Shown here in pieces: positions 1-64,000 of a stretch of DNA of 64,000 nucleotides. The DNA lies in contig CAIPYE010000015.1 in the NCBI GenBank assembly GCA_903869265.1, forward strand, positions 434,001-498,000. Reading direction: 5' to 3'. How positions within the stretch are numbered: the first letter of the stretch is position 1; every line of letters starts with the position of its first letter. This DNA comes from an uncultured delta proteobacterium. GTDB taxonomy: Bacteria; Desulfobacterota; Desulfobulbia; Desulfobulbales; Desulfurivibrionaceae. Under the pieces are notes generated by a model. That model was given only the letters and a program-made list of their open reading frames with translations. It was not told where the DNA came from and searched no databases. The position numbers and the translations under genes are program-made.

Positions 1-74
1 GACGTACACGATATATCCCTCTATGCGATCAAACTACCAGAAAACGCCTTCCATTCCTGCCTGCCCAGAAAAAG

Positions 75-109
75 AAAAAGCCGAAAAAAGGAAGCTCCTC
101 TCTTCGGCT
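75..109 (-). terminator. Rho-independent terminator after rplY
   Basis: On the minus strand an AGCCGAA arm (109-103) pairs with TTCGGCT (85-79) and is followed by a T-rich stretch (plus-strand A run 75-79). It lies about 40 bases beyond the rplY stop codon. The loop is long (17 bases), so strength is uncertain. The rest of 1-148 shows no gene. Confidence 0.6.
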
Positions 110-148
110 TTAACCACGCTGTATTGGCAAAATACTATTCCGGGCGTT

Positions 149-718
149 TTACTCTGCCGCCCCGGAGATAGACACACAAACAGTATCAGGATCTGTCACG
201 AGGCTCACGCCTGCGGAGAGGCCGAGATCCTTGCAGGTCAAGGCAGCACCCCGATCAAGGGGAGCAACATCAACCTCAATGAGATCGGGGATATCAAGCA
301 GCTTTCCCGAGACAGCAACCTTGTTTTTGACAATGGTCATATCGCCGCCCAGGTCAACGCCCTTGGCCTTACCGACATACTTGAGCGGCACCTGGAATAC
401 CATGGGCTTATCAAGGGAAACCTCATAAAAATCGGCATGCAAAACGGTATCCTGAATCGGATCCGTCTGAATCTCACGGGTAATAACATGCCGGAGGGTT
501 TTCTTGCCGTCTTCATCAATCTCCAAATTGATGAAGGCATTCTTTCTATGGATGGAGAGCAAACCCTGGGTGAGATCCTTGGTATTGCATTCCAAGGAAA
601 TAGGCGCTCCCTGCGGACCATAAATAACAGCAGGGGTGTTCCCTGTCTTGCGCATTGTCCTTGCCGCACCTTTGCCAACAGTTTTACGGACTCGCGCCGT
701 CATCTCGATTTGCAACAT
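149..718 (-). CDS. rplY: 50S ribosomal protein L25 (CTC form)
   Basis: This is the 5S rRNA-binding protein of the large ribosomal subunit, in the long L25/CTC (general stress protein) form with an N-terminal L25 domain and a C-terminal TL5-type domain. The N-terminus MLQIEMTARVRKTVGKGAAR and the stretch GNTPAVIYGP are typical of the family. An in-frame ATG lies 21 bases upstream, but GAGGAGGT sits just before the ATG at 718, so that start was chosen. It follows prs in the same direction, the usual ispE-prs-rplY arrangement of delta-proteobacteria. Confidence 0.93.
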   Translation of the reverse strand: MLQIEMTARVRKTVGKGAARTMRKTGNTPAVIYGPQGAPISLECNTKDLTQGLLSIHRKNAFINLEIDEDGKKTLRHVITREIQTDPIQDTVLHADFYEVSLDKPMVFQVPLKYVGKAKGVDLGGDMTIVKNKVAVSGKLLDIPDLIEVDVAPLDRGAALTCKDLGLSAGVSLVTDPDTVCVSISGAAE

Positions 719-816
719 TGAACTGACCTCCTCATGCACTGATTCTCATAACAAAAAACCAGCAACGGCCACAATAGTAGCGACCTCCGGTTGTATAGAT
801 ATCTCTGCCTTACTCA

Positions 817-1755
817 CTACACAAATAATGAACTGACAGAATCCTCACTATGAATTCGCTTTACCGCCTCACCCAACAGTTTGCAAACGGAAAGCACTTT
901 AATTTTCTTGCAGTTCCGGACAGCCTCACTAAGGGGAACACTGTCGGTAATGACCAGAGTTGTAATCTTAGATTTTTCCAGCCGTTCAATGGCCGGTCCG
1001 GAAAGAACCCCGTGGGAGCAACAGGCATATACTTCCTTGGCACCTGCCTCCATAAGGGCGTCAGCCCCCGCGCACAGGGTTCCGGCAGTGTCAACCATGT
1101 CGTCCAACAGGATCGCGGTTTTTCCGGCAACCTCACCGATAACATTCATCGCCTTGCATTCGTTGGCCCGGTCGCGCCGTTTGTCGACAATGGCCAGACT
1201 GGCATTCAACCGTTTGGCGAACGCCCGGGTTCGCTCCACTCCGCCGGCATCCGGGGATACCATCACCACGTCATTTTGTAATTTTTGCGAAATGAAATCA
1301 AGCAGGACCGGGGCGGCAAACAGGTTGTCCACCGGGATGTTAAAAAAGCCCTGAATCTGTCCGGCATGGAGGTCCATGGTCAGCACCCGCCGCACCCCGA
1401 CAACCATCATCATCTCCGCCACGACCTTGGCGGTAATGGGAACCCTGGGCGCCACCTTGCGATCCTGCCTGGCATAACCATAATAAGGAAGAACCGCGGT
1501 GATCCGCCGGGCAGAGGCGCGCCGCAAGGCGTCAACCATTATCACCAACTCCATGAGATGGTCATTCACGGGCGGACAGGTCGGCTGAATGATAAAGACA
1601 TCACGGCCACGGACATTCTCGCCGATCTCGACAAAGATTTCCCCATCGCTGAACCGACGGACTTCCGCCTTGGACAGGGGAACCCCTATATAGTTACAGA
1701 TATCCTCAGCCAGAGCTGGGTTCGCGTTACCGGCAAACACCTTCATGTCTTTCAT
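817..1755 (-). CDS. prs: Ribose-phosphate pyrophosphokinase
   Basis: This cytosolic enzyme makes PRPP from ribose 5-phosphate and ATP, for nucleotide, histidine and tryptophan synthesis. At 312 residues it has the normal length. Visible signatures are [20 protein letters not shown] near the N-terminus, the metal/ATP segment [11 protein letters not shown], and the PRPP-binding motif [10 protein letters not shown]. The start may be the ATG at 1755 or the one at 1746 ([10 protein letters not shown]). It lies between tRNA-Gln and rplY, probably in one transcript with ispE. Confidence 0.96.
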
Positions 1756-1836
1756 TCTGTTGCCTGAAGTTCAAGTTATCTTGTTTCCGCCGCTTCGAAT
1801 TGCCGCCGCAAGCCTTGCACGCCAATGGATATGAAA

Positions 1837-1911
1837 TGGCTGGGGCGGCAGGATTCGAACCTGCGAGTGCAAGAGTCAAAGTCTTGTGTCTTACCGCTTG
1901 ACGACGCCCCA
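1837..1911 (-). tRNA. tRNA-Gln (anticodon TTG)
   Basis: The cloverleaf reads from 1911 down to 1837. The acceptor TGGGGCG pairs with CGCCCCA, the anticodon stem CAAGA/TCTTG encloses CTTTGAC (anticodon TTG), the T arm carries GGTTCGAATCC, and CCA is encoded. It lies 5 bases downstream of ispE and upstream of prs, so it may be processed from a joint transcript. Confidence 0.95.
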
Positions 1912-1916
1912 ATGCC

Positions 1917-2789
1917 TTAAAGCTTTGCCTGTGTGCTCAGTGGTCGTGCAAGAAAGACATTCCGACCGAAACGCTTTGCAAATCGAGCAAGGCTCTTTTG
2001 CGCCTGCGCCTCGTTCTCAAAAAGACCAAACACGGTGGGGCCGCTGCCGGACATCAATGCCCCGTGGGCACCATCAGCCAGAAGCTCATCTTTGATGCGG
2101 CCGAGCTCCGGATATTTCCCGATGGTCACAGCCTCTAACTCGTTATATAAAGGAAGATTCCCCGGCCCGGCACATGCATCTTTACCATGCACGAAGTCGC
2201 GGCCTAAGATATATGGATTGCCACCCGTTGTCAACGTAAAATTCTCATACACCCACTTGGTGGACACGGGAAATCCAGGGTTTACCAAAACGATCCAGCC
2301 GGAAAGAGAAATATCCTCGGCGTGGATATCATCACCAATCCCGGTGGCCCAGGCGACGGTACATTCATCGACAAAAAAAGGCACGTCTGCTCCCAATGGC
2401 CACGCCAGATCGGCGAGCTGCCCGGAAGAAAAAACACGCCCATACAGCGTATTCAGTCCCCGCAGCACGGCGGCAGCATCACTGCTTCCCCCTCCCAACC
2501 CAGCGGCAATCGGCATTTTTTTCTCAAGAACAATATGAACGCCTCCCCCTGTGCCCAGTGCCGTGAAAAAACTTTTGGCGGCCCGATGGACAAGATTGCC
2601 TTCCCCGGTAGGCAGGTCGCTTTCCGGGCATTCCACCGTGATACCGGAATCCCGCCTTGACAAATGCAGACGGTCGGCAAGGGTGATTTTGACCATCCTG
2701 GTTTCAAGGTCGTGATACCCATCTGCCCGCTTGCCCTTGATAGCAAGATAGAGATTTATTTTTGCCGGTGCCTCGCAGACAAGTTCCAT
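1917..2789 (-). CDS. ispE: 4-diphosphocytidyl-2-C-methyl-D-erythritol kinase
   Basis: This GHMP-family kinase phosphorylates CDP-methylerythritol at the 2-hydroxyl, the fourth step of the MEP isoprenoid pathway. Visible motifs are the N-terminal CEAPAKINLYLAI with GYHDLET, the ATP-binding glycine-rich loop PIAAGLGGGSSDAAA, and the C-terminal MSGSGPTVFGLF. The ATG at 2789 is preceded by AGGA, and the native start (MELVCEAPAKIN) fits the family better than the ORF opening at 2816. Confidence 0.95.
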   Translation of the reverse strand: MELVCEAPAKINLYLAIKGKRADGYHDLETRMVKITLADRLHLSRRDSGITVECPESDLPTGEGNLVHRAAKSFFTALGTGGGVHIVLEKKMPIAAGLGGGSSDAAAVLRGLNTLYGRVFSSGQLADLAWPLGADVPFFVDECTVAWATGIGDDIHAEDISLSGWIVLVNPGFPVSTKWVYENFTLTTGGNPYILGRDFVHGKDACAGPGNLPLYNELEAVTIGKYPELGRIKDELLADGAHGALMSGSGPTVFGLFENEAQAQKSLARFAKRFGRNVFLARPLSTQAKL

Positions 2790-2844
2790 TGAATTCCTAT
2801 TTTCCGTCTTCAGCAAATGCGCTACACCCCTGTCCCGTTATTAT

Positions 2845-2886
2845 AAAAAAAATCGCCTGATTTCAGTAGATTGAAAACCAGGCGAT
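2845..2886 (-). terminator. Rho-independent terminator after the DUF1844 gene
   Basis: On the minus strand ATCGCCTG (2886-2879) pairs with CAGGCGAT (2859-2852), followed by a T run (plus-strand A run 2845-2851). It lies 28 bases past the stop of the upstream DUF1844 gene and separates it from ispE. Confidence 0.8.
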
Positions 2887-2913
2887 CATAATTATTCGAA
2901 AGCGCGAAAAAGG

Positions 2914-3228
2914 TCAGCCGCTGGCCTTCACATACCGCAGTTTCAGATCGGCAAGCACATGACCAAGAAGCTCCTCCTCCTTGTCGCTTAAGTTCCCTTT
3001 TGTTTTGTCCTTCAACAACTGCAAGGTGCTGATGGTATGTTTGGCCAGAACAAGATCGTTACCGGTCTGGCCGGTTTCCGGATCCTGCATCTCACCCAGA
3101 TGAAAAAGAGCCGAGGTATTCAACGACATAATCAGGGTGGTGAAGGTTACTTCCGGCAGCACACAGTTGCAGCCTTGCCGGATATATCCCTCCGGGCACT
3201 TTTTTTCGTTTTTCTCATTTTCGGTCAT
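2914..3228 (-). CDS. DUF1844 domain protein
   Basis: This is a 104-residue cytosolic protein of unknown function. Family features are the central TFTTLIMSLNTSALFHLGEM and the helical C-terminus with LLKDKTKGNLSDKEEELL and LADLKLRYV. The N-terminus is charged and has a small Cys cluster (CPEGYIRQGCNC). DUF1844 proteins are widespread in delta-proteobacteria and often sit near core metabolic genes. It follows serA by 37 bases, suggesting co-transcription, and ends in its own terminator. Confidence 0.85.
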   Translation of the reverse strand: MTENEKNEKKCPEGYIRQGCNCVLPEVTFTTLIMSLNTSALFHLGEMQDPETGQTGNDLVLAKHTISTLQLLKDKTKGNLSDKEEELLGHVLADLKLRYVKASG

Positions 3229-3265
3229 GGGTTATCCCAATGGGCAGAAGGAGAAAACAAAAACG

Positions 3266-4873
3266 CTAGGCATTCGCCAACTCAGGCAACTCAAGAACCA
3301 TGGCCTCATTGATGTTCGGCAGAGAACGAACCTTCTCCAGCAGAGACTTGGGAACCAAATCATCGGTGTTCAGCAGGATCACGTTGAGGTTCATATCCCC
3401 TTCCCGCTGCTTGCCGACGGTCATCCTGGCAATGTTCACCCCTTCGCCGCCAAGGGTGGTGCCGAGCAGACCAATCACTCCGGGGACATCGTTGTTCTGG
3501 ACAAAAAGCATTGGTCCGGCAGGCAAGGCTTCCATGCGGAAGCCGTTGAGGCGAACCAGACGCGGCTCGTTTTTACCGAACACCGTGCCGGCCAGAACAT
3601 TTTCGCCCTCGGTGGTTTTTACCCGTATGGTAACCAGATTGAGGAAATCATCGCTCTTGCTGGTTTTTGCCTCCACCACCCGAATGCCACGCTCCTGGGC
3701 AATGATCGGCGCGTTTACGTAATTCACCGCGTCTTTGAGAATCGGGGTAAACAACCCTTTCAGGAAAGCAACGGTGATCGGGCTGGTGATCATCTCGGAA
3801 AGATCGCCGCAGAACTCGATATTAACCTCTTCCACTCCGCCCTTGGCAATCTGCATGTGGAAGGAGCCAAGCATCTCGGCCAGGGTGATGTACGGGCCAA
3901 CCTGAGAAAGAACATCTGCGCTTACGGAAGGCACGTTGACCGCATTGGTAATGGTGCCGCGGAGCAGATAGTCCGCCATCTGTTCGGCAATGGCAACGGC
4001 GACATTCTCCTGGGCCTCCGCTGTGGAAGCACCCAAATGCGGGGTGCAAACAAAATTATCCAGACTCAACAATTTGCAATTTTCCTTGGTGGTGGGCTCC
4101 ACCTCAAAAACGTCCAGCCCAGCGCCGCGAATTTCCCCGTCCTTAAGAGCATTATACAAGGCTTCCTCATCAACCACGCCACCGCGGGCACAATCGAGGA
4201 AAACGCACTCTTTCTTCATCATCTTGAATTGTTCGGTGGAGATCAAATGCTTGGTTTCCTTGGTCAGCGGCACATGCACCGAGATAAAATCAGCGCGCTT
4301 GCACAACTCATCCAGACTCACCAATTCCACGCCGATTTTCTCAACCAGCTCTTTGGGCATATGGGGATCAAAGGCGATAACCTTCATCTTCAACCCCTGG
4401 GCCCGATCGGCAAAAATACTGCCGATCCGCCCGATCCCGACAATACCCACGGTCTTGCCGGTTACTTCCCGGCCAGAGAACTTCTTCTTCTCCCACTTGC
4501 CCTCCTTCATGGAGGCGGTGGCCTGGGGGATATTTCTGGTCAACGACATCATCATGGCTATGGCGTGTTCCGCTGCCGTGGTGGCGTTGCCGTCCGGGGC
4601 GTTCATGACGATGATCCCCTTCTTGCTTGCCGCAGGAATATTGACATTATCAAGGCCGATGCCAGCCCGCCCTACGACCTTAAGCTTCTCCGCCGCTTCG
4701 ATGATCTCCTCGGTAACCTTGGAGGCACTGCGAATTACCAGACCGTCGTATTCAGAGATTATGGCTTTAAGCTCATCCGGAGAAAGGCCTGTTTTCACAT
4801 CAACCTCAAGCCCAGCCTCCTCGAGAATCTGAACACCAATGGGCGACAGGTTGTCACTGATCAGAACTTTCAT
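3266..4873 (-). CDS. serA: D-3-phosphoglycerate dehydrogenase
   Basis: This enzyme oxidises 3-phosphoglycerate to 3-phosphohydroxypyruvate, the first step of serine synthesis. At 535 residues it is the long form: catalytic and NAD-binding domains (VGIVGIGRIGS nucleotide fold; catalytic region DCARGGVVDE and CTPHLGASTAEAQENVA), an intervening domain, and a C-terminal ACT domain (NNDVPGVIGLLGTTLGGEGVN) that usually binds serine as feedback inhibitor. The start MKVLISDNLSPIG is the family N-terminus and has an AAGGAG site just upstream. A 645-codon antisense frame over this gene is a shadow. Confidence 0.96.
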   Translation of the reverse strand: MKVLISDNLSPIGVQILEEAGLEVDVKTGLSPDELKAIISEYDGLVIRSASKVTEEIIEAAEKLKVVGRAGIGLDNVNIPAASKKGIIVMNAPDGNATTAAEHAIAMMMSLTRNIPQATASMKEGKWEKKKFSGREVTGKTVGIVGIGRIGSIFADRAQGLKMKVIAFDPHMPKELVEKIGVELVSLDELCKRADFISVHVPLTKETKHLISTEQFKMMKKECVFLDCARGGVVDEEALYNALKDGEIRGAGLDVFEVEPTTKENCKLLSLDNFVCTPHLGASTAEAQENVAVAIAEQMADYLLRGTITNAVNVPSVSADVLSQVGPYITLAEMLGSFHMQIAKGGVEEVNIEFCGDLSEMITSPITVAFLKGLFTPILKDAVNYVNAPIIAQERGIRVVEAKTSKSDDFLNLVTIRVKTTEGENVLAGTVFGKNEPRLVRLNGFRMEALPAGPMLFVQNNDVPGVIGLLGTTLGGEGVNIARMTVGKQREGDMNLNVILLNTDDLVPKSLLEKVRSLPNINEAMVLELPELANA

Positions 4874-4999
4874 TGTTTCTCCTTATGTATAAGAAAAGCG
4901 GCCAAAGCCATTTGCAAACCTTGGCAAATTGATAGAGCGCGGATGATACAGACAAAAAAACCTAAAACACCCCGGATTTCCGACAACCTAAAATCCCGA

Positions 5000-5027
5000 A
5001 TATTATGTGATCAGGGGAGTTTGTCAA
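5000..5027 (-). promoter_or_regulatory. Predicted sigma-70-type promoter of serA
   Basis: On the minus strand TTGACA (5027-5022) is separated by 16 bases from TAATAT (5005-5000). It lies about 130 bases upstream of serA, giving a leader of roughly 120 nucleotides in which no known riboswitch was recognised. Confidence 0.5.
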
Positions 5028-5067
5028 GAATAAAACATGAACGCAGCCCAGTCTTGACGCCCTCTTC

Positions 5068-5535
5068 CTAGTCTTTAAAACATGCGGAGAAATCAGCCGG
5101 CCCCACATCGTCGTCCCCATCACGGTCTTCACCCGACAGACTCCGGTAATGCCTGGCCGTGAAGCAAGCCAACCTGATCTCCTCATATTTGCGGGCAAAA
5201 AGCCTTTCTGGAAATTCCGGCCTGTTCATATAAGTTACCATGTTGGTCAAAATATCAGCCACCATGAGTTCCACCAACGAAGCCCGTTCGGTCTCGGCAA
5301 CAAAGGTCCTCTCCTTGGTGGCCGAGAACTTTACCGATCCTGCCATGACCTCACGAACCTCTGCCTGCAAGGCAATATCCGCTTCAGAAATCCGGGAGAA
5401 AAACTCCTCGTCAACTGGCAGCTCCGCTTCGCAGATAATCTTGATCAACCACCGGTCGCCAGCCATTTTTTTGGACTGGTCATACACGGTTAAGGTCATA
5501 TTGTTTTCAAGACTGCGTTGCTCGATTATCTCCAT
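5068..5535 (-). CDS. Conserved hypothetical protein
   Basis: This 155-residue protein belongs to no family I recognise. It is soluble-looking, rich in Glu and hydrophobics, without signal peptide or membrane segment. The N-terminal half (MEIIEQRSLENNMTLTVYDQ, then DRWLIKIICEAELPV) looks like a short beta-rich domain and the rest is helical. The acidic C-terminus contains GEDRDGDDD. The ATG at 5535 was chosen because AAGGAG lies 6 bases upstream; the frame stays open to 5643. It is divergent from cysS. Confidence 0.7.
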   Translation of the reverse strand: MEIIEQRSLENNMTLTVYDQSKKMAGDRWLIKIICEAELPVDEEFFSRISEADIALQAEVREVMAGSVKFSATKERTFVAETERASLVELMVADILTNMVTYMNRPEFPERLFARKYEEIRLACFTARHYRSLSGEDRDGDDDVGPADFSACFKD

Positions 5536-5804
5536 GGCCAAAACTCCTTGATAGCTGTCCCGCTTGGGGCGAAAACCTGTTTTGATATTTGCATATGCAC
5601 ACAACAAGACTTGCTCTCTTTCCTGGAAACGGGTATATAACATATCTTTTTATAAAGGGGATGACTCCTTTATAATAATACATGCTCAGCATCGGCAAAA
5701 ATATAGGATACGGCAGAGACACGCGGAGTTAAAGCAGTTGACGAGCAGCGCCTTTCCTGTTCTGAGCTTTCCCTGTTATGCATATCAACTCGATGGAACA
5801 GACC

Positions 5805-7274
5805 ATGAGTATCGAGATCTACAATACCAAAACCGGTCAAAAATCTCCCCTTGTCACCCTTGAAGAGGGCAAGGTCAAGCTCTACGTCTGCGGCATCACC
5901 GCCTATGACTACTGCCACATAGGCCATGCCCGATCAGCCCTGGTTTTCGATATGATCGTCCGCTATCTGCGCTACCGGGGCTATGCGGTTACCTTTATCC
6001 GCAACTTCACTGACATCGACGACAAGATCATCAAACGGGCCCAGGAGCAGAACACGACCTGCGAAGAGCTTTCCAGCCGCTTCATCACCATGTTCCACGA
6101 AGACATGGCCAGCCTCGGGATTCTCCCCCCCACCATCGAGCCAAAGGCCACCGAACATCTGCCGGAGATAATCGAGCTGGTCGAAGATCTCATCCGCAAG
6201 GGACTCGCCTACCAGGTGGACACCGATGTCTACTTCAGGGTAACCGGGTTCGGTGGCTACGGCTCCCTTTCCGGCCGCAACCTGGAAGATATGCAGGCCG
6301 GCGCCCGTGTCTCGGTGAACGAGAAAAAAGAACACCCCATGGATTTCGCCCTCTGGAAAGGGAGCAAGCCTGGAGAGCCTACCTGGGAAAGCCCCTGGGG
6401 CCCCGGCCGACCCGGCTGGCACATCGAATGCTCAGCCATGAGCCGCAAATACCTCGGCAACTCCTTTGATATCCACGGCGGCGGCAAGGATCTGGTCTTC
6501 CCCCATCATGAAAACGAAATGGCCCAAAGCGAAGGCGTCACCGGAGAAGAGTTCGTCAAGTACTGGGTACACCACGGATTTGTCACGATCAAAGACGAAA
6601 AGATGTCAAAGTCGCTGGGCAATTTTCTCACCATCCGGGAGGTGCTCGACAGATTTCCCGCAGAGGCCTTGCGGCTTTTCATCTTTTCCACCCACTACCG
6701 CAACCCGCTTGACTACTCGGAAGCGGCTCTGCTCGATGCGGTGGCCGGACTCAACCGGTTGTACACCTGTCTGGCAGAGATCGAGCAACTGCCCGCCTCC
6801 GGCAATGACCAAGCGAACAGTGCCGTCTCCAAGGCGGACCGAGAGAAGATCGAAACCCTGGCCGAACGGTTCATCAAGGCCATGGACAATGATTTCAATT
6901 CAGCCCAGGCCTTGGGGCATCTTTTCGAAGGGGTGAAAATCCTCAACAAGATCCGCCAGCATCTGCCGGGCAAACCAGCCAGCCTGGACCTGCAACTGCT
7001 CAAAGCCGGAGCCAAAACCACCAGAGAAATGGCCAACACCCTGGGCTTGCTCAGCGAAGAGCCGGTGCAACACATGCACAAAGAACAGGAAAAAATCCTC
7101 AAGACCCTCTCCGTAACCCCGGAAGAGATCGAAAAGGGTATCGCGGAAAGAACCGCGGCCAGAGAAGCAAAAAACTGGGCTCGGGCCGATGAAATCCGCG
7201 ACCAGCTTTTATCCCAGGGCATCGAGCTGAAGGATGGCCCCACCGGCACCGCCTGGCAGGTCAAGCTTCCTTAA
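5805..7274 (+). CDS. cysS: Cysteinyl-tRNA synthetase
   Basis: This enzyme charges tRNA-Cys. It shows the class I signatures CHIGHARSALVFD (HIGH) and KMSKSLGNF (KMSKS), zinc-site residues (YVCGITAYDYCHIGH, WHIECSAMS, HHENEMAQSE) and the family C-terminal helical and anticodon domains. At about 489 residues the length is normal. The frame opens at 5778, but homologues start at MSIEIYNTKTG (ATG 5805). Confidence 0.96.
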   Translation: MSIEIYNTKTGQKSPLVTLEEGKVKLYVCGITAYDYCHIGHARSALVFDMIVRYLRYRGYAVTFIRNFTDIDDKIIKRAQEQNTTCEELSSRFITMFHEDMASLGILPPTIEPKATEHLPEIIELVEDLIRKGLAYQVDTDVYFRVTGFGGYGSLSGRNLEDMQAGARVSVNEKKEHPMDFALWKGSKPGEPTWESPWGPGRPGWHIECSAMSRKYLGNSFDIHGGGKDLVFPHHENEMAQSEGVTGEEFVKYWVHHGFVTIKDEKMSKSLGNFLTIREVLDRFPAEALRLFIFSTHYRNPLDYSEAALLDAVAGLNRLYTCLAEIEQLPASGNDQANSAVSKADREKIETLAERFIKAMDNDFNSAQALGHLFEGVKILNKIRQHLPGKPASLDLQLLKAGAKTTREMANTLGLLSEEPVQHMHKEQEKILKTLSVTPEEIEKGIAERTAAREAKNWARADEIRDQLLSQGIELKDGPTGTAWQVKLP

Positions 7275-7668
7275 ACTGCTTTTTTTGCATATCCCTTTCT
7301 GGATTGCCAAGCAATCTCCGTCACGCCCTTTGTTCTCATGCAGTCAAAATCCCATTGAGACGCCGCCGAGTCGCCGAGCACCGGAGAGGCTGCCGAAAAA
7401 AAAGGATTTGCACTGTTTGAGGCGCAGCCGAGTTTGCAAAGCCCCGGCAGCATCGAGGAGTACCCCTTGCGGGGCATAAACTCCGGGCATCACGCCAGCG
7501 GCGGGACAAGTGACACGGGGTGCATTTTCTTTAGTTCGTATCTTTGGGCATGCAAAGGAATGAACAGAAGAACAAAGCATATATCCCTTTGCTTCGCTCC
7601 CAAGTTTTGGGCTATAATTTAAAAACACATTTTTGCCTGTTTCCCTTAATTGCGCCTGGAGGTCTGCC
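7275..7668 (+). other. Intergenic stretch with a possible dispersed repeat
   Basis: No convincing gene lies in these 394 bases. A minus-strand frame (7344-7670) translates to a Pro/Gly/Ala-rich sequence containing RVTCPAAGVMPGVYAP and GALQTRLRLKQCKSFFF. That composition, and the plus-strand phrase TTTCTTTAGTTCGTATCTTT, recall a repetitive non-coding element whose spurious translations appear as short hypothetical proteins in many Proteobacteria. The identification is from memory and uncertain. No terminator with a T run was found for cysS. Confidence 0.35.
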
Positions 7669-8472
7669 ATGAAGCGAGAGCCTGCGGTTGCCCATCAGTT
7701 TTACCCCGGAGACCCTGCCACCCTCAGACACGCCCTTGACGGTCTCATCCCTGCCGCCAGCACCAAGCAAAAGGGACTGGCCGTGGTCTCGCCCCATGCC
7801 GGGTATATTTATTCTGGAGCCGTGGCCGGGGAAACCTTTGCCGCGGTGGATATCCCCCAGGACATCGTGGTCATGGGTCCCAATCATCATGGCTATGGTG
7901 CGCCGGTGGCCCTGATGGACAAAGGGGCCTGGAGCATGCCCCTGGGTGAGGTGCCGATCAACACGGTTCTTGCCCACAGTCTCCTTGCCCAGACAGAGCT
8001 GATCAAGGCAGACACCCTGGCCCATCGGTTTGAACATTCCCTGGAGGTCCAGGTCCCGTTTCTCCAATATTTCCGCCCGGACATGACCCTGACCCCCATG
8101 GTGATCTCCCATCTTTCCTACAAAACCTGCCAGATTGTAGGGGAAGCGCTTGCCGCCGTCGTCAAGCAATACGGCAAGCCGGTTCTCATCGTGGCCAGTT
8201 CGGACATGACCCATTACGAATCCCGAGAGTCTGCCACAGCAAAGGATTCCATGGCCATACAGCAGATCAAGGCCCTGAACCCGGAGGGCCTCTACAATAC
8301 GGTGTTGGGCAACAAAATCAGCATGTGCGGCATCATGCCCGCCACTATAGCCCTCATCGCCGCCCTCCGCCTGGGTGCAACCCAGGCCCGGCTCATCCGC
8401 TATACCGACTCAGGCGAGGCCAGCGGCGACACCAATCAGGTGGTGGGTTACGCAGGCTTTGTGATTTCCTGA
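7669..8472 (+). CDS. amrB: Memo-like AmmeMemoRadiSam system protein B
   Basis: This is a member of the MEMO1/AmrB family, structurally related to class III nonheme iron dioxygenases. Family motifs are SPHAGYIYSG, the histidine pair in MGPNHHGYG, FEHSLEVQVPFLQYF, SSDMTHYE and the cysteine in MCGIMPATI, the last together with the histidines forming the metal site in MEMO1. The 267-residue length is normal. The ATG at 7669 has GGAGG eight bases upstream. Its usual partners (radical SAM AmrS and AMMECR1) are not adjacent, so its exact reaction here is unknown. Confidence 0.88.
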   Translation: MKREPAVAHQFYPGDPATLRHALDGLIPAASTKQKGLAVVSPHAGYIYSGAVAGETFAAVDIPQDIVVMGPNHHGYGAPVALMDKGAWSMPLGEVPINTVLAHSLLAQTELIKADTLAHRFEHSLEVQVPFLQYFRPDMTLTPMVISHLSYKTCQIVGEALAAVVKQYGKPVLIVASSDMTHYESRESATAKDSMAIQQIKALNPEGLYNTVLGNKISMCGIMPATIALIAALRLGATQARLIRYTDSGEASGDTNQVVGYAGFVIS

Positions 8473-8555
8473 AAAACCAAGAGCCAGGCCACAATTCTCC
8501 TTGACATAATCGGCCTGTTCCTCTATTTTTCGACGGTTCTTTGCCCGGCACCTAA

Positions 8556-8629
8556 TGGGGGATCGTCTAACGGTAGGACTGCAGACTCTGACTCTGCCTA
8601 TCGGGGTTCGAATCCCTGTCCCCCAGCCA
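8556..8629 (+). tRNA. tRNA-Gln (anticodon CTG)
   Basis: The 74-nucleotide cloverleaf has acceptor TGGGGGA/TCCCCCA, anticodon stem GCAGA/TCTGC around CTCTGAC (anticodon CTG), T arm GGTTCGAATCC and an encoded CCA. The gene is intact. Its 3' 44 bases (8586-8629) are the target duplicated at 10343-10386, marking it as an integration site. Confidence 0.95.
8586..8629 (+). repeat. att-like direct repeat, copy 1 (tRNA-Gln 3' end)
   Basis: These 44 bases, from the anticodon loop to CCA, are identical to 10343-10386. An exact repeat of a tRNA 3' end at 1.76 kb distance is the classic footprint of a tyrosine-integrase element, with the intact tRNA side as one attachment end. No integrase gene remains between the copies. 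Confidence 0.85.
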
Positions 8630-9120
8630 TACAACCACAAAGGTTTCCAGTAATTAAGGGGATTCTTGTTCTCCTGCCTGGGTGCCACTGGGGTGCCAAA
8701 AGTTGCTTTTACTGGTAAAAAAAAAGCAAACAAGCGCGTTGCAACTAATTGATTTTTCGTTATTCGTGCTTGCAATAACTAACACGGATTCTGCCTATCG
8801 TGGCTCGAATCCGGACCACAGAAAATCATATTATACCACCAAAACATCATCGCCTCGGCTTCTCGCCACATGATCAACTTGGCAACCCCATTCCTCCCCC
8901 TCTCATATACCCAATTAATATCTCATAACCGCCGCCGTCTCCACTCGACATTGATCTTTTAAAGTCCAGCCGCCGTACGGGGCTACCTATTTTAAATTTG
9001 CAGCACAACCCGATGTCCACTAAATCGAGAGAAGGTCAAGATATAATCTGAATGAGCTTGACATTAAGTTAACAATAAAAATTTATCATTGGCCTCGCGG
9101 AGATAATAAAAGACAACAGG
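8630..9120 (+). other. Left end of the tRNA-associated element, non-coding
   Basis: This 491-base stretch has no gene. It holds a directly repeated GGGTGCCA with an 11-base period (about 8680-8698) followed by AAAAG. The same arrangement precedes the second att copy (10249-10268), and a diverged version (GGTTGCG repeated) is at about 10434-10455. Such sites could be integrase arm sites (inference). At 8787-8820 is a decayed tRNA 3' half. Upstream of the HTH gene, GCTTGACA at 9056-9063 is shared with the second unit and may be a -35 element. Confidence 0.5.
8787..8820 (+). repeat. Decayed tRNA-Gln 3' half, inner copy A
   Basis: ATTCTGCCTATCG followed by TGGCTCGAATCC mirrors the anticodon-to-T-arm part of the tRNA with several substitutions, and the acceptor part is degraded. 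It lies about 200 bases after att copy 1. An equivalent decayed copy lies about 180 bases after att copy 2, so each unit carries an exact and an older degraded site. Confidence 0.65.
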
Positions 9121-9822
9121 TTGACCCAGAAATGGCTTGCAAAAAAGGCTAAAGTTTCAGAGGTAAATTTGAGTAAGGTACTAAGCAGAAAAGCTGGTTG
9201 TTCCGAAAAATGGAGAAAACGGGTCTGTGCTGCTCTCGGAATGACAGAGCAAGAAGTGATTCAGCGTAGCTCGGAAGAATCTGCCATGTTTTTATCTAAT
9301 CGGCAACCAACAACGCCGCCACCAGTTGAGCCAAAAGAAGCCGCAGACATCAAACAAGAAGCACTTTCGGCAGTCACCGCGCTGGCGAACCTAGCCACGA
9401 TAACAGAAGATCAATTAAGGTTTTGGCGCGATCTTTTCGAGTATCTGCCCTCTCCAATATGCGTTATGCGTGAGGGGATTCTGGTTTTCCACAATGCCGC
9501 CCACAGAACAGTATGCTCTGGAGCGACCGTGGGTAGAAAAATCTGCGATACTTGCTCGGCTACGAAAAAAAAGGGCGATCTCCAGTGCCCATCTGAGTGC
9601 GGAGTACGCCTAACACAGGAGACAGGTAGGCCGTCTACGTTCCTTATGCAGATAGAGAACGGGTATTATTGCGGTGATACGAGGATAATAAAGATCAATA
9701 ATACCGAATATCAGACTGTCATTTTTCAGCGGATAGATCAAGCTAAAGCTGGCTGGGTCGGCTACGCCGACTTCTCGTCATCACCTTCATCCTTGAAATT
9801 GTCATCGGAAGCGACATCTTGA
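9121..9822 (+). CDS. HTH regulator with Cys-rich PAS-like domain, 3' end replaced by IS DNA
   Basis: This is an unnamed putative transcription regulator. Residues 1-47 resemble a helix-turn-helix (LTQKWLAKKAKVSEVNLSKV, then SRKAGCSEKWRKRVC). A Pro-rich linker follows, then a PAS-like domain from about residue 100 (FEYLPSPICVMREGILVFHN) with Cys at 142, 145, 156 and 160, which could bind metal or sense redox. Homology to the second copy (10923) continues upstream of the TTG at 9121 (KFIIGLAEIIKDNR), and a stop codon at 9076 blocks a longer frame, so the true start is unclear. The last ~20 residues are encoded by antisense IS200-type DNA, so the native C-terminus is lost. Confidence 0.6.
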   Translation: MTQKWLAKKAKVSEVNLSKVLSRKAGCSEKWRKRVCAALGMTEQEVIQRSSEESAMFLSNRQPTTPPPVEPKEAADIKQEALSAVTALANLATITEDQLRFWRDLFEYLPSPICVMREGILVFHNAAHRTVCSGATVGRKICDTCSATKKKGDLQCPSECGVRLTQETGRPSTFLMQIENGYYCGDTRIIKINNTEYQTVIFQRIDQAKAGWVGYADFSSSPSSLKLSSEATS

Positions 9823-10047
9823 TTATCAATGTATTGAATGATCATCTCATCCGTAACATTGCCGTTGCTGCAACCCAAATAGCCTCGCTTCACCCTGACA
9901 TATTTCCCAGATCATATTCCGGATGCGAAGAGCGACGCTTTCCTCCAACACTTTCTTGCGATATTTCGTTATCCACACCACATGCAGGTGGATAGCAAAT
10001 ACCGTATGCGAGGCATGCCTGTATGTCACGCTGCCAAATCTAGCCAA
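9762..10047 (-). pseudogene. IS200/IS605-type transposase (TnpA) remnant
   Basis: The N-terminal part (from a TTG at 10047) has the HUH single-strand transposase features: YRHASHTVFAIHLHVVWITK and YRKKVLEE, with the His-x-His pair. After about 50 residues the frame breaks. A second frame continues with KRGYLGCSNGNVTDEMIIQY and ends DDEKSA-stop at 9762, which matches the family C-terminus. The middle of the protein, including the usual catalytic Tyr region, is deleted. A GTCGGC-GTA-GCCGAC hairpin near 9755-9770 may be the right-end structure. It interrupts the HTH-PAS gene on the other strand. Confidence 0.8.
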
Positions 10048-10342
10048 GCTACACCCAAGCTGCCACCTGAACGATGGGGGGGATTACCCTCACAAGCATG
10101 GACAATCAACTGGCTGACGCATTGCACTCGCGTACTGGCTGAAGTTCGATGGTAATCAGCAAATAAATTGGGAAAGGTCAACTGCCTGCCAGGCGGAAAA
10201 ATATAAGAGGTTTCCGGGCTTGATACGCTTTAGGGAAAACAAGGCGAAACGGGTGCCATTAGGGTGCCAAAAGGGCAAGAAAATGGCACCCGGTAGTGCT
10301 CTAACTTGTTGTTTTTACGTATTTTGTGTGTAGAAAATCAAC
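10048..10342 (+). other. Right part of the first tRNA-associated unit, non-coding
   Basis: These 295 bases hold no recognisable gene. They include the left end of the IS200-type remnant and the doubled GGGTGCCA site (10249-10268) just before the second att copy. Confidence 0.45.
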
Positions 10343-10922
<580 letters not shown>

Positions 10923-11309
10923 GACAAGTTTATTGTTGGGGCAATAGAGACGGTAAAAGACCGGAGATTGACTCAGAAGTGGATTGCCAAGAGGGCGAAG
11001 GTGTCCGAGGTAAATCTGAGTAAAGTTTTGAGTCGAAAAGCAGGGTGTTCGGAAAAATGGCGCAAACGGATTTGTTCCGCGCTCGAAATGACAGAACAAG
11101 AAGTGATTCAACGCGGCTCGGAAGAGCCTGCTGTATTTTTTGGTAATCCGAAATCAACGACGCCGACACCACTGCCACTATCCACTGAAACAAAAGGAGT
11201 CACAGACATCAAACAGGAAGCCCTTTCGGCTGTCGCTGCATTGAGGAAGATCTTTTGTGATGTCGAGGTTCTCGGCCACTTCAGTGGCTGTCCGACCCGG
11301 CTCCTCTGA
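10923..11309 (+). pseudogene. Truncated paralogue of the HTH-PAS regulator
   Basis: The translation DKFIVGAIETVKDRRLTQKW, followed by IAKRAKVSEVNLSKV, SRKAGCSEKWRKRIC and MTEQEVIQRGSEEP, is close to the protein at 9121. An in-frame TAA (10920) separates it from an upstream ATG (10890) in the same frame, so the original N-terminus is cut unless translation starts at the TTG 10968. Similarity stops at about 11248, where IS3-type DNA begins on the other strand, removing the whole PAS-like domain. It is probably non-functional, or at most encodes a short HTH protein. Confidence 0.7.
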
Positions 11310-11413
11310 CAAGCGAACTGCATTACGTTGAAAATCCGGATCATATTTTCTGCGCTGAACACTCATGGCGCCCTTCTGTCATTGTCTTTAACAATGACTT
11401 AACCGAGTGTCCA
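11249..11413 (-). pseudogene. IS3-family left end with orfA fragment
   Basis: On the minus strand the end TGGACACTCGG (from 11413) matches an IS3-family terminal repeat. It leads to an ATG at 11366 and the orfA N-terminus MSVQRRKYDPDFQRNAVRLS with EEPGRTATEVAENLDITKDL, a typical transposase helix-turn-helix. The frame is lost at 11249 at the junction with the HTH paralogue, so only about 38 codons remain. Confidence 0.82.
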
Positions 11414-11438
11414 CTATTTCATAGCAGGATGCATCCTG

Positions 11439-11655
11439 CGCCGTTTTCTTTGAATGACCTAGGTAGAATTGGGAATATAACCAACATAAATTTGGCTATA
11501 TTCCCAAATTTCTTCTTGCTCAACAATAAAGTGCAGATATGCATACCTTTAATCCTAGAAAAACTCTCGAGTTCAAGCGTCTTGCCGCCGTTAACGATTG
11601 ATCGTCCTTCCCCCTCACACCTTGGATCGGATTTTGCAATAATAATGATGAAAGC
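11439..11655 (-). repeat. 220 bp non-coding repeat, copy 2
   Basis: Read on the minus strand, this stretch aligns along its length with 20410-20634 on the plus strand. Shared blocks include GGGGGAAGGA(C/T)GATCA, GCTTGAAC, TATCTGCACTTATT, GAAGAAATTTGGG, CCCAA and GGTCATT. Near its end TTGGGAATATA pairs with TATATTCCCAA to form a hairpin; copy 1 forms a hairpin at the same place with different bases. It is flanked by the IS3 remnant. Confidence 0.6.
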
Positions 11656-12014
11656 ATAAGCGTTGTCAAAGGTGTGTGGGTGCCTGGACGTTCGCGCATG
11701 AGGGCTGTCTGGCAGTTGACAAGCGGATTAGCCAATGTAAAACCCCGGCGCAGATTGAAGGCCGGACGGCTTTGAAAAAGTGACTGAAGTCCAGGAGCAA
11801 ACGGCAGGCGATAGCTTCAATCACCGGCCTCGTGAACGCATGGGATTCAATACCTTTTTTGAGGTCTTTTGGGTATGACGATGTGCTATGTTGCATCACC
11901 TAGAGGGAGTTGGCACATTGAAGTTGAATCCGCACCTCAAAATAAACAATATAGTTCTGATGGCGCCTTGAAAAATCATTGAGTTTTGTTGGCGGCAAAA
12001 GTGGAGACGAAGCG
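11656..12014 (+). other. Gap without a supported gene
   Basis: A 77-codon minus-strand frame (11666-11899) containing ESHAFTRPVIEAIACRLLLD exists, but I recognise no family and see no ribosome site, so it is not called. The last part is the leader of the GGDEF gene with GGAG ten bases before its ATG. Confidence 0.4.
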
Positions 12015-13202
12015 ATGGAGACGGTCAGGCAAGCTGTGTTAGAATGCATGCGTAACTGCACACCGGATGACGATTTGATTTCAAGCCTGAATGCCGTTAT
12101 TGAGCAAGAGGGGAAATGGGCTTGCAAGATAATAATGAAATTGGTGGCGCATCGCGATTGTGACATTCAGGATTCCGCACGCCATTGGGGAAAAATTCTG
12201 GCCCACCACGCTGAGTTATCACAGGTACTCGCTCGTTCCGTAAGTCTTCAGGTTGCTGTTTGTGACTATTTTCACTGGATTGATAAAAGCATCAGCTACC
12301 CGATGCTCATCGATGTTCATAAATTTGAGGAGATTTCCAAACAAGCTCGACGGGATTTTCTTACCGGTCTCTATAATCGTCAGGAATTTGATGAGGCAAT
12401 CAAGCGAGAGGTAGCTCGAGCAAAGCGGTACGAGAGAAAACTTTCTCTTGTGTTTGTCGATTTGGACTCTTTGAAAAAGTTAAATTACCAATACGGGCAT
12501 CTGGCTGGCGACAAGGCATTGCAGCGCCTTTCTCAATTTATAAGCAAAAATAAACGGCTGGAGGATATTATCTCTCGATATGGCGGGGATGAATTCGTGA
12601 TATTGTTGCCGGACACCGGAAAAGAAGAGGCGTTGAGCCTTACTGAAAGATTCAGAAAAATGGTTGAGCATCGCAATATCAGCTATGATGGCCATTCTTT
12701 ACAGATAACCATAAGTGGTGGGGTGGCGACTTTTCCGGAAGATGCGCAAAATTCTATCAAGCTTATCCAATGCGCAGATCATGCCCTGCATGTTGCGAAA
12801 CGCGAGGGCAAAAATGTGGTTCTCGCATATAAAAAAGAAGCCAGGAAATTTGTGCGGCTCCCATTTTATGAGAAGATTAAAGGGACAACATTGTCAGGCA
12901 AGGAAAATACTTCCTTGTCGGCAGAAAGCAAGAATCTGGGCTATGGCGGGATGCTTCTGGAGAACAAATTCTCTATTCATGTCGGGTCGGTTGTTGAAAT
13001 TTGTATTGTTTTCGGCGGAGAGACTGTTACTCTTCGTGGGGAAGTAGTCCGTACCGAACCTTTGACAGAGGACCGTTTTAATATTGGCGTTTCTTTTATG
13101 GAGAAAGAGGAATCGGCCAAAATATTCCTAGAAAACTATATGTTGAACAGTCTTATGCAAAATTCTAATTTTATGCAAGGTACTAATAATACCTGTCAAT
13201 AA
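12015..13202 (+). CDS. Diguanylate cyclase, GGDEF domain plus C-terminal PilZ domain
   Basis: It is predicted to make cyclic di-GMP from two GTP in the cytosol. After a ~105-residue unknown N-terminus comes a GGDEF domain: RRDFLTGLYNR, FVDLDSLKKLN, GHLAGDKAL and the intact active site RYGGDEFVILLP (about residues 188-199). RLED five residues before GGDEF is a complete inhibitory I-site. The Asp of GHLAGD is kept, which argues for c-di-GMP rather than the cGAMP-making Hypr variant with Ser there. The C-terminal PilZ domain has RKFVR and NLGYGGM, so the product could also bind this protein. The start is ATG 12015; the frame opens at a TTG at 11979. Confidence 0.9.
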   Translation: METVRQAVLECMRNCTPDDDLISSLNAVIEQEGKWACKIIMKLVAHRDCDIQDSARHWGKILAHHAELSQVLARSVSLQVAVCDYFHWIDKSISYPMLIDVHKFEEISKQARRDFLTGLYNRQEFDEAIKREVARAKRYERKLSLVFVDLDSLKKLNYQYGHLAGDKALQRLSQFISKNKRLEDIISRYGGDEFVILLPDTGKEEALSLTERFRKMVEHRNISYDGHSLQITISGGVATFPEDAQNSIKLIQCADHALHVAKREGKNVVLAYKKEARKFVRLPFYEKIKGTTLSGKENTSLSAESKNLGYGGMLLENKFSIHVGSVVEICIVFGGETVTLRGEVVRTEPLTEDRFNIGVSFMEKEESAKIFLENYMLNSLMQNSNFMQGTNNTCQ

Positions 13203-13316
13203 TTGTTTCTGCTGGGAAAGTGACTATAATAATAGTGGTGTGTATCACTTTTGTTGCCGACCGTATAGCGCTGCAACGCGCGTGATGGTGATCTTTTTGT
13301 CTCAATTGTGTTAGAA

Positions 13317-14537
13317 ATGACTAAAAATCCTTCTGCCCTCTTCGGCAACCAGGACAAGTATGCGGGAAGAATTCTATTCGGACCATACAGTGCCAGGCTG
13401 AAAAACAGTCTCATTTCTTCCATTGATCATTTTAAGGCATTGGAACAGATTGGAACCCCCATAATTCCATATATTGCTGCCTGGTTACCAGAGGACGGTG
13501 GACACATCTGGTATGAATATGCTGGAGCAAGGTTAACTCAATTGCTCGGATTTCATACCACCGAAGTGGCCGGCGCTCTCCGGGACAATATCCTCACCCG
13601 GTGTCTGTATCGGATACAGAAAAATCCCCCAGCGATCGACAAGATTATTCGTGACAAAGCGCAAATTGAACGGCTGCGTGATGCTATGCGACGCATGGCC
13701 GAGCGGGGTGGCAGGGTTGATGCGGTCTACAAATTCAATGTCAATGGGAGCCCGTTGTGGCTCAAGGACCTTGCCAGAGTCGAAGTTCATGACCAGGATA
13801 AGATCGTACTTTCCTATGGGACACTGATTGATGTCACCAAGGAGATGCAGCTGGAAGAGACGCTTGTTGAGGTACAGTGTGAGCTGGAATTCCATAAAGA
13901 AAACCTGGAATTTCTGGTGGAAGACCGCTCAAGGGATCTCAAGAAAGCCCAACTGGATGTCCTTGCCCGTCTTACGCAGGCGGCGGCATTTCGTGATGGT
14001 GGCACTGGCGCTCACATTAAAAGGTTGAGCCAGTATTGTGCAGTACTCGGCAGTTCATACGGATTGAGTAGAAACGCCAACACAGTGTTGTTCCATGCGG
14101 TCCCCATGCATGATGTGGGAAAGTTAGGGATAGCGGATTCGATTCTGCAAAAGCAGGGGGCGCTCTCGCATGAAGAGTTTGAGATTATTAAAACACATTG
14201 CCAGGTGGGCTCAGATTTACTGAGTGAAGGCAGATCCACTCTATTGCAGGTAGCACAGGCCATCGCTCTGACCCATCATGAACGTTGGGATGGTTCTGGC
14301 TATCCGAATGGATTGGTGGACCGACAAATTCCCCTGGCCAGCCGGATCACCTCGATTTGTGATGTCTTCGATGCGCTGAGCTCGGAGCGGCCATACAAAA
14401 AGGCGTGGCGTTTTGAGGATGCCGCAGATGAGATCTGGCGTCTGCGAAAAACATATTTTGATCCAAACCTTGTTGATATTTTCATGAAAAATATTCCGCA
14501 AATAAGAAAGGTTTATCAGGAAGCTCCTCTGGGTTAA
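13317..14537 (+). CDS. HD-GYP phosphodiesterase with N-terminal PAS-like region
   Basis: It is predicted to hydrolyse cyclic di-GMP, opposing the neighbouring cyclase. The N-terminal half contains a PAS/PAC-like segment (FKALEQIGTPIIPYIAAWLP to LWLKDLARVEVHDQDK and YGTLIDVTKEMQLEE), then a coiled coil. The C-terminal HD-GYP domain keeps its signature residues: GGTGAHIKRLSQY, MHDVGKLGIADSIL, HHERWDGSGYPNGL, RITSICDVFDAL and RPYKKAW. No membrane segment is seen. The start is uncertain (GTG 13308 or ATG 13317), without a clear ribosome site. The 105-base spacing from the cyclase gene allows co-transcription. Confidence 0.9.
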   Translation: MTKNPSALFGNQDKYAGRILFGPYSARLKNSLISSIDHFKALEQIGTPIIPYIAAWLPEDGGHIWYEYAGARLTQLLGFHTTEVAGALRDNILTRCLYRIQKNPPAIDKIIRDKAQIERLRDAMRRMAERGGRVDAVYKFNVNGSPLWLKDLARVEVHDQDKIVLSYGTLIDVTKEMQLEETLVEVQCELEFHKENLEFLVEDRSRDLKKAQLDVLARLTQAAAFRDGGTGAHIKRLSQYCAVLGSSYGLSRNANTVLFHAVPMHDVGKLGIADSILQKQGALSHEEFEIIKTHCQVGSDLLSEGRSTLLQVAQAIALTHHERWDGSGYPNGLVDRQIPLASRITSICDVFDALSSERPYKKAWRFEDAADEIWRLRKTYFDPNLVDIFMKNIPQIRKVYQEAPLG

Positions 14538-14717
14538 TGGGCTTGCAGGGTATTTATGGCGGGTGTAAAAGGGATGACGAGTAGGCTGGAGTTATTGTCA
14601 AATTTGGTGTACGGCTCATCTGGCGGCTTTCCTGTCTAATTGATCAAGCACCCTTTCTCCGTTTCTGAATGTTATCTTCCCCTCTGAAACATCATTTATT
14701 CTGGGACCAACCTTTGG

Positions 14718-15476
14718 ATGACAAAAACACTTTTCTGCATTCTGTTTTGTGCTGTGGCCTTTATGACGAATGGATGCGCCTCGGTGCAGGTGGTACCCTC
14801 TGTGGCGATGAGGTCGGATGTTTACCTGCTCAGCGCCCGGGCAACCTCAAGAAAAATTCTTTCTGAAACTATTAAAAGCGCCAAGGAACGTTGTGACCGG
14901 GAGAACAAGCAGTACCTTTTTGTGAAGAATATTTTTCAGCACAACAGCACCCTGGGCATCGACAGTGTTTCCTATGACCTCTATTTTACCTGTGTCGAGG
15001 CCGGGGACTCGCGACTGAACGAACGAAAATCCCTGCTAAGGCCTGCGGAAGAAAAAATGGACCAGGCGGGACAGAAGATCGACCCGGACAAGGACAGGGG
15101 GCAGGTGAATCTGGAGGATCATCCGGGCCTGGAAAAGCCCCCAGCGCTTGGGCAGACAATCCCCGCCACAGAAATCCCCGAGGAGAAGCCTTCGGTCAAC
15201 TCCGGCAAGGAGGCTGCTCCTACCCCGGAAATGTTGCTGCCGCTAAAGGACGAAAATCAGGGGCAGCAGAAGGAGTCCGCCAAGGTTTCCGAAGAGCAGT
15301 TGCGCAAAAAAAATCCAGGGATGGGAGAGCTGGAGAGTTTGCGGAAAGATGACTCCCCCCTCGACGACGAGCCTAAGCAGGACTCCCCCATCATCGAAGA
15401 GGATCTAGGCGGGTATGCCCTAGATAAGGCAAATTATCTAAAAAGAAGGTTCCGTAAGAAAAAACAGACTAATTAA
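14718..15476 (+). CDS. Lipoprotein of unknown function, charged disordered C-terminus
   Basis: MTKTLFCILFCAVAFMTNGC is a lipoprotein signal with Cys 20 as the likely lipidated residue. Residues 21-100 form a small globular region (ARATSRKILSETIKSAKERC, then DSVSYDLYFTCVE). The rest is Pro/Glu/Lys/Gln-rich and probably disordered, ending in a basic tail YLKRRFRKKKQTN. No family is recognised. It is convergent with the cytochrome remnant at 15543. Confidence 0.75.
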   Translation: MTKTLFCILFCAVAFMTNGCASVQVVPSVAMRSDVYLLSARATSRKILSETIKSAKERCDRENKQYLFVKNIFQHNSTLGIDSVSYDLYFTCVEAGDSRLNERKSLLRPAEEKMDQAGQKIDPDKDRGQVNLEDHPGLEKPPALGQTIPATEIPEEKPSVNSGKEAAPTPEMLLPLKDENQGQQKESAKVSEEQLRKKNPGMGELESLRKDDSPLDDEPKQDSPIIEEDLGGYALDKANYLKRRFRKKKQTN

Positions 15477-15542
15477 CACTAAGCATAATCGACTTATATG
15501 GAACATTTTGTTGCCGGGGCTACGTCCTTTACAATTCCTGAA

Positions 15543-16119
15543 TCAATCCCGCACGTGGCATTTATTACATAAATTTCTCTGGAATCTGGCAAAACTACGG
15601 GCCAGCCTGTCGTAAAATGCTTTTTACGTTTCGGCGGCGGTTCTTCCTTGTGCAAACTGCGGTGGGGTGTTGTTGTCAATCCCAGGAAAAAAACCATCGT
15701 ATATTAAAAATTCCGCATACCGATTCCATCGGAGCATGTTGTCCCATCCTGAGTCATGTGCCCTGTGCCAGGCAAGACACATCACATTCACTCCACCCGA
15801 GGGGCCGCGGCTGCCGGAGGTATTGGCCATAATTTTCACTCGAGCATAGTCTGTCCAGGCGATCTCGTAAGGACACAAGGGAAGTATAGGAGGTGACAGA
15901 ACTGCCGGCTATATTCCCTGACGAAATATAGCCGTTATAGTTATTGAGTATCGCTGAGGGAAAGACTGCGTCTCGCCCCACCGGATGCATGCCTGAATTA
16001 CTAAACTTGGGATGACAGTTCAGGCACCACTCCGACATGCCGCTGCCATTCTGGCAGTCGCCTGTCCCGCCATTTTGAAAAATTTCTTCGCATAAACCAC
16101 ATGACCCATAAATATACAA
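15543..16119 (-). pseudogene. Decayed OmcS/OmcE-type multiheme cytochrome gene
   Basis: Three frame pieces together resemble the C-terminal half of the OmcS-type cytochrome at 35721. The first has GSGMSEWCLNCHPKFSNSGM and HPVGRDA with Ser/Tyr-rich sequence. After a frameshift near 15860 comes MCLAWHRAHDSGWDNMLRW, where the heme motif CLSCH has become CLAWH. After an in-frame TAA (15624) the sequence continues YDRLARSFARFQRNLCNKCH and ends VRD-stop at 15543, the family's C-terminus. The 5' half is unrecognisable (16120-16382 holds only an unsupported frame). The gene is inactive as it stands. Confidence 0.82.
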
Positions 16120-16382
16120 GCGTGATGCCTTGATCTCTCCATAGCTTGGCTGAATGGCCCTCTAGCGGTTGAATAACGCCTTGTGTTTTTAAAGTGAATC
16201 CCTGTTGAATCTTGCGCTGCCAATTTAATCGTCGAAAGCTTCACGGGATAAACCTCCTCAGGTGTTTTTGTCCAGGCTTGCAAACGAGAGGAGTCAGAAC
16301 TGTACACTTTTATTCCTTGAGCCCAAACCAAACAGGTGATCGATCTCCCCGTCGACGGTCGACCTACCCCACAAGCCGCTGT

Positions 16383-16964
16383 TCATTCCTCATCAGCCAC
16401 CTTGAGATTGTTGATTTTTCTGGCTAATTGACCGAGAATCGCCTGGAGTTCGGCCTGGCTTTCCTTGTAGGGTCCCTCTCCGTCGGTGGTGCAAATTTTT
16501 TGCGCCTGACGCACCGAATCCTGCACGCTGATAATTGTTCCTCGGAAAAATTCAACCATTTGATTAAGTTGCCCTGCCAGGGAAGCGCCTTCGTCTCCGA
16601 AGCGAAGGTTAATCTTTACGGTGAGATCCCCTTTTGCTATCTGCCGGACATCCTGCTCAATTCGATAAAGCGCCCCAGCAATATTTTTCGGAAAAAACAA
16701 GCTGGCTATCGTGCCCACAACCACACTAAAAACAAAAGAAAGGCAGATAACAGGAAAAAGGAAGTCAAGAAAGTTTCTGGCCTTGATATGAAAAAGCAGA
16801 AATGATGCGGTGACCTGCTGATCAGCATAAAAGTAAAATATACCGCTGCTGGTCAGCAAACAAACCAAAAGAATACAGGTCATTCTGCCGATCATGCGCA
16901 GTTGCATGGCACGGTTCACAGAGAAATTCAAAACTTTTCTTTTATAGAATTTTTCCTGAACCAT
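16383..16964 (-). CDS. Membrane HAMP-domain protein without output domain
   Basis: This 193-residue protein has two membrane segments (about residues 25-47 and 66-90) around a short loop. A HAMP linker follows (NIAGALYRIEQDVRQIAKGD, with LTVKINLRFGDE), then a coiled coil ending at KINNLKVADEE. It looks like the front of a chemoreceptor or sensor kinase, but no signalling domain follows, so it may modulate another sensor. AGGAG lies just before the ATG. It sits between the pentaheme cytochrome gene and the cytochrome remnant. Confidence 0.78.
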   Translation of the reverse strand: MVQEKFYKRKVLNFSVNRAMQLRMIGRMTCILLVCLLTSSGIFYFYADQQVTASFLLFHIKARNFLDFLFPVICLSFVFSVVVGTIASLFFPKNIAGALYRIEQDVRQIAKGDLTVKINLRFGDEGASLAGQLNQMVEFFRGTIISVQDSVRQAQKICTTDGEGPYKESQAELQAILGQLARKINNLKVADEE

Positions 16965-17071
16965 ATGCCAATCTCCTATTGATATGCACCAATTCTTCTG
17001 TCAACTCCCGTTTTCACACATCGCCCAAAAACCGACAACGCACCATATCGACGTAAGACTAAACCCCTAGC

Positions 17072-18085
17072 CTAAAACATCGTACTCTTTGAAGAGCGAT
17101 TAAAGGTGTAATGGCAAGCCACACATAACCTGGTAGTAATCACATCGCGAACCATGGCCTTGCCCTGACCGCCATGCGGTTCATGACAGGTCACGCAGGT
17201 AAGCATTCCGCCTTTGCCGGTCGGCAGATTATCGGGAATACGTGTCTCTTTTTGTTTTGAATATATACGCACCGGGTGAGAAGTTCCCATACGGGACTGC
17301 GGATGGCAAGTATAGCACAAGTCGATCGTGGCATACTCAGAAGTCACAAGCAACGGATGGGTTTCTTTCCCTCGTCTAGAGGTGGCTTGGTCGCCTATCT
17401 TCTTCGTCACTGGCTTAACGTCCAATTGTTGCAAGTTGACGCCTTCCACTTCTTGCAATTCTACCCAGCCAAAATTCTCGGAACGCGACAGCCAATTGAC
17501 CCACACCGCATTTCTCATCCGCTGAAGAGATGAGGCAAGTATGGAATCTGTGGCAAGCTCCCTTGTATCGAGAATTTGTTCATCCGAGGGAGAAGACTTT
17601 TGCAACTCCGCGGGAACAAGCCCAATCCACTTGCTTGCCTGCCGTGTTCCTCCTCCCGGTTTCGGACTGTTGCTCAGGACAATACGGAAACGATACGCAT
17701 TGGACTCCGTCAATCCCGTCAAAACGACCACGTGTTTTGTTTGCAACCCTTCTCTGCTGGCAAAAACCAGCGTTTTCCGCCACATGTTTCCCTGATCGGC
17801 AACTGGCTTACCCGTGCTCGTGGCAGAGACATCCACGTCTTCCTGGTTTCGCCAGTCGGATTCCGGGGCCAGGTGACAGACTATGCACTGACGCTCAAAG
17901 CATGGCCTGTGTATATATAGACTTCCCATGCTCTTTTTGGAGATTTCCATATGGCAACCGATGCACTTATTGTTCAATGCATCTTCATTCAGTATTCGCA
18001 TGGCCGAAGAGCCGCCCACTAGCAGAACAAAAGTACTGCAAAGCAAGGCAGAAATGGTGATCGATTGTCCGACGTTCTTGAACAT
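17072..18085 (-). CDS. Pentaheme c-type cytochrome
   Basis: This is a periplasmic or outer-surface electron carrier. A signal peptide (MFKNVGQSITISALLCSTFV, cut near SSA) precedes five CXXCH motifs: CIGCH (41-45), CIVCH (67-71), then after about 190 residues CYTCH, CVTCH and CVACH. The long middle has beta-rich text (VVVLTGLTESNAYRFRIVLS, NSPKPGGG) suggesting an Ig/fibronectin-like insert between heme groups. Motifs such as CVTCHEPHGG are typical of doubled-CXXCH cytochromes. No named homologue is recognised. The sigma-54 activator gene lies 126 bases upstream, in the same direction. Confidence 0.85.
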   Translation of the reverse strand: MFKNVGQSITISALLCSTFVLLVGGSSAMRILNEDALNNKCIGCHMEISKKSMGSLYIHRPCFERQCIVCHLAPESDWRNQEDVDVSATSTGKPVADQGNMWRKTLVFASREGLQTKHVVVLTGLTESNAYRFRIVLSNSPKPGGGTRQASKWIGLVPAELQKSSPSDEQILDTRELATDSILASSLQRMRNAVWVNWLSRSENFGWVELQEVEGVNLQQLDVKPVTKKIGDQATSRRGKETHPLLVTSEYATIDLCYTCHPQSRMGTSHPVRIYSKQKETRIPDNLPTGKGGMLTCVTCHEPHGGQGKAMVRDVITTRLCVACHYTFNRSSKSTMF

Positions 18086-18211
18086 TGCTCACCTATTCAT
18101 TGGTAGCGACGGCATGAGGACCGGCTAGCCTGGGAACTCCCGAGTATTTCACTGATGTGGCGCCCATTGGTACATGACAGAATCTTCCTTGTTTGATCTT
18201 CCCGTTTAATC

Positions 18212-20275
18212 CTACTGTAACTGGCCTATATTCGAATCCGAAGGGACGACAATCCTGTACTCTGCGATTTTCCGGCGCAGGGTGTCTTTTGAAATCCCCA
18301 GTTCCCTGCAGGTCATCATCTTTTTCCAGCGGTTGCGCTTAAGCGAGCAGGTGATGGCGATCTTCTCAATCTCCGTTAGGAGAAGCGGGGTGAAAATTTC
18401 AAAGTCGTTCACGCCATCATCATCCTTTGGGGCAAAAGGCGCCGGCAGATGCTCCGGCCTGATGAGCCCGCCAGGGCAGAGGATGAAGGCGTATTCAATA
18501 ATATTCTGCAGCTCTCGGACATTGCCGGGGTAATCATGATTCATGAGTTGGCGCAGTGCCTCATCAGAGACGCCGCCGATATCCCTGCTCTTTTCGATGT
18601 CCAGTTTTTGCACGAAGTGATCGGTAAGGAGGGGCAAGTCTACCATGCGTTCCCGCAGTGGCGGCAGGGTAATTTTGACCACGTTCAAGCGGTAGAAAAG
18701 ATCGTCACGGAAGGTTCCCGCCTGAACAAAAGCTTCGAGGTCGCGATGGGTCGCGGCAATAATTCGCGCATCCGCTTTCAGGGACTTACTCGAACCCAGG
18801 GGCTCATAGGACTTGTTTTCTAAGACCCGAAGCAATTTGACCTGCATGGCTGGGGAGATGTCACCAATCTCATCAAGGAAGAGGGTGCCGCCTGAAGCCG
18901 CAGCAAAACGGCCTTCCCGGTCTTTTTTTGCATCGGTGAAGGCACCGGCTTTATGACCGAAGAGTTCCGCCTCAAGCAGAGTGTCGGGCAGGGCTCCACA
19001 GTTAACCGCCACAAACGGGCCCTTGCCCCGGTCGCTGATGTCATGCAGGGCGCGGGCCACCAGCTCCTTTCCGGTGCCCGATTCGCCAAGGATTAGGACA
19101 TTGCTGGCGCTCCTGGCGATCTGGGGCAGAATGTCGAAAATTTTTCGCATGGCAGGACTTTTGCTTAGAATATCCCCCACGGAGTTGCGACGAAAGAGGC
19201 GTTGCTGCAGATAATTAACCACACGCAGATCGCGAAAGGTTTCCACCCCGCCGATCAGGATACCGTTGTTGTCGTACATCGGGGCGGCGCAGATGCTGAC
19301 CGGAATATTTTTCTCTTCGCTGTTCTGGATATGTATGCATCTGTTGGTTTCCGGCTTGCCTGTGCACATGCTGTGCGCAATGGCGCAGGTCTCACCACAG
19401 ATGCTGGCGTGGAAGATATCGCTACAGAATTTCCCCATGGCCTCGGTCGCCGGCACTCCGGTGATTTTTTCCGCCGCTCGGTTGAACGAGGTGATACGCC
19501 AGCGGGTGTCGACGGTAAAAACTCCATCGGCGATGTTGTCCAGAATCAAGGATCTGTCGAGCAGGGCATTAACGTCCCTGAAAACCTGGACACCGCCAGC
19601 GACCTTTCCCTTGGAATCAAGCAACGGCGCCGCGCTGATTGTCGCGGCAATGCGTTTGCCGCTGGCGTGGGTGATGAAAATAGATTTGTTTTCCAGGGGT
19701 TTGCCGTTGGTGATGCTTTGCGCCAGGACACACTCTTCACCGCAAGCGCTTGATTTGAAAACCTCCCGGCAGGGCTTGCCGATGGCGTCTTCCTTGCTCC
19801 AGCCCGTGAGTTTCTCCGCCGCCAGGTTAAATGAAGTGATCCGCCATTTGGAGTCGACACTGAAGACCCCGTCCACGATGCTGTCCAGAATGAACTTGAA
19901 TGGCTCCAGCATTTCTGAGGCGCCGGCCTGAATTATGAGGGAGCGGGAGATCGTTGAGACCGGCACGCACCAGTCTGTCTTGTATTCAAAAGAAAGCCCG
20001 CAGAGCACCTTTTTCTCGTCGATGGGGGTGACCCATTGGATCTGTGCGCGGACTAGCTGATCGCTCAGGGCTGCATCCTCCGGCCATAGTTGGACAATCA
20101 TATTTGGAGAAAGGGGGATGGGCGGGCTCGTCTCAATTTGGATGCCATGGGGATGGACGTCTCTGCTCACCGCAGGCCATACCTTGTGGGAGGGGTTTTC
20201 GTGCATGCGGAACATGAGGCTGAGCGGTGCTCGAACATGGGCACGGCGGTCGTCGCGGCGGCTTTCGGTTTTCAT
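18212..20275 (-). CDS. Sigma-54-dependent activator with PilZ and two PAS domains
   Basis: Domain order: an N-terminal PilZ-like domain (RRAHVRAPLSLMF, RDVHPHGIQIE; the usual D-x-S-x-x-G is altered); two PAS domains, each starting FKFILDSIVDGVFSVD or SLILDNIADGVFTVD and each with Cys-rich CREVFKSSACGEECVLAQS-like text; an AAA+ domain with Walker A GESGTGKE, Walker B LFLDEIGD and GAFTDA in place of the sigma-54 contact motif GAFTGA; and a Fis-type HTH. It is expected to activate sigma-54 promoters in response to redox or small ligands and perhaps c-di-GMP. The start is ATG 20275 (run of G before it); the frame opens at 20383. Confidence 0.9.
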   Translation of the reverse strand: MKTESRRDDRRAHVRAPLSLMFRMHENPSHKVWPAVSRDVHPHGIQIETSPPIPLSPNMIVQLWPEDAALSDQLVRAQIQWVTPIDEKKVLCGLSFEYKTDWCVPVSTISRSLIIQAGASEMLEPFKFILDSIVDGVFSVDSKWRITSFNLAAEKLTGWSKEDAIGKPCREVFKSSACGEECVLAQSITNGKPLENKSIFITHASGKRIAATISAAPLLDSKGKVAGGVQVFRDVNALLDRSLILDNIADGVFTVDTRWRITSFNRAAEKITGVPATEAMGKFCSDIFHASICGETCAIAHSMCTGKPETNRCIHIQNSEEKNIPVSICAAPMYDNNGILIGGVETFRDLRVVNYLQQRLFRRNSVGDILSKSPAMRKIFDILPQIARSASNVLILGESGTGKELVARALHDISDRGKGPFVAVNCGALPDTLLEAELFGHKAGAFTDAKKDREGRFAAASGGTLFLDEIGDISPAMQVKLLRVLENKSYEPLGSSKSLKADARIIAATHRDLEAFVQAGTFRDDLFYRLNVVKITLPPLRERMVDLPLLTDHFVQKLDIEKSRDIGGVSDEALRQLMNHDYPGNVRELQNIIEYAFILCPGGLIRPEHLPAPFAPKDDDGVNDFEIFTPLLLTEIEKIAITCSLKRNRWKKMMTCRELGISKDTLRRKIAEYRIVVPSDSNIGQLQ

Positions 20276-20949
20276 GATTCCCCCCCAGTTCTTCTGTCTT
20301 GAAAAAACAAAAAGAGCAGTTCTGTACTTTCCCTCGCTACTCCGTTGCTTCGGTTGCACTCCAAGTCTTTTGCCCTGCGGCATGTGACAAAGAGGGCAAA
20401 ATTATCCGTATTGATTTAATGCAATATTCGATCCAACTATTGCATCCAGCGTGGAAGGGGGAAGGATGATCAGGCATTAACAACAGCAAGCAGCTTGAAC
20501 CACGATGGTTTACTCGGGTTGAAAGTGCGCCTATCTGCACTTATTTTTCATCTAGACCGGAAGAAATTTGGGGATTTCACCATGAATAGTTGGGAATAAT
20601 CCCAATCTAATCTCGGTCATTTAAGAGGATGGCGTTGGTCTCCAAGGCGTGACAGGCAGGTTGCCGCAGAACGTCGCATCGGAGTTATCCAGTCAGTTTT
20701 GTTTCTTTCGCATCCAGTGGCGTGGCCGGCATGCTTGTCCGGTGGTCTTTCACCGTGAACGACTTCCTTTCAGCTCGCAGGTCCGGCTAAAGTGAGTGGG
20801 ATCGAAGAATCTGCACATATCTATTCTCCGCTTCAGCGACACGACCAGCTTGGTGTAGGCTGACGTCTGCCTAGCGAAACTCTGGAATGGTTATATTTCT
20901 GCTGGGCAATATGATAGCAAGATAAACATAAGTGAAAATCTGACATAGG
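20276..20949 (+). other. 674-base gap containing repeat copy 1
   Basis: No gene is supported. 20410-20634 is the 220 bp repeat. 20640-20900 may hold transposon debris, but translated frames are too broken to name. A terminator for the TPR-methyltransferase gene was not expected here, because that gene reads away from its stop at 20950 towards the activator gene. Confidence 0.4.
20410..20634 (+). repeat. 220 bp non-coding repeat, copy 1
   Basis: It aligns with the minus strand of 11439-11655. In copy 1 TTGGGGATT pairs with AATCCCAA near the end, at the place where copy 2 has an 11 bp hairpin of different sequence. The conserved pairing with changed bases hints at a structured RNA or an element end. 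No protein frame is shared by the two copies. Confidence 0.6.
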
Positions 20950-22665
20950 CTATTTCATTCCCTCAAAGATGAACCATGGGGTGATTCGATTATGAGCGGC
21001 AGAAATCATTGCAACTTGAACCGGGAGAACGTCGATTGGTGAAGGGAAGACAAATACGCAATGCTGCCAACCAGAGGCCGTATTTTTAACTGAAGGATGA
21101 TTTTCAAAGACAACCGTGTCGTCCATTTCCAGCCTTATCCATTGAATTATCCCGCAACAACGGCCCGCTTTTCGCACAGGCACCTCGATAATCTTTCGCT
21201 CGGCAGAGGGAAACCGATCGGTTTTAACAAAATCAAAGAAGAATGCACCGATATCATCGCTCAACAATTCGATATTGAGATCGTTCCTGGCGACATATTG
21301 TTTCGATGGAACAATCGCGTTGAATTTCCGCAAGTCGAAACCGTACACCTCGTCAACCCGGACATTGGACATAATGTCGACACCACCGACCAGGGCGAAC
21401 TGAATGGAGCCTCGAGCTGGGATGATGCGGGCTCCCGGTTTCAACAATCGCTGTTTGGCATCCTCTATGCTGGACAGGACGCCTTCGCCGAGAAATTCAC
21501 TCGAAAGAATCTCCGAAACGAGCAGGTCGGCCCGATCGCCCATATCTTTCCCGACCTCCAGCTTTGTCGACATTTTGGAGACCACCGTAACCGGCGGAGT
21601 GAAACCATTGTCCCCAACAATGTTCCGGGCCATTTCGGCAATCTGGGGAACGGCCTCGCAGGTCGTTACCTGCCGCGCACCGAGCTTGGCGGCCATCATT
21701 GCAAGCAGCCCGGAACCTGTCCCGATTTCCAAAACATGGGTATCAGGCGTAATCGCAGCCTTTAAGGCAGCGAAATAGGCATCATTCCGCAACCTATTAT
21801 TCATCATGGGCACATGCCACATGGGAGTGAGTTCGCCGAGCGCCACATTCAGATCCTCATGCGCTTGGACCAACGAAGGATCGATGTCAAGGGCTTTACG
21901 GTAACTGGCTATGGCCTCTCCCATTCGCTTAAGTTTCAGGAGAACAGAGCCAAGTCCTCTCTGCGCTTGAACATAGTCCGGCTTGAGCAGGATGGCCTGA
22001 CGGTAGCTTGCTTCCGCTTCAACAAGGCGTCCTAATTCGGTGAGAACATTGCCGAGATTTTGGTGCGCCTCGGCAAAATTCGGCTTGAGCAATAAAGCCT
22101 GCCGATAGCTTGCTTCTGCCTCATCGAGACGTCCGAGATCCTTGAGGAGATTGCCAAGATTGTTGTGTGTCTCAATAAAATCCGGCATAAGGACTAGCGC
22201 ATGGCGATAGCTTTTTTCGGCCTCATCAAGGTATCCAAGATTCATCAGGGAAATACCGAGATTGCTGTGCGCCTGAACATAATCCGGCTTGAGCGCCAGA
22301 GCCTGCAGAAAGCTGGCCTTTGCCTCCTCAAAGCGTCCGAGCTCCAGAAGAGCACAGCCGAGGTTTTGATGTGCCTGGGCATCATTGGGGGCCAGCTTTA
22401 CATTGTTCGACAAAGGCTCCAGAGCATCTGAATGTCTTCCTTGTAAGAGCCGGAGGATGCCAAGAGCCTTCCAACCCATACTATGACCAGGCCAGCGCCG
22501 GATGGCCTCACTGGCCTTCTGCTCCAACAGCTCTAAGTGCCCCGCGTTAAGCAATGACCCCATCTCATTGATAACGCTAGCTGGTGGCTCCATAGCTTTT
22601 TTATTCCCTTGTAAAGAAGAGGCTGATCGATGGGCAGATGGAATGGCCTTTCTATGCTTTTTCAT
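20950..22665 (-). CDS. TPR protein fused to PRMT-like SAM methyltransferase
   Basis: Residues 33-280 form about seven TPR repeats (for example AEASYRQALLLKPNFAEAHQ). Residues 282-571 form a class I methyltransferase: SAM motif VLEIGTGSGLLAMMAAKLGA (311-330), the acidic post-motif CEAVPQIAEMA, and a PRMT-style double-E segment SEILSSEFLGEGVL (384-397) followed by a C-terminal beta-rich domain. The EGVLSS and GARIIPA text recalls PRMT7/PRMT9, and human PRMT9 also carries TPRs. Protein arginine methylation is therefore the leading guess, with targets unknown. No signal peptide. The ATG is preceded by a weak ribosome site. Confidence 0.8.
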   Translation of the reverse strand: MKKHRKAIPSAHRSASSLQGNKKAMEPPASVINEMGSLLNAGHLELLEQKASEAIRRWPGHSMGWKALGILRLLQGRHSDALEPLSNNVKLAPNDAQAHQNLGCALLELGRFEEAKASFLQALALKPDYVQAHSNLGISLMNLGYLDEAEKSYRHALVLMPDFIETHNNLGNLLKDLGRLDEAEASYRQALLLKPNFAEAHQNLGNVLTELGRLVEAEASYRQAILLKPDYVQAQRGLGSVLLKLKRMGEAIASYRKALDIDPSLVQAHEDLNVALGELTPMWHVPMMNNRLRNDAYFAALKAAITPDTHVLEIGTGSGLLAMMAAKLGARQVTTCEAVPQIAEMARNIVGDNGFTPPVTVVSKMSTKLEVGKDMGDRADLLVSEILSSEFLGEGVLSSIEDAKQRLLKPGARIIPARGSIQFALVGGVDIMSNVRVDEVYGFDLRKFNAIVPSKQYVARNDLNIELLSDDIGAFFFDFVKTDRFPSAERKIIEVPVRKAGRCCGIIQWIRLEMDDTVVFENHPSVKNTASGWQHCVFVFPSPIDVLPVQVAMISAAHNRITPWFIFEGMK

Positions 22666-22981
22666 GTTCTAAAACCTACCAAGAGATATTACGCTTATTC
22701 CCGGAAAAACAGACTGGGATCAGCGTATTCTTTCCCAACTCCAACCGACCCACAAAAAACACCGAGCCCGCGCATGCAGCCAGAGGCTCCGTCAAACAAC
22801 AAACTTAAAAAAAACCAACATACATCCCCATAAACCAAAATGCTGGAGCAGAGCAGCCGGTTGACTGTCATAGTCCAGCATAGAGATGTCTTCGCGTATC
22901 CGACAGAGGACAACCGTCAGCACCCAGTCCAGTGCGCGAAGAAGACAATGCGCACTGGACTAGGACCAAATGGGGATACGG
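22666..22981 (-). other. Gap between the electron-transfer operon and the TPR gene
   Basis: This 316-base stretch has no supported gene. A 72-codon minus-strand frame (22695-22913) is Cys/Phe-rich and has no ribosome site or family. It contains a 12 bp perfect inverted repeat at 22926-22961. Confidence 0.4.
22926..22961 (-). terminator. Strong inverted repeat at the end of the operon
   Basis: AGTCCAGTGCGC and GCGCACTGGACT form a perfect 12 bp stem with a 12-base loop, starting 20 bases past the stop of the last operon gene. There is no T run, so it may slow degradation or assist Rho rather than be a classical terminator. Confidence 0.5.
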
Positions 22982-23914
22982 TTAACGGGTAATGGTCACG
23001 TCTTCAACAATAACTGCATACTTGTACCCGGCGCCGAAATCCTTGTCCGCGGCAAGCACGCCTTCCACCGTAACGATATCACCTTTTTCAGCTTTGTCCG
23101 CCGAGGTCACCACCAAGTCATGGCTGTTTTTCGCAGGATCACCGGTGCCATCCTGCAGATGCAGCCAGTTTTTCCCCATGATCTTGGGAGAAAACTTAAC
23201 CACCTGACCCTTGATTTTTACTTTTTTACCATTCAAACTGGCGGCTTTGGCAAAGATATCCGCAACGGTGAAGCCATTCTCGCCGCTGGCCTTGGCAATC
23301 TTCATATCCAGCAGAGGCACCACAGCCTTACCGCTGCCAGGAGTCGTTTCATTAACAGCTGCATGCGGAGAGGAAGCCGCGGGGGAGGATGCTTCACCTT
23401 TCTTCTGCATGCTTGCATCTATTGCAACATCACCAGTTGCTGCGGCAGGTGCAACAGCAGCGTTGCCACCATGGGGAGCATTCTCATGCTCCGCTTTTTT
23501 GCCTTCCAGACCCGTGGCAAAAACAATCTCTTTAAAAGTGCGATTGAGGGTCTTACTGGAGAAATTCTGCATGATCTGCCCTTCAGTAATGGCACATGCC
23601 TCGCCCACCGTAACCTTGGTTTCGGGTACCGCCACCCAGGCGTCACCCTTTTCGCCTGCAAGAAGAACATAGGTGAAACCGCCGCCCTTGAGCACCTCTT
23701 TCGCCTTGCCTTGAATGCGTCCGACAGCGTTGGCGGCAGGCTGTGCAACTCTGCTTTCCGGCGCTACGGCTCCAGGCTCGACCCCAGGTACAGCATTAGG
23801 CACAGCCGCCTGATCAGTCGCCGTGGTCTCCGGCTTTTTGCTATCACAGGCAACAAGCGCCAACAAACACACCCCACACATCAAAAAATTCCGCCACTTC
23901 ATAGACTCGCCCAT
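22982..23914 (-). CDS. Lipoprotein with two OB-fold (NrfJ-like) domains
   Basis: The signal MGESMKWRNFLMCGVCLLAL with VAC gives a lipidated Cys. Domain 1 has AKEVLKGGGFTYVLLAGEKG, WVAVPE and NFSSKTLNRTFKEIVFATGL, a pattern of small OB-fold proteins found beside cytochrome genes and related to NrfJ. An Ala/Pro-rich linker follows. Domain 2 has LNGKKVKIKGQVVKFSPKIM, GKNWLHLQDGTG and GDIVTVEGVL, another OB fold of the same kind. It is the last gene of the operon. A role in heme or cytochrome handling is inferred from its neighbours only. Confidence 0.82.
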   Translation of the reverse strand: MGESMKWRNFLMCGVCLLALVACDSKKPETTATDQAAVPNAVPGVEPGAVAPESRVAQPAANAVGRIQGKAKEVLKGGGFTYVLLAGEKGDAWVAVPETKVTVGEACAITEGQIMQNFSSKTLNRTFKEIVFATGLEGKKAEHENAPHGGNAAVAPAAATGDVAIDASMQKKGEASSPAASSPHAAVNETTPGSGKAVVPLLDMKIAKASGENGFTVADIFAKAASLNGKKVKIKGQVVKFSPKIMGKNWLHLQDGTGDPAKNSHDLVVTSADKAEKGDIVTVEGVLAADKDFGAGYKYAVIVEDVTITR

Positions 23915-24029
23915 ACGCTCAACACTCCTTCCTTTGGGGGTTTTTCTTGGTTCGCTTTCCTGTTGTTTCTCTCATTTTACTTCCCGCCGGGTAACTTCGA
24001 AATCCACGAACCGCTCGTGGAAATCCTGC

Positions 24030-24926
24030 CTACCGGTAAATCTGCACCCTGTTGTTATTACGGTCCGCCACAAAAGCATAACCGCTCCCGTTTAAGCATA
24101 TGCCCACCGGATAATTGAGTAGCCCTTCAACCCACCCCCGGCCTGCTTTCTGCCCTTTGAACGATCCATCCTGGCCGAGGAGGATGATCTTCCCGCCGTT
24201 CTGGTCGGTGACATACAGAAGACCCGTATTGTCCATGGTAATATAAGTGGGAAAACCCATCTGTTCCTTCATGCTCTGCGTGAGCGGCGAAAAGCTTTTG
24301 GCATCCTTGCCGGCCGAAAAGATCTGCGAATTGGCACTGTCAACAAGAAAGATAGTGCCGCCGCTGTCCACCGCCAGATCGGCAAAAGACCCGAACTCCT
24401 TGGGAAATGCCACCTGACGAAGAAACTCACCCTGCGGACCCAATACAACCATCCGACCGCCATAGATATCAAGGACATACACATTGTCTTTTTTATCCAG
24501 CTTGAAGCTTCGCGGGACGACGGTGTCACCCTGCGGCACGTTTTTCATCTCAAAATTTGCCAGAAACTGGCCATCAGCACCCAATCGCACGATACGGCGG
24601 TTTTTTCCGCTTAAAGCAAGGATTTCCCCTTTGGAGTCGATCTGAACTCGGATCGGACTCGGCAACTGCGACACCTTGCTTTGCGAAACGTACTTCACCT
24701 CGTTTCCCGCAAGCGAATAGCGCACAAGACGATCGTTGCCCGTATCGGCCACCACGACGGAAGTTGCGGTACAAGCCACATCCTCCGGGGAGAGAAGCCC
24801 GTTGCCGTCACCATCGGTATAGATGGAAACCACCGGCTGAAACATGATCGCCTGCGCACAAAGCGCCATGCTGGCCGAAGAAAAAATCACCGCGAAAACA
24901 AAAGCTGTTCCCAGTAGTTTACGCAT
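24030..24926 (-). CDS. Secreted NHL-repeat beta-propeller protein
   Basis: A signal peptide (MRKLLGTAFVFAVIFSSASM, ALCAQA) precedes NHL-type repeats such as VVVADTGNDRLVRYSLAGNE, DNVYVLDIYGGRMVVLGPQG, GTIFLVDSANSQIFSAG and GYAFVADRNNNRVQIY. These fold into a beta-propeller. There is no lipobox or CXXCH. Start ATG 24926 with GGGAGG upstream; the longer frame from 25013 overlaps the cytochrome gene. It starts 4 bases after the stop of the 16-heme cytochrome. Propellers of this type accompany nanowire cytochromes in Geobacter-like bacteria. Confidence 0.88.
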   Translation of the reverse strand: MRKLLGTAFVFAVIFSSASMALCAQAIMFQPVVSIYTDGDGNGLLSPEDVACTATSVVVADTGNDRLVRYSLAGNEVKYVSQSKVSQLPSPIRVQIDSKGEILALSGKNRRIVRLGADGQFLANFEMKNVPQGDTVVPRSFKLDKKDNVYVLDIYGGRMVVLGPQGEFLRQVAFPKEFGSFADLAVDSGGTIFLVDSANSQIFSAGKDAKSFSPLTQSMKEQMGFPTYITMDNTGLLYVTDQNGGKIILLGQDGSFKGQKAGRGWVEGLLNYPVGICLNGSGYAFVADRNNNRVQIYR

Positions 24927-24930
24927 GTGC

Positions 24931-26208
24931 TTACCTCCCGATTTTACTGTGGCAGTTGGTGCACATCTCTGTCTGCGACGGAGCATGCAGCATTTTGTCA
25001 TAGGGTGTCCCATGGGAACGATGACAGCTGAGACAATTCACCGTGAGGTTTTTGTTCCGCGGATCCTTGTATTTAGGGCCAATAGGATGGGTAGAATGAT
25101 GCTCCCAGTCGTGACAGCTACCACACACCTCAATAGATGTGGGCTTGTTCATCAGTAAAACCTGATCTGCAGCATGGGGCGAATGGCAGGCGGTACAATC
25201 CCCATCCTTCACAGGAGAATGCTTATGCTCAACGTTTTTCAACCAGTTGACAGTGTCAGCATGGCACTGTCCGCAGACCTCGACCATGGGTTTCTTGAGA
25301 AGACCCTTCTGATTCGAGGCATGGGGCGTATGACAGTTCAGGCAGCCGGCCCGGTCGAGCAACGGCCAGTGCAATCTGCCCTTCAAAAGCGCTTCATTCA
25401 CCATGTTGTTATGGCACCCGACACAAAGCTTGTAGCCGTCGGTCTTCACCTTGAACGGCGCCCCAGCAGTGGGCTCTTCGTGACACTGCTTACAGTTCCC
25501 TTTACCAAATGGCACATGCACCTTGTCGTAGAAAAGTCCCTTTTGGTTCGATCCGTGGGGATCATGGCAGGAGGTGCAGCGTGCGGTGGCAACCTGGTAT
25601 CCGCCATGCATTTTCACAAAGGTCATCTTGCTGCTGTCATGACACTTCAGACAAAGCCCGGGGACATTTTCCTTGAGGAGGGTTTTCCCAGATGCGGAGG
25701 CATGCGGGCTGTGGCAACTAACACAGCCTTTTTCCACCGGCGAATGCTTGACCTTGACGGCAGCTATCCGACTTCCCATTTCTTTATGACAGTCAAAACA
25801 CAAGGCATTGCCGCCTTTGTAGAGATTGAATTTATTGGCGGCAGCATGGGGATCATGGCATTTCACGCAGGTCCCTTCCGCCACAGGCTTATGGATACTT
25901 GCCGGTTTTTCAGGAATAATTTTGGCATGACAGCGCTCGCAGAGATCCTTGACTTCGGCGGCAAGAAGTTTTGCGTGCGAGGCGGCATGCGGGTTGTGAC
26001 ACCCGGTACAGTCCCAGTTTTTCAAGGGAGTATGAATGAAGGGCTTTTTCATCACCCCAGCAAAGCTGTCATGACAACTCAGACAGTTTTTCCCCTTTGC
26101 CCCATCTTTCAGATTGAATTTGTTATCCGCAGCATGAGCAACGGACAGCATCATCAAACAGAGAAGCAAGGCCAAGGGCGGCAAGATAAAATCAGATCGC
26201 AAACGCAT
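24931..26208 (-). CDS. 16-heme c-type cytochrome (doubled CXXCH)
   Basis: After a signal peptide ending AHAADNKF, the protein has 16 CXXCH motifs, alternating between CXXCHNPH/CXXCHDPH forms and plain CXXCH, the doubled-CXXCH pattern. Most hemes have a nearby upstream His for bis-His ligation. It is predicted to sit in the periplasm or at the outer membrane as a long electron conduit. GTG 26217 or ATG 26208 can start; AAAGGG favours the ATG. It starts just after the stop of the 26-heme gene, so translation is likely coupled. Confidence 0.93.
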   Translation of the reverse strand: MRLRSDFILPPLALLLCLMMLSVAHAADNKFNLKDGAKGKNCLSCHDSFAGVMKKPFIHTPLKNWDCTGCHNPHAASHAKLLAAEVKDLCERCHAKIIPEKPASIHKPVAEGTCVKCHDPHAAANKFNLYKGGNALCFDCHKEMGSRIAAVKVKHSPVEKGCVSCHSPHASASGKTLLKENVPGLCLKCHDSSKMTFVKMHGGYQVATARCTSCHDPHGSNQKGLFYDKVHVPFGKGNCKQCHEEPTAGAPFKVKTDGYKLCVGCHNNMVNEALLKGRLHWPLLDRAGCLNCHTPHASNQKGLLKKPMVEVCGQCHADTVNWLKNVEHKHSPVKDGDCTACHSPHAADQVLLMNKPTSIEVCGSCHDWEHHSTHPIGPKYKDPRNKNLTVNCLSCHRSHGTPYDKMLHAPSQTEMCTNCHSKIGR

Positions 26209-26221
26209 GGTCTTCACCCTT

Positions 26222-28207
26222 TTATTTTTTCTTTACGATGTGGCATCCCCCGCAGTCTCTCGCGGCAAAAGGAGGATGAACGAAATCATTAAAAAACTTC
26301 GGATCTTTGGAAGCGTGGGGATTATGACAACCCACGCAATTCATCGCGGCCGGATCGATATTGACATGGGCCGAGGCAAAAGCTCCATCCTTCAGATCAT
26401 GACATTCCCCGCACAACCCAGGAACCGATTTGACCAACAAAGACCTATTCATGGAAGAATGCGGCTGATGGCAACTTCCGCAATCGCTCTTGGCCGGGGA
26501 ATGCACTTGCCCTTTGGCCATTTTTTCCTTGAGGCTCTTGTGACAAGCCAGGCAGAGATCCGGACTCTCCACCTTGAGAAGCTTCTTCAGCTTCGACCGA
26601 TGGGGATTATGACAGGAGGTGCACTGGTCCGAAACGACAGGCGAATGCTTGCTCTTGTCTTTCTTAATGTTCTGCATGAATTTGTCATGGCAGGTCAGGC
26701 AGAGTTTCCCCTGCTTCTCTGCGGTCATCCCGACAAAATCACTACCATGAGGATTGTGACAGGTAAGGCAATCGCCGTCAGTGAAGGGAACATGGTCATT
26801 TTCGCCGGGCGCCGCTTTGAGAAGGCTGCCATGGCATTGCGCACAGAGCTTTACACCAGTCTCCTTGAGCAATTTTTTCTGTTCGCCGCCATGCGCCGTA
26901 TGGCAGGCCTGACAACTGCCGTCACGCACCGGGCCATGGGTATGGGACTTGACAAACTCATCCCGTTTTTCCGCATGACAGGTATAGCAAACAACATCCA
27001 TTCTCTCCTTGAACATCTTCGGAAAATTGGAGCCATGGGGATTGTGGCATGTAGAACAATTCTCGTCCACAAAGGGCGAATGAGCAAATTTTGCCTTATC
27101 CGCCTCCTTGGTTTTCGCATGACAGTTAAAGCAAAGTTCACGGTCCCCGGCAAGGAGCAGACGCTTGTTTTTCGACGCATGGGGGGCATGGCAGGAAAGA
27201 CATCCCTTTTCCCCCACCATGGGCGGATGGGCAAAGCTCACCACCACATCCTTGTCGCTATGACAGGTCACACAAAGCTTGCTTCCCCCTTGCAAGAGCA
27301 GTTTGGGATTGTCAGAAACATGAGGGTTATGACAGGAAAGACATTTCCCTGCCTTGAAGGGTGCATGCTCAATGGTCCCGTCATTCTTCAAGCTCTTCGC
27401 ATCATGGCATTGGCCGCACATTTCGCCGTCCTTCATCTGTGTTTTGAAGGGCTCTGCAGACCCAGCCGCATCATGACAACCATCACACTGCTGGGTTGCG
27501 ACCGGATTGTGAACACTGGCCTTGAGAAGCTTTGCCTGGGAAGAGGAGTGTGGGTTATGGCAGACCACGCAGGTCTTGCTCTTCTCCACCGGATAGCCGC
27601 CATGCGCCTTTTTGAACCCACTCCCCCCCGCCTCATGACAACCCAGACAGAGCGGGACCTCCTTTTTGATCAAGAGGTTCGCTTCGTCTGCACCATGGGT
27701 CGAATGGCAGGCCTGGCAACCAACGCTTTTTAATACCGCATGCACGAACTTCTTTTCGAATTTTTCCCTGGCATGACACTTGTAGCACACCCCGCTTCCC
27801 TCCTCGCTCAGCAGGTGGCTTGCATTGCTGGCATGGGGGTTGTGGCAGGTTGCACAGGTGCCTTTTTTCAGAACCGTGTGCACATGGGGCTTGGTCATCC
27901 CGAGCTTTTCCTGGCTGTGACAATCATAGCAAATCTGGTTACCCTGTTTCTTCAGGATAAGCTTGGGCACAACCCCGTGTTTGAGATGACAATCCTCACA
28001 TTTTTTTTCTTTGACCACGGCATGTACATTTTTCATGGAAAGATACTGCCCGGCAAATTTCGTGTGGCAATCAAGGCAGTCCTTCTTGGCGAACCCCATC
28101 TGTCCGATGGCGTGGGCCGGTTGCCCGGCAAAGAGAAACCAACCCCCGCCCAAAAACAACACTAGTGCCAAAACCATTCGTTTTCCGCTTGAATATCTCA
28201 TTCGCAT
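26222..28207 (-). CDS. 26-heme c-type cytochrome (doubled CXXCH)
   Basis: I count 26 CXXCH motifs in about 661 residues, from CLDCH near residue 40 to CGGCH at the C-terminus, in alternating CXXCHNPH and plain CXXCH pairs about 20-25 residues apart. An N-terminal signal peptide (MVLALVLFLGGGWFLFAGQP then AHA) directs export. Such repeats form extended heme chains in electron conduits to the cell exterior. Internal repeats such as SHNPH-like SCHNPHGS suggest growth by duplication. Antisense frames over this gene are shadows. Confidence 0.93.
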   Translation of the reverse strand: MRMRYSSGKRMVLALVLFLGGGWFLFAGQPAHAIGQMGFAKKDCLDCHTKFAGQYLSMKNVHAVVKEKKCEDCHLKHGVVPKLILKKQGNQICYDCHSQEKLGMTKPHVHTVLKKGTCATCHNPHASNASHLLSEEGSGVCYKCHAREKFEKKFVHAVLKSVGCQACHSTHGADEANLLIKKEVPLCLGCHEAGGSGFKKAHGGYPVEKSKTCVVCHNPHSSSQAKLLKASVHNPVATQQCDGCHDAAGSAEPFKTQMKDGEMCGQCHDAKSLKNDGTIEHAPFKAGKCLSCHNPHVSDNPKLLLQGGSKLCVTCHSDKDVVVSFAHPPMVGEKGCLSCHAPHASKNKRLLLAGDRELCFNCHAKTKEADKAKFAHSPFVDENCSTCHNPHGSNFPKMFKERMDVVCYTCHAEKRDEFVKSHTHGPVRDGSCQACHTAHGGEQKKLLKETGVKLCAQCHGSLLKAAPGENDHVPFTDGDCLTCHNPHGSDFVGMTAEKQGKLCLTCHDKFMQNIKKDKSKHSPVVSDQCTSCHNPHRSKLKKLLKVESPDLCLACHKSLKEKMAKGQVHSPAKSDCGSCHQPHSSMNRSLLVKSVPGLCGECHDLKDGAFASAHVNIDPAAMNCVGCHNPHASKDPKFFNDFVHPPFAARDCGGCHIVKKK

Positions 28208-28322
28208 CGTTAACCCCAAGGCTACAATTATGGAGAGAGAAACCGTGATTCTATCTTAAAAAAATCGAGTGGGGAACTTCACCGCTTGACTTCACATGCA
28301 GTTATTTCTTCACGTCCAGAGC

Positions 28323-29984
28323 CTAAAGCCTGTCCACATAGGTCGTCACAGGGTAAACCTCCCGCAACTTCTTGGTCATTTCGTCAAAATCCTGCTGCAG
28401 TTTGACCTTGAAAATCTTTTCTCTGATCGCATCATGTACCTCGGCAAGCTCCGGAGTCGTCCCCACAACCATATCCTCCACCTGCAGCACATAGAAGTGG
28501 CCGTTTTCATCAGCATACAGCTTCATGTCGCCATTTCCGGCTCCGGCCAACTGCTTTTGCAATTGCTCCGGCAGCATGGTTACCATCAACAATTTCCCGT
28601 CAAAAGGAAGAACTCCTTCACTATTTTCATCCACTTGACCCGCTTCATTGGTGGCGAGCCATTTGAAATCCGTACCTTTCCGCAGTTTGGCAAGGGCGTT
28701 TTCCGCATCACCCTTTGCGGAAAAAACCATGCTTTTGAGCCGAACCATGGACGGGCTGACAAACTCCTCCGGATGCTCCTTGTAATATTGACTGATCTCG
28801 TCTTCTTCGATTTTCATGTTAGGAATAATCACCTTGGTCATGAAAGCGCCGAACAGCATGGATTTCCGAAACTCCTCAACAGAATTCTTGAACACCGCCG
28901 TTTTGTCTATCCCCTGCGCCAAAGCTTCTTTGGCCATAACCCTGTTGGCCAGAAGACTGTCAAGAGCTGCGACCTTATTCTTGTTCAACTTGCCTGTGCC
29001 GACCAGCTTCTCCGTGCCATGAAAAATTTTCTTCTTCAATTCAGCAGCCAGCACACCCACGGTCACCGGCTCTTCTCCCTTAATCGTGGCCAAAACGCGC
29101 TTGTCATCGAGCATGTTTTCAATGTCCGGTTCCTTGCCCTCATAGTTGATGCTCTTCAGCAGTTTCTCATCGACCTTTGTGTACTTGGCTAGAAGACCTC
29201 TGACGTACTTAACCTGTGCGGCGCGCTGCTGATCCTTTTTGAATTCTTCCTCGATCTTTTTCCTGGTTGCAGGATCTTCCGGATAACGCAGATCCTTGAG
29301 TTTCATCAGCACAAAGCCGCCTGGAATCGGAACGATGGGGCTCAGCTCACCCTTTTTCATCTTGACAAGCGTTGCCCCGATCTCTTGCAACATCTCTGTT
29401 GGCTTATGTGCCTCGGGCTCTAAATTGCCCTCCGCCTTTTTCTCGCCAATCGCCTTGGCGGCGACCATAGTAAAATCTTTGCCTGCCTTGAGTTCCGCAA
29501 CCGCTGCTTTAGCGTCCTCTTCCTTGTTGAACTTCAGCGACTGAAGCACGTACTGCGTGATCACTTTCTTATAGAAGCTATCCACGGCCTTTTTGTCGGG
29601 CTGCACATCCTTGCCCACCTTTTCCAGCAGGAGCTGACGCATCCCCTGCCGCGAATAAGCGTTGATCTGCTCCTGGATTTCCGGCAGATCCCCTAAGCCG
29701 ATATTTTCGGCCTCCAACAGGGCAAGTCGAATGTCGATCAATCGTTTCAGGGGGGCATCATAATCAATCTTCCCTGTCTTCTTGAGGGAATCCTCTCCTC
29801 CACCATGGCCATGCAGGGAAGAAAGTGCCTCGTTGAACTCTTCCATGAAAATGGGAGTTTCTTTGACAGTGGCGATGACCTCTTTGCCGTCAATCACTGG
29901 CAACTTGGTGCCGGACTCGGCGGCAAAAACACTTCCACCCAAAAAAGCAGCAAGGATCCCAATACACACGATACTTTTTCTCAT
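28323..29984 (-). CDS. Periplasmic peptidyl-prolyl isomerase, two parvulin domains
   Basis: A SurA/PpiC/PpiD-like protein with signal peptide MRKSIVCIGILAAFLGGSVF (cut after AA). Two copies of the SurA N-terminal plus parvulin arrangement are visible: the first around ITQYVLQSLKFNKEEDAKAA to IPGGFVLMKLKDLRYPED, the second around FVSPSMVRLKSMVFSAKGDA to NGHFYVLQVEDMV. It probably helps fold the barrel or the Pro-rich cytochromes. Parvulins occur beside OmcE/OmcS-type genes in other species. It lies 115 bases upstream of the 26-heme gene. Confidence 0.88.
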   Translation of the reverse strand: MRKSIVCIGILAAFLGGSVFAAESGTKLPVIDGKEVIATVKETPIFMEEFNEALSSLHGHGGGEDSLKKTGKIDYDAPLKRLIDIRLALLEAENIGLGDLPEIQEQINAYSRQGMRQLLLEKVGKDVQPDKKAVDSFYKKVITQYVLQSLKFNKEEDAKAAVAELKAGKDFTMVAAKAIGEKKAEGNLEPEAHKPTEMLQEIGATLVKMKKGELSPIVPIPGGFVLMKLKDLRYPEDPATRKKIEEEFKKDQQRAAQVKYVRGLLAKYTKVDEKLLKSINYEGKEPDIENMLDDKRVLATIKGEEPVTVGVLAAELKKKIFHGTEKLVGTGKLNKNKVAALDSLLANRVMAKEALAQGIDKTAVFKNSVEEFRKSMLFGAFMTKVIIPNMKIEEDEISQYYKEHPEEFVSPSMVRLKSMVFSAKGDAENALAKLRKGTDFKWLATNEAGQVDENSEGVLPFDGKLLMVTMLPEQLQKQLAGAGNGDMKLYADENGHFYVLQVEDMVVGTTPELAEVHDAIREKIFKVKLQQDFDEMTKKLREVYPVTTYVDRL

Positions 29985-30073
29985 ACAGCTCCTTTTCCGA
30001 TGTTGCTTACGTTATTGCTGAAATCAGCAAATACCAGGATTTCAACGCCTGCTGTCACCTGCCAAACCTTCCT

Positions 30074-31189
30074 CTATTGTGCAATCAAACCGCTGATAGC
30101 CTGCGCCATGCCCGCAGCCATGGCGCGGGCCGTCGTAACCCGTCCCCAGTCAAAGAAAAATACCCCGTCGGAACCGGCATTATAACTTTTGGACGTCCAG
30201 ACCACCTGCCGATTTTTCCCATCGATCATCTCTGTAGAAAAATCAACCACCGGCACTCCCCATTCTCCCGTGTAATCCAGATAATCAAACACCTTACCGG
30301 AAAATATAAAGTCTGGCTCCAAAGTAACAAAAAGATTCCCTGCTGCCGGTTTTGAGAAACCGTCTTCCATGATGATCCGGAAACGCAGCATTTCTTCAAG
30401 CACTATGCCTGGCTCAATCACCTCGATGTTGTCAAATTTCTGCAGAGCGTCAACAAAATGAAGAGCCATGATCTCTCCGGCGTACTTGCGATCGCTGAAA
30501 TTAAAAAATGGGGTCACGGCAATCCGGTACTTTTTTTCCGCACCAAGGCTTACAATACCATAGGCCATCTTGGGCTGAAACTTCCTCGCCGCCTCCAGAC
30601 TACCCTTTTCTCCAGTCAGATGCGCCTTCAAAGAACCAACCAAGGTGCGGAGCGCCTTGTCACGAAGCTGGTCGGGCTGCCTAATCAGCCCGAGGCCGAG
30701 AATCCCGGGGGCCTCATCGCCGGCCAGGCCGACGCTGTCCATCCAGAGAATGGCCGGCGGGTCCGTTAAAGACACCAGTCTGGCCAACAGAGCAATCTTG
30801 GGCGGAAACTGTTCGTTATAGAGTTCCAGACTGGTAATGAGCACCGAATCAGCACCAGTAGCCTCCCGCATCTTCATTGCCAGCGGGCCAGTGATTCCAC
30901 CCACGTTTCGTACCCGTTCGGCCGCCATAACCGCCTGCAACTCCTTCTCGCCCACCACCTCGCCACAATCCGCTTCCAGAAAACCAACCAGGGCCGCGCG
31001 GATTTCTTCAAGGGGTGCCACGCCACCGCTCAGATTCTGCACGGGGAACACCGCAATCTTGGGCCGGGGACGGTCAACCTCAGCAATGGCCCGGCCACTT
31101 GCCGACACCGCAGCACATCCGCCCAGCAGCGCAAAAACCGCCAGCAGCGCCAGAGACCTAGCCCAAGAAAAGCTGGTGGAGCAGATCAC
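30074..31189 (-). CDS. CsgG/curli-assembly-like outer-membrane lipoprotein
   Basis: The signal SLALLAVFALLGGCAAVSAS has a lipobox (LGGC). Two related alpha/beta segments follow: KIAVFPVQNLSGGVAPLEEI with TGADSVLITSLELYN, and YRIAVTPFFNFSDRKYAGEI with PDFIFSGKVFDYLDY, which resemble the nucleotide-binding-like fold of CsgG, LpoB and GNA1162 proteins. It overlaps the preceding lipoprotein gene by 32 bases, implying translational coupling. It may be a secretion or assembly component for surface structures; this is inference. Confidence 0.72.
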   Translation of the reverse strand: MICSTSFSWARSLALLAVFALLGGCAAVSASGRAIAEVDRPRPKIAVFPVQNLSGGVAPLEEIRAALVGFLEADCGEVVGEKELQAVMAAERVRNVGGITGPLAMKMREATGADSVLITSLELYNEQFPPKIALLARLVSLTDPPAILWMDSVGLAGDEAPGILGLGLIRQPDQLRDKALRTLVGSLKAHLTGEKGSLEAARKFQPKMAYGIVSLGAEKKYRIAVTPFFNFSDRKYAGEIMALHFVDALQKFDNIEVIEPGIVLEEMLRFRIIMEDGFSKPAAGNLFVTLEPDFIFSGKVFDYLDYTGEWGVPVVDFSTEMIDGKNRQVVWTSKSYNAGSDGVFFFDWGRVTTARAMAAGMAQAISGLIAQ

Positions 31190-31727
31190 TCACTGCCTCT
31201 TCGGTGATTTGATTCATGGGTTGGCCACCTCCGCCAAGAAGCCGGTCTTTCACACTGATTCCGCCCTTGGTGCTGTTCCCGGTCCAGATAACTTTCCCGG
31301 ACTTCACCTCGATCATCTGCAGGCTGAGGGAAATGACATTGCTCGCAGCCGTGCCGGAACGAACCTCCCCATACTCCTTGAGCATCCCGGTGATTACTGC
31401 GTCCGCATGCAGTACCTCGCCAAGTTTTTGAATTTCCTCCACCGAGGGTGCCGTGGGCTCAACAATCTGGATTCGAGAAATACCACGGGCCACCTCGCCT
31501 GCGGGCAGCACATACACCCCGCCTGTGGCGATGAACATGTTCATGAATACATCCCTTACCCGCCCTTCAACATTCCTCTGTCCGGACAAATTAGCAAAGG
31601 GGAGGACGGCCACGGTCTCAATGCCGCTGAAGTCCATGTTCTGATCATGGTAGGGAGTGATCATCTTTGAGCAAGCCGGAAGAGCGACCACCAGAGATAC
31701 GAGTAAAACTATCTTTACAAGACGCAC
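31158..31727 (-). CDS. GNA1162/LpoB/CsgG-like lipoprotein
   Basis: MRLVKIVLLVSLVVALPACS is a lipoprotein signal. The mature protein contains ETVAVLPFANLSGQRNVEGR, VFMNMFIATGGVYVLPAGEV and LHADAVITGMLKEYGEV, a pattern of CsgG/LpoB-like lipoproteins (alpha/beta fold). The end SDLLHQLFLG overlaps the start of the next lipoprotein gene. Paired with that gene, it could form an outer-membrane secretion or anchoring complex. Confidence 0.75.
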   Translation of the reverse strand: MRLVKIVLLVSLVVALPACSKMITPYHDQNMDFSGIETVAVLPFANLSGQRNVEGRVRDVFMNMFIATGGVYVLPAGEVARGISRIQIVEPTAPSVEEIQKLGEVLHADAVITGMLKEYGEVRSGTAASNVISLSLQMIEVKSGKVIWTGNSTKGGISVKDRLLGGGGQPMNQITEEAVSDLLHQLFLG

Positions 31728-31816
31728 GTAGATTCTCCACCATCTAACAAATTAATATTCACAGACAATCCCCCAACATCTCCCTGCGTGGTCAAACAAC
31801 AGCCAACACCTCTTCA

Positions 31817-34048
31817 TCAATACATAATCTTCAGGTTCGCATACAGCGATTCCATATTAACAGTTTGATACACCGAGTCGCTCTCGCTCTTTAAATAGGA
31901 AACCGTCAAGGCAACCTTGGGAGCAATCGCCCACCTGATCCCGGGCCGAAAGGTCGTTATCTTCGACTGGTCCGAAGAGCTCAGGTCTTCGCTGTAGTCA
32001 AACTGCAGTTGCAGAGTGCCGTATGGAAATGGCGACCAGTTCAGAGAATAATTCTTCAGGGTGTCGTTTCTGGTTTCCTGTTCGGCCCTGCCCAGAGAAG
32101 CAACTATATAGACAGTTTGGAAGGGACGATACGTAAAGCCCACATCCATTCGCTTAACCTTTCTTATCAATTCCTCGATATAGGGACCACCCGTAGTGGT
32201 GCTGGTGGTTTCCGAATAATTGCCGGTCAAAGTCATGGTTCGGTGGGGAACCACGTTGGTCCCGAGATTAAAAAGCACGCTGTCCCGTTTTTCACCGGTG
32301 ACGTTATCGGTATTCCGGGTGAGTCCGCCGTCGAAAAAGGCGTCGATCCCTTTATAGAGCGCGGCCCTGTTCTGCAGAAACAGCGAATTTTGCGTGGTAT
32401 CCTCCTCGCCGATCTTCTCCTGCCTGCCGCTGTATAACAAGGTGTTGCTGAGGGTTTGCAAAGGGTCTGCCCGCAGGGCTGCACTGTAGCCATACCCCAC
32501 ACCGGCCCCGGTCAATTCATTGATATCATCCCGCAACACCCTGGCAGAACCGCTCAAAATCGGGCTGAACTGTTGGTTGATCGACAAGGCATTGCTCAGG
32601 GTGGTTCTTTCGCCTAGGCCGGGGTTGGTCTGGCTCAAAAAAAAAGAGACGTCATGAAACAGGTCAAGGGTATCCATCAGCCTGGTTCTGGCATCCATGT
32701 TGAGCCGATGGCTGGTGGAGGAATTTTTCGTCGTTCCGTCCGGCAGTGGACTCCGCACATAAGCCTGAAGTTCGGTGACATAAATGTCCCCGTATCTGGT
32801 GGAATCATTGGAATCGGGTGATGCACTGGTGGTACGAAGGGGACGAACCACCACCTTAATATATCGCGTAGTCACACTGGGGAAAATAATATCAAAATAT
32901 TTCTGAAAGGAGTTGAACGGGGCAAGGGAAACAGTTCTATCAAATTGCCACGTAGTGTTGTCATCGCTGGTGTAAATGTCCCAAGTGAACCAATCGGAAA
33001 CTGCGGAAGAGGGAATATCTTTGTCAATCCATACCCGTAAGGCGTTCACCTCCGTCTTTATCCCGAAATCAAGTCCCATATTACGCGCCGGTGGGTTAAG
33101 GAGGGGAAGGACGTTGGTGCCGAGATTCACGGTGGTGGGTACGGTTAACTGACCGTCGATGAGCGAGGGGAAAGGCAACAGTGATACCGTGGTGAAACTG
33201 TCGCTTTGTTCAAAGAGTCCCGCAACGACCTGCGTGATCTGCTGAAAAAGCTCACCCACCCCATGGGCGATGATCTCCTGCTGCTGGTCAACGATATTGT
33301 ATGTGGCACCAAAGGTGGTCCGGTGGTTGAAAAAACTGTCCGAGTAGCCCAGGCGACCGTTGTGGGTGGTGCTTTTGATCTCATAGTTGTGAAAGCGGTC
33401 GACGGTGTCCTGCAGAAAGGGGTGATACTGGAGATCGAATTTCTCAGTATTATAGCGGCAGGTCATGGAAGTGGAAGTGGTGGTGGTATCCATGACCAGG
33501 TGGTCCTTGTCGTAAAGGTCATTCTTGTCGACCCGCAGGTCGACGCTGGGCAACTCGTCGGGTCGCCAGCCAAAGGTGGTGCTGTAAAGCTCGCTCACAT
33601 CGGTGCGCCCGATGCCGTTGGATTTCTGTTCCGTTTCCCGTTTGTTGTAACTAAGGCCAGCCCTGTAGAGCTGATTGTCCAGGTTCAGGTTCGCATAGGG
33701 CTGGGAGGTGGTGCGCTGCGAATTCATCTCCGTCCCGTCGATTGTGGTATCCATATCCTGTTTCTCGAAAATACCGCCAGCGCTCACGCGTAGATTAGGG
33801 AAGAAGCTCTTTTCCAGGTCCAGATGGTATTTCTGCCCAAATGTGGTTGCATCGGTTTGGGTAATCCGATTGGAGATTTTATCCAAGGATTCCATTGTCA
33901 GGGTATTGTAGTCGTATTCCAGCAGAGCCCTTGCACTGTCACCCCTTGCCTCGCCGGTGCCCAGCATGACAGACGCAAATAAACCGAGCCAGAGGACGAT
34001 GGCAGCCAAGGTAGTGATCTTTCCGGCTGATCTCCACCGTTTCCGCAA
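31817..34048 (-). CDS. Outer-membrane beta-barrel with a discoidin-like insert
   Basis: A signal peptide (TTLAAIVLWLGLFASVMLGT, GEARGD) precedes about 700 residues of alternating amphipathic strands ending in an aromatic C-terminus (SLYANLKIMY), typical of outer-membrane barrels. Residues about 290-410 differ: WFTWDIYTSDDNTTWQFDR and RYIKVVVRPL resemble an F5/8 type C (discoidin) fold set in one loop. It likely houses the cytochromes as in porin-cytochrome conduits. A TTG at 34048 is the apparent start, 5 bases after the upstream stop codon, with AAAGG before it. Confidence 0.8.
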   Translation of the reverse strand: MRKRWRSAGKITTLAAIVLWLGLFASVMLGTGEARGDSARALLEYDYNTLTMESLDKISNRITQTDATTFGQKYHLDLEKSFFPNLRVSAGGIFEKQDMDTTIDGTEMNSQRTTSQPYANLNLDNQLYRAGLSYNKRETEQKSNGIGRTDVSELYSTTFGWRPDELPSVDLRVDKNDLYDKDHLVMDTTTTSTSMTCRYNTEKFDLQYHPFLQDTVDRFHNYEIKSTTHNGRLGYSDSFFNHRTTFGATYNIVDQQQEIIAHGVGELFQQITQVVAGLFEQSDSFTTVSLLPFPSLIDGQLTVPTTVNLGTNVLPLLNPPARNMGLDFGIKTEVNALRVWIDKDIPSSAVSDWFTWDIYTSDDNTTWQFDRTVSLAPFNSFQKYFDIIFPSVTTRYIKVVVRPLRTTSASPDSNDSTRYGDIYVTELQAYVRSPLPDGTTKNSSTSHRLNMDARTRLMDTLDLFHDVSFFLSQTNPGLGERTTLSNALSINQQFSPILSGSARVLRDDINELTGAGVGYGYSAALRADPLQTLSNTLLYSGRQEKIGEEDTTQNSLFLQNRAALYKGIDAFFDGGLTRNTDNVTGEKRDSVLFNLGTNVVPHRTMTLTGNYSETTSTTTGGPYIEELIRKVKRMDVGFTYRPFQTVYIVASLGRAEQETRNDTLKNYSLNWSPFPYGTLQLQFDYSEDLSSSDQSKITTFRPGIRWAIAPKVALTVSYLKSESDSVYQTVNMESLYANLKIMY

Positions 34049-34052
34049 ACCG

Positions 34053-35471
34053 TTACCTTTCGCCCATCATGGTTATCCCGCAGGGCGCCTTGCCCACCTC
34101 AATGGTGGTCACCATCTTTCTGCCAAGCAGATTATAGACCGCAACCCTGCCGGTTGTGGGCAGAGCCATATAAAGATTCCCCAACTCATCGTCGATGGCC
34201 AGGTCGCCAACCTCTTCGCCCACCCGGATCGAGCTCACGGAAAAAAGGGCAAGGGGATCATAGGCCTCGACCGTGCCCTCAAGTTTCTTGGCAATGTAAA
34301 GCAGGTTCGTACGGCGATCCATGACGATGCCGCTCATGCCGCGACCCACCATGCCCTGCGGCAAAACCGTTAGCATCTGCGGATCGATCACGGTGAGGTA
34401 GGGAGAGCGGGCATGGATGAGAAAAAGCCGATCGCCGACCCGGTTGAACGCTCCATCCATGGGTTCAGGCCCCACCGGCAGGGTGGCGGCCACAGCCCGG
34501 TTGGCAAGATCGATAACCGAAACAGAGCCGGACCAGCGGTTGAGCACAAAGGCACGCCTGCCGGTCTGATCAATGAGGACCGAAGAAGGTCCGTCCCCCA
34601 CCCGGATCCGGGCTGTTTCCATCATGGAGAGCGGCTCGATCAGGCTGACCGTATCGGAGCCGAAATTTGCCGTAACCAGGAGATTGCCGTCCGGAGTAAG
34701 CGCCGATTTGGCGGGCCCATCGCCCACGCTCAAGCGCAGCCGGTCGATGATCGCCTGCTGACTTACATCAATGAGGGCCACGGAGTTTGCGCCTGACAAC
34801 ACCACATAGGCCCGGCGGCGCACCCGATCCAGAGCAACACTTTTGGGGCCGGGGCCGGTGGCGATCGCCCCAACTACCTGAAGAGCTTTTCGGTCAAAAA
34901 TCGTAATGGTATCGGATTGTTCATTGGCCACATAGCCGACGAGCTTGTCCACCAGCCTCTCAGGCAAAAAGATGGAAAACCCCGGGGAGAAAGCCACTCC
35001 TTCGGAAACAGACCGGCCGTAACTGAACTTGAGCGAAAGCAGCAGCTCCTTGCCTTTATGGATCTGAAAAGGAAACTCTAGAAAATAGGGCTCATTGGAA
35101 ACGGCCAAGGCGACCTCTCCCTCTTCCCCTTGCAGGAAAGCGTTCTCAGCCATCAGCGAGAACCCGGTATAGTCGCCAGGCGGGAGATGGCCTAACGCGA
35201 AAATCCTCTGTCTCCGGAGTTCGGCTCCACGGAGCTGATTCAAGGCCAGGGGAAAATCCACCAGGGTGCCGTCTGTTTTGACCGCAGCGATACTCTGCAG
35301 GGAAAAACGAAGCTTCTCCGCCTCCTGCGGGAAGGGCTGGAGATAGAGCTGCAATTCCCCCTCTTCGTCCAAGGTTGGACGCAAGGAATGCTGCACCGCG
35401 GGCTGGCAGCCTGTGAACAGGGTCGCAGTCAAACCTGCAAAAACAATCAGGGCAAAGACGTTTCGCAACAT
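34053..35471 (-). CDS. Lipoprotein with YVTN-type beta-propeller
   Basis: The signal MLRNVFALIVFAGLTATLFT with GCQ gives a lipidated Cys. An N-terminal domain (LRPTLDEEGELQLYLQPFPQ, FALGHLPPGDYTGFSLMAEN) resembles a DUF4382-like beta sandwich. The C-terminal 280 residues are a seven-bladed propeller with YVTN-style repeats: VGYVANEQSDTITIFDRKAL, AYVVLSGANSVALIDVSQQA, LLVTANFGSDTVSLIEPLSM, AFVLNRWSGSVSVIDLANRA. Outer-surface binding or scaffolding is likely. Start at ATG 35471; the frame is open to 35573. Confidence 0.82.
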   Translation of the reverse strand: MLRNVFALIVFAGLTATLFTGCQPAVQHSLRPTLDEEGELQLYLQPFPQEAEKLRFSLQSIAAVKTDGTLVDFPLALNQLRGAELRRQRIFALGHLPPGDYTGFSLMAENAFLQGEEGEVALAVSNEPYFLEFPFQIHKGKELLLSLKFSYGRSVSEGVAFSPGFSIFLPERLVDKLVGYVANEQSDTITIFDRKALQVVGAIATGPGPKSVALDRVRRRAYVVLSGANSVALIDVSQQAIIDRLRLSVGDGPAKSALTPDGNLLVTANFGSDTVSLIEPLSMMETARIRVGDGPSSVLIDQTGRRAFVLNRWSGSVSVIDLANRAVAATLPVGPEPMDGAFNRVGDRLFLIHARSPYLTVIDPQMLTVLPQGMVGRGMSGIVMDRRTNLLYIAKKLEGTVEAYDPLALFSVSSIRVGEEVGDLAIDDELGNLYMALPTTGRVAVYNLLGRKMVTTIEVGKAPCGITMMGER

Positions 35472-35632
35472 CAGTGCCCGGCGACCAGAATGCAATTTAT
35501 AAACCAAATCATCCGGCAGAATAATTCTCCAAGGCTGCTTTGGGAGTTGCCGCTCTTTGCAGGAACATGCCAATGGGCAACATATTTCTTATTACACACG
35601 AAACAGGGTGTCTGCTCAAGCAAATAATCAGA

Positions 35633-35674
35633 AAAAAAAACAAAGAAAAGGGGGCTGGACAGATCCCAGCCCCC
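35633..35674 (-). terminator. Rho-independent terminator after the omcS homologue
   Basis: On the minus strand GGGGGCTGG (35674-35666) pairs with CCAGCCCCC (35658-35650), then a T-rich run (35649-35633). It lies about 47 bases past the OmcS-like stop codon and would let this gene be expressed more strongly than the genes behind it, with some readthrough. Confidence 0.85.
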
Positions 35675-35720
35675 TTTGTTCTGCTATGCCGGGAAAAGGG
35701 ATCCCGACATGTTCAACCGA

Positions 35721-36971
35721 TTAATCCTTTGCATGACACTTGTTGCAAAGGCCACGCTGATAGGTGGCAAAGTTGGTTGCCGGCCTGTCATAGTAGGCAG
35801 CGATCCAATCTGCTTCGGTACGTCCCATCGTATTACCACTCGCCAAATAAGCGCCGTTCGTTACGATGAACTCATACTCGTTGTTCCAACGCAGCATGTC
35901 CGGGAAACCAGAGGCATGGGCGCGATGACAGGAGAGACACATGACCTGGTCGGAAGAAGCAGGTCCGGCGGAAGTAGGCAAGGTATTGCTGGCATTTGCT
36001 TTCAGGCTGGCGAAATCACTTGCGGACGAGCCCTGGGCAAACGGAACCAGAGAGAGGTAGGCACTTGCCGAAGTACCGGTCAAGTCGCCGGACTTAACAT
36101 AGGAATTATACAGCCCGGAAATGGTTGAACCGAGGTTCTGGTCAACCGGATGCACCAATTTGCCGCTGGCGGTGTGCATGTCAGCATGACAGCTGGTACA
36201 CCACTGAGCCCAGGTGGCAGAGCCATTGGTAGACTTTGCCCCGTATGCAACGCGGACCTGATTGGTTGCCTCGGTCTGGTTGTAGGTGGAAGGAGCAACG
36301 GCAGCGGGAGAACCGGCAAAAAGGTTCGATCCCGTTGAGTTGGTATAGCCAGCGCCCGGCAGCAGGCGAAACGCACCAACGGCCTGTCCGGCTGCGGGAA
36401 CCACGCTGGTGGCATAAGAACCATTGCCGATGATGGGCGCGCCGGTGGTGACAATGGCGCCGGTGGAATCCCTTCTGAACTTGCCATGGGGATCATGACA
36501 GCTGTTACACTGCAGGTTTGCAGCCACGAAGGAGCCGCCAGGGGATAGAGTATTTGTTGCATCGGCAACATAACCCTTGTCAACGGCAACGATGTTATGG
36601 CCATGCCGCTCACCAGGCTCTGTATTGGCTGTTCCGCGAACTGTCCAGTTATAGGTCTTCTTCAGCCAGCCAAAGTCGCCGCCCGGGGTTCTTTGCAGGG
36701 GGGCATTACTTGCCATATCAGCATCGGCGGTGCTGATGTGGTAGCCGGACGGACCGGTATCGCCGGCATGCTCATGACAGCTCAGACAGGTTGAGCTCTG
36801 ATCGGTTCCCACCAGCAGGAATTTCCCGCCCGGTTTCGAGGTATGCATGCTATGACAGCCGGCACATTCTGCAACACCACCGCTGTGGAATGCCATGGCG
36901 GAACCAGCCAGGCCGAGGGTTAAAAGCCCGGCCCCTGCTACTACCAAATTCAATTTATAAGTCTTCTTCAT
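35721..36971 (-). CDS. Hexaheme OmcS-type extracellular cytochrome
   Basis: This is a close relative of Geobacter OmcS, which polymerises into conductive extracellular filaments. The shared pattern runs the whole length: signal peptide cut before FHSGGVAECAGCHSMH; six CXXCH motifs (CAGCH 36-40, CLSCH 62-66, CNSCH, CTSCH, CLSCH, CNKCH); GDTGPSGYHIS; TPGGDFGWLKKTYNW; GERHGHNIVA; CHDPHGKFRR; YNQTEATNQVRVAYG; CHRAHASGF; and the C-terminus YQRGLCNKCHAKD. The 416-residue precursor is close to OmcS in size. The ATG at 36971 follows GGAGG by 9 bases; a further in-frame ATG (36980) lies within the ribosome site. A GEMM riboswitch precedes it. Confidence 0.93.
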   Translation of the reverse strand: MKKTYKLNLVVAGAGLLTLGLAGSAMAFHSGGVAECAGCHSMHTSKPGGKFLLVGTDQSSTCLSCHEHAGDTGPSGYHISTADADMASNAPLQRTPGGDFGWLKKTYNWTVRGTANTEPGERHGHNIVAVDKGYVADATNTLSPGGSFVAANLQCNSCHDPHGKFRRDSTGAIVTTGAPIIGNGSYATSVVPAAGQAVGAFRLLPGAGYTNSTGSNLFAGSPAAVAPSTYNQTEATNQVRVAYGAKSTNGSATWAQWCTSCHADMHTASGKLVHPVDQNLGSTISGLYNSYVKSGDLTGTSASAYLSLVPFAQGSSASDFASLKANASNTLPTSAGPASSDQVMCLSCHRAHASGFPDMLRWNNEYEFIVTNGAYLASGNTMGRTEADWIAAYYDRPATNFATYQRGLCNKCHAKD

Positions 36972-36977
36972 TGTAAT

Positions 36978-37078
36978 CATCCTCCAATTTTTTGGTCTCC
37001 GGTAGCCCAGCCATCCATTGAAGGATCTGTTGACTTTGTGTCCCCACCTTACGATGGGTTTACCTTTTTCGGAGGATG
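36978..37078 (-). promoter_or_regulatory. GEMM-I cyclic-dinucleotide riboswitch controlling the omcS homologue
   Basis: On the minus strand the aptamer core reads GGTAAACCCATC, GGTGGGGACACAAAGTC and, after a GATCC/GGAT stem, GGCTGGGCTACCGG, matching the GEMM-I consensus (GGNAAACC, GGGACGCAAAGCC, GGTAGC-GGGTTACCG). The outer helix P1 pairs CTCCG (37074-37070) with CGGAG (37001-36997). The same 5' strand CATCCTCC (37078-37071) is perfectly complementary to GGAGGATG (36985-36978), which contains the ribosome site. The two pairings exclude each other, so ligand binding should free the ribosome site (ON switch). Whether it prefers c-di-GMP or cGAMP is not settled by eye. Confidence 0.85.
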
Positions 37079-37136
37079 TTTTGCCGGTTACCCGGCAGCT
37101 TCTTTTTCACTGCTTCCTCTTCCCTCAGCACTTCCC

Positions 37137-38171
37137 TCAACTTCCGCTTTCCGTCGGCATTCCTCCTTTATTCTGCGACACCTTCCCCAGCGCTTCCCCG
37201 TCTGCGGAAGAATCGTCATAAGTTAATCGAAATACACTGATGCCTCGGCCGCGTCCCTGCGTGACATAGATTCTGTCCTTTTGATCAATGGCCAAATCCT
37301 GGGGAACAATGAGGTTGTCTGGCTTGTCTCCCCGGTAGCCGAACTCCTTGATGAAATTGAAATTCTTGTCAAAAACGATGATGGCGCATTTCAGTTTGTC
37401 GGCCACCAGGTAGTTGCCCCGGCTGTCTTCGACCATGCCGGACACGATGTTGAATCTGCCGGGAGCGCCGCCTGACTTGCCGAAGGTCTTCACGGTGCCG
37501 TCCATGGCCAGGATGTTGGCTGTAAAAAGAACCGGAACGGTGAAGAGCATGTTGCCTTCCTTATCCAAGGTGAATCCGGCCATCTCGAAGTCGCCTTTTT
37601 TATTTACGTCAAGGCCAAGAAGCTCAAAAAGGTCGAATCCCTTGACGAAGCGGCCATCCGCCTCGACAATCACGATCTGCATCGTGTTCTGGCTGGCGAG
37701 ATAGATGCGGCCATCCTGATATGCAATGCTATTCGGGGCAAACCCGGCATACTTCTCGGGCAGATCGGCAAGGGTTATCTCGCCAAAAGGCTCGCCCCGG
37801 TAGTCGCAACGGAGAACCGAGGACTTGCCTTCCCGATAGTGGAGCAGCAAGATTTCGTTATCCGGGCCAGCCGCCACATTGAGCACATGGCCAAGATCCA
37901 TGGAGTCACCGAAACGAAAAATCTCCATGCCGCTATCATTAAAGACTGTGACTTCGTTCTGGTAGACCACAAAGGTTTCGCTTCGCGCCGCATCAACGGC
38001 AAGGCTGGGATAGTTGTAAGGCAGCCGACCGGAAAAATTGGAAAGGCTGTACAGGAAGCTCTCTTGCACCTGCGCTGTACCAGCGGCGAGAAGCGGGGCC
38101 ATTGAGCAAAACAGGGCGACCAGGTTCAGGAGAATAATGGTGCTGTATTTTTTCCCATTGCGCGTTTCCAT
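37137..38171 (-). CDS. Secreted NHL/6-bladed beta-propeller protein
   Basis: After an N-terminal signal (KKYSTIILLNLVALFCSMAP, cut near LLAAG), the protein carries propeller repeats: PSLAVDAARSETFVVYQNEV, DNEILLLHYREGKSSVLRCD, GRIYLASQNTMQIVIVEADG, GNYLVADKLKCAIIVFDKNF and DRIYVTQGRGRGISVFRLTY. No heme motif. It is the first gene of the operon, and an NHL-repeat gene also neighbours omcS in Geobacter. The start was set at ATG 38171 because a sigma-54 promoter at 38185-38200 would place the transcript start about 3 bases before it; no ribosome site is seen. Confidence 0.85.
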   Translation of the reverse strand: METRNGKKYSTIILLNLVALFCSMAPLLAAGTAQVQESFLYSLSNFSGRLPYNYPSLAVDAARSETFVVYQNEVTVFNDSGMEIFRFGDSMDLGHVLNVAAGPDNEILLLHYREGKSSVLRCDYRGEPFGEITLADLPEKYAGFAPNSIAYQDGRIYLASQNTMQIVIVEADGRFVKGFDLFELLGLDVNKKGDFEMAGFTLDKEGNMLFTVPVLFTANILAMDGTVKTFGKSGGAPGRFNIVSGMVEDSRGNYLVADKLKCAIIVFDKNFNFIKEFGYRGDKPDNLIVPQDLAIDQKDRIYVTQGRGRGISVFRLTYDDSSADGEALGKVSQNKGGMPTESGS

Positions 38172-38184
38172 GACTAGTCCATTA

Positions 38185-38200
38185 AGCAAGCACCGTGCCA
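38185..38200 (-). promoter_or_regulatory. Predicted sigma-54 (-24/-12) promoter of the operon
   Basis: On the minus strand TGGCACGGTGCTTGCT matches the consensus TGGCACG-N4-TTGCW at every fixed position. It would start transcription a few bases before ATG 38171, giving an almost leaderless message for the first propeller gene. Two sigma-54 activator genes are in the window (18212 and the frameshifted 39662). Confidence 0.7.
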
Positions 38201-38416
38201 ACAGGGATATAGAATGAAAAACACAAACAATATCAGATGAATACAGAGATCCTCCCCCAAAAAAAATAGGCCTGCGGAGGGAGAGTTGGGGATTTCACCA
38301 GATGAAGATATGGGGATTTAACCGACAGCCAAAAACCTGCCGGAAATACACCAAGGGATTACAGGGCGGAGAGGAAAAAGGCTTGCGGGGGGACCACAAG
38401 GGAATCACCCGTGGAT

Positions 38417-38432
38417 TGGCACCGTTGCTGCA
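38417..38432 (+). promoter_or_regulatory. Possible sigma-54 promoter toward the REC-PilZ gene
   Basis: TGGCAC, then CTGCA with correct -24/-12 spacing (one mismatch in TTGCA). It lies about 230 bases upstream of the response-regulator gene. The match is weaker than that at 38185. Confidence 0.35.
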
Positions 38433-38574
38433 CGACACACCATTCCAACAGAGGAAAAACCGCGTTATTCCTGCAGCCGCAGATTTGCTGGCACATGAAT
38501 TGCTGATGAACTCGCAAAAAGGGAAAAAGGTCAGGGGTTCGCAACGAAAAATTAACGAGTTACGAACGAATACC

Positions 38575-38606
38575 CGTTGTAATCGCGTTTTTTGCGATTT
38601 CAACAA
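38575..38606 (+). repeat. Imperfect palindromic repeat, copy A
   Basis: CGTTGTAATCGCG, a T-rich spacer, then TGCGATTTCAACAA. Almost the same 32-33 bases occur on the minus strand at 55461-55493. Both copies lie within 100 bases upstream of a gene and point toward it (REC-PilZ here, rng there). Confidence 0.55.
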
Positions 38607-38663
38607 TTGCTGTACCCAGCATGGGGATGATTTGCAAAAAGACTCTACCGGTTGAGAGAATGC

Positions 38664-39353
38664 ATGAATAAAAGGGTACTGGTAATCGACGATGACCATC
38701 TTATTCTGTATGGTCTGCGCAAAGCTCTGCACCAGGAAGCCGTTGAGGTGACAACCGCCTCCTCGGGTGAACTTGCCCTGGAGGAAATCAGCCTCTGCGC
38801 CTATGATCTCTGCCTGCTGGACATCCATCTTGGGGATTACAACGGCCTGGAGCTGATGAAAATCATCACCCGTGCCTGCCCGCATACCAAGGTGATCATC
38901 ATGACCGCCAGCTACATGGGGGATGATGAGTTGAGCGCCAACATAAAACAGGCCGCCCAAAACGGAGCCTACCACTTCATCACCAAGCCCTTTGATCTGG
39001 ACGAAACCAAGGACATTATCCACCAGGCGCTGCATGACAGGAATTTTCACACCGGCATCCGCTTCACCGACAACGCCTTTGTGAAAAAAACCAGAAAATT
39101 CAGCCGCAGAACCCACGCCCAGCAACTGGATATCTCCATGACCATCCTTGGGGAGGGCGAGACACAGCGCTGGCTTGCCGGCGCCCGATCAGTAGATATT
39201 TCCGCCGGCGGTATAGGGGTGGTGAGCAGATACCCCCTGCGGGTTTCGCAGATCATCCACTTCAGAGCCGACTTGGCAGAGAAAACCGGCATCGTGGTCT
39301 GGAGCACCATGCAGGAGGACAGCACCTGCCGGGCCGGGGTGCGCTTCGCCTGA
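38664..39353 (+). CDS. Response regulator: receiver plus PilZ domain
   Basis: Residues 1-120 are a CheY-like receiver (RVLVIDDDHLILYGLRKALH, phosphoacceptor Asp in LCLLDIHLGD, the Thr/Ser site in IIMTASY and the conserved Lys in FITKPFDLDET). Residues about 140-229 are PilZ-like (ARSVDISAGGIGVVSRYPLR, then RAGVRFA), with an imperfect RxxxR (RRTHA). It could couple phosphorylation to c-di-GMP binding. The ATG at 38664 has GAGAG before it; an earlier in-frame start at 38652 is possible. No kinase is adjacent on this strand; the one at 41066 is convergent. Confidence 0.87.
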   Translation: MNKRVLVIDDDHLILYGLRKALHQEAVEVTTASSGELALEEISLCAYDLCLLDIHLGDYNGLELMKIITRACPHTKVIIMTASYMGDDELSANIKQAAQNGAYHFITKPFDLDETKDIIHQALHDRNFHTGIRFTDNAFVKKTRKFSRRTHAQQLDISMTILGEGETQRWLAGARSVDISAGGIGVVSRYPLRVSQIIHFRADLAEKTGIVVWSTMQEDSTCRAGVRFA

Positions 39354-39661
39354 TTGCCTTTGTTATTTGCTCCGGGGGTTAAACATTAAAAGGATTCTTG
39401 CGGCTGAAGCCGCTCCTACAGGTTGGAGAGCGAGGGTGTTGCAGAATCAACTTCAGCCGCGAGAACTATCATCTGCTTTGCATAGTTAACAGCGGGAGAG
39501 CAATATGATAGGGGTAAATCCAGGAGTGTGGCACCGACTAAAGCGTTTGAGAGCGGGTTATTTAATGTCAGGGCAACACTTTTAAGTCTTTTTTCCGTTC
39601 CGACTGAGCCTGTCGCAGCACAATCCCGTTTTTGTGCTGCATTGATTGCCGGCCAAAACGA
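39354..39661 (+). other. 308-base convergent gap with a REP-like element
   Basis: This lies between the REC-PilZ stop and the end of the frameshifted regulator gene. Apart from the inverted repeat at 39397-39463 nothing is recognised. Confidence 0.45.
39397..39463. repeat. REP-like inverted repeat
   Basis: CTTGCGGCTGAAG (39397-39409) and CTTCAGCCGCGAG (39451-39463) are inverted copies, and the first is followed by CCGCTCCTACAG, wording typical of bacterial REP elements. It could act as a bidirectional terminator or RNA-stability element between convergent genes. Confidence 0.55.
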
Positions 39662-41069
39662 TCATCGCTCGAGATCGAACTTCTTTACCTGGTAGCGAAG
39701 CGTATCATAGGATACGTTCAGCAACTTTGCCGCCTTGGTTTTATTGTAATTTGCTCGCACCAGAGCCTGCTGGACCAGATCTTTTTCCACTGCGTCAAGA
39801 GAGATGCCTTTCTCCGGCAGAACAATCCACAGCGAGTTCCTCCTTTCCTCCATGGCCACAGCCTGGCCAACCATCTCCATAGGCAGATGCGTCGTGGTTA
39901 CACAATCCCCGGTTTCCAAAACAACGCAGCGCTCTATGACATTGCGCAACTCCCGGATATTACCCGGCCAGCGATACGCAGCAAATGCATTTTCCACCTC
40001 CGGAGAAAAACGCTTAAGGTCCTTCTTGGTATATTTCAGCGCAAAGAAATTGAGAAAATGCTGGGCCAGCAAGGGAATATCCTCAGGCCTCTCGCGCAGA
40101 GGAGGAATGTGCACGGCAAAGGTGTTCAGCCGGTAAAAAAGATCCTCGCGAAATTCACCCGCAGCCACAGCCTTTTTGATGTCCTTGTTTGTCGCGACAA
40201 TAACCGCGACATCAAAATCAAGATCAATTTTCCCACCCAGCCTCCGCATCTTTCTCGTTTCCAAAACCCGCAAAAACTTGCTCTGCAAGTCAAAGCGCAT
40301 ATCACCAAATTCATCCAAGAGCAGAGTCCCGCCATCGGCCAGTTCAAACACCCCCTTCTTGTCAGTCTTGGCATCGGTGAAGGCCCCCCCGCACATGACC
40401 GAACAGCTCGTTTTCAATGAGGTTTTCAGGCAAGGCCATACAGTTGATGGCGATAAACGGGGTATATTCGGAGGGGCTATTTCCATAATCTTCATGGCGC
40501 AGATCATGGAAATAACGGGACAACACCTCTTTGCCCGTGCCGGACTCACCGGTGATGAGAAGGATATCGGTTTTGGCCTTGGCAAACATCTCCACCTTGC
40601 GGAGGATGTCCTGCATCGCCGGCGAACTCCCGACAATCTTGTTTTCAAAACAGGACGCCCCGGCTGTCCGCAGGTAATTGACCTCCTCTTTGAGTCGGGA
40701 GTTTTCCAGGATGTTGGCCACGATCATGTGGACTTCATCTATGTTGAAAGGCTTGGTCAGATAATCCGCTGCGCCGAGTTTCATCGCACTGATAGCCGAT
40801 TCGGCGGAATCGTCGCTGGTGAGCATTACCACCGGGGTCGTCAGCTTCTCTCTCTTGATCTCAGCAAGAATATCCAGACCGGTAATGTTTTCATCCAAGT
40901 GGATATCGAGAAGGATAAGATCTGGATGCCAGGCAACAATCTTACGGAAAATATCCTTGGCGCTTGTCTGCACCTGGGTTTCATACCCTTGCTTCTTCAG
41001 CGATCGGGCAATCATCGAAACAATCAGCTCATCATCGTCCACCAGGAAAATCCTGCCACCGCTCTTCAT
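39662..41069 (-). pseudogene. NtrC-family sigma-54 response regulator, frameshifted in a G7 tract
   Basis: Frame one (41069 to about 40385) encodes a receiver (IFLVDDDELIVSMIARSLKK, Asp in LILLDIHLDE, LTKPFNIDEV) and the start of the AAA+ domain (GESGTGKE). Frame two (about 40390 to 39662) continues exactly with GAFTDAKTDKKGVFELADGG, LLLDEFGD, the rest of the AAA+ domain and a Fis-type HTH (NKTKAAKLLNVSYDTLRYQV). The break is a run of seven G (plus-strand C 40384-40390); six would restore ELFGHVRGAFTDA. It may be a mutation, phase variation or sequencing error. The start overlaps the kinase stop. Confidence 0.88.
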
Positions 41070-42913
41070 TGTTTGGAAACCTCATAATGTTGTTCAACCG
41101 GTAAGGTGATCGCAAAAGTGGAACCTTCACCTTTTCTGCTGACGATCTGAATATTCCCGCGATGCTGCTCAATGAGCCGCTTAGTGATCGCAAGACCAAG
41201 GCCATTGCCCTTTGGTTTCGTAGTGTAAAATGGCTGAAACGCCTTCTGGAGGCTCTCATCATCAAAGCCATTGCCGGTATCTTGGATGAAAATCTGGATG
41301 TTCCCGGCCTGGTCCTGACCCGACTTCACGGTAATCGTGCCGGATTCGCAAATAGCCTCTATCCCGTTCAGAAAAAGATTCAGGAAGATCTGCTGGAGCT
41401 GGGATGCGTCCGCAGAAATCTTCGGCAGATCAGGGGACAGCTCAGTGAGGAAGCGAACCTCTTTTTTTATCTCGGAAGAATAATTGGGGCTTTTCAGGAC
41501 GACCTGCGCATTCTTCACGGAGTTCTCCAGCAGCAGGTTGAGATCAACATATCCGAAATGCGGCTTGGGGGGCCGCGCATAGCTGAGAAGATTTTTCAGC
41601 AGGGTTTCTATCCGGTTCACTTCCAGGATGACCCGGAGAAATACCTCTTTGTCTTCCTGGTTCAGAACAAGCTCCTGAGCGAGGATCTCGATGGAGACCT
41701 TGATGCCTGCCAGTGGGTTTTTTATTTCGTGGACAAGTCCGGCCGCCATCTCCCCTACCAAAGCCAGCTGCCTGGCCCGCTGCAACGCCTCATCTGCCTT
41801 GACCCTTTGGCTTATATCACGGTCAAAGGCAAGGACATGCTTGTGCCCATCGTATTCCAGCAGGCCGGCACTGATCTCGACAGGAAAAACCGTGCCGTCC
41901 TTTTTCTGGTGCTTGACAACCTCATTGATCCATTCCCCCCCCAGCATGCGACGGATACGCCCGGAAATCTCGGCCGCAGCGTCAGGATCGTCAAGATCCC
42001 GGATGTGCAAGCCCACCAACTCATCACTCGAATAGCCATGCATATCTGCGGCAGCTTTGTTGGCAGAGATGATCTTGCCTGCCTCCTCCCCTTCGGCCTC
42101 CAAGATAAAAATAGCATCACCGGCGCTTTCAAACAGCTTCCGGTAGCGCTGCTGCATGGACTCAACACGCCGACATTGTTCCTTGAGGGATACCCCCATA
42201 TTGTTAAAGTCTTCCGCAAGATAACGGAACTCGTCGTCCATTTTTGCACTGATGCGGTATTCCAGGTCTCCTTCCCGTATTTTACTAAAAGCCCTGGAGA
42301 GGATGTCGGCCCCTTTGCTAAAGCGGATGAAAACAAAGCCAGCCACCAAGAGAACAACCGCTGGACCAACAGTCACAAGCACAATAAGAAGAAGTCTAGT
42401 GAAGGCTATTGCTTGTTGGGTCTGCTCGGTTTTTTCAGTAATTTTTTTATCGGTACCAAGGAAGATCTCGCCGATAATGAGCTGCAGCTCTTCTCCGGTC
42501 CCAAAGGCGTTATCTTTTGCCTCGAAAAACCGCTTGGTATTGGCCCTAAGGGTATAGATCCTACTCAATTTTCCTTGATACGCTTCAACTAAGGAACGCA
42601 GGCCGACGATTTCAGCGGCAATGGGCTCGGGATGATGACAACGGGAGCAGGTGTCAATCGTCACAGCTATCGTCTCTCCATGCTGAACAAAGGTATCGAA
42701 ACTTGCAGCGTGGGGTGAATCCTTGAGCAACAGATCTGTCTGTATTTCTTTGATCTGATTCAGCAGCATCTTTTGTTTTGACTGCATCTCCTGGAGAGAA
42801 ATGATGTACTGGAGTTTGGCGACAACCCGACTCATTACTTCGGTAATGTTTAGACCACCAAAGATGAAGCAGAGGGCGAGAATGACAAATCCAATGAATA
42901 CTTTTAGTTTCAT
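41066..42913 (-). CDS. Membrane sensor histidine kinase with periplasmic heme motif
   Basis: Order: membrane segment 1 (residues 4-24), a periplasmic helical domain with CSRCHHPEP (CXXCH at 89-93) predicted to bind c-type heme, membrane segment 2 (about 172-196), HAMP (RAFSKIREGDLEYRISAKMD), a PAS domain (YRKLFESAGDAIFILEAEGE), HisKA with LVHEIKNPLAGIKVSIEIL, and HATPase (LNLFLNGIEAI, DTGNGFDDE, KGNGLGLAI). It likely senses redox or a heme ligand such as a gas. The ATGA overlap at 41066-41069 couples it to the response regulator, its probable partner. Confidence 0.92.
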   Translation of the reverse strand: MKLKVFIGFVILALCFIFGGLNITEVMSRVVAKLQYIISLQEMQSKQKMLLNQIKEIQTDLLLKDSPHAASFDTFVQHGETIAVTIDTCSRCHHPEPIAAEIVGLRSLVEAYQGKLSRIYTLRANTKRFFEAKDNAFGTGEELQLIIGEIFLGTDKKITEKTEQTQQAIAFTRLLLIVLVTVGPAVVLLVAGFVFIRFSKGADILSRAFSKIREGDLEYRISAKMDDEFRYLAEDFNNMGVSLKEQCRRVESMQQRYRKLFESAGDAIFILEAEGEEAGKIISANKAAADMHGYSSDELVGLHIRDLDDPDAAAEISGRIRRMLGGEWINEVVKHQKKDGTVFPVEISAGLLEYDGHKHVLAFDRDISQRVKADEALQRARQLALVGEMAAGLVHEIKNPLAGIKVSIEILAQELVLNQEDKEVFLRVILEVNRIETLLKNLLSYARPPKPHFGYVDLNLLLENSVKNAQVVLKSPNYSSEIKKEVRFLTELSPDLPKISADASQLQQIFLNLFLNGIEAICESGTITVKSGQDQAGNIQIFIQDTGNGFDDESLQKAFQPFYTTKPKGNGLGLAITKRLIEQHRGNIQIVSRKGEGSTFAITLPVEQHYEVSKQ

Positions 42914-43018
42914 GCCTGCCTGTAAATCAGAAGAAAAGAGCAGATCTTGAGCAGATGAATACCCTTAATTACGGAAAATTTTGCCATTTCCATGACGTGG
43001 TCAGCAGACGATTAAGGC

Positions 43019-43972
43019 TCAGTTGTTGAGATCCTCGTAGTTGTCCAAGTTCAAGCCGATATGCTGGGCATAATCCAATACAACATTATAATCCGCTGTC
43101 GTTGTTTCAATGAAACGGGCAGCCCCGAAGTGAGCAAGCACCACCTTTCCCTCTGGATCCTGATCCATGACGAGAAGGGTTTTTTTCAGCTGGAGCACAA
43201 GGCGTTCGTCAAGACCAGGCCGCACCGCAAGGGTGTTTTCTGGCACCGGCACCGAGGCGCCTAAAATCTCCAGATCATTGAGAATCCGGCTGTCCTGGCC
43301 AGCAAGCTTGTAAAAAACCGTATTTTTTGCGCTACCCATGTCCGCCTTTCTATCCAGAACATCGTAGATGGCATCTTTATGGGTGCCAGCAAAATAGGTC
43401 TCGGCAAACCAGTGCTGATAATCCGTTATGCCCCATTCCTTGAAAAAATGGAGCGGTAGCAACCAGCCTGCGGTGGTCGCCTTGTCCACAAAGGCGAAAC
43501 GTTTACCCTTCATGTCCGCGGCACTCTTGATGTGCGAGTCTTTCCTGACAAACACCATGCCGTAATAGGTCGAGGTGCCTTCTCTGTCCTCCGGTCTCAC
43601 CAGGGGAGTAACCCCCAGTTTCTTTATGGCTAGGGCGCCGGTAAAACTGCCGAAAAAGGCTCCGTCCAAGCCTTCCGAAACGAAATTGTCTATAATATTG
43701 CCGTAGTGGGGAAGAACCTTCAATTCGATTGCAACCCCCATCTTGCTTTCCAGATATTTTGCCAGAGGCTCATACCTCTTTTTTTGGGCAAATATATCGA
43801 TCTCCGGGATAAGGCCGATGCGTAAAATTTCTTGCCCACCCTTCTGGCCTGCCGACTTCGCCTTCGGTTGTTCGTTGCACCCGATCATTAAGAGAAGGGG
43901 GAGTAAACAGCAGATAAACTTCAGGATATGCTTTTTCGAAATTGTTATACCCAATGGTTTTGTCCTCACCAT
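43019..43972 (-). CDS. PhnD-like periplasmic binding lipoprotein
   Basis: A type 2 periplasmic binding protein of the phosphate/phosphonate (PhnD) family. HILKFICCLLPLLLMIGC is a lipoprotein signal, followed by LRIGLIPEIDIFAQKKRYEP, VLPHYGNIIDNFVSEGLDGA, FFGSFTGALAIKKLGVTPLV and AFVDKATTAGWLLP. No ABC permease or ATPase gene is near. It is followed by a histidine kinase gene, so it may be a sensory ligand-binder for that kinase. The start is ambiguous: GTG 44032 (inside IS-derived sequence), ATG 44008 or ATG 43972; the last has GAGGGG upstream. Confidence 0.82.
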   Translation of the reverse strand: MVRTKPLGITISKKHILKFICCLLPLLLMIGCNEQPKAKSAGQKGGQEILRIGLIPEIDIFAQKKRYEPLAKYLESKMGVAIELKVLPHYGNIIDNFVSEGLDGAFFGSFTGALAIKKLGVTPLVRPEDREGTSTYYGMVFVRKDSHIKSAADMKGKRFAFVDKATTAGWLLPLHFFKEWGITDYQHWFAETYFAGTHKDAIYDVLDRKADMGSAKNTVFYKLAGQDSRILNDLEILGASVPVPENTLAVRPGLDERLVLQLKKTLLVMDQDPEGKVVLAHFGAARFIETTTADYNVVLDYAQHIGLNLDNYEDLNN

Positions 43973-44050
43973 ACGCGGAAATTGGCCCCTCACAACACGC
44001 TCAATCATATCGTTATTTACTGATTCTGCCACAATTTTGTGGAGTAGGGG

Positions 44051-44175
44051 TTAAGCCACTTTTCTATTGTTCCACCATATCAGCTCAAAATGGGCTACGG
44101 ATCTATAGCCATTCGTCGAATGCTTCCGTTGCCAATTGTAGTAAACTTCGATGTAGTGGAGAAGCGCTTGACCTG
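44051..44175 (-). pseudogene. IS3-family transposase orfB C-terminal remnant
   Basis: The minus-strand frame reads ATGQALLHYIEVYYNWQRKH, STNGYRSVAHFELIWW and NNRKVA-stop (44051). This matches the end of IS3-family integrase-type transposases (YNxxRxHSxxGYxSPxxFE). Only the last ~40 codons remain. The likely IS end runs into the region just before the PhnD-like gene. Confidence 0.82.
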
Positions 44176-44217
44176 TGGCAATTTGGAAGGTAGATACACG
44201 AAAAGATACACGAAGAC

Positions 44218-44252
44218 GAAAAAAGGAGTTACGTCGGATGACGTAACTCCTT
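44218..44252 (-). terminator. Rho-independent terminator after tRNA-Glu
   Basis: AAGGAGTTACGTC and GACGTAACTCCTT form a perfect 13 bp stem with a 4-base loop (44252-44223), followed on the minus strand by a T run. It lies 11 bases past the tRNA 3' end. Confidence 0.9.
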
Positions 44253-44263
44253 GATTTCTCACT

Positions 44264-44339
44264 TGGTGACCCCTACGGGACTCGAACCCGTGTTACCGGC
44301 GTGAGAGGCCAGCGTCCTAGACCGCTAGACGAAGGGGCC
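44264..44339 (-). tRNA. tRNA-Glu (anticodon CTC)
   Basis: The 76-nucleotide cloverleaf on the minus strand has acceptor GGCCCCT/AGGGGTC, anticodon stem CTGGC/GCCGG around CTCTCAC (anticodon CTC), T arm GGGTTCGAGTCCC, discriminator A and encoded CCA. Confidence 0.94.
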
Positions 44340-44440
44340 ATGCTGTGCGCCATTTTTTAAATGATGGAAGGGAGTTTGTCAATCTTTTATTCCTCTCCCA
44401 CGCTCAGCCCACAGGGGAAAAACCTCGCAACCAGCCTGTT

Positions 44441-45013
44441 TCAATCCATAAATTTTCTACCCGCCTGTTCCGCCTGCGCCAGGGTGGCCGCATCCTTTGC
44501 CATTTCCCCTCGCCCATCCATGCCCTTAACCACAAACTCCCCGCCATACTCCATAGCCATGGCGTCAAAGGCATATTTGGCGGTGAGAATCGCGCCCTCG
44601 AAAACCCTTTCCCCGTGCGTGGCAGACACCGCCACCAGAAAACCCTTGCGGGTGGGGTCCTTGCGCCATTCGCCTTTTTTCTTTTGCAACCGCTTCCTGT
44701 TCCACAGGGCCTGGCAGCGATCAACAAAGGCCTTGGCCTGGGCGGTGATTCCGTAAAAATAGATGGGGGAGGCAAGAATCACCCGCTGCGAGGCGAGGAT
44801 TTTTGGATACAAACCCTGCATGTCGTCTTCCAGCACGCATTCCCCGGTCTTGTCGCAACCGCCGCAGCCGATACACGGCTGAAGACGAAGATCATACAGG
44901 CGGATCAATTCGACCTCGCCACCCGCCGCCTCAACCCCTTTCAAAACAGCATGAAGCAGGGTCTCGGTATTTCCCTTTTTTCGCGGACTCCCGCTCAAGG
45001 CCAGAACCTTCAT
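44441..45013 (-). CDS. NADPH-dependent FMN reductase / iron-sulfur flavoprotein family
   Basis: MKVLALSGSPRKKGNTETLL is the FMN-binding start of the flavodoxin-like NADPH:FMN reductase family. CIGCGGCDKTGEC near residue 50 is the Cys cluster of the iron-sulfur flavoprotein branch. VILASPIYFYGITAQAKAFV and DRCQ are conserved active-region text. It is a soluble reductase of unknown natural substrate. ATG 45013 has GGGAG upstream. It follows malQ by 16 bases, suggesting one transcript. Confidence 0.88.
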   Translation of the reverse strand: MKVLALSGSPRKKGNTETLLHAVLKGVEAAGGEVELIRLYDLRLQPCIGCGGCDKTGECVLEDDMQGLYPKILASQRVILASPIYFYGITAQAKAFVDRCQALWNRKRLQKKKGEWRKDPTRKGFLVAVSATHGERVFEGAILTAKYAFDAMAMEYGGEFVVKGMDGRGEMAKDAATLAQAEQAGRKFMD

Positions 45014-45029
45014 CTCATTTCTCCCTTGC

Positions 45030-46562
45030 TTAAGAACCCGCAGGCGGGATCGGCAACCGATTATAAAACAAAACCTCATCCCGTAATGTCCGCGCTGTCT
45101 CATCATTCAAAAATCTGGCCGCGCAACGCCAACGCCAGTTCCCCTGCGAAGTGCCGGGCACGTTCATCCGGCAATCGCTGCCAAATCCTAAAACATCCTG
45201 CAGCGGCACAATAACCAACTCCGCAACAGAAGCATAGGCCATGCGGATAAAATCCCAATAAACGGGGCTACCCGGCTGGCTATGGGCATAGCGCAAGGCC
45301 TTGGCTTTGCTGCCCTGCATAACCGTATCGCTGAAGTACCAGCCCAGAGTCGTGTCGTTATCATGGGTGCCGGTATAGGCCACGCAGTTTACCGTGGTGT
45401 AGTTGTGGGGCAGATAGGCGTTGTGTTCGTCAGAATCAAAGGCAAACTGCAACACCTTCATGCCGGGAAAGCCAAAGGTATCGCGCAACTGCTCTACCTC
45501 CGGAGTGATAACCCCCAGATCTTCGGCAATGATCGGCAGCTCGCCCAGATGTTTTTTCATCTCGGAAAAAAATGCCAGCCCAGGCCCCTTGACCCATTTC
45601 CCATTGATTGCGGTCTCTTCCGAAGCCGGAATCTGCCAGTATGCTTCAAACCCGCGGAAATGATCGATACGGACGACATCCACCGTCTGGCAGATATGAC
45701 AAAACCGCTGCCCCCACCAGTCGAGCAGGAATGTATTTAATTCCCCCCCGTCACCGTGCCACTTGAAAAGCGGATTTCCCCAACGTTGCCCGGTGTCGCT
45801 GAAATAATCAGGGGGCACGCCCGCCACATGGGTTGGCTGTCCGGTTTCGCGATCAAGGACAAAACACTCCTGATTTGCCCAGACGTCGGCGCTGTCCAGG
45901 GCCACGTAGATGGGGATGTCGCCGATGATTTTCACGCCATGGCTATGGGCGTAATCCCAAAAAATCTGCCATTGGCTAAAAAAGCAAAACTGAACAAATT
46001 TATGAAAAAGGATGCGTTCAGCCAGGTTTTTGCGCCACTGGGCAAGGGCCTCTGGCTTGCGGCGGGCAATGTCTGCTGGCCACGAAAACCATGGCGCACC
46101 CTCAAATTCTTCCCGCAACGCCATAAAAAGCGCATAGTCGTCAAGCCAGTCCATTGTCTGACAAAAATCCGCAAACGCTGCCGCATCACCGGCCAGCCGA
46201 AACTCCAAAAACGCGAGTTCCAAGATTTTTTCCTTAAAGGCAAGGACTGCGGCAAAATCAACCAGGTATTCGGAAAAGTCGTGCGAAATCTCCACCTGCT
46301 CACGCCGGAGAAGACCAGCCCCCACAAGCTGCGCGGGATCGATAAGCAACGGATTGCCGGCAAAGGCCGAAAGGCTCATGTAAGGAGAATTGTCAAATAT
46401 GGAACTCACCGGACCATAGGGCAAAATCTGCCAATTTGTCTGCCCGGCCGCCCTAAGAAAATCGATGAACTCGAAAGCGGACTTACCCAGGGTTCCAATG
46501 CCAAAAGGCCCCGGCAGGGAGGTAAGGTGCAAAAGGACGCCGCTGCTTCGCTGGTTGTGCAT
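45030..46562 (-). CDS. malQ: 4-alpha-glucanotransferase (amylomaltase)
   Basis: A GH77 enzyme that transfers alpha-1,4-glucan chains in maltodextrin and glycogen metabolism. Signatures: RSSGVLLHLTSLPGPFGIGT, VKIIGDIPIYVALDSADVWA, VVRIDHFRGFEAYW with the nucleophile Asp, IAEDLGVITPEV with the acid/base Glu, and YTGTHDNDTTLGW. About 510 residues, normal. The start is the ATG at 46562 (MHNQRSSG); the frame is open to 46664. It is the only carbohydrate gene in this window. Confidence 0.95.
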   Translation of the reverse strand: MHNQRSSGVLLHLTSLPGPFGIGTLGKSAFEFIDFLRAAGQTNWQILPYGPVSSIFDNSPYMSLSAFAGNPLLIDPAQLVGAGLLRREQVEISHDFSEYLVDFAAVLAFKEKILELAFLEFRLAGDAAAFADFCQTMDWLDDYALFMALREEFEGAPWFSWPADIARRKPEALAQWRKNLAERILFHKFVQFCFFSQWQIFWDYAHSHGVKIIGDIPIYVALDSADVWANQECFVLDRETGQPTHVAGVPPDYFSDTGQRWGNPLFKWHGDGGELNTFLLDWWGQRFCHICQTVDVVRIDHFRGFEAYWQIPASEETAINGKWVKGPGLAFFSEMKKHLGELPIIAEDLGVITPEVEQLRDTFGFPGMKVLQFAFDSDEHNAYLPHNYTTVNCVAYTGTHDNDTTLGWYFSDTVMQGSKAKALRYAHSQPGSPVYWDFIRMAYASVAELVIVPLQDVLGFGSDCRMNVPGTSQGNWRWRCAARFLNDETARTLRDEVLFYNRLPIPPAGS

Positions 46563-46785
46563 GGTTGTCGCCCTCTCTTTTTTCATGACTGTCATAGCCG
46601 TGCGGCGCAACGACACACCGAAACGACTTTCTGTATCATACAGAAAGTACGCCCCTCTCTCCAATTAAAAAACCTCCTGACGATCCCGCTACTCGATATG
46701 CCAGAAATATTTTCAATATCATCAAGCAATTGCCTATCCTGCAGACACCAGGTATTATAACGAAAATACAAAAGGAGTCCGTGGC

Positions 46786-48435
46786 ATGCATCTTTCCATC
46801 CTTGCCAGTTTTATCGGGGGCATCGGCCTTTTTCTGCTCGGGATGCAGCTCATGACCGAGGGCCTCAAGATTGCCGCAGGCAACACCCTGCGCACCATTC
46901 TGGAACGATCCACCGCCACCCCGCTCAGGGGCATCCTCTCCGGCGCCCTGATCACCTCCCTGGTACAGTCCTCCGGCGCGGTGACCGTGGCCACCATCGG
47001 CTTTGTCAACGCCGGGCTCATGGACCTCATGCAGGCCATCACCATAGTTCTCGGCAGCAATATAGGCCATACCATGATCGGCTGGTTGGTAAGCCTGGTC
47101 GATTTTCAGGGTGCCGTAAAACTTGTCGCCCTGCCGCTCATCGGCCTCGGCATGCTCCTGCGGCTTGCCGGAGACAACAACCGCTATGCCGCACTCGGCG
47201 AGACGCTGGCCGGTTTCGGCGTCTTTTTTACGGGCATCGACCTGCTCCGTGCCACCTTTGCCGGGACAGGACTCAGCATGCCGCTCACTGTTCTGGGCAG
47301 CGGCATATGGAGTCATCTCACCTTCCTGGTCGTCGGCCTCCTGCTCACCGTGGCCATACAGTCTTCCAGTGCCACCATAGTCATTACCCTCACCGCCACA
47401 GCCGGAGGCCTTATCCCGCTGGATACCGGCGCATCCATGATCATCGGCGCCAACATCGGCTCGACCTCCACCGCTGCCCTGGCCGCACTGGGCGCCACCC
47501 CCAATGCCAAACGGGTTGCCGCGGCCCATGTCATCTTCAATCTTGTCACCGGCGGAGTGGCCCTGCTCCTGCTGCCCCTTCTCCTCCATGCCCTGCTGGC
47601 CTTTCCCGAGATTCTCCACCTCAACGCCAACGCCACTGTTCTGTTGGCCCTGTTCCACACCTCGGTGAACATCCTGGGGGTCTGCCTGATCTGGCCGTTT
47701 ACCCGGCTCCTGGTCAAACGGCTCAAGGGCTGGTTCCGCTCCCATGAAGAAGACGAGGCGCACCCCCTCTATCTGGACAAAAACATCGCCGCAACCCCGG
47801 TGCTGGCCTTCCACGCCCTGGCCAAGGAAATTGAACGAATCGGCAACATTGCCCGCCGCATGGCCAAGGGCGCCATGAGCAGCGAGGCCGGGCAGAGCCT
47901 CCAGCTTGACGCCGACCGCCGCATTCTGCTCAAACTGGAGATCAAGGTGGGCAACTTTATCAATCTGGTCCGGCGGGGCAGTCTGCCGGAAGAGCTTGAC
48001 CATGTGCTCCCCAACGCCCTGCGGGTGACCAGCTATTATCGGGAGGTTGCAGATGTCTCGCTCAGGGTCGCCCAGATGCAGCAGCAAAGCCGACCTGTGG
48101 CAAATGAGGTCCTGGCCCAAGAGATAAGCATGTACAAGCAATATGTGGTGAAACTACTGGAGATGAGCGATGTGGCCCGAAAAGACTATGCGCCTGAAGA
48201 ATGCGCCGCATTGTTCAGGGAAACGGAGGAGATGTACCACCATCTCAAGTCGAGCCTGCTCAAGGCGGGAACCAAGAACCTGCTGCCGGTGGGGCTGATG
48301 GTGTCGCTCATCGACCTGATGAGCGATATCCGCCGCATTGCCGACCAGATCGAAAAGGGAGCCCGCTACCTGACCACCCTGACCAAGGCCATGCCGGAAG
48401 AGGATGAGACCATCTCCGCCCAGAATCCGGCATGA
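46786..48435 (+). CDS. Na+/phosphate cotransporter with PhoU-like domain
   Basis: An inner-membrane NptA/PNaS-family transporter. Two inverted repeats carry the QSS signature (LVQSSGAVTVATIGFVNAGL and IQSSSATIVITLTATAGGLI) and several membrane helices lie in residues 1-310. The C-terminal ~220 residues are helical and PhoU-like (AFHALAKEIERIGNIARRMA). It lacks neighbouring pst genes. AAAGGAG lies upstream of ATG 46786. It ends 10 bases from the convergent nadD gene. Confidence 0.92.
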   Translation: MHLSILASFIGGIGLFLLGMQLMTEGLKIAAGNTLRTILERSTATPLRGILSGALITSLVQSSGAVTVATIGFVNAGLMDLMQAITIVLGSNIGHTMIGWLVSLVDFQGAVKLVALPLIGLGMLLRLAGDNNRYAALGETLAGFGVFFTGIDLLRATFAGTGLSMPLTVLGSGIWSHLTFLVVGLLLTVAIQSSSATIVITLTATAGGLIPLDTGASMIIGANIGSTSTAALAALGATPNAKRVAAAHVIFNLVTGGVALLLLPLLLHALLAFPEILHLNANATVLLALFHTSVNILGVCLIWPFTRLLVKRLKGWFRSHEEDEAHPLYLDKNIAATPVLAFHALAKEIERIGNIARRMAKGAMSSEAGQSLQLDADRRILLKLEIKVGNFINLVRRGSLPEELDHVLPNALRVTSYYREVADVSLRVAQMQQQSRPVANEVLAQEISMYKQYVVKLLEMSDVARKDYAPEECAALFRETEEMYHHLKSSLLKAGTKNLLPVGLMVSLIDLMSDIRRIADQIEKGARYLTTLTKAMPEEDETISAQNPA

Positions 48436-48445
48436 TGGAGGCGCG

Positions 48446-49114
48446 TCACCGATACATTCCATAGGCCTCGATGTAGTCCGCCACCGTTGCGGGGACAAGA
48501 TCCCGGACAGGCCTGCCTTGCCTGATTGCCTCCCGGATCTCGGTGGAAGAGACCTTCATCGGCGGCACGATCAGCGGATAAATGGCTCCCTGGCCGGGCT
48601 CCCCCTGCCAGCTGCCATGGGCCGCGACAAAGGTGTAGCCGGGGAAATTCGCCGCCACGGTCTGTCCGCAAGACTGTTGACAATGATCAGGCCGGCCGAT
48701 TACCACGAAAGAGGCATGATCCAGCAGCTCCCGGTTGGCCTTCCAGGTATGGATCTCGGCAAAGGCATCCATGCCGATGATGAAAAACAGATGCACCTCC
48801 TCACCAAGGGTCTGACGGAGAGTACGCAGGGTATCAATGCTGTAGGATGGCCCCTCGCGTTCCGCCTCCAGAAGGGAAACAAAAAAACCGGGTCTGTCGA
48901 CGACCGCCAACTCCAGCATGGCAGCCCGCTGGACAAACGGGGAAATGGTATAGGTTGGCTTGTGGGGCGGCAGGAAGGCGGGGATGAAAAGGAGGCCCGA
49001 AAGAGCCAGCGCCTGCCGGACCGCCTCGGCAATGGCCAGATGGCCGTTATGCACCGGGTCAAAGGTGCCGCCTAAGATTCCGACCCGCCTGCCGAGATTG
49101 TGCGGAAGTTCCAT
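48446..49114 (-). CDS. nadD: Nicotinate-nucleotide adenylyltransferase
   Basis: Makes deamido-NAD from nicotinate mononucleotide and ATP. The nucleotidyltransferase motif GILGGTFDPVHNGHLAIAEA, the region FIPAFLPPHKP, FFIIGMDAFAEIHTWK and the C-terminal SSTEIREAIRQGRPVRDLVP are all present. At 222 residues it is standard. It ends the rplU-rpmA-obgE-proB-proA-nadD block. Confidence 0.95.
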   Translation of the reverse strand: MELPHNLGRRVGILGGTFDPVHNGHLAIAEAVRQALALSGLLFIPAFLPPHKPTYTISPFVQRAAMLELAVVDRPGFFVSLLEAEREGPSYSIDTLRTLRQTLGEEVHLFFIIGMDAFAEIHTWKANRELLDHASFVVIGRPDHCQQSCGQTVAANFPGYTFVAAHGSWQGEPGQGAIYPLIVPPMKVSSTEIREAIRQGRPVRDLVPATVADYIEAYGMYR

Positions 49115-49136
49115 CCTGCGCCCTCTGGAGTTCTGC

Positions 49137-50393
49137 TTAAGCGCGGACCTGCCCTTCGCCGTAAACGATGAACTTCCTGGTGGTCAGCTCTTTCAGGCCC
49201 ATGGGGCCGTATGCGTGCAGTTTGGTGGTGCTGATGCCGATCTCTGCACCCAGGCCGAACTGGCCGCCATCGGTGAATCGGGTGGAGGCGTTGATCATGA
49301 CCGCCGAGGCGTCCACCTCGCGGAGAAACCGCTGCCCGTTGGCATAGCTGTTGGTGACGATCACCTCGGTATGCTGGGAGCCGTACTGGACAATATGCTC
49401 CATGGCCGCGTCAAGATCATCAACCACCCGCACCGCCAGAATCAGGGAGAGGAACTCCATGCCGTAATCCGTGGGCAGAGCCGCAGTGATCTCCGGCAGA
49501 ATCGCCTTGGTCTGCGGACAGCCCCGCAACTCGACCCCGGCCTTCTTCAGTTCACTCCATACCCTGGGCAAAAATTCGGCGGCGATATCCTTATGGACCA
49601 GCAGGGCTTCCAGGGCGTTGCACACCCCAGGCCGCTGCGCCTTGCCGTTCACCACGATGTTCACGGCCATGTCCAAATCCGCACTCGCATCGACAAAGAC
49701 ATGGCAGACGCCCTTGTAATGCTTGAGCACCGGAATGCGGGAGTTCTCGGCCACAAAACGGATCAAGCCCTCGCCCCCCCTGGGGATAATCAAATCGATC
49801 TGCTCATCAAGAGCGAGCATGGCAGTAACCGCCTCGCGGTCCGTGACCGGAATCACCTGCACAGCCGCAGCCTCGATCTGTTCTGCAGCCAGCGATTCCT
49901 GCAGCACCTTGGCCAGGGCCAGGTTGGAATGGATCGCCTCGGAGCCACCCCGCAAGAGGATGGCGTTGCCCGCCTTGAGGCAGAGAGCCGCCGCGTCCAC
50001 GGTCACATTGGGCCGCGACTCGTAGATCATCCCGATAACCCCCAAGGGGATGCGCATCCGGCCAACGGTGATGCCGGAAGGTCGTTTGACCATCTCGTCG
50101 ATTTCCCCCACCGGATCAGGCAAGGCGGCAACCTCGCGCAAGCCGCCAACCATGCTGTCGATCACCTTGTCGGTGAGGGCCAGCCGATCAAGCATGGCTG
50201 CGGACAATCCCTTTTCCCGGCCCGCAGCCAGATCCTTTTCATTCTCCTGCTGGATATAGGTCTTCTGGCTCAAAAGCGACTCGGCCATCTTCAGCAGAAC
50301 GTTGTTCTTGGCCGTGGTGGAAAGATTGGCCATGTTGCGTGAGGCCTTCTTTGCCGCCACTGCCATCTGTTTGATTGTTTCTTGGATAGACAT
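49137..50393 (-). CDS. proA: Gamma-glutamyl phosphate reductase
   Basis: Second step of proline synthesis: NADPH-dependent reduction of glutamyl 5-phosphate. Aldehyde dehydrogenase fold with GVIGMIYESRPNVTVDAAAL, LIIPRGGEGLIRFVAENSRI, the active-site Cys in QRPGVCNALEALLVH, and FTDGGQFGLGAEIGISTTKL. The start MSIQETIKQMA (ATG 50393) fits the family; the frame extends to 50441. Confidence 0.95.
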   Translation of the reverse strand: MSIQETIKQMAVAAKKASRNMANLSTTAKNNVLLKMAESLLSQKTYIQQENEKDLAAGREKGLSAAMLDRLALTDKVIDSMVGGLREVAALPDPVGEIDEMVKRPSGITVGRMRIPLGVIGMIYESRPNVTVDAAALCLKAGNAILLRGGSEAIHSNLALAKVLQESLAAEQIEAAAVQVIPVTDREAVTAMLALDEQIDLIIPRGGEGLIRFVAENSRIPVLKHYKGVCHVFVDASADLDMAVNIVVNGKAQRPGVCNALEALLVHKDIAAEFLPRVWSELKKAGVELRGCPQTKAILPEITAALPTDYGMEFLSLILAVRVVDDLDAAMEHIVQYGSQHTEVIVTNSYANGQRFLREVDASAVMINASTRFTDGGQFGLGAEIGISTTKLHAYGPMGLKELTTRKFIVYGEGQVRA

Positions 50394-50447
50394 ATCTGCG
50401 CCTATAATCCCTGTTCTGTTGTATTGTAGCGTACTGCCCAAAATGTG

Positions 50448-50475
50448 CTGAGAGCTGTCAGCTTAAAGCTCTCAG
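50448..50475. repeat. AGCT-type hairpin between proB and proA
   Basis: CTGAGAGCT and AGCTCTCAG form a perfect 9 bp stem around a 10-base loop and overlap the proB stop codon. A similar AGCT-rich hairpin overlaps the pdxA stop at 61482-61513, so this may be a small intergenic repeat family. Confidence 0.5.
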
Positions 50476-51629
50476 AGTATCACCAAGTTATCGCGATGGA
50501 TAACCTCGTCGCTGTCTTTGGCCCGCTCCAGCACCTGTTCGATCTGGCTGGTCTTCACGCCCTTGATCCTGTCGATATCACCGGAACCATAGTTGACCAA
50601 CCCGGCGGCCAGGGGTTCGCCCTGCTCGTTGACGCAATGGACCGGCGCCCCGATGCCGAACTTGCCCCGGACCTCAATAATTCCTGACGGGAGCAGGCTT
50701 TTGCCCCCTTGCAGCACAGCCTTGCAGGCACCACCATCAAGAACAAGAGCCCCTTGCGGCCGCAGGGTATAGGCAATCCAGTGCTTGCGGCTCGCCAATT
50801 TTTCCTCTTGGGGCAAGAAAAAGGTGCCGACCAATTCCCCGGCAAAAAGCCGAGAGATGGTGTCCGGCTCGCGGCCCGGCCCGATGAAGCAACAGCCGCC
50901 CCGCGCCGCCACCATCTTGGCGGCCTTGACCTTGCTTCCCATGCCGCCGGTGCCCACGCCGCTTTGCACCTTGCCCACCATACCCTGCACCGTGCTGTCG
51001 ATCTTGGCCACGGTATAGACCGGCCTGGCTTCGGGATTGGTGAGAGGATTGGCAGAAAACAGGCCGGAGACATCGGTCAGGCAGACAAAGATATCCGCTT
51101 CGGTGAGGTTGGTGACCATGGCGCCCAAGGCGTCGTTGTCGCCAAAACGCAACTCTTCCACGGAAACCGTGTCATTTTCGTTGATGATGGGGACCAGGCC
51201 CCAATCCAGCAGGGTAAAGAGGGTGTTGCGGACATTAAGATACCGGTCCCGATGGGACAGGGCATCGTGGGTAAGTAGCACCTGGGCCACCTTCTGGCCG
51301 AGTTGCTCGAAGATCTTCTCGTAGGAGCGCATCAGGCTGCTCTGGCCGATGGCGGCGGCAGCCTGTTTTTCTCGCAGGGTCAGGGCTCGGTCGCCAAGAG
51401 CCATTTTCCCACGGCCGGCCGCAACCGCGCCGGAACTGACCAAAATCACCTGCCGACCGCTCTTGCGAAGCGCGCAGATCTCCTTGGCCAGGTTGTCCAA
51501 CACCGGCAGGTTCAACCCTTCTCCGGTGGTCAGCACGGCGCTGCCCACCTTGATAACCACCCTTTTAGCCCGGTCCAGAAACCTCCGTCGCAGCGCCAGG
51601 TCTTCGTCATGCTCCATCGCTGTGGTCAT
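50472..51629 (-). CDS. proB: Glutamate 5-kinase
   Basis: Phosphorylates glutamate, the first and feedback-controlled step of proline synthesis. The amino acid kinase domain shows RVVIKVGSAVLTTGEGLNLP, LVSSGAVAAGRGKM, INENDTVSVEELRFGDND and the GTGGMGSKVKAAKM loop; the C-terminal PUA domain (residues about 285-370) includes KGVKTSQIEQVL. Start ATG 51629 with AGAGG upstream; a GTG just before is also possible. Confidence 0.95.
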   Translation of the reverse strand: MTTAMEHDEDLALRRRFLDRAKRVVIKVGSAVLTTGEGLNLPVLDNLAKEICALRKSGRQVILVSSGAVAAGRGKMALGDRALTLREKQAAAAIGQSSLMRSYEKIFEQLGQKVAQVLLTHDALSHRDRYLNVRNTLFTLLDWGLVPIINENDTVSVEELRFGDNDALGAMVTNLTEADIFVCLTDVSGLFSANPLTNPEARPVYTVAKIDSTVQGMVGKVQSGVGTGGMGSKVKAAKMVAARGGCCFIGPGREPDTISRLFAGELVGTFFLPQEEKLASRKHWIAYTLRPQGALVLDGGACKAVLQGGKSLLPSGIIEVRGKFGIGAPVHCVNEQGEPLAAGLVNYGSGDIDRIKGVKTSQIEQVLERAKDSDEVIHRDNLVIL

Positions 51630-51692
51630 CACGCCTCTCTTAACAGCGTCGCAAAAGAAACCAATCTACTGCGTTGCGGCGCAAGTTTTTGG

Positions 51693-52781
51693 TTAGAGCT
51701 TATCCGTAAATAAATCTTTGGTGCTCGCATCCAGCTTTTGACCATCTTCATCAGCAGGATGGACTTTTTGCGAGTCCATCTTTCGTAACTCCAGCATCTC
51801 TCCCAACACTTCCTGCAACTGCGCGAGCCCTTGCCCGGTAAGCGCTGAAATGGCAAGCGGCTTGATCCCCTCCGCTTTGAAAAACAGCTCCTGCAAGGCG
51901 GCAAGCCGTTGCTCGTCTTCCAGCAGATCAATCTTGTTGAGCACCACCAGCCGCTGCCGGTCCATCAATTCTTCATTATAGACGCGCAACTCATTTTCCA
52001 GGGTGCGGTATTCCTGCAAAGGCTGCTCATCGGCGGTGGAGGCGTCAATGACATGGAGGAGGATGTGGGTGCGTTCGACATGGCGCAAAAACTTGTGGCC
52101 AAGCCCCGCCCCGGTATGCGCGCCCTCGATCAGTCCAGGAATATCCGCTATGATGCAATCATCGTAGTTGGCAAGATGCATGACGCCAAGCTGCGGCTCA
52201 AGGGTAGTGAAGGGATAGGGCGCAACCTTGGGGTTGGCGGCGGACAGCTTGGAAAGCAAGGTGGATTTTCCGGCGTTTGGCAGGCCGACCAGGCCGATAT
52301 CCGCCAGCAGCTTCAGCTCGATGCGCAGCCAGCGCTCCTCGCCGTCTTGGCCCGGGGTGGCAATGCGTGGCGCCCGGTTCTGGGCCGAGGAAAAATGAAC
52401 ATTGCCCTTGCCGCCCTCGCCGCCACGGGCTGCGAGAAAACGGTCACCCTCGTGCAACAGTTCGGCCAGAACCTCACCGGTTTCCGCATCCTTGAGGATG
52501 GAACCCAGAGGAACGTACAAGGTGAAATCCTCCCCCTTGCGGCCATACATCCGTTTGCCCCGGCCTGGGGTTCCATTCTGCGCGAGAAAGTGGGATTTAA
52601 AACGAAAGTCGAGAAGGGAGGCAAGCTTGCGGGAGGCTTCGATTGTGACCGAGCCCCCATCGCCGCCATCACCCCCGTCGGGGCCGCCTTTGGGAACAAA
52701 CTTTTCCCGTCGGAAACTCAAACAACCATTGCCGCCGTCGCCGGCTTTGACAAAGAACTTTGCTTCATCTATAAACGCCAT
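51693..52781 (-). CDS. obgE: Obg-family GTPase
   Basis: Ribosome-associated GTPase needed for 50S maturation and stress control. Obg glycine-rich domain (AKFFVKAGDGGNGCLSFRRE, GGDGGDGGSV), then the G domain: G1 GLVGLPNAGKSTLLSKL, G2/G3 PYPFTTLEPQLG and DIPGLIEGAHTG, G4 LNKIDLLED. The short C-terminal tail is acidic and ends FTDKL. Start MAFIDEAKFFV at ATG 52781. Confidence 0.96.
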   Translation of the reverse strand: MAFIDEAKFFVKAGDGGNGCLSFRREKFVPKGGPDGGDGGDGGSVTIEASRKLASLLDFRFKSHFLAQNGTPGRGKRMYGRKGEDFTLYVPLGSILKDAETGEVLAELLHEGDRFLAARGGEGGKGNVHFSSAQNRAPRIATPGQDGEERWLRIELKLLADIGLVGLPNAGKSTLLSKLSAANPKVAPYPFTTLEPQLGVMHLANYDDCIIADIPGLIEGAHTGAGLGHKFLRHVERTHILLHVIDASTADEQPLQEYRTLENELRVYNEELMDRQRLVVLNKIDLLEDEQRLAALQELFFKAEGIKPLAISALTGQGLAQLQEVLGEMLELRKMDSQKVHPADEDGQKLDASTKDLFTDKL

Positions 52782-52929
52782 CGTCGCCGCCAGTAAAAGA
52801 TTGCTGCCGGAGACTGCTGCGGCACAGTACAGTGCAAACGCAGCAGCGAGCACACACTATTGAGGAGTCGTCACGAAACAAACACTGCTCTTCGGGCTAA
52901 AAACCGATAAGCAGCTTCGTTACGACTTC

Positions 52930-53208
52930 TTACGCTGCTATCTCAACTTTGGCTTCAACCGGGTAAATGCTGACCCGTTTTCTGTTGCGCCCAAATTCTT
53001 CATATTTCACCACGCCGTCAATCATGGCGAAAAGGGTATAATCACGCCCACAGCCAACATTTTTTCCGGGATGAATCACGGTGCCAACCTGACGCACCAG
53101 GATATTGCCGGCCCGAACAATCTGCCCGCCGAATCTCTTTATTCCTCGCCGTTGCGAGTTACTGTCACGACCGTTTTTTGAGCTGCCGCCCGCTTTCTTA
53201 TGTGCCAC
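52930..53208 (-). CDS. rpmA: 50S ribosomal protein L27
   Basis: 92 residues. [20 protein letters not shown] is the standard unprocessed N-terminus, with [19 protein letters not shown] and [14 protein letters not shown]. It contacts the peptidyl-transferase centre of the ribosome. It lies between rplU and obgE. Confidence 0.97.
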
Positions 53209-53295
53209 AATAACACCTCGTGTGTTTCATTCTGATGGCGCTCTACACACGCACCAGTTTGTTTTTTCCACTGCCCACACCGTTTTCAGCCTTGT

Positions 53296-53607
53296 TTAGG
53301 CGGAAATTTCCTTAATCTCAAGGGAGGTAAACGGCTGACGATGACCAGTTTTTACGCGATAGGCCTTACGGCGTCTCTTCTTGAAGATCAGAACCTTCTT
53401 GGCCTTATCCTGCTCTATGATGCAGGCCATGACCTTGGCCCCGTCGAGAACGGGCTGGCCAATCTTGACCTCCTCTCCATCGGCAATGAGGAGAACATCG
53501 GACAATTCAATGGTATCACCAATATTGCCGGCAAGTTTCTCAACCCGGACACGTTCGCCAGGTGAAACCTGATACTGTTTACCGCCGGTACGAATGATTG
53601 CGTACAT
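53296..53607 (-). CDS. rplU: 50S ribosomal protein L21
   Basis: Starts [20 protein letters not shown] (ATG 53607 with GAGG upstream) and ends in [20 protein letters not shown]. This is the standard 103-residue protein. The ORF extends to 53730, but homologues begin at this methionine. It opens the rplU-rpmA-obgE block. Confidence 0.97.
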
Positions 53608-53874
53608 AATTCCTCCAACAACTGAACTCTTCAACAGATAAACGGCTGATGTCAGCCGACTCGGTGAACAACACTTCTTTTTTAACCCGCACCCCGATGG
53701 CCGCAAATGCTGCCAAAAACCATCGAACAAAACCGGCCCTACAACGCCAATCTCGCCTGGTGCGTGAAACCGATCTTAATACCACACAGGGCTCATTTGT
53801 CAAGCAAGAATATTCCCATTTTCCCGCAAAACACGTCCCTGCGCCGCTCTTTCAGAAACCCGCGATCGGGATGA

Positions 53875-55416
53875 TTATTCCCTGCCCCAGAGGATATCGT
53901 ATTTTTCGATATGGACTTCCCGAACCGGCTCAATAATGATCTGCTTGCCTGTGGAACCCTGGAGGTAGTCAATGGTTGCCGCCTCCTCCTTGAGCATCAT
54001 GGCCGCCACCTTCGGGTGCACCTTTAGGACGACATTATCGGGCGAGGCTTTTCTGGCCTCGCGCTCCACCTTACGGAAAATCTCATAACAGATGGTTCGA
54101 CCCGATTTCAACATCCCGTCGCCATGGCAGTAGAGACAAGGTTCGCACATCATGTGCCGCAAGTCCTCCCGGTTGCGCTTGCGGGTCATCTGCACAAGGC
54201 CGAACTCGGAAACCCTGAGGATGTTGATCCGACTCTTATCTTTTTTGGCCGCCTCTTTGAAGGCGGAAAAAACCTCATCCCGATGGATTTCTTCTTCCAT
54301 ATCGATGAAGTCGACAATGATGATGCCGCCAATATTGCGCAGCCTGAGCTGATAGGCGATTTCCTTCACCGCCTCCATATTGGTCTTGAAGATGGTTTCC
54401 TCTAACCCGCTTTTCCCCACATAGCGGCCGGTATTCACATCGATGACCGTCAGAGCCTCGGTGGTTTCGATGATGATATAGCCGCCGCAGCGGAGCCAGA
54501 TCTTTTTATCCAGAGCCCGGTTCACATCCATCTCGACGCCATGGGCATCAAACAGGGGGATGGGGCTGTCCGAAAGGTGCACCCTGCCCTGGAGCTTCGG
54601 GGCAAAGGTTTCCACAAAATGCTGCACCCGGTTGAATGTTTTCTGATCATCGACCACAACCCGCTCCACCTCCGGAGAAAAGATATCGCGCACCACCCGC
54701 AGGGTGATGTCGAGATCCTCATACACCAGGCTCGGAACCGCAGCCTTAGCCGCGATATCCTGAATCTCCCCCCAGGTATGGAGAAGGAATTCCATATCCG
54801 CCTCAAGGTCCTCGTTGGTGGCATTCTCCGCCACGGTCCGCACGATAAAACCGGTACCGGCCGGCCGCAGGGTTTCAATGTCCTGCCGGAGCTGCTTGCG
54901 CACGGTTTCGTCTTCGATCTTGCGCGAAATCCCGATATGATCGGTCATGGGCATGAAGACCAGGTTCCGGCACGGCAGGGTGATGTTACAGGTCAGCCTG
55001 GCCCCCTTGGTGCCGAGAGGCTCCTTACATATCTGCACCAGGATGTCCTGCCCCTCGGTGAGCAGATCGCCGATGTTCAAGCCGGGGGTGCGCCGACAAA
55101 GGGAGTCCGGAGTCTCGTTGCCGCAACAGCCGCCGCCACAGTCCTCAGAGCGGTCGCTTTTGGCCAGACGCTTTTCAAAATCATCGGTGGTGATATGGAC
55201 ATCATCCACGTAGAGAAAGCCGGTGCGCTCCAGGCCGATATCGACAAAGGCCGCCTGCATGCCGGAAAGAACCCGGACAACCCGACCCCGGTAAATATTG
55301 CCCACCAGCCCCTTCTCCCGGGGCTGCTCCAGATAAAATTCCACCAGATTGCCGTGTTCCACCAAGGCAATCCGAATCTCATAGGGTGTGGCGTTGATCA
55401 GCAGTTCGGTAGACAT
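53875..55416 (-). CDS. rng: Ribonuclease G (RNase E/G family)
   Basis: Endoribonuclease in rRNA maturation and mRNA decay. The S1 domain (ENIYRGRVVRVLSGMQAAFV-like text, GFLYVDDV) is interrupted by a Cys-rich insert with Cys at 93, 97, 98 and 107 (EDCGGGCCGNETPDSLC). The RNase domain has the catalytic segment VIDVNTGRYVGKSGLEETIF and IIIVDFIDMEEE; the zinc-link region shows CEPCLYCHGDG. The total of 513 residues is RNase G-sized. A palindromic repeat lies 45-80 bases upstream of the start. Confidence 0.94.
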   Translation of the reverse strand: MSTELLINATPYEIRIALVEHGNLVEFYLEQPREKGLVGNIYRGRVVRVLSGMQAAFVDIGLERTGFLYVDDVHITTDDFEKRLAKSDRSEDCGGGCCGNETPDSLCRRTPGLNIGDLLTEGQDILVQICKEPLGTKGARLTCNITLPCRNLVFMPMTDHIGISRKIEDETVRKQLRQDIETLRPAGTGFIVRTVAENATNEDLEADMEFLLHTWGEIQDIAAKAAVPSLVYEDLDITLRVVRDIFSPEVERVVVDDQKTFNRVQHFVETFAPKLQGRVHLSDSPIPLFDAHGVEMDVNRALDKKIWLRCGGYIIIETTEALTVIDVNTGRYVGKSGLEETIFKTNMEAVKEIAYQLRLRNIGGIIIVDFIDMEEEIHRDEVFSAFKEAAKKDKSRINILRVSEFGLVQMTRKRNREDLRHMMCEPCLYCHGDGMLKSGRTICYEIFRKVEREARKASPDNVVLKVHPKVAAMMLKEEAATIDYLQGSTGKQIIIEPVREVHIEKYDILWGRE

Positions 55417-55460
55417 GACTTCACCAGAAAGATAAATTGAGTTATTAAGACGATCAACTC

Positions 55461-55493
55461 TTGTTGAAATCGCAACAAGCCGCGATTACAACG
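55461..55493 (-). repeat. Imperfect palindromic repeat, copy B
   Basis: The minus strand reads CGTTGTAATCGCG, then GCTTGT, then TGCGATTTCAACAA, nearly identical to 38575-38606. It sits about 45 bases upstream of the rng start codon, pointing toward it. Confidence 0.55.
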
Positions 55494-55569
55494 GTTATTG
55501 CTTTGTACTTCTTTGATGTTGTGTTACGGACCTGTGGCCTTTTTCCCTTTTTACAAATTCATCAACTCT

Positions 55570-58110
55570 TCACTTTTCATTTACCAGATACGGCTCACTC
55601 GCCACCTTCAAAACCCTGGCCCGGCGAATTTCTTCTTCGGGCAGCCCGAAAAGCTTGGCTGCCACCTCCACCGGCTTGCCCCCCGGCTGCCCTGGGGCGT
55701 TGAACAAGGACAGCTCCAGCTGGCCCTCCGGGGTCAGACGCAGGGTATGCAGCAGGGGCCGCAGATCGAGTTGCTTTTGCAAACCCTTGCGCAAAACCAC
55801 CACCGGCAGGCTCTCCTGGGCCATGACTCGGTCCAGCTCCTCCTGGGCGGGCAATTTCGGCAAACGAAGATGATAGGTGGTAACCATGGTGCCTGCATGT
55901 TCCTTGCCTGCCAGCACAGCCTGACTCACGACCAGCCCCTCGGGAAGCTGACGGTTCATCGCCGGCACAAAGGCGCCCAAGTCGGCCAGCGGCTCCGAGA
56001 GATCAATCAAAACAAATTCGGCCAGGCTTTCCGTACCCAAGGGCAGGGCCGGACTGAAGGAAACCTTGGGAGTCGGGTTGAACCCTTGGGAAAAATTAAG
56101 CGGCAGCTTGGCCCGACTGAAGGCTCGGAAAAAGACTTGGAGCAGCTCCAGATGACTGAGCAGCCTGGCATTGCCCAACCGGGAGTAGGTGAGTTTGTAG
56201 ACAAAATGCTGGCGAGCTGCCTGTTTTACCGCAGAAACCTCCGGCGGAACCGCTTCGCTTACCGCCGCCTCTAGTTGAACTTCCTCGATCTTGCGACGAT
56301 GGACAACGGGCTTAAGAATCTTCAAGTCGCAGACCCCGCATTGCTGGCAGCCATGCACCCGGCAATCCGGGGTATACTCTTCCCGCAGGGCCTTGGCATA
56401 TTCCTCGGCAAAAAAATCATCCCGGACCCCGACGCCAAGGTGCTGCCATGGCAGAGGTTCATCCACTTCCCTCCGGCGCAGGTAAGTATCCAGCTCCAAA
56501 CCACAGGCAACAGCAGCATCCTGCCAGCGATTCAGATCAAAATGCTCGGACCAGGCGTCCATGCGCGCGCCCCGCTGCCATGCCTCTTCAAGCAACCGGC
56601 TCAAACGACGATCACCCCGGGAAAAAACCCCTTCCAGATAGCTCATCCGCGGATCATTCCGTTTCAGGGTGCAGTTCTTTCCATACAGCCGTTTCTTGAT
56701 GGCATCCATCCGCTCATAGCCTTCGGCCATGGAAAGCTGAGGCTCCCGTTCAAACACGGTGTGGGGCTTGGGCACAAAAGTGGCGGCGCTGACATTCACC
56801 CGGCAATTGCCGCCTTTCCCGGCTTTGAGCACCTTCTGGGCCAGGGCCGGAATCGCGGCCACATCCTCCTTGGTTTCCGTGGGCAACCCGAACATGAAGT
56901 AGAGCTTAATCAATTTCCAACCCAGACCATAGGCCGCATCCGCCGTGGCCACAAGATCTTCCTCGGTGATCCCCTTGTTGATCACCCGGCGCAACCGGTC
57001 GGAACCGGCCTCGGGGGCCAGGGTGAAGCCGGTCTTGCGCACCCGCTTGATCTGCTCCATGATTGCCGGGGTGAGAGTGCCGACCCGCAAAGAGGGTAGA
57101 GAAACAGAAACATGTTCCTTGGCAAAGCGGTTCATCAGCCGCACCAGCAACTCGCTCAGGCAGGAATAATCGCCAGTGGAGAGCGACAGCAAAGCCAACT
57201 CCTCGAAACCGCCCTCGGCAATGCCTTTTTCCGCCATGGCAAAGATTTTCTCCGGGGTGCGTTCCCGCACCGGCCGGTAGATCATGCCCGCCTGGCAGAA
57301 ACGGCAACCCCGGGTACAGCCCCGGGCAATCTCCAACCCAAACCGATCATGGACGATCCGGGTAAGCGGCACCAGGGGGGGCTGTTCGATGGAGGCGGCT
57401 TCAAGGTCGGCAAGAATCCGCCTCCGTACTACGCCATCGCCGGAAAACGTTTGCATCCCGAGAAAATTACCGGTCGCAGCGTAGTACGGTTCAAAAAAAG
57501 ACGGAACATACACACCCTCGATCCGGCTGAGCCGCTCCAGAACCGCCTGCCGATCTTCCCCGCTTTCCTTGGCTGCGCCAACAACTTCGGCGATTTCCAG
57601 CACCGCCTCCTCCCCGTCACCCAGGAGAATGGCGTCAAAAAAATCCGCCACCGGCTCAGGATGGAAGGCGCAGGGTCCGCCACCAATCACCAAGGGATGG
57701 GCCTCGGTCCGTTCCGCGCTACGAAACGGCAGCCCGGCCAGGTCAAGAATGGTGAGGATATTGGTATAGCAGAGCTCATAGGGCAGGGTGATGCCGAGGA
57801 TATCAAAATCCGCCACCGACCGCTGCGATTCCAGGGAAAACAGGGGCAAACGGTGGGCGCGAAGCAGGTCCTCCAGGTCGCGATCCGGGGTATAGACCCG
57901 CTCGGCCAGCATGTTCTCACGACCGTTGACGATGTGATAGAGAATCTGCAAGCCCTGGTGGGACATGCCCAGTTCATAAAGATCAGGGAAGGCCAGCACC
58001 ATGCGGAGGGAAACACCGTCCCAATCCTTTTTCACCACATGCAGCTCGTTACCGCCGTACCTGCTGGGCTGTCGCACCTGCGGCAGCAGGGCGTCTATCT
58101 CACTATCCAT
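55570..58110 (-). CDS. Radical SAM protein (TIGR03960/TIGR03936 fusion)
   Basis: The N-terminal part has a B12-binding-like region (VSLRMVLAFPDLYELGMSHQ, LGITLPYELCYTNILTILDL). The radical SAM domain carries CTRGCRFCQAGM (CX3CX2C for the 4Fe-4S cluster). The C-terminal ~220 residues are the DUF2344/TIGR03936 domain (VYKLTYSRLGNARLLSHLEL, FSQGFNPTPKVSFSPALPLG). This two-part protein is common next to rng in many bacteria; a role in RNA modification or processing is suspected but unproven. The start was set at ATG 58110 (AGGA upstream); the frame opens at 58176. Confidence 0.92.
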   Translation of the reverse strand: MDSEIDALLPQVRQPSRYGGNELHVVKKDWDGVSLRMVLAFPDLYELGMSHQGLQILYHIVNGRENMLAERVYTPDRDLEDLLRAHRLPLFSLESQRSVADFDILGITLPYELCYTNILTILDLAGLPFRSAERTEAHPLVIGGGPCAFHPEPVADFFDAILLGDGEEAVLEIAEVVGAAKESGEDRQAVLERLSRIEGVYVPSFFEPYYAATGNFLGMQTFSGDGVVRRRILADLEAASIEQPPLVPLTRIVHDRFGLEIARGCTRGCRFCQAGMIYRPVRERTPEKIFAMAEKGIAEGGFEELALLSLSTGDYSCLSELLVRLMNRFAKEHVSVSLPSLRVGTLTPAIMEQIKRVRKTGFTLAPEAGSDRLRRVINKGITEEDLVATADAAYGLGWKLIKLYFMFGLPTETKEDVAAIPALAQKVLKAGKGGNCRVNVSAATFVPKPHTVFEREPQLSMAEGYERMDAIKKRLYGKNCTLKRNDPRMSYLEGVFSRGDRRLSRLLEEAWQRGARMDAWSEHFDLNRWQDAAVACGLELDTYLRRREVDEPLPWQHLGVGVRDDFFAEEYAKALREEYTPDCRVHGCQQCGVCDLKILKPVVHRRKIEEVQLEAAVSEAVPPEVSAVKQAARQHFVYKLTYSRLGNARLLSHLELLQVFFRAFSRAKLPLNFSQGFNPTPKVSFSPALPLGTESLAEFVLIDLSEPLADLGAFVPAMNRQLPEGLVVSQAVLAGKEHAGTMVTTYHLRLPKLPAQEELDRVMAQESLPVVVLRKGLQKQLDLRPLLHTLRLTPEGQLELSLFNAPGQPGGKPVEVAAKLFGLPEEEIRRARVLKVASEPYLVNEK

Positions 58111-58194
58111 TTGTAATTCCTGAACAAAATCGACCGAAAGAGATCGCTTGATCGTTAAAGTGTTGGCCTGATCCAAAACAGAAGATGCTACTGG

Positions 58195-59034
58195 TTATTG
58201 CACGGGCACCAGTTGAAAACCGGGCGGCAGGTCCACCCGGAAATCACCCGTGCCGAAGCTGGCATCGGGCAGCCAGTCTCCCAGAGTGAGCTCCATGACC
58301 GCACCGTTATTGTCGGCATGAATCCTGATCACCCCTGGCAGCCGACAGTTGTCCAACCCGCCTTCGGAGGCTGGCGCATAATCGTCATACCGGACATCGA
58401 CCATGATCCGGCCATCAGGGTCTGCCACCAGGTGTCGGAGGATTACCTTTTCCGTAGGATCAAAAAGCACATGCCGCCGAAGCCCCTTCCCCTCAGAAAC
58501 GTCAGCAGCATAGGCAAGCTCCAGCCAGACTCCTTGCCCTTCCGGGTCTTGGGCCACGGAAAAAATCCGCAGCTTCTCGGGAGCCAGTCGACCTGCAAGC
58601 CAGTAGAACGCGTGGGCTGGATCAAAACCTTGGGGGGCATACTTCTTAAAGGCGGCGGCGGTGACCAGCCCCTCATAGCCCTTGGCCTCCGGCACCGCGA
58701 CATACCGGAAAAAAGTTCCATCCGTAGCCAAGAACATCATGGGCTGGCCCAGGGGATTAAGACCGGTAAATTTCAAAAAAGAAGGGGCCTTGGCCTGGAC
58801 AAAACCGGAAATCGTGCCATTCTGCACCAGTGATTTCAGCGAAAGCCGCACCTGGGCATCAAGACAGCAAGGGCAATCCTGCTGCCGGGCCATGGTCTCG
58901 CGGAACAGCGCAACTGCTTGCTGCTGCTGCAATTCGGCAAGCGGTCGGGTGGTCGGCAGGGTGGCGCATCCGCCACTCAACAGCAGAAAAACGGCAAGCC
59001 CGCCCAACAAGACCCGAAAGCAGACACGATTCAT
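58195..59034 (-). CDS. Outer-membrane lipoprotein, LolB/DUF4292-like
   Basis: VLLGGLAVFLLLSGGCATLP is a lipoprotein signal. The mature part has DAQVRLSLKSLVQNGTISGF, FLKFTGLNPLGQPMMFLATD and strands typical of the LolA/LolB fold. It also has an unusual CPCC pair near the N-terminus (QDCPCCLDAQ). Its start overlaps the stop of the TPR lipoprotein gene by 4 bases (ATGA), so the two are coupled and may act together at the outer membrane. Confidence 0.82.
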   Translation of the reverse strand: MNRVCFRVLLGGLAVFLLLSGGCATLPTTRPLAELQQQQAVALFRETMARQQDCPCCLDAQVRLSLKSLVQNGTISGFVQAKAPSFLKFTGLNPLGQPMMFLATDGTFFRYVAVPEAKGYEGLVTAAAFKKYAPQGFDPAHAFYWLAGRLAPEKLRIFSVAQDPEGQGVWLELAYAADVSEGKGLRRHVLFDPTEKVILRHLVADPDGRIMVDVRYDDYAPASEGGLDNCRLPGVIRIHADNNGAVMELTLGDWLPDASFGTGDFRVDLPPGFQLVPVQ

Positions 59035-60776
59035 TTTGCCTCGCCGGCCTGGCCGTCCTCGGGAGACAGGGCCTCAAGCTTGCGGCGAACCGCCTCCTTC
59101 TTGTCTTTTTCCTCATAAAACTCAAGCGATTTCACATAGGCCTTGCGAGCCCTCGGGCTGTCATTGTTTTTCAGATAGGCATCGCCAAGGTGTTCGTAAA
59201 TCGTCGGATCATCGGGAGACAATGCCACTGCCAGCTCCAGTTCCCGGACTGCGGCGGGAAAGTCCCCCAGTTGGTAGTAAACCCAGCCCATACTGTCCCG
59301 GACAAAGCCATCCTTTGGCAACTGAGCGACGGCCTGCTCGATATAGACCTTGGCTTCTTCCAGATTCCGACCCTCCTCGGCCCAGGTATATCCAACATAG
59401 TTCAGGGCCTTGGCATGTTTCGGCTCCCGCTTCAGCACCTCTTCCATCTGGTGCAGAGCCCCGGCCAAATCATTGAGCTTATGGAGAAACAGGGCATATT
59501 CGTAATTTGCCTCCACATTGCCAGGAAAATCGGCAAAGGCCTGGGTGAACACCCCGTGGGCCTTATCAATCTTGTCCTGACCCGCGTAGAGCATTGCCAG
59601 GGCCACATAAAAGTTGAGCCTCCGGTTCTGCTTGTCGGCCATGGCCTGCCGCAGAACCTTCTCCGCTCCTGGAAAATCCCTTTCCTCCTGCATGATCCTG
59701 GCCAGCATGATAACCGACTCCTCATAGGCAGGGCTGCTTGGTCGGACCTGCTTGAGAAGCTTCTTGGTGGCGGCAATATCGCCCTGCTGGTAATAGGCCA
59801 GGATCAACAACGCCCTAGCCCCATCTGAATGGGGATCTTTCTTGAGGATTGCATTCAGCCGCATGACGGCATCGAGGCGTCTCCCTGCATCGAGGAGAAT
59901 CCGGCAGATGGCAAGCTCGACCTTGGCCGGGTTAGCCGATATGTCTCGCAGATTTTCCATCTCCTTGATCGCCTTGTCCACCTCCCCCTGCCGAAAATAG
60001 ACATTGGCCAGGAAGCCCCTGGCCCTTTCATCGGATCCGTCTTCTTCGAGAAGCCGATGGTAGATGGCGATGGCTTCGGGATAACGCTTCTCCTGCTCAT
60101 ACAATTCCGCCGCCTCATAGGCCAGCGTCGGCGACCAATTAAGGGTCAGGGCTTTATCAAAAGACTCCGCAGCCTTATCAAAAAGACCCATCTCCTGGTA
60201 GAGCTTGGCCAGATAATAGTACCCGGCATAGGAATCAGGGTTGATCTCCGCCAGTTTTTCCAAGACCTGCCGCGCCTTTTCGTAATCATGCATTCGGGCA
60301 TACAACCCACCCAGCAACAGGCGGACATTAAAGTTTTGCGGATCATCGACCAGAATGGCCTGATACATCTTGGCCGCCTCGTCGAACCGCTCCATGATGC
60401 TGTAGAGATTACCCAGGAGCGCACGGGCCTCCGAATCCTTGGGATTCAGGGCGATGAGCCTGTTCACCCATTCAACCGCCTGTTCCCGTTGCCCGGTTTT
60501 GACAAGCAGCCCGGCCAGGGAACGCATGACGTGCCCAGCCAACCGGTCGCAAACCAGGGCCTGCTTATAAGCGCAAATGGCCTCATCATAACGGCCTTCA
60601 ATCTCTGCCGATTTACCCCAGAGAAAATTAAAATAAGAACAGCCCCTGTCCACCGCTTCATCGTAGGGTTCGAGATCTGCGGCAAAGGGTGGCTGTCCAG
60701 CCACCCCGCGAATGGCCGGGGCGCACGACAGACAGCAGAAAGCCAACCCACAGACAATCAGCAAACGCTTCAGCAT
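59031..60776 (-). CDS. TPR-repeat lipoprotein
   Basis: MLKRLLIVCGLAFCCLSC gives a lipidated Cys 18. The remaining ~560 residues are tandem TPRs throughout (for example DEAAKMYQAILVDDPQNFNV, RRLDAVMRLNAILKKDPHSD, HQMEEVLKREPKHAKALNYV), about 14 in number. No enzymatic domain. It is translationally coupled to the LolB-like gene and could organise an outer-membrane complex; function unknown. Confidence 0.86.
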   Translation of the reverse strand: MLKRLLIVCGLAFCCLSCAPAIRGVAGQPPFAADLEPYDEAVDRGCSYFNFLWGKSAEIEGRYDEAICAYKQALVCDRLAGHVMRSLAGLLVKTGQREQAVEWVNRLIALNPKDSEARALLGNLYSIMERFDEAAKMYQAILVDDPQNFNVRLLLGGLYARMHDYEKARQVLEKLAEINPDSYAGYYYLAKLYQEMGLFDKAAESFDKALTLNWSPTLAYEAAELYEQEKRYPEAIAIYHRLLEEDGSDERARGFLANVYFRQGEVDKAIKEMENLRDISANPAKVELAICRILLDAGRRLDAVMRLNAILKKDPHSDGARALLILAYYQQGDIAATKKLLKQVRPSSPAYEESVIMLARIMQEERDFPGAEKVLRQAMADKQNRRLNFYVALAMLYAGQDKIDKAHGVFTQAFADFPGNVEANYEYALFLHKLNDLAGALHQMEEVLKREPKHAKALNYVGYTWAEEGRNLEEAKVYIEQAVAQLPKDGFVRDSMGWVYYQLGDFPAAVRELELAVALSPDDPTIYEHLGDAYLKNNDSPRARKAYVKSLEFYEEKDKKEAVRRKLEALSPEDGQAGEAK

Positions 60777-60831
60777 ATACAGTTTCTCCCTTCAGGCCTT
60801 GGCCCAACCCATGATTTCCCTGCCCAGACCT

Positions 60832-61464
60832 TCATAATCCACAACCACAATTATCTTGCCACGCTCTCAAAAGATCGGCCACATTTTCCATGACCAGGGC
60901 ATGCACGGCCCCGGCGTCCCCTGTTCCATCAATACGCCGGATATTGGCGCCCTTGAGATCGGCAAAGATTCCGGCTACCCGGGCCAAGGTCTCTTCCTGC
61001 TCAAAATCGTTCAAGGTATCGCCCCGGAGCTTCTGCACCCGGTGCACCCCCAGAGACACAGGCGCCTCAAGCATAATAACCATATCCGGCACCGGCGCAA
61101 ACAATTCATTTGCCGCAATGACTTTTTGCGGATCATGCCCGGCCGCGCCCTGATAGGCGGCGGTGGAATAATAGTACCGGTCGGTGAGCACCACCTGACC
61201 AAGGGCCAGAGCAGGAGCGATGACCTGCGCCACATGCTCACGCCGGTCATCAAGGAAAAGAGCCAGCTCCTCTTCTGGGGTTACGCTCTTCCTATTTTTA
61301 TACAATTGCCTGATTTTGCGACCATACTGCCCATCGGTGGGCTCACGGGTCGTAACCACGCGCAAGCCCCGCTGGCGCAGAACCCCGGCCAGCATCTCAA
61401 TCTGGGTGGTCTTGCCGGTCCCGTCGATTCCTTCAAAGGCGATGAGCAATCCTTTTTTTTCCAT
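60832..61464 (-). CDS. tmk: Thymidylate kinase
   Basis: Phosphorylates dTMP to dTDP. P-loop AFEGIDGTGKTTQIEMLAGV, TTREPTDGQYGRKIR, DRYYYSTAAYQGAAGHDP and the LID region are present. At 210 residues the length is normal. It is located between pdxA and the TPR lipoprotein gene. Confidence 0.95.
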   Translation of the reverse strand: MEKKGLLIAFEGIDGTGKTTQIEMLAGVLRQRGLRVVTTREPTDGQYGRKIRQLYKNRKSVTPEEELALFLDDRREHVAQVIAPALALGQVVLTDRYYYSTAAYQGAAGHDPQKVIAANELFAPVPDMVIMLEAPVSLGVHRVQKLRGDTLNDFEQEETLARVAGIFADLKGANIRRIDGTGDAGAVHALVMENVADLLRAWQDNCGCGL

Positions 61465-61481
61465 CCAGTGAGACCCTCTAC

Positions 61482-61513
61482 AGCTTATAGCTGGCCGCTG
61501 GCAGCTATAAGCT
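61482..61513. repeat. AGCT-type hairpin at the pdxA stop
   Basis: AGCTTATAGCTG and CAGCTATAAGCT form a perfect 12 bp inverted repeat with an 8-base loop, spanning the pdxA stop codon. It is similar in style to the hairpin at 50448 between proB and proA. Confidence 0.55.
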
Positions 61514-62522
61514 TTTGTCTGTTGGCCACAATGGCCTCAGCCATGGAGACTGCGGCCGCCAAGCTCGTGGGTTCAGCCAACCCCTTGCCCGCGATATCGT
61601 AGGCAGTGCCGTGATCCACCGAGGTTCGGACCATGGGCAACCCCAGAGTCACATTCACCCCGTCGCTGAAATGCAGGAGCTTGAAGGGGATCAAGCCCTG
61701 ATCGTGGTACATGCAGACCACTGCGTCAAACTGCCCGGCCACGGCCTTATTGAATACCGTGTCCGGCGGAAACGGTCCCTCGACCAGCCAACCGGCCCGA
61801 CGGCCAGCCGCAACAGCCGGACCAATGACCCGCTGTTCCTCATCACCGAACATCCCGTCTTCCCCTCCATGGGGATTCATGCCTGCCACCGCCAGACGCG
61901 GCTGTGGCACAGCAAAATCATCGCGCAGGGCTTGGCCGGTAATGGTGATCATCCGCAGCACCGCCTCCTGGGTAATGGCAGCAGGCACCTCTGCCAGGGG
62001 TTGATGGATGGAAACCAGGGTAATCTTGAGGATGGGGCCTGCCATCATCATGGCAAAATCCCTTGCCTGACAAAGCTCGGCCAGCATCTCGGTGTGTCCG
62101 GGAAACCGATAGCCTCCGGCCTTCAGCGCACCCTTGCTTATGGGGCAGGTCACCAGGCCCGCCAATTGCCCCTGCCGGACAAGTCGCACCCCTTCCTCGA
62201 TATAGCACCCCATGGCCCTCCCTGTTTCAATGGTGGGGTTTCCCCAAATGAGTCCATCGCCAAGATCGGACAGGGAAAGAACATTGAGCGCCTGCGACTG
62301 CAAAGATTCGCCCGGATGCCAGGCAACCACCCGGATTTCGATCCCAAGCGCCTCGGCGCATCGACGCAATACCCCGGCATCGCCGATGACCACTGGCCAC
62401 AAGGCACTTTTCTGCCCGGTCTGGGCAAAAAAACGCAGGATGATCTCCGGCCCGATGCCCACCGGACAGCCCATGGTAATTCCCAAGGGGGATTTTTTTG
62501 CTTCAGATCCAGTCCGCACCAT
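61485..62522 (-). CDS. pdxA: 4-hydroxythreonine-4-phosphate dehydrogenase
   Basis: Acts in the DXP-dependent pyridoxal phosphate pathway. Features: LGITMGCPVGIGPEIILRFF, CPISKGALKAGGYRFPGHTE, AGMNPHGGEDGMFGDEE and CMYHDQGLIPFKLLHFSDGV (metal His/Asp residues), ending RTSVDHGTAYDIAGKG. The ATG at 62522 overlaps the yraN stop (TGATG), giving coupling. Confidence 0.95.
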   Translation of the reverse strand: MVRTGSEAKKSPLGITMGCPVGIGPEIILRFFAQTGQKSALWPVVIGDAGVLRRCAEALGIEIRVVAWHPGESLQSQALNVLSLSDLGDGLIWGNPTIETGRAMGCYIEEGVRLVRQGQLAGLVTCPISKGALKAGGYRFPGHTEMLAELCQARDFAMMMAGPILKITLVSIHQPLAEVPAAITQEAVLRMITITGQALRDDFAVPQPRLAVAGMNPHGGEDGMFGDEEQRVIGPAVAAGRRAGWLVEGPFPPDTVFNKAVAGQFDAVVCMYHDQGLIPFKLLHFSDGVNVTLGLPMVRTSVDHGTAYDIAGKGLAEPTSLAAAVSMAEAIVANRQKLIAASGQL

Positions 62523-62914
62523 CAAGCTCCATAGCTCAAGTCAAAGGCGTTTTTCACCAGTTCGATCACCGGTACAGCCTCCCCGGAAAAACTGATCGCC
62601 ACCACGTCAAAACGGGCCGATTGCCCTTCCCTGCCGGTCTCGGCCAGGTATTCCAGGGCAACCCTGGAAATCTGTCGACACTTGGCCGGAGTCACTGCCT
62701 CGAAGGGATGTCCGCACTGATGGCCACGTCTGGTCTTGACCTCGACAAAAACCAAAGTTCCCTTCTCCTCGGCAATAATATCGATCTCCCCAAGCTTGGT
62801 TCGATAATTTCTCACAATAACCCGATAGCCATGCCGGGAAAGATACTGGCAGGCAAGCGTCTCTCCCTGCTGGCCAAGGGGGATTTTTTCCGCCCCCTTT
62901 ATTTTCCCGAACAA
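62522..62914 (-). CDS. yraN: UPF0102 (YraN) nuclease-like protein
   Basis: 130-residue endonuclease-fold protein of unknown substrate. Family text: GQQGETLACQYLSRHGYRVI, RNYRTKLGEIDIIAEEKGTL, VFVEVKTRRG with the restriction-enzyme-like E-VK motif. It overlaps the rnhB 3' end by 16 bases and pdxA by one base, the usual rplS-rnhB-yraN order. Confidence 0.92.
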   Translation of the reverse strand: MFGKIKGAEKIPLGQQGETLACQYLSRHGYRVIVRNYRTKLGEIDIIAEEKGTLVFVEVKTRRGHQCGHPFEAVTPAKCRQISRVALEYLAETGREGQSARFDVVAISFSGEAVPVIELVKNAFDLSYGA

Positions 62915-63546
62915 TCGCGCACCGGCTTAAAGCTCTGGCGGTGGATGGGACAGGGTCCGATCTCCCGGATAACCCGGCGATGCTCGGCAGTGGGATAGCC
63001 CTTGTGTCTGGCAAAATTATACTGGGGGTATTCGAGATGGTACTGTTCCATGATCGCATCCCGAGTCACCTTGGCGACAATGGAGGCGGCGGAGATGGTG
63101 GCGCTACGCGAATCTCCCTTGACCAGAGCCTTCTGCTCCACAGCCATTGGCACGGTGAATTTCCCGTCGACCAGCAGAAAGTCGGGCAGGCCCGGCAACT
63201 TTTCCACCGCCTTCCGCATGGCCAAAAGCGAAGCTTGCAGGATATTGAGCCGATCGATCTCCGCGGCGGAAACGATTCCCACCCCGATTTTCGCTTCAAG
63301 CACAACGAGCCGATGCGCCAGCTCCCTACGGACTTTGGCGCTCAATTTCTTTGAATCTTGGAATTGCTGATACTCGCAGTGAAGCGGAAGAATAACGCAG
63401 GCGGCAACCACCGGCCCGGCCAACGGCCCCCGACCGGCTTCGTCGGTGCCGGCCACAATGGCGTAGCCCTGACTGATCAAAGATCGTTCAATGGCAAAGG
63501 TGTCTCCGGCAGGAGAATCTGACCACAGTGTTATCGCCTTGGACAA
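62899..63546 (-). CDS. rnhB: Ribonuclease HII
   Basis: Removes RNA from RNA/DNA hybrids, including single ribonucleotides. The catalytic segment AGTDEAGRGPLAGPVVAACV is intact, with LVDGKFTVP, SISAASIVAKVTRDAIM (as SATISAASIVAKVTRD) and the basic C-terminus YPTAEHRRVIREIGPCPIHR. The frame is open to 63654, but the TTG at 63546 has AAGGTGG upstream and gives the usual ~215-residue length; other starts (ATG 63594) are possible. Confidence 0.92.
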   Translation of the reverse strand: MSKAITLWSDSPAGDTFAIERSLISQGYAIVAGTDEAGRGPLAGPVVAACVILPLHCEYQQFQDSKKLSAKVRRELAHRLVVLEAKIGVGIVSAAEIDRLNILQASLLAMRKAVEKLPGLPDFLLVDGKFTVPMAVEQKALVKGDSRSATISAASIVAKVTRDAIMEQYHLEYPQYNFARHKGYPTAEHRRVIREIGPCPIHRQSFKPVRDCSGK

Positions 63547-63700
63547 GACGCACCACCTTGTAGATAAGCCGTTGTAACAAAATAATGTCGTCATCTGAAT
63601 GACCCAAACGGCATAAAGAGCCGTAGCAGTGCTAACGGCGACAAAAGGGGGCAAGACAACAGAGTTACTTCGTAACGGCTCTTAAGCCGAAAGGACCACG

Positions 63701-63727
63701 AAAAAACGGCCACGGTTTCCCGTGGCC
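63701..63727 (-). terminator. Rho-independent terminator after rplS
   Basis: On the minus strand GGCCACGG and CCGTGGCC form an 8 bp stem with a GAAA loop, followed by G and a run of six T. It lies about 80 bases past the rplS stop, so rnhB would need its own promoter or readthrough. Confidence 0.85.
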
Positions 63728-63807
63728 AGGCATTGGCGGCAGTATGAAAGTGCACCGAAGCAGGAAGCCGCACCAAGGCCACCCCTGTTCCGGGCAATAG
63801 ACAAAGG

Positions 63808-64000
63808 CTAGTTAAGGCCTTTTTCCCTGATTCTCGCTGCCTTGCCACGCAGATTGCGCAGGTAGTACAGACGGGAACGCCGGACACGACCCTCGCTCAC
63901 CAGCTCGATCTTATCGACTCTGGGAGAGCACAAGGGAAAGGTTTTTTCCACGCCAACCCCATGGGAGATCTTGCGGACAGTGACGCTGGCCCCTGCGGTT
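63808..64000 (-). CDS. rplS: 50S ribosomal protein L19, C-terminal part
   Basis: The frame enters at the window edge and reads [60 protein letters not shown] and GLN-stop. This is the conserved C-terminal half of L19 at the 30S-50S interface. The 5' end lies outside the window. It precedes rnhB and yraN as usual. Confidence 0.95.

Follow-up and report, generated by a model that had tools for sequence, protein, structure and literature searches.

The window, a stretch of 64,000 nucleotides from the 2.8 Mb genome of an uncultured delta proteobacterium, contains a series of minus-strand genes in which a reading frame for a predicted TPR-containing protein-arginine methyltransferase (TPR-PRMT) is found together with multihaem cytochrome genes (Table 1). 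The coordinates given for this frame in the first-pass annotation are exact, and the strand, which was absent there, is the minus strand; translation from its ATG start yields a product of 571 aa. The frame is not a chance one, as relatives are encoded at seven loci and the catalytic domain of its product matches the PRMT7 of Trypanosoma brucei with an E-value of 2.8e-35. Six of the relatives recovered in one scan cover all or almost all of the catalytic domain (61-80% identity), and the seventh ends after 62 residues (84% identity). By eye the protein lacks a signal sequence, suggesting a cytoplasmic localization. An array of TPRs occupies the N-terminal half, followed by a class I methyltransferase and a strand-rich C-terminal part (residues 281-571). 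The GC content of the gene (0.48-0.54 in 1-kb windows) lies inside the range of its surroundings (0.46-0.56), and base composition thus shows no sign of recent transfer, while a promoter and terminator scan returned about as many sites as shuffled sequences (2 versus 2.6 and 3 versus 2.6).

Table 1. Genes and protein features at the TPR-PRMT locus (window coordinates)
Feature	Coordinates	Strand	Evidence and counterparts
Membrane protein (by eye), no Pfam match	16383..16964	-	counterparts L009 63%, L122 47%, L011 44%
Cytochrome, 5 CXXCH, doubled CXXCH domain	17072..18085	-	counterparts L009, L122
PAS / sigma-54 activator / Fis-type regulator, next gene downstream	18212..20383	-	Pfam
TPR-PRMT gene	20950..22665	-	571 aa; same-architecture relatives in L009, L011-L014, L046
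PRMT catalytic module, residues 281-571 (Rossmann part, then barrel part)	20953..21825	-	PDB sequence search, tree, alignment
THW-loop equivalent S-G-W, residues 531-533	21067..21075	-	58-row alignment
Double-E loop SEILSSEFLGEG, residues 384-395, with E385 and E394	21481..21516	-	58-row alignment
Motif I VLEIGTGSGLL, residues 311-321, putative SAM-binding site	21703..21735	-	alignment
N-terminal helix segment WHxxMMNNxxRNxxY, residues 283-297, with M287 and R293	21775..21819	-	58-row alignment
TPR superhelix, residues 29-279, seven repeats and cap helix	21829..22581	-	Pfam, AlphaFold model
Lipoprotein (by eye), no Pfam match; upstream neighbour	22982..23914	-	
NHL-repeat protein	24030..25013	-	PF01436, 62.8 bits; counterparts L009, L015, L122
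Multihaem cytochrome, 16 CXXCH	24931..26217	-	counterparts L009, L015, L122 (51%)
Multihaem cytochrome, 26 CXXCH	26222..28219	-	counterparts L009, L015, L122 (49-51%)
PPIC-type peptidyl-prolyl isomerase	28323..29984	-	PF13145, 93.2 bits; counterparts L009, L015, L122

Gene neighbourhood and distribution

The first-pass annotation had placed the gene directly behind an electron-transfer operon. Cytochrome genes do lie upstream on the same strand, but the 5-CXXCH cytochrome gene is located downstream, and as such the TPR-PRMT gene stands among cytochrome genes rather than behind them. Its start codon is situated 316 bases past the end (22982) of the next same-strand upstream gene, which encodes the lipoprotein; this protein has no counterpart in L009-L015 or L122, and its C-terminal part appears OB-fold-like by eye only. 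BLAST counterparts indicate that three further loci, L009, L015 and L122, carry the operon of the window with the TPR-PRMT gene at varying places, and the two large cytochromes are fused in L009. The counterpart of the predicted membrane protein gene is located directly upstream of the TPR-PRMT gene in L009 and L122, and nearby in L011. The NHL gene is found in 2/17 genomes of the source genus, the source genome included.

Other arrangements are observed in L010, L011, L012 and L013, each with an ORF containing at least four CXXCH motifs within 4 kb. A multihaem ORF is thus found at most 4 kb from all eight copies of the core group (the closest relatives of the window protein and that protein itself) outside the Alphaproteobacteria, the largest gap being 3,517 bases. 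As a control, 20 stretches totalling 400 kb were drawn from the source genome alone; among their ORFs with 200 aa or more, 5/144 had a multihaem ORF within this distance. The eight cytochrome-linked copies are not all independent, since those of the window, L009, L015 and L122 share one operon. Multihaem ORFs are absent from the 16.9 kb of L014, the alphaproteobacterial core copy, and from all 19 pieces (18 genomes) that represent the other clades.

In L010, L122 and L013, TPR-PRMT is immediately followed downstream by a TPR-GT41 (OGT-like) gene, while in L136 GT41 genes flank it on both sides. In L013 (7161-16635) a row of TPR-fused proteins is encoded, namely TPR-PRMT, TPR-GT41 and a TPR protein with B12-binding and radical SAM domains, together with a further TPR protein that is GT41-like by eye only. 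At L141 (6824-13112) a PRMT-like gene (8989-10083) is located between asparagine-synthase and PqqD genes, with a sulfotransferase and an HPr-kinase-like gene also present. This locus resembles a lasso-peptide-type RiPP cluster, and may direct the synthesis of a methylarginine peptide.

The view that arginine methyltransferases are rare in bacteria, put forward in the first-pass annotation, holds within the source family, where a PRMT-type match is found in 1/27 genomes (652 bits; all others at most 33.2 bits), but not within the class of the alphaproteobacterial relative L014, where 47/385 genomes match at E-values up to 1e-30. In the source phylum, 9/395 genomes match at E-values up to 1e-12: two are core-type, one (G239) scores 219 bits and six score 64-113 bits. 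Matches were also obtained in 23/398 genomes of the phylum of L014, eleven of them with at least 178 bits. Relatives are present in 9/72,556 plasmid records, while no matches were found in 50,697 phage records, and 41 pattern hits among viral contigs included no relatives. TPR fusions make up many of the copies that were read; some others are short and, by eye, contain no more than two repeats. Two of the plasmid copies form part of gene clusters, L058:4256-9474 (Pantoea) and L060:5917-9974 (Methylobacterium), in which the PRMT-like gene adjoins genes annotated as encoding an iron-containing redox enzyme, a Rieske protein and an ATP-grasp protein; the clusters may produce a metabolite that derives from arginine and bears an N-oxidised group. 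No description of bacterial TPR-PRMTs was found among the titles and abstract beginnings of the open-licence PMC literature. One lead, PMC4683255, was rejected, as it deals, in the text available, with a bacterial OGT system and its methyltransferase wording concerns CARM1.

Catalytic module and its phylogenetic position

Residues 281-571 were compared by phmmer against 177,635 PDB sequences, which returned 78 matches at E-values up to 1, and the best 60 of these 78 are all PRMTs. The highest-ranking are the PRMT7 proteins of T. brucei (2.8e-35), Caenorhabditis elegans (1.4e-29) and mouse (1.9e-29), followed by PRMT9 (1.2e-22). The T. brucei match spans residues 3-244 of the 291-residue module, and residues 50-342 of the C. 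elegans protein align with module residues 13-286, including the barrel part. The barrel assignment rests on this alignment, together with predicted strands, because the catalytic domain is poorly modelled (mean pLDDT 50.1), with low confidence in this part; among the 385 Foldseek matches of such a model the best 50 are all PRMTs, but with TM scores of only about 0.35.

The residues expected of a PRMT are largely in place, as counted in a 58-row alignment over the 46 bacterial rows of the PRMT7/9 clade and eight eukaryotic rows. The two peptides on which the first-pass annotation had based its comparison, SEILSSEFLGEGVL and EDAKQRLLKPGARIIPA, correspond to residues 384-397 and 401-417, respectively. 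The glutamates of the double-E loop are nine residues apart and align with those of PRMT1, 2, 7 and 9; E385 is conserved in 46/46 bacterial rows and E394 in 40/46, with proline in five and glutamine in one. The GxG of motif I is present and E337 constitutes the post-I acidic residue. In the N-terminal helix, R293 is found in 46/46 bacterial rows and M287 in 40/46 (isoleucine in six), while the equivalent arginine occurs in 8/8 eukaryotic rows and the methionine in seven, the C. elegans row starting later. W533 of the THW loop is conserved in 45/46 bacterial rows. The histidine position of this loop holds histidine in 23/46 rows, glycine in the window protein, cysteine in PRMT9 and glutamine in T. 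brucei PRMT7. The five sequences with proline in place of the second double-E glutamate (L073, L102, L112, L116 and L119) form a TPR-PRMT clade of their own, whose activity may differ on account of this replacement.

For phylogenetic analysis, 50 of the 74 extracted bacterial rows were combined with eight eukaryotic stretches, five of them PRMT7 or PRMT9, the 24 remaining bacterial rows being truncated, interrupted, near-duplicate or very divergent. In the IQ-TREE phylogeny, PRMT7, PRMT9 and 46 bacterial rows form a 51-row clade (100/99) apart from PRMT1 and PRMT2. Within this clade PRMT9 splits first, the remaining 49 rows grouping together at 95/85, and PRMT7 falls among the bacterial rows, where it is weakly placed. 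The window protein belongs to a bacterial clade of 27 rows (100/97) and, within it, to an eight-row core (96/88) in which L014, from an alphaproteobacterial MAG, branches deepest. From this position it can be suggested that these bacteria probably acquired the TPR-PRMT gene from a source of alphaproteobacterial type. An earlier 47-row tree, containing 39 of the then 46 bacterial rows, likewise recovered the PRMT7/9 clade (97/89), with PRMT7 in two places. AU tests under the model applied reject a grouping of the core with PRMT9 (p 1e-7; log-likelihood 51 lower), but not one of PRMT7 with PRMT9 (p 0.286). Orthology of the window protein to PRMT9 is ruled out by this rejection and by its single catalytic module.

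The likeness to PRMT7 and PRMT9 that the first-pass annotation had perceived in the double-E loop and the text following it is thus borne out by the PDB search, the catalytic residues and the tree, and the identification of the window protein as a putative PRMT of the PRMT7/9 kind is supported. A further prokaryote genome encodes a protein (L086:1396-2433) with the loop SEWMGHCLFYE, which is closest to eukaryotic PRMT1 (PDB E-value 1e-39) and falls outside the PRMT7/9 clade; its prokaryotic origin is putative, contamination being possible.

TPR array and its junction with the catalytic module

An AlphaFold model predicts 15 helices over residues 29-279, arranged as seven helix pairs and a cap helix, in agreement with the estimate of about seven TPRs in the first-pass annotation and with a Pfam TPR_1 score of 148 bits. 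Block means of pLDDT are 88-98 over most of the TPR helices and drop to 51-79 near the end. Asparagines are spaced 34 residues apart in four consecutive repeats (N101, N135, N169 and N203), resembling the asparagine ladder carried by the TPRs of OGT. The full-length model finds its top fold match in the TPR domain of OGT (1w3b; E-value 1.3e-15), with bovine PRMT9 at rank 13 (1.1e-13); as the models were built from seven related sequences, these fold matches are taken as supporting only.

The similarity to animal PRMT9, which also has N-terminal TPRs, was proposed from the domain order and extends to the register of the junction. Residues 74-262 of bovine PRMT9 (8rbk) align with residues 221-408 of the window protein, from the TPRs over the linker into the catalytic core, and only one gap of one residue is needed; L072 gives a similar alignment. 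From the proline of the last repeat to the tryptophan of the 'WH' the distance is 20 residues, a spacing shared by bovine PRMT9 and most of the bacterial relatives. To test the register, the 66 residues preceding the 'WH' were turned into an ungapped profile from 54/74 bacterial rows (the other 20 having no such WH or a shorter N-terminus), of which 36 were retained at less than 60% mutual identity, with PRMT9 left out. On this profile PRMT9 scores +30.6 bits at zero shift and -21.8 at the best other shift (-17 to +10), and none of 10,000 shuffles reaches +30.6 bits (best 2.1). For the 22-residue linker alone, zero shift is again best (10.2 bits) and every other shift is negative. The junction between TPRs and catalytic module is therefore co-linear in the bacterial proteins and bovine PRMT9. 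Common descent of the TPR-PRMT fusion would be the simplest reading of these sequence comparisons, a structural constraint acting on independent fusions being a less simple explanation for the shared register.

Exchange of TPR arrays between neighbouring genes was also considered. It is ruled out for L122, where the TPRs share 39% identity with those of the GT41 neighbour and 64% with those of the window protein. For L137 an exchange with the neighbour appears possible from sequence identity, the L072 TPRs sharing 56% with the neighbour and 42% with the window protein.

Alternative explanations, proposed function and known systems

A best profile match to a non-PRMT methyltransferase had been named in the first-pass annotation as the outcome that would speak against a PRMT, and literally such a match is what Pfam returns: the window protein scores 36.9 bits to PrmA (cut-off 22) and 17.4 bits to PRMT_C (below the cut-off of 27), and Pfam and NCBIfam rank PrmA and CpaM first. 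Accordingly, one candidate identity is that of the ribosomal L11 methyltransferase PrmA, the name under which four plasmid relatives are annotated, or of some other class I methyltransferase. Genuine PRMTs, however, behave in the same manner, with PrmA the top match of T. brucei PRMT7 (48.2 bits; PRMT_C 26.1, below 27) and of module 1 of human PRMT9 (32.9 bits; PRMT_C 19.9, below 27). The Pfam best match can therefore not separate PRMT from non-PRMT here, and the L11 methyltransferase name of the plasmid relatives looks like a gap in the libraries. As the NCBIfam PrmA equivalog TIGR00406 moreover scores 33.9 bits against a cut-off of 183.15, we consider this explanation hardly credible. Somewhat less remote, but still very improbable, is the view that the PRMT fold is inactive or moonlights, serving as a scaffold for cytochrome assembly while the TPR part does the work. 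The loss of the THW histidine would fit such a role, and TPR proteins are common adaptors; against it, E385, E394, the motif I glycines and R293 are invariant in seven aligned rows, and mean column identity is higher in the catalytic domain (81%) than over the whole protein (60% and 69% in two full-length alignments).

An improbable, though more substantial, alternative is a small-molecule guanidino methyltransferase whose substrate would be arginine in free form or some metabolite akin to it. The model for this is SznE/StzE from the streptozotocin pathway, a bacterial arginine methyltransferase described in the available text of PMC11705231 as an arginine-guanidino methyltransferase that works with SznF. 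The annotated companions of the plasmid-borne L058 and L060 genes, whose products belong to the same PRMT7/9 clade, are in keeping with this, with PF14518 confirmed for L058 only. L058, L060 and L083, however, form a separate clade (99/92) and keep the THW histidine; the catalytic part is preceded by just 21 residues in L058 and 43 in L060, while the window copy carries a seven-TPR array. Furthermore, none of the eight neighbouring proteins encoded at 16.4-30 kb of the window (six scanned with Pfam and two counted as cytochromes) is a biosynthetic enzyme or SznF-like. That bacteria recently acquired PRMT9 from an animal, which would account for the common TPR-linker-catalytic architecture, has a negligible probability given the single module of the bacterial protein, the rejected grouping of the core with PRMT9 and the number and diversity of bacterial relatives.

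We regard as probable, taken as a whole, a cytoplasmic enzyme of the PRMT7/PRMT9 kind with an OGT-like TPR substrate reader, a cytochrome-linked substrate and an alphaproteobacterial-type source. Such a single-module protein-arginine N-methyltransferase would bind SAM at motif I and, as the conserved residues suggest, would hold the guanidinium of the substrate arginine between E385 and E394 for methylation. The OGT-like seven-TPR superhelix, with its run of asparagines, may bind extended protein substrates and would feed them to the active site past the linker, whose fixed length is seen in the alignments. The association with cytochrome genes points to a substrate made with, or controlling, multihaem-cytochrome systems, and through these a tie to electron transfer may be envisaged. 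The two large cytochromes of the operon are arginine-poor (12 arginines in 665 aa and 10 in 428, with 0 and 2 RG or GR pairs), and as such a partner protein or the regulator is as likely a substrate; no RG-rich protein was found among eight operon proteins. The YKRK at the start of the predicted membrane protein was considered as a substrate hint and is not taken as evidence, basic N-termini of this kind being common.

A bolder reading, which is doubtful but deserves mention, is that of a bacterial invention, whereby PRMT9 would derive from a bacterial TPR-PRMT and PRMT7 from a relative that had shed its TPRs, and the enzyme of the bacteria around this window, which in some of them stands beside an OGT-like TPR glycosyltransferase, would methylate arginines of extracellular electron transfer proteins before their export.

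PRMTs are usually described as eukaryotic enzymes. The PRMT fold, the TPRs of PRMT9 and bacterial arginine-guanidino methyltransferases such as SznE are already known; members of the PRMT7/9 group in bacteria are in part annotated as ribosomal L11 methyltransferases, and arginine methylation of this kind may be an ancient trait of bacteria and not of eukaryotes alone. A bacterial family with a PRMT7/9 core and the TPR-linker architecture of PRMT9 offers a testable origin for PRMT9, provides models with one module for enzymes whose study has otherwise relied on tandem proteins, and gives reason to seek methylarginine in multihaem-cytochrome systems.

Among known systems, MidA/NDUFAF7 belongs to a methyltransferase family different from PRMT. 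The likeness is that of arginine methylation tied to an electron-transfer complex, which for NDUFAF7 is complex I according to the available text of PMC3829151. OGT, SPINDLY and the bacterial GT41 proteins share with the window protein a TPR superhelix before the catalytic domain, and GT41 genes adjoin TPR-PRMT in several loci, but their catalytic domain is a glycosyltransferase. SznE/StzE are PRMT-like and can be likened to the window protein by description only, differing in their free-arginine substrate and biosynthetic cluster. T. brucei PRMT7 (4m36) shares the single PRMT module, provides the best PDB sequence match and has the THW histidine replaced (by glutamine), but lacks room for seven TPRs, since only 35-70 residues precede the match. 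PRMT9 (human 7rbq/6pdm, bovine 8rbk) resembles the window protein in the TPRs before its first PRMT module, the length and register of the linker, the WHxxMxND/NxxRN segment, the double-E loop and the replaced THW histidine (cysteine in PRMT9); it differs in possessing a second PRMT-like module, the bacterial protein having a single one, and the two are not sisters in the tree.
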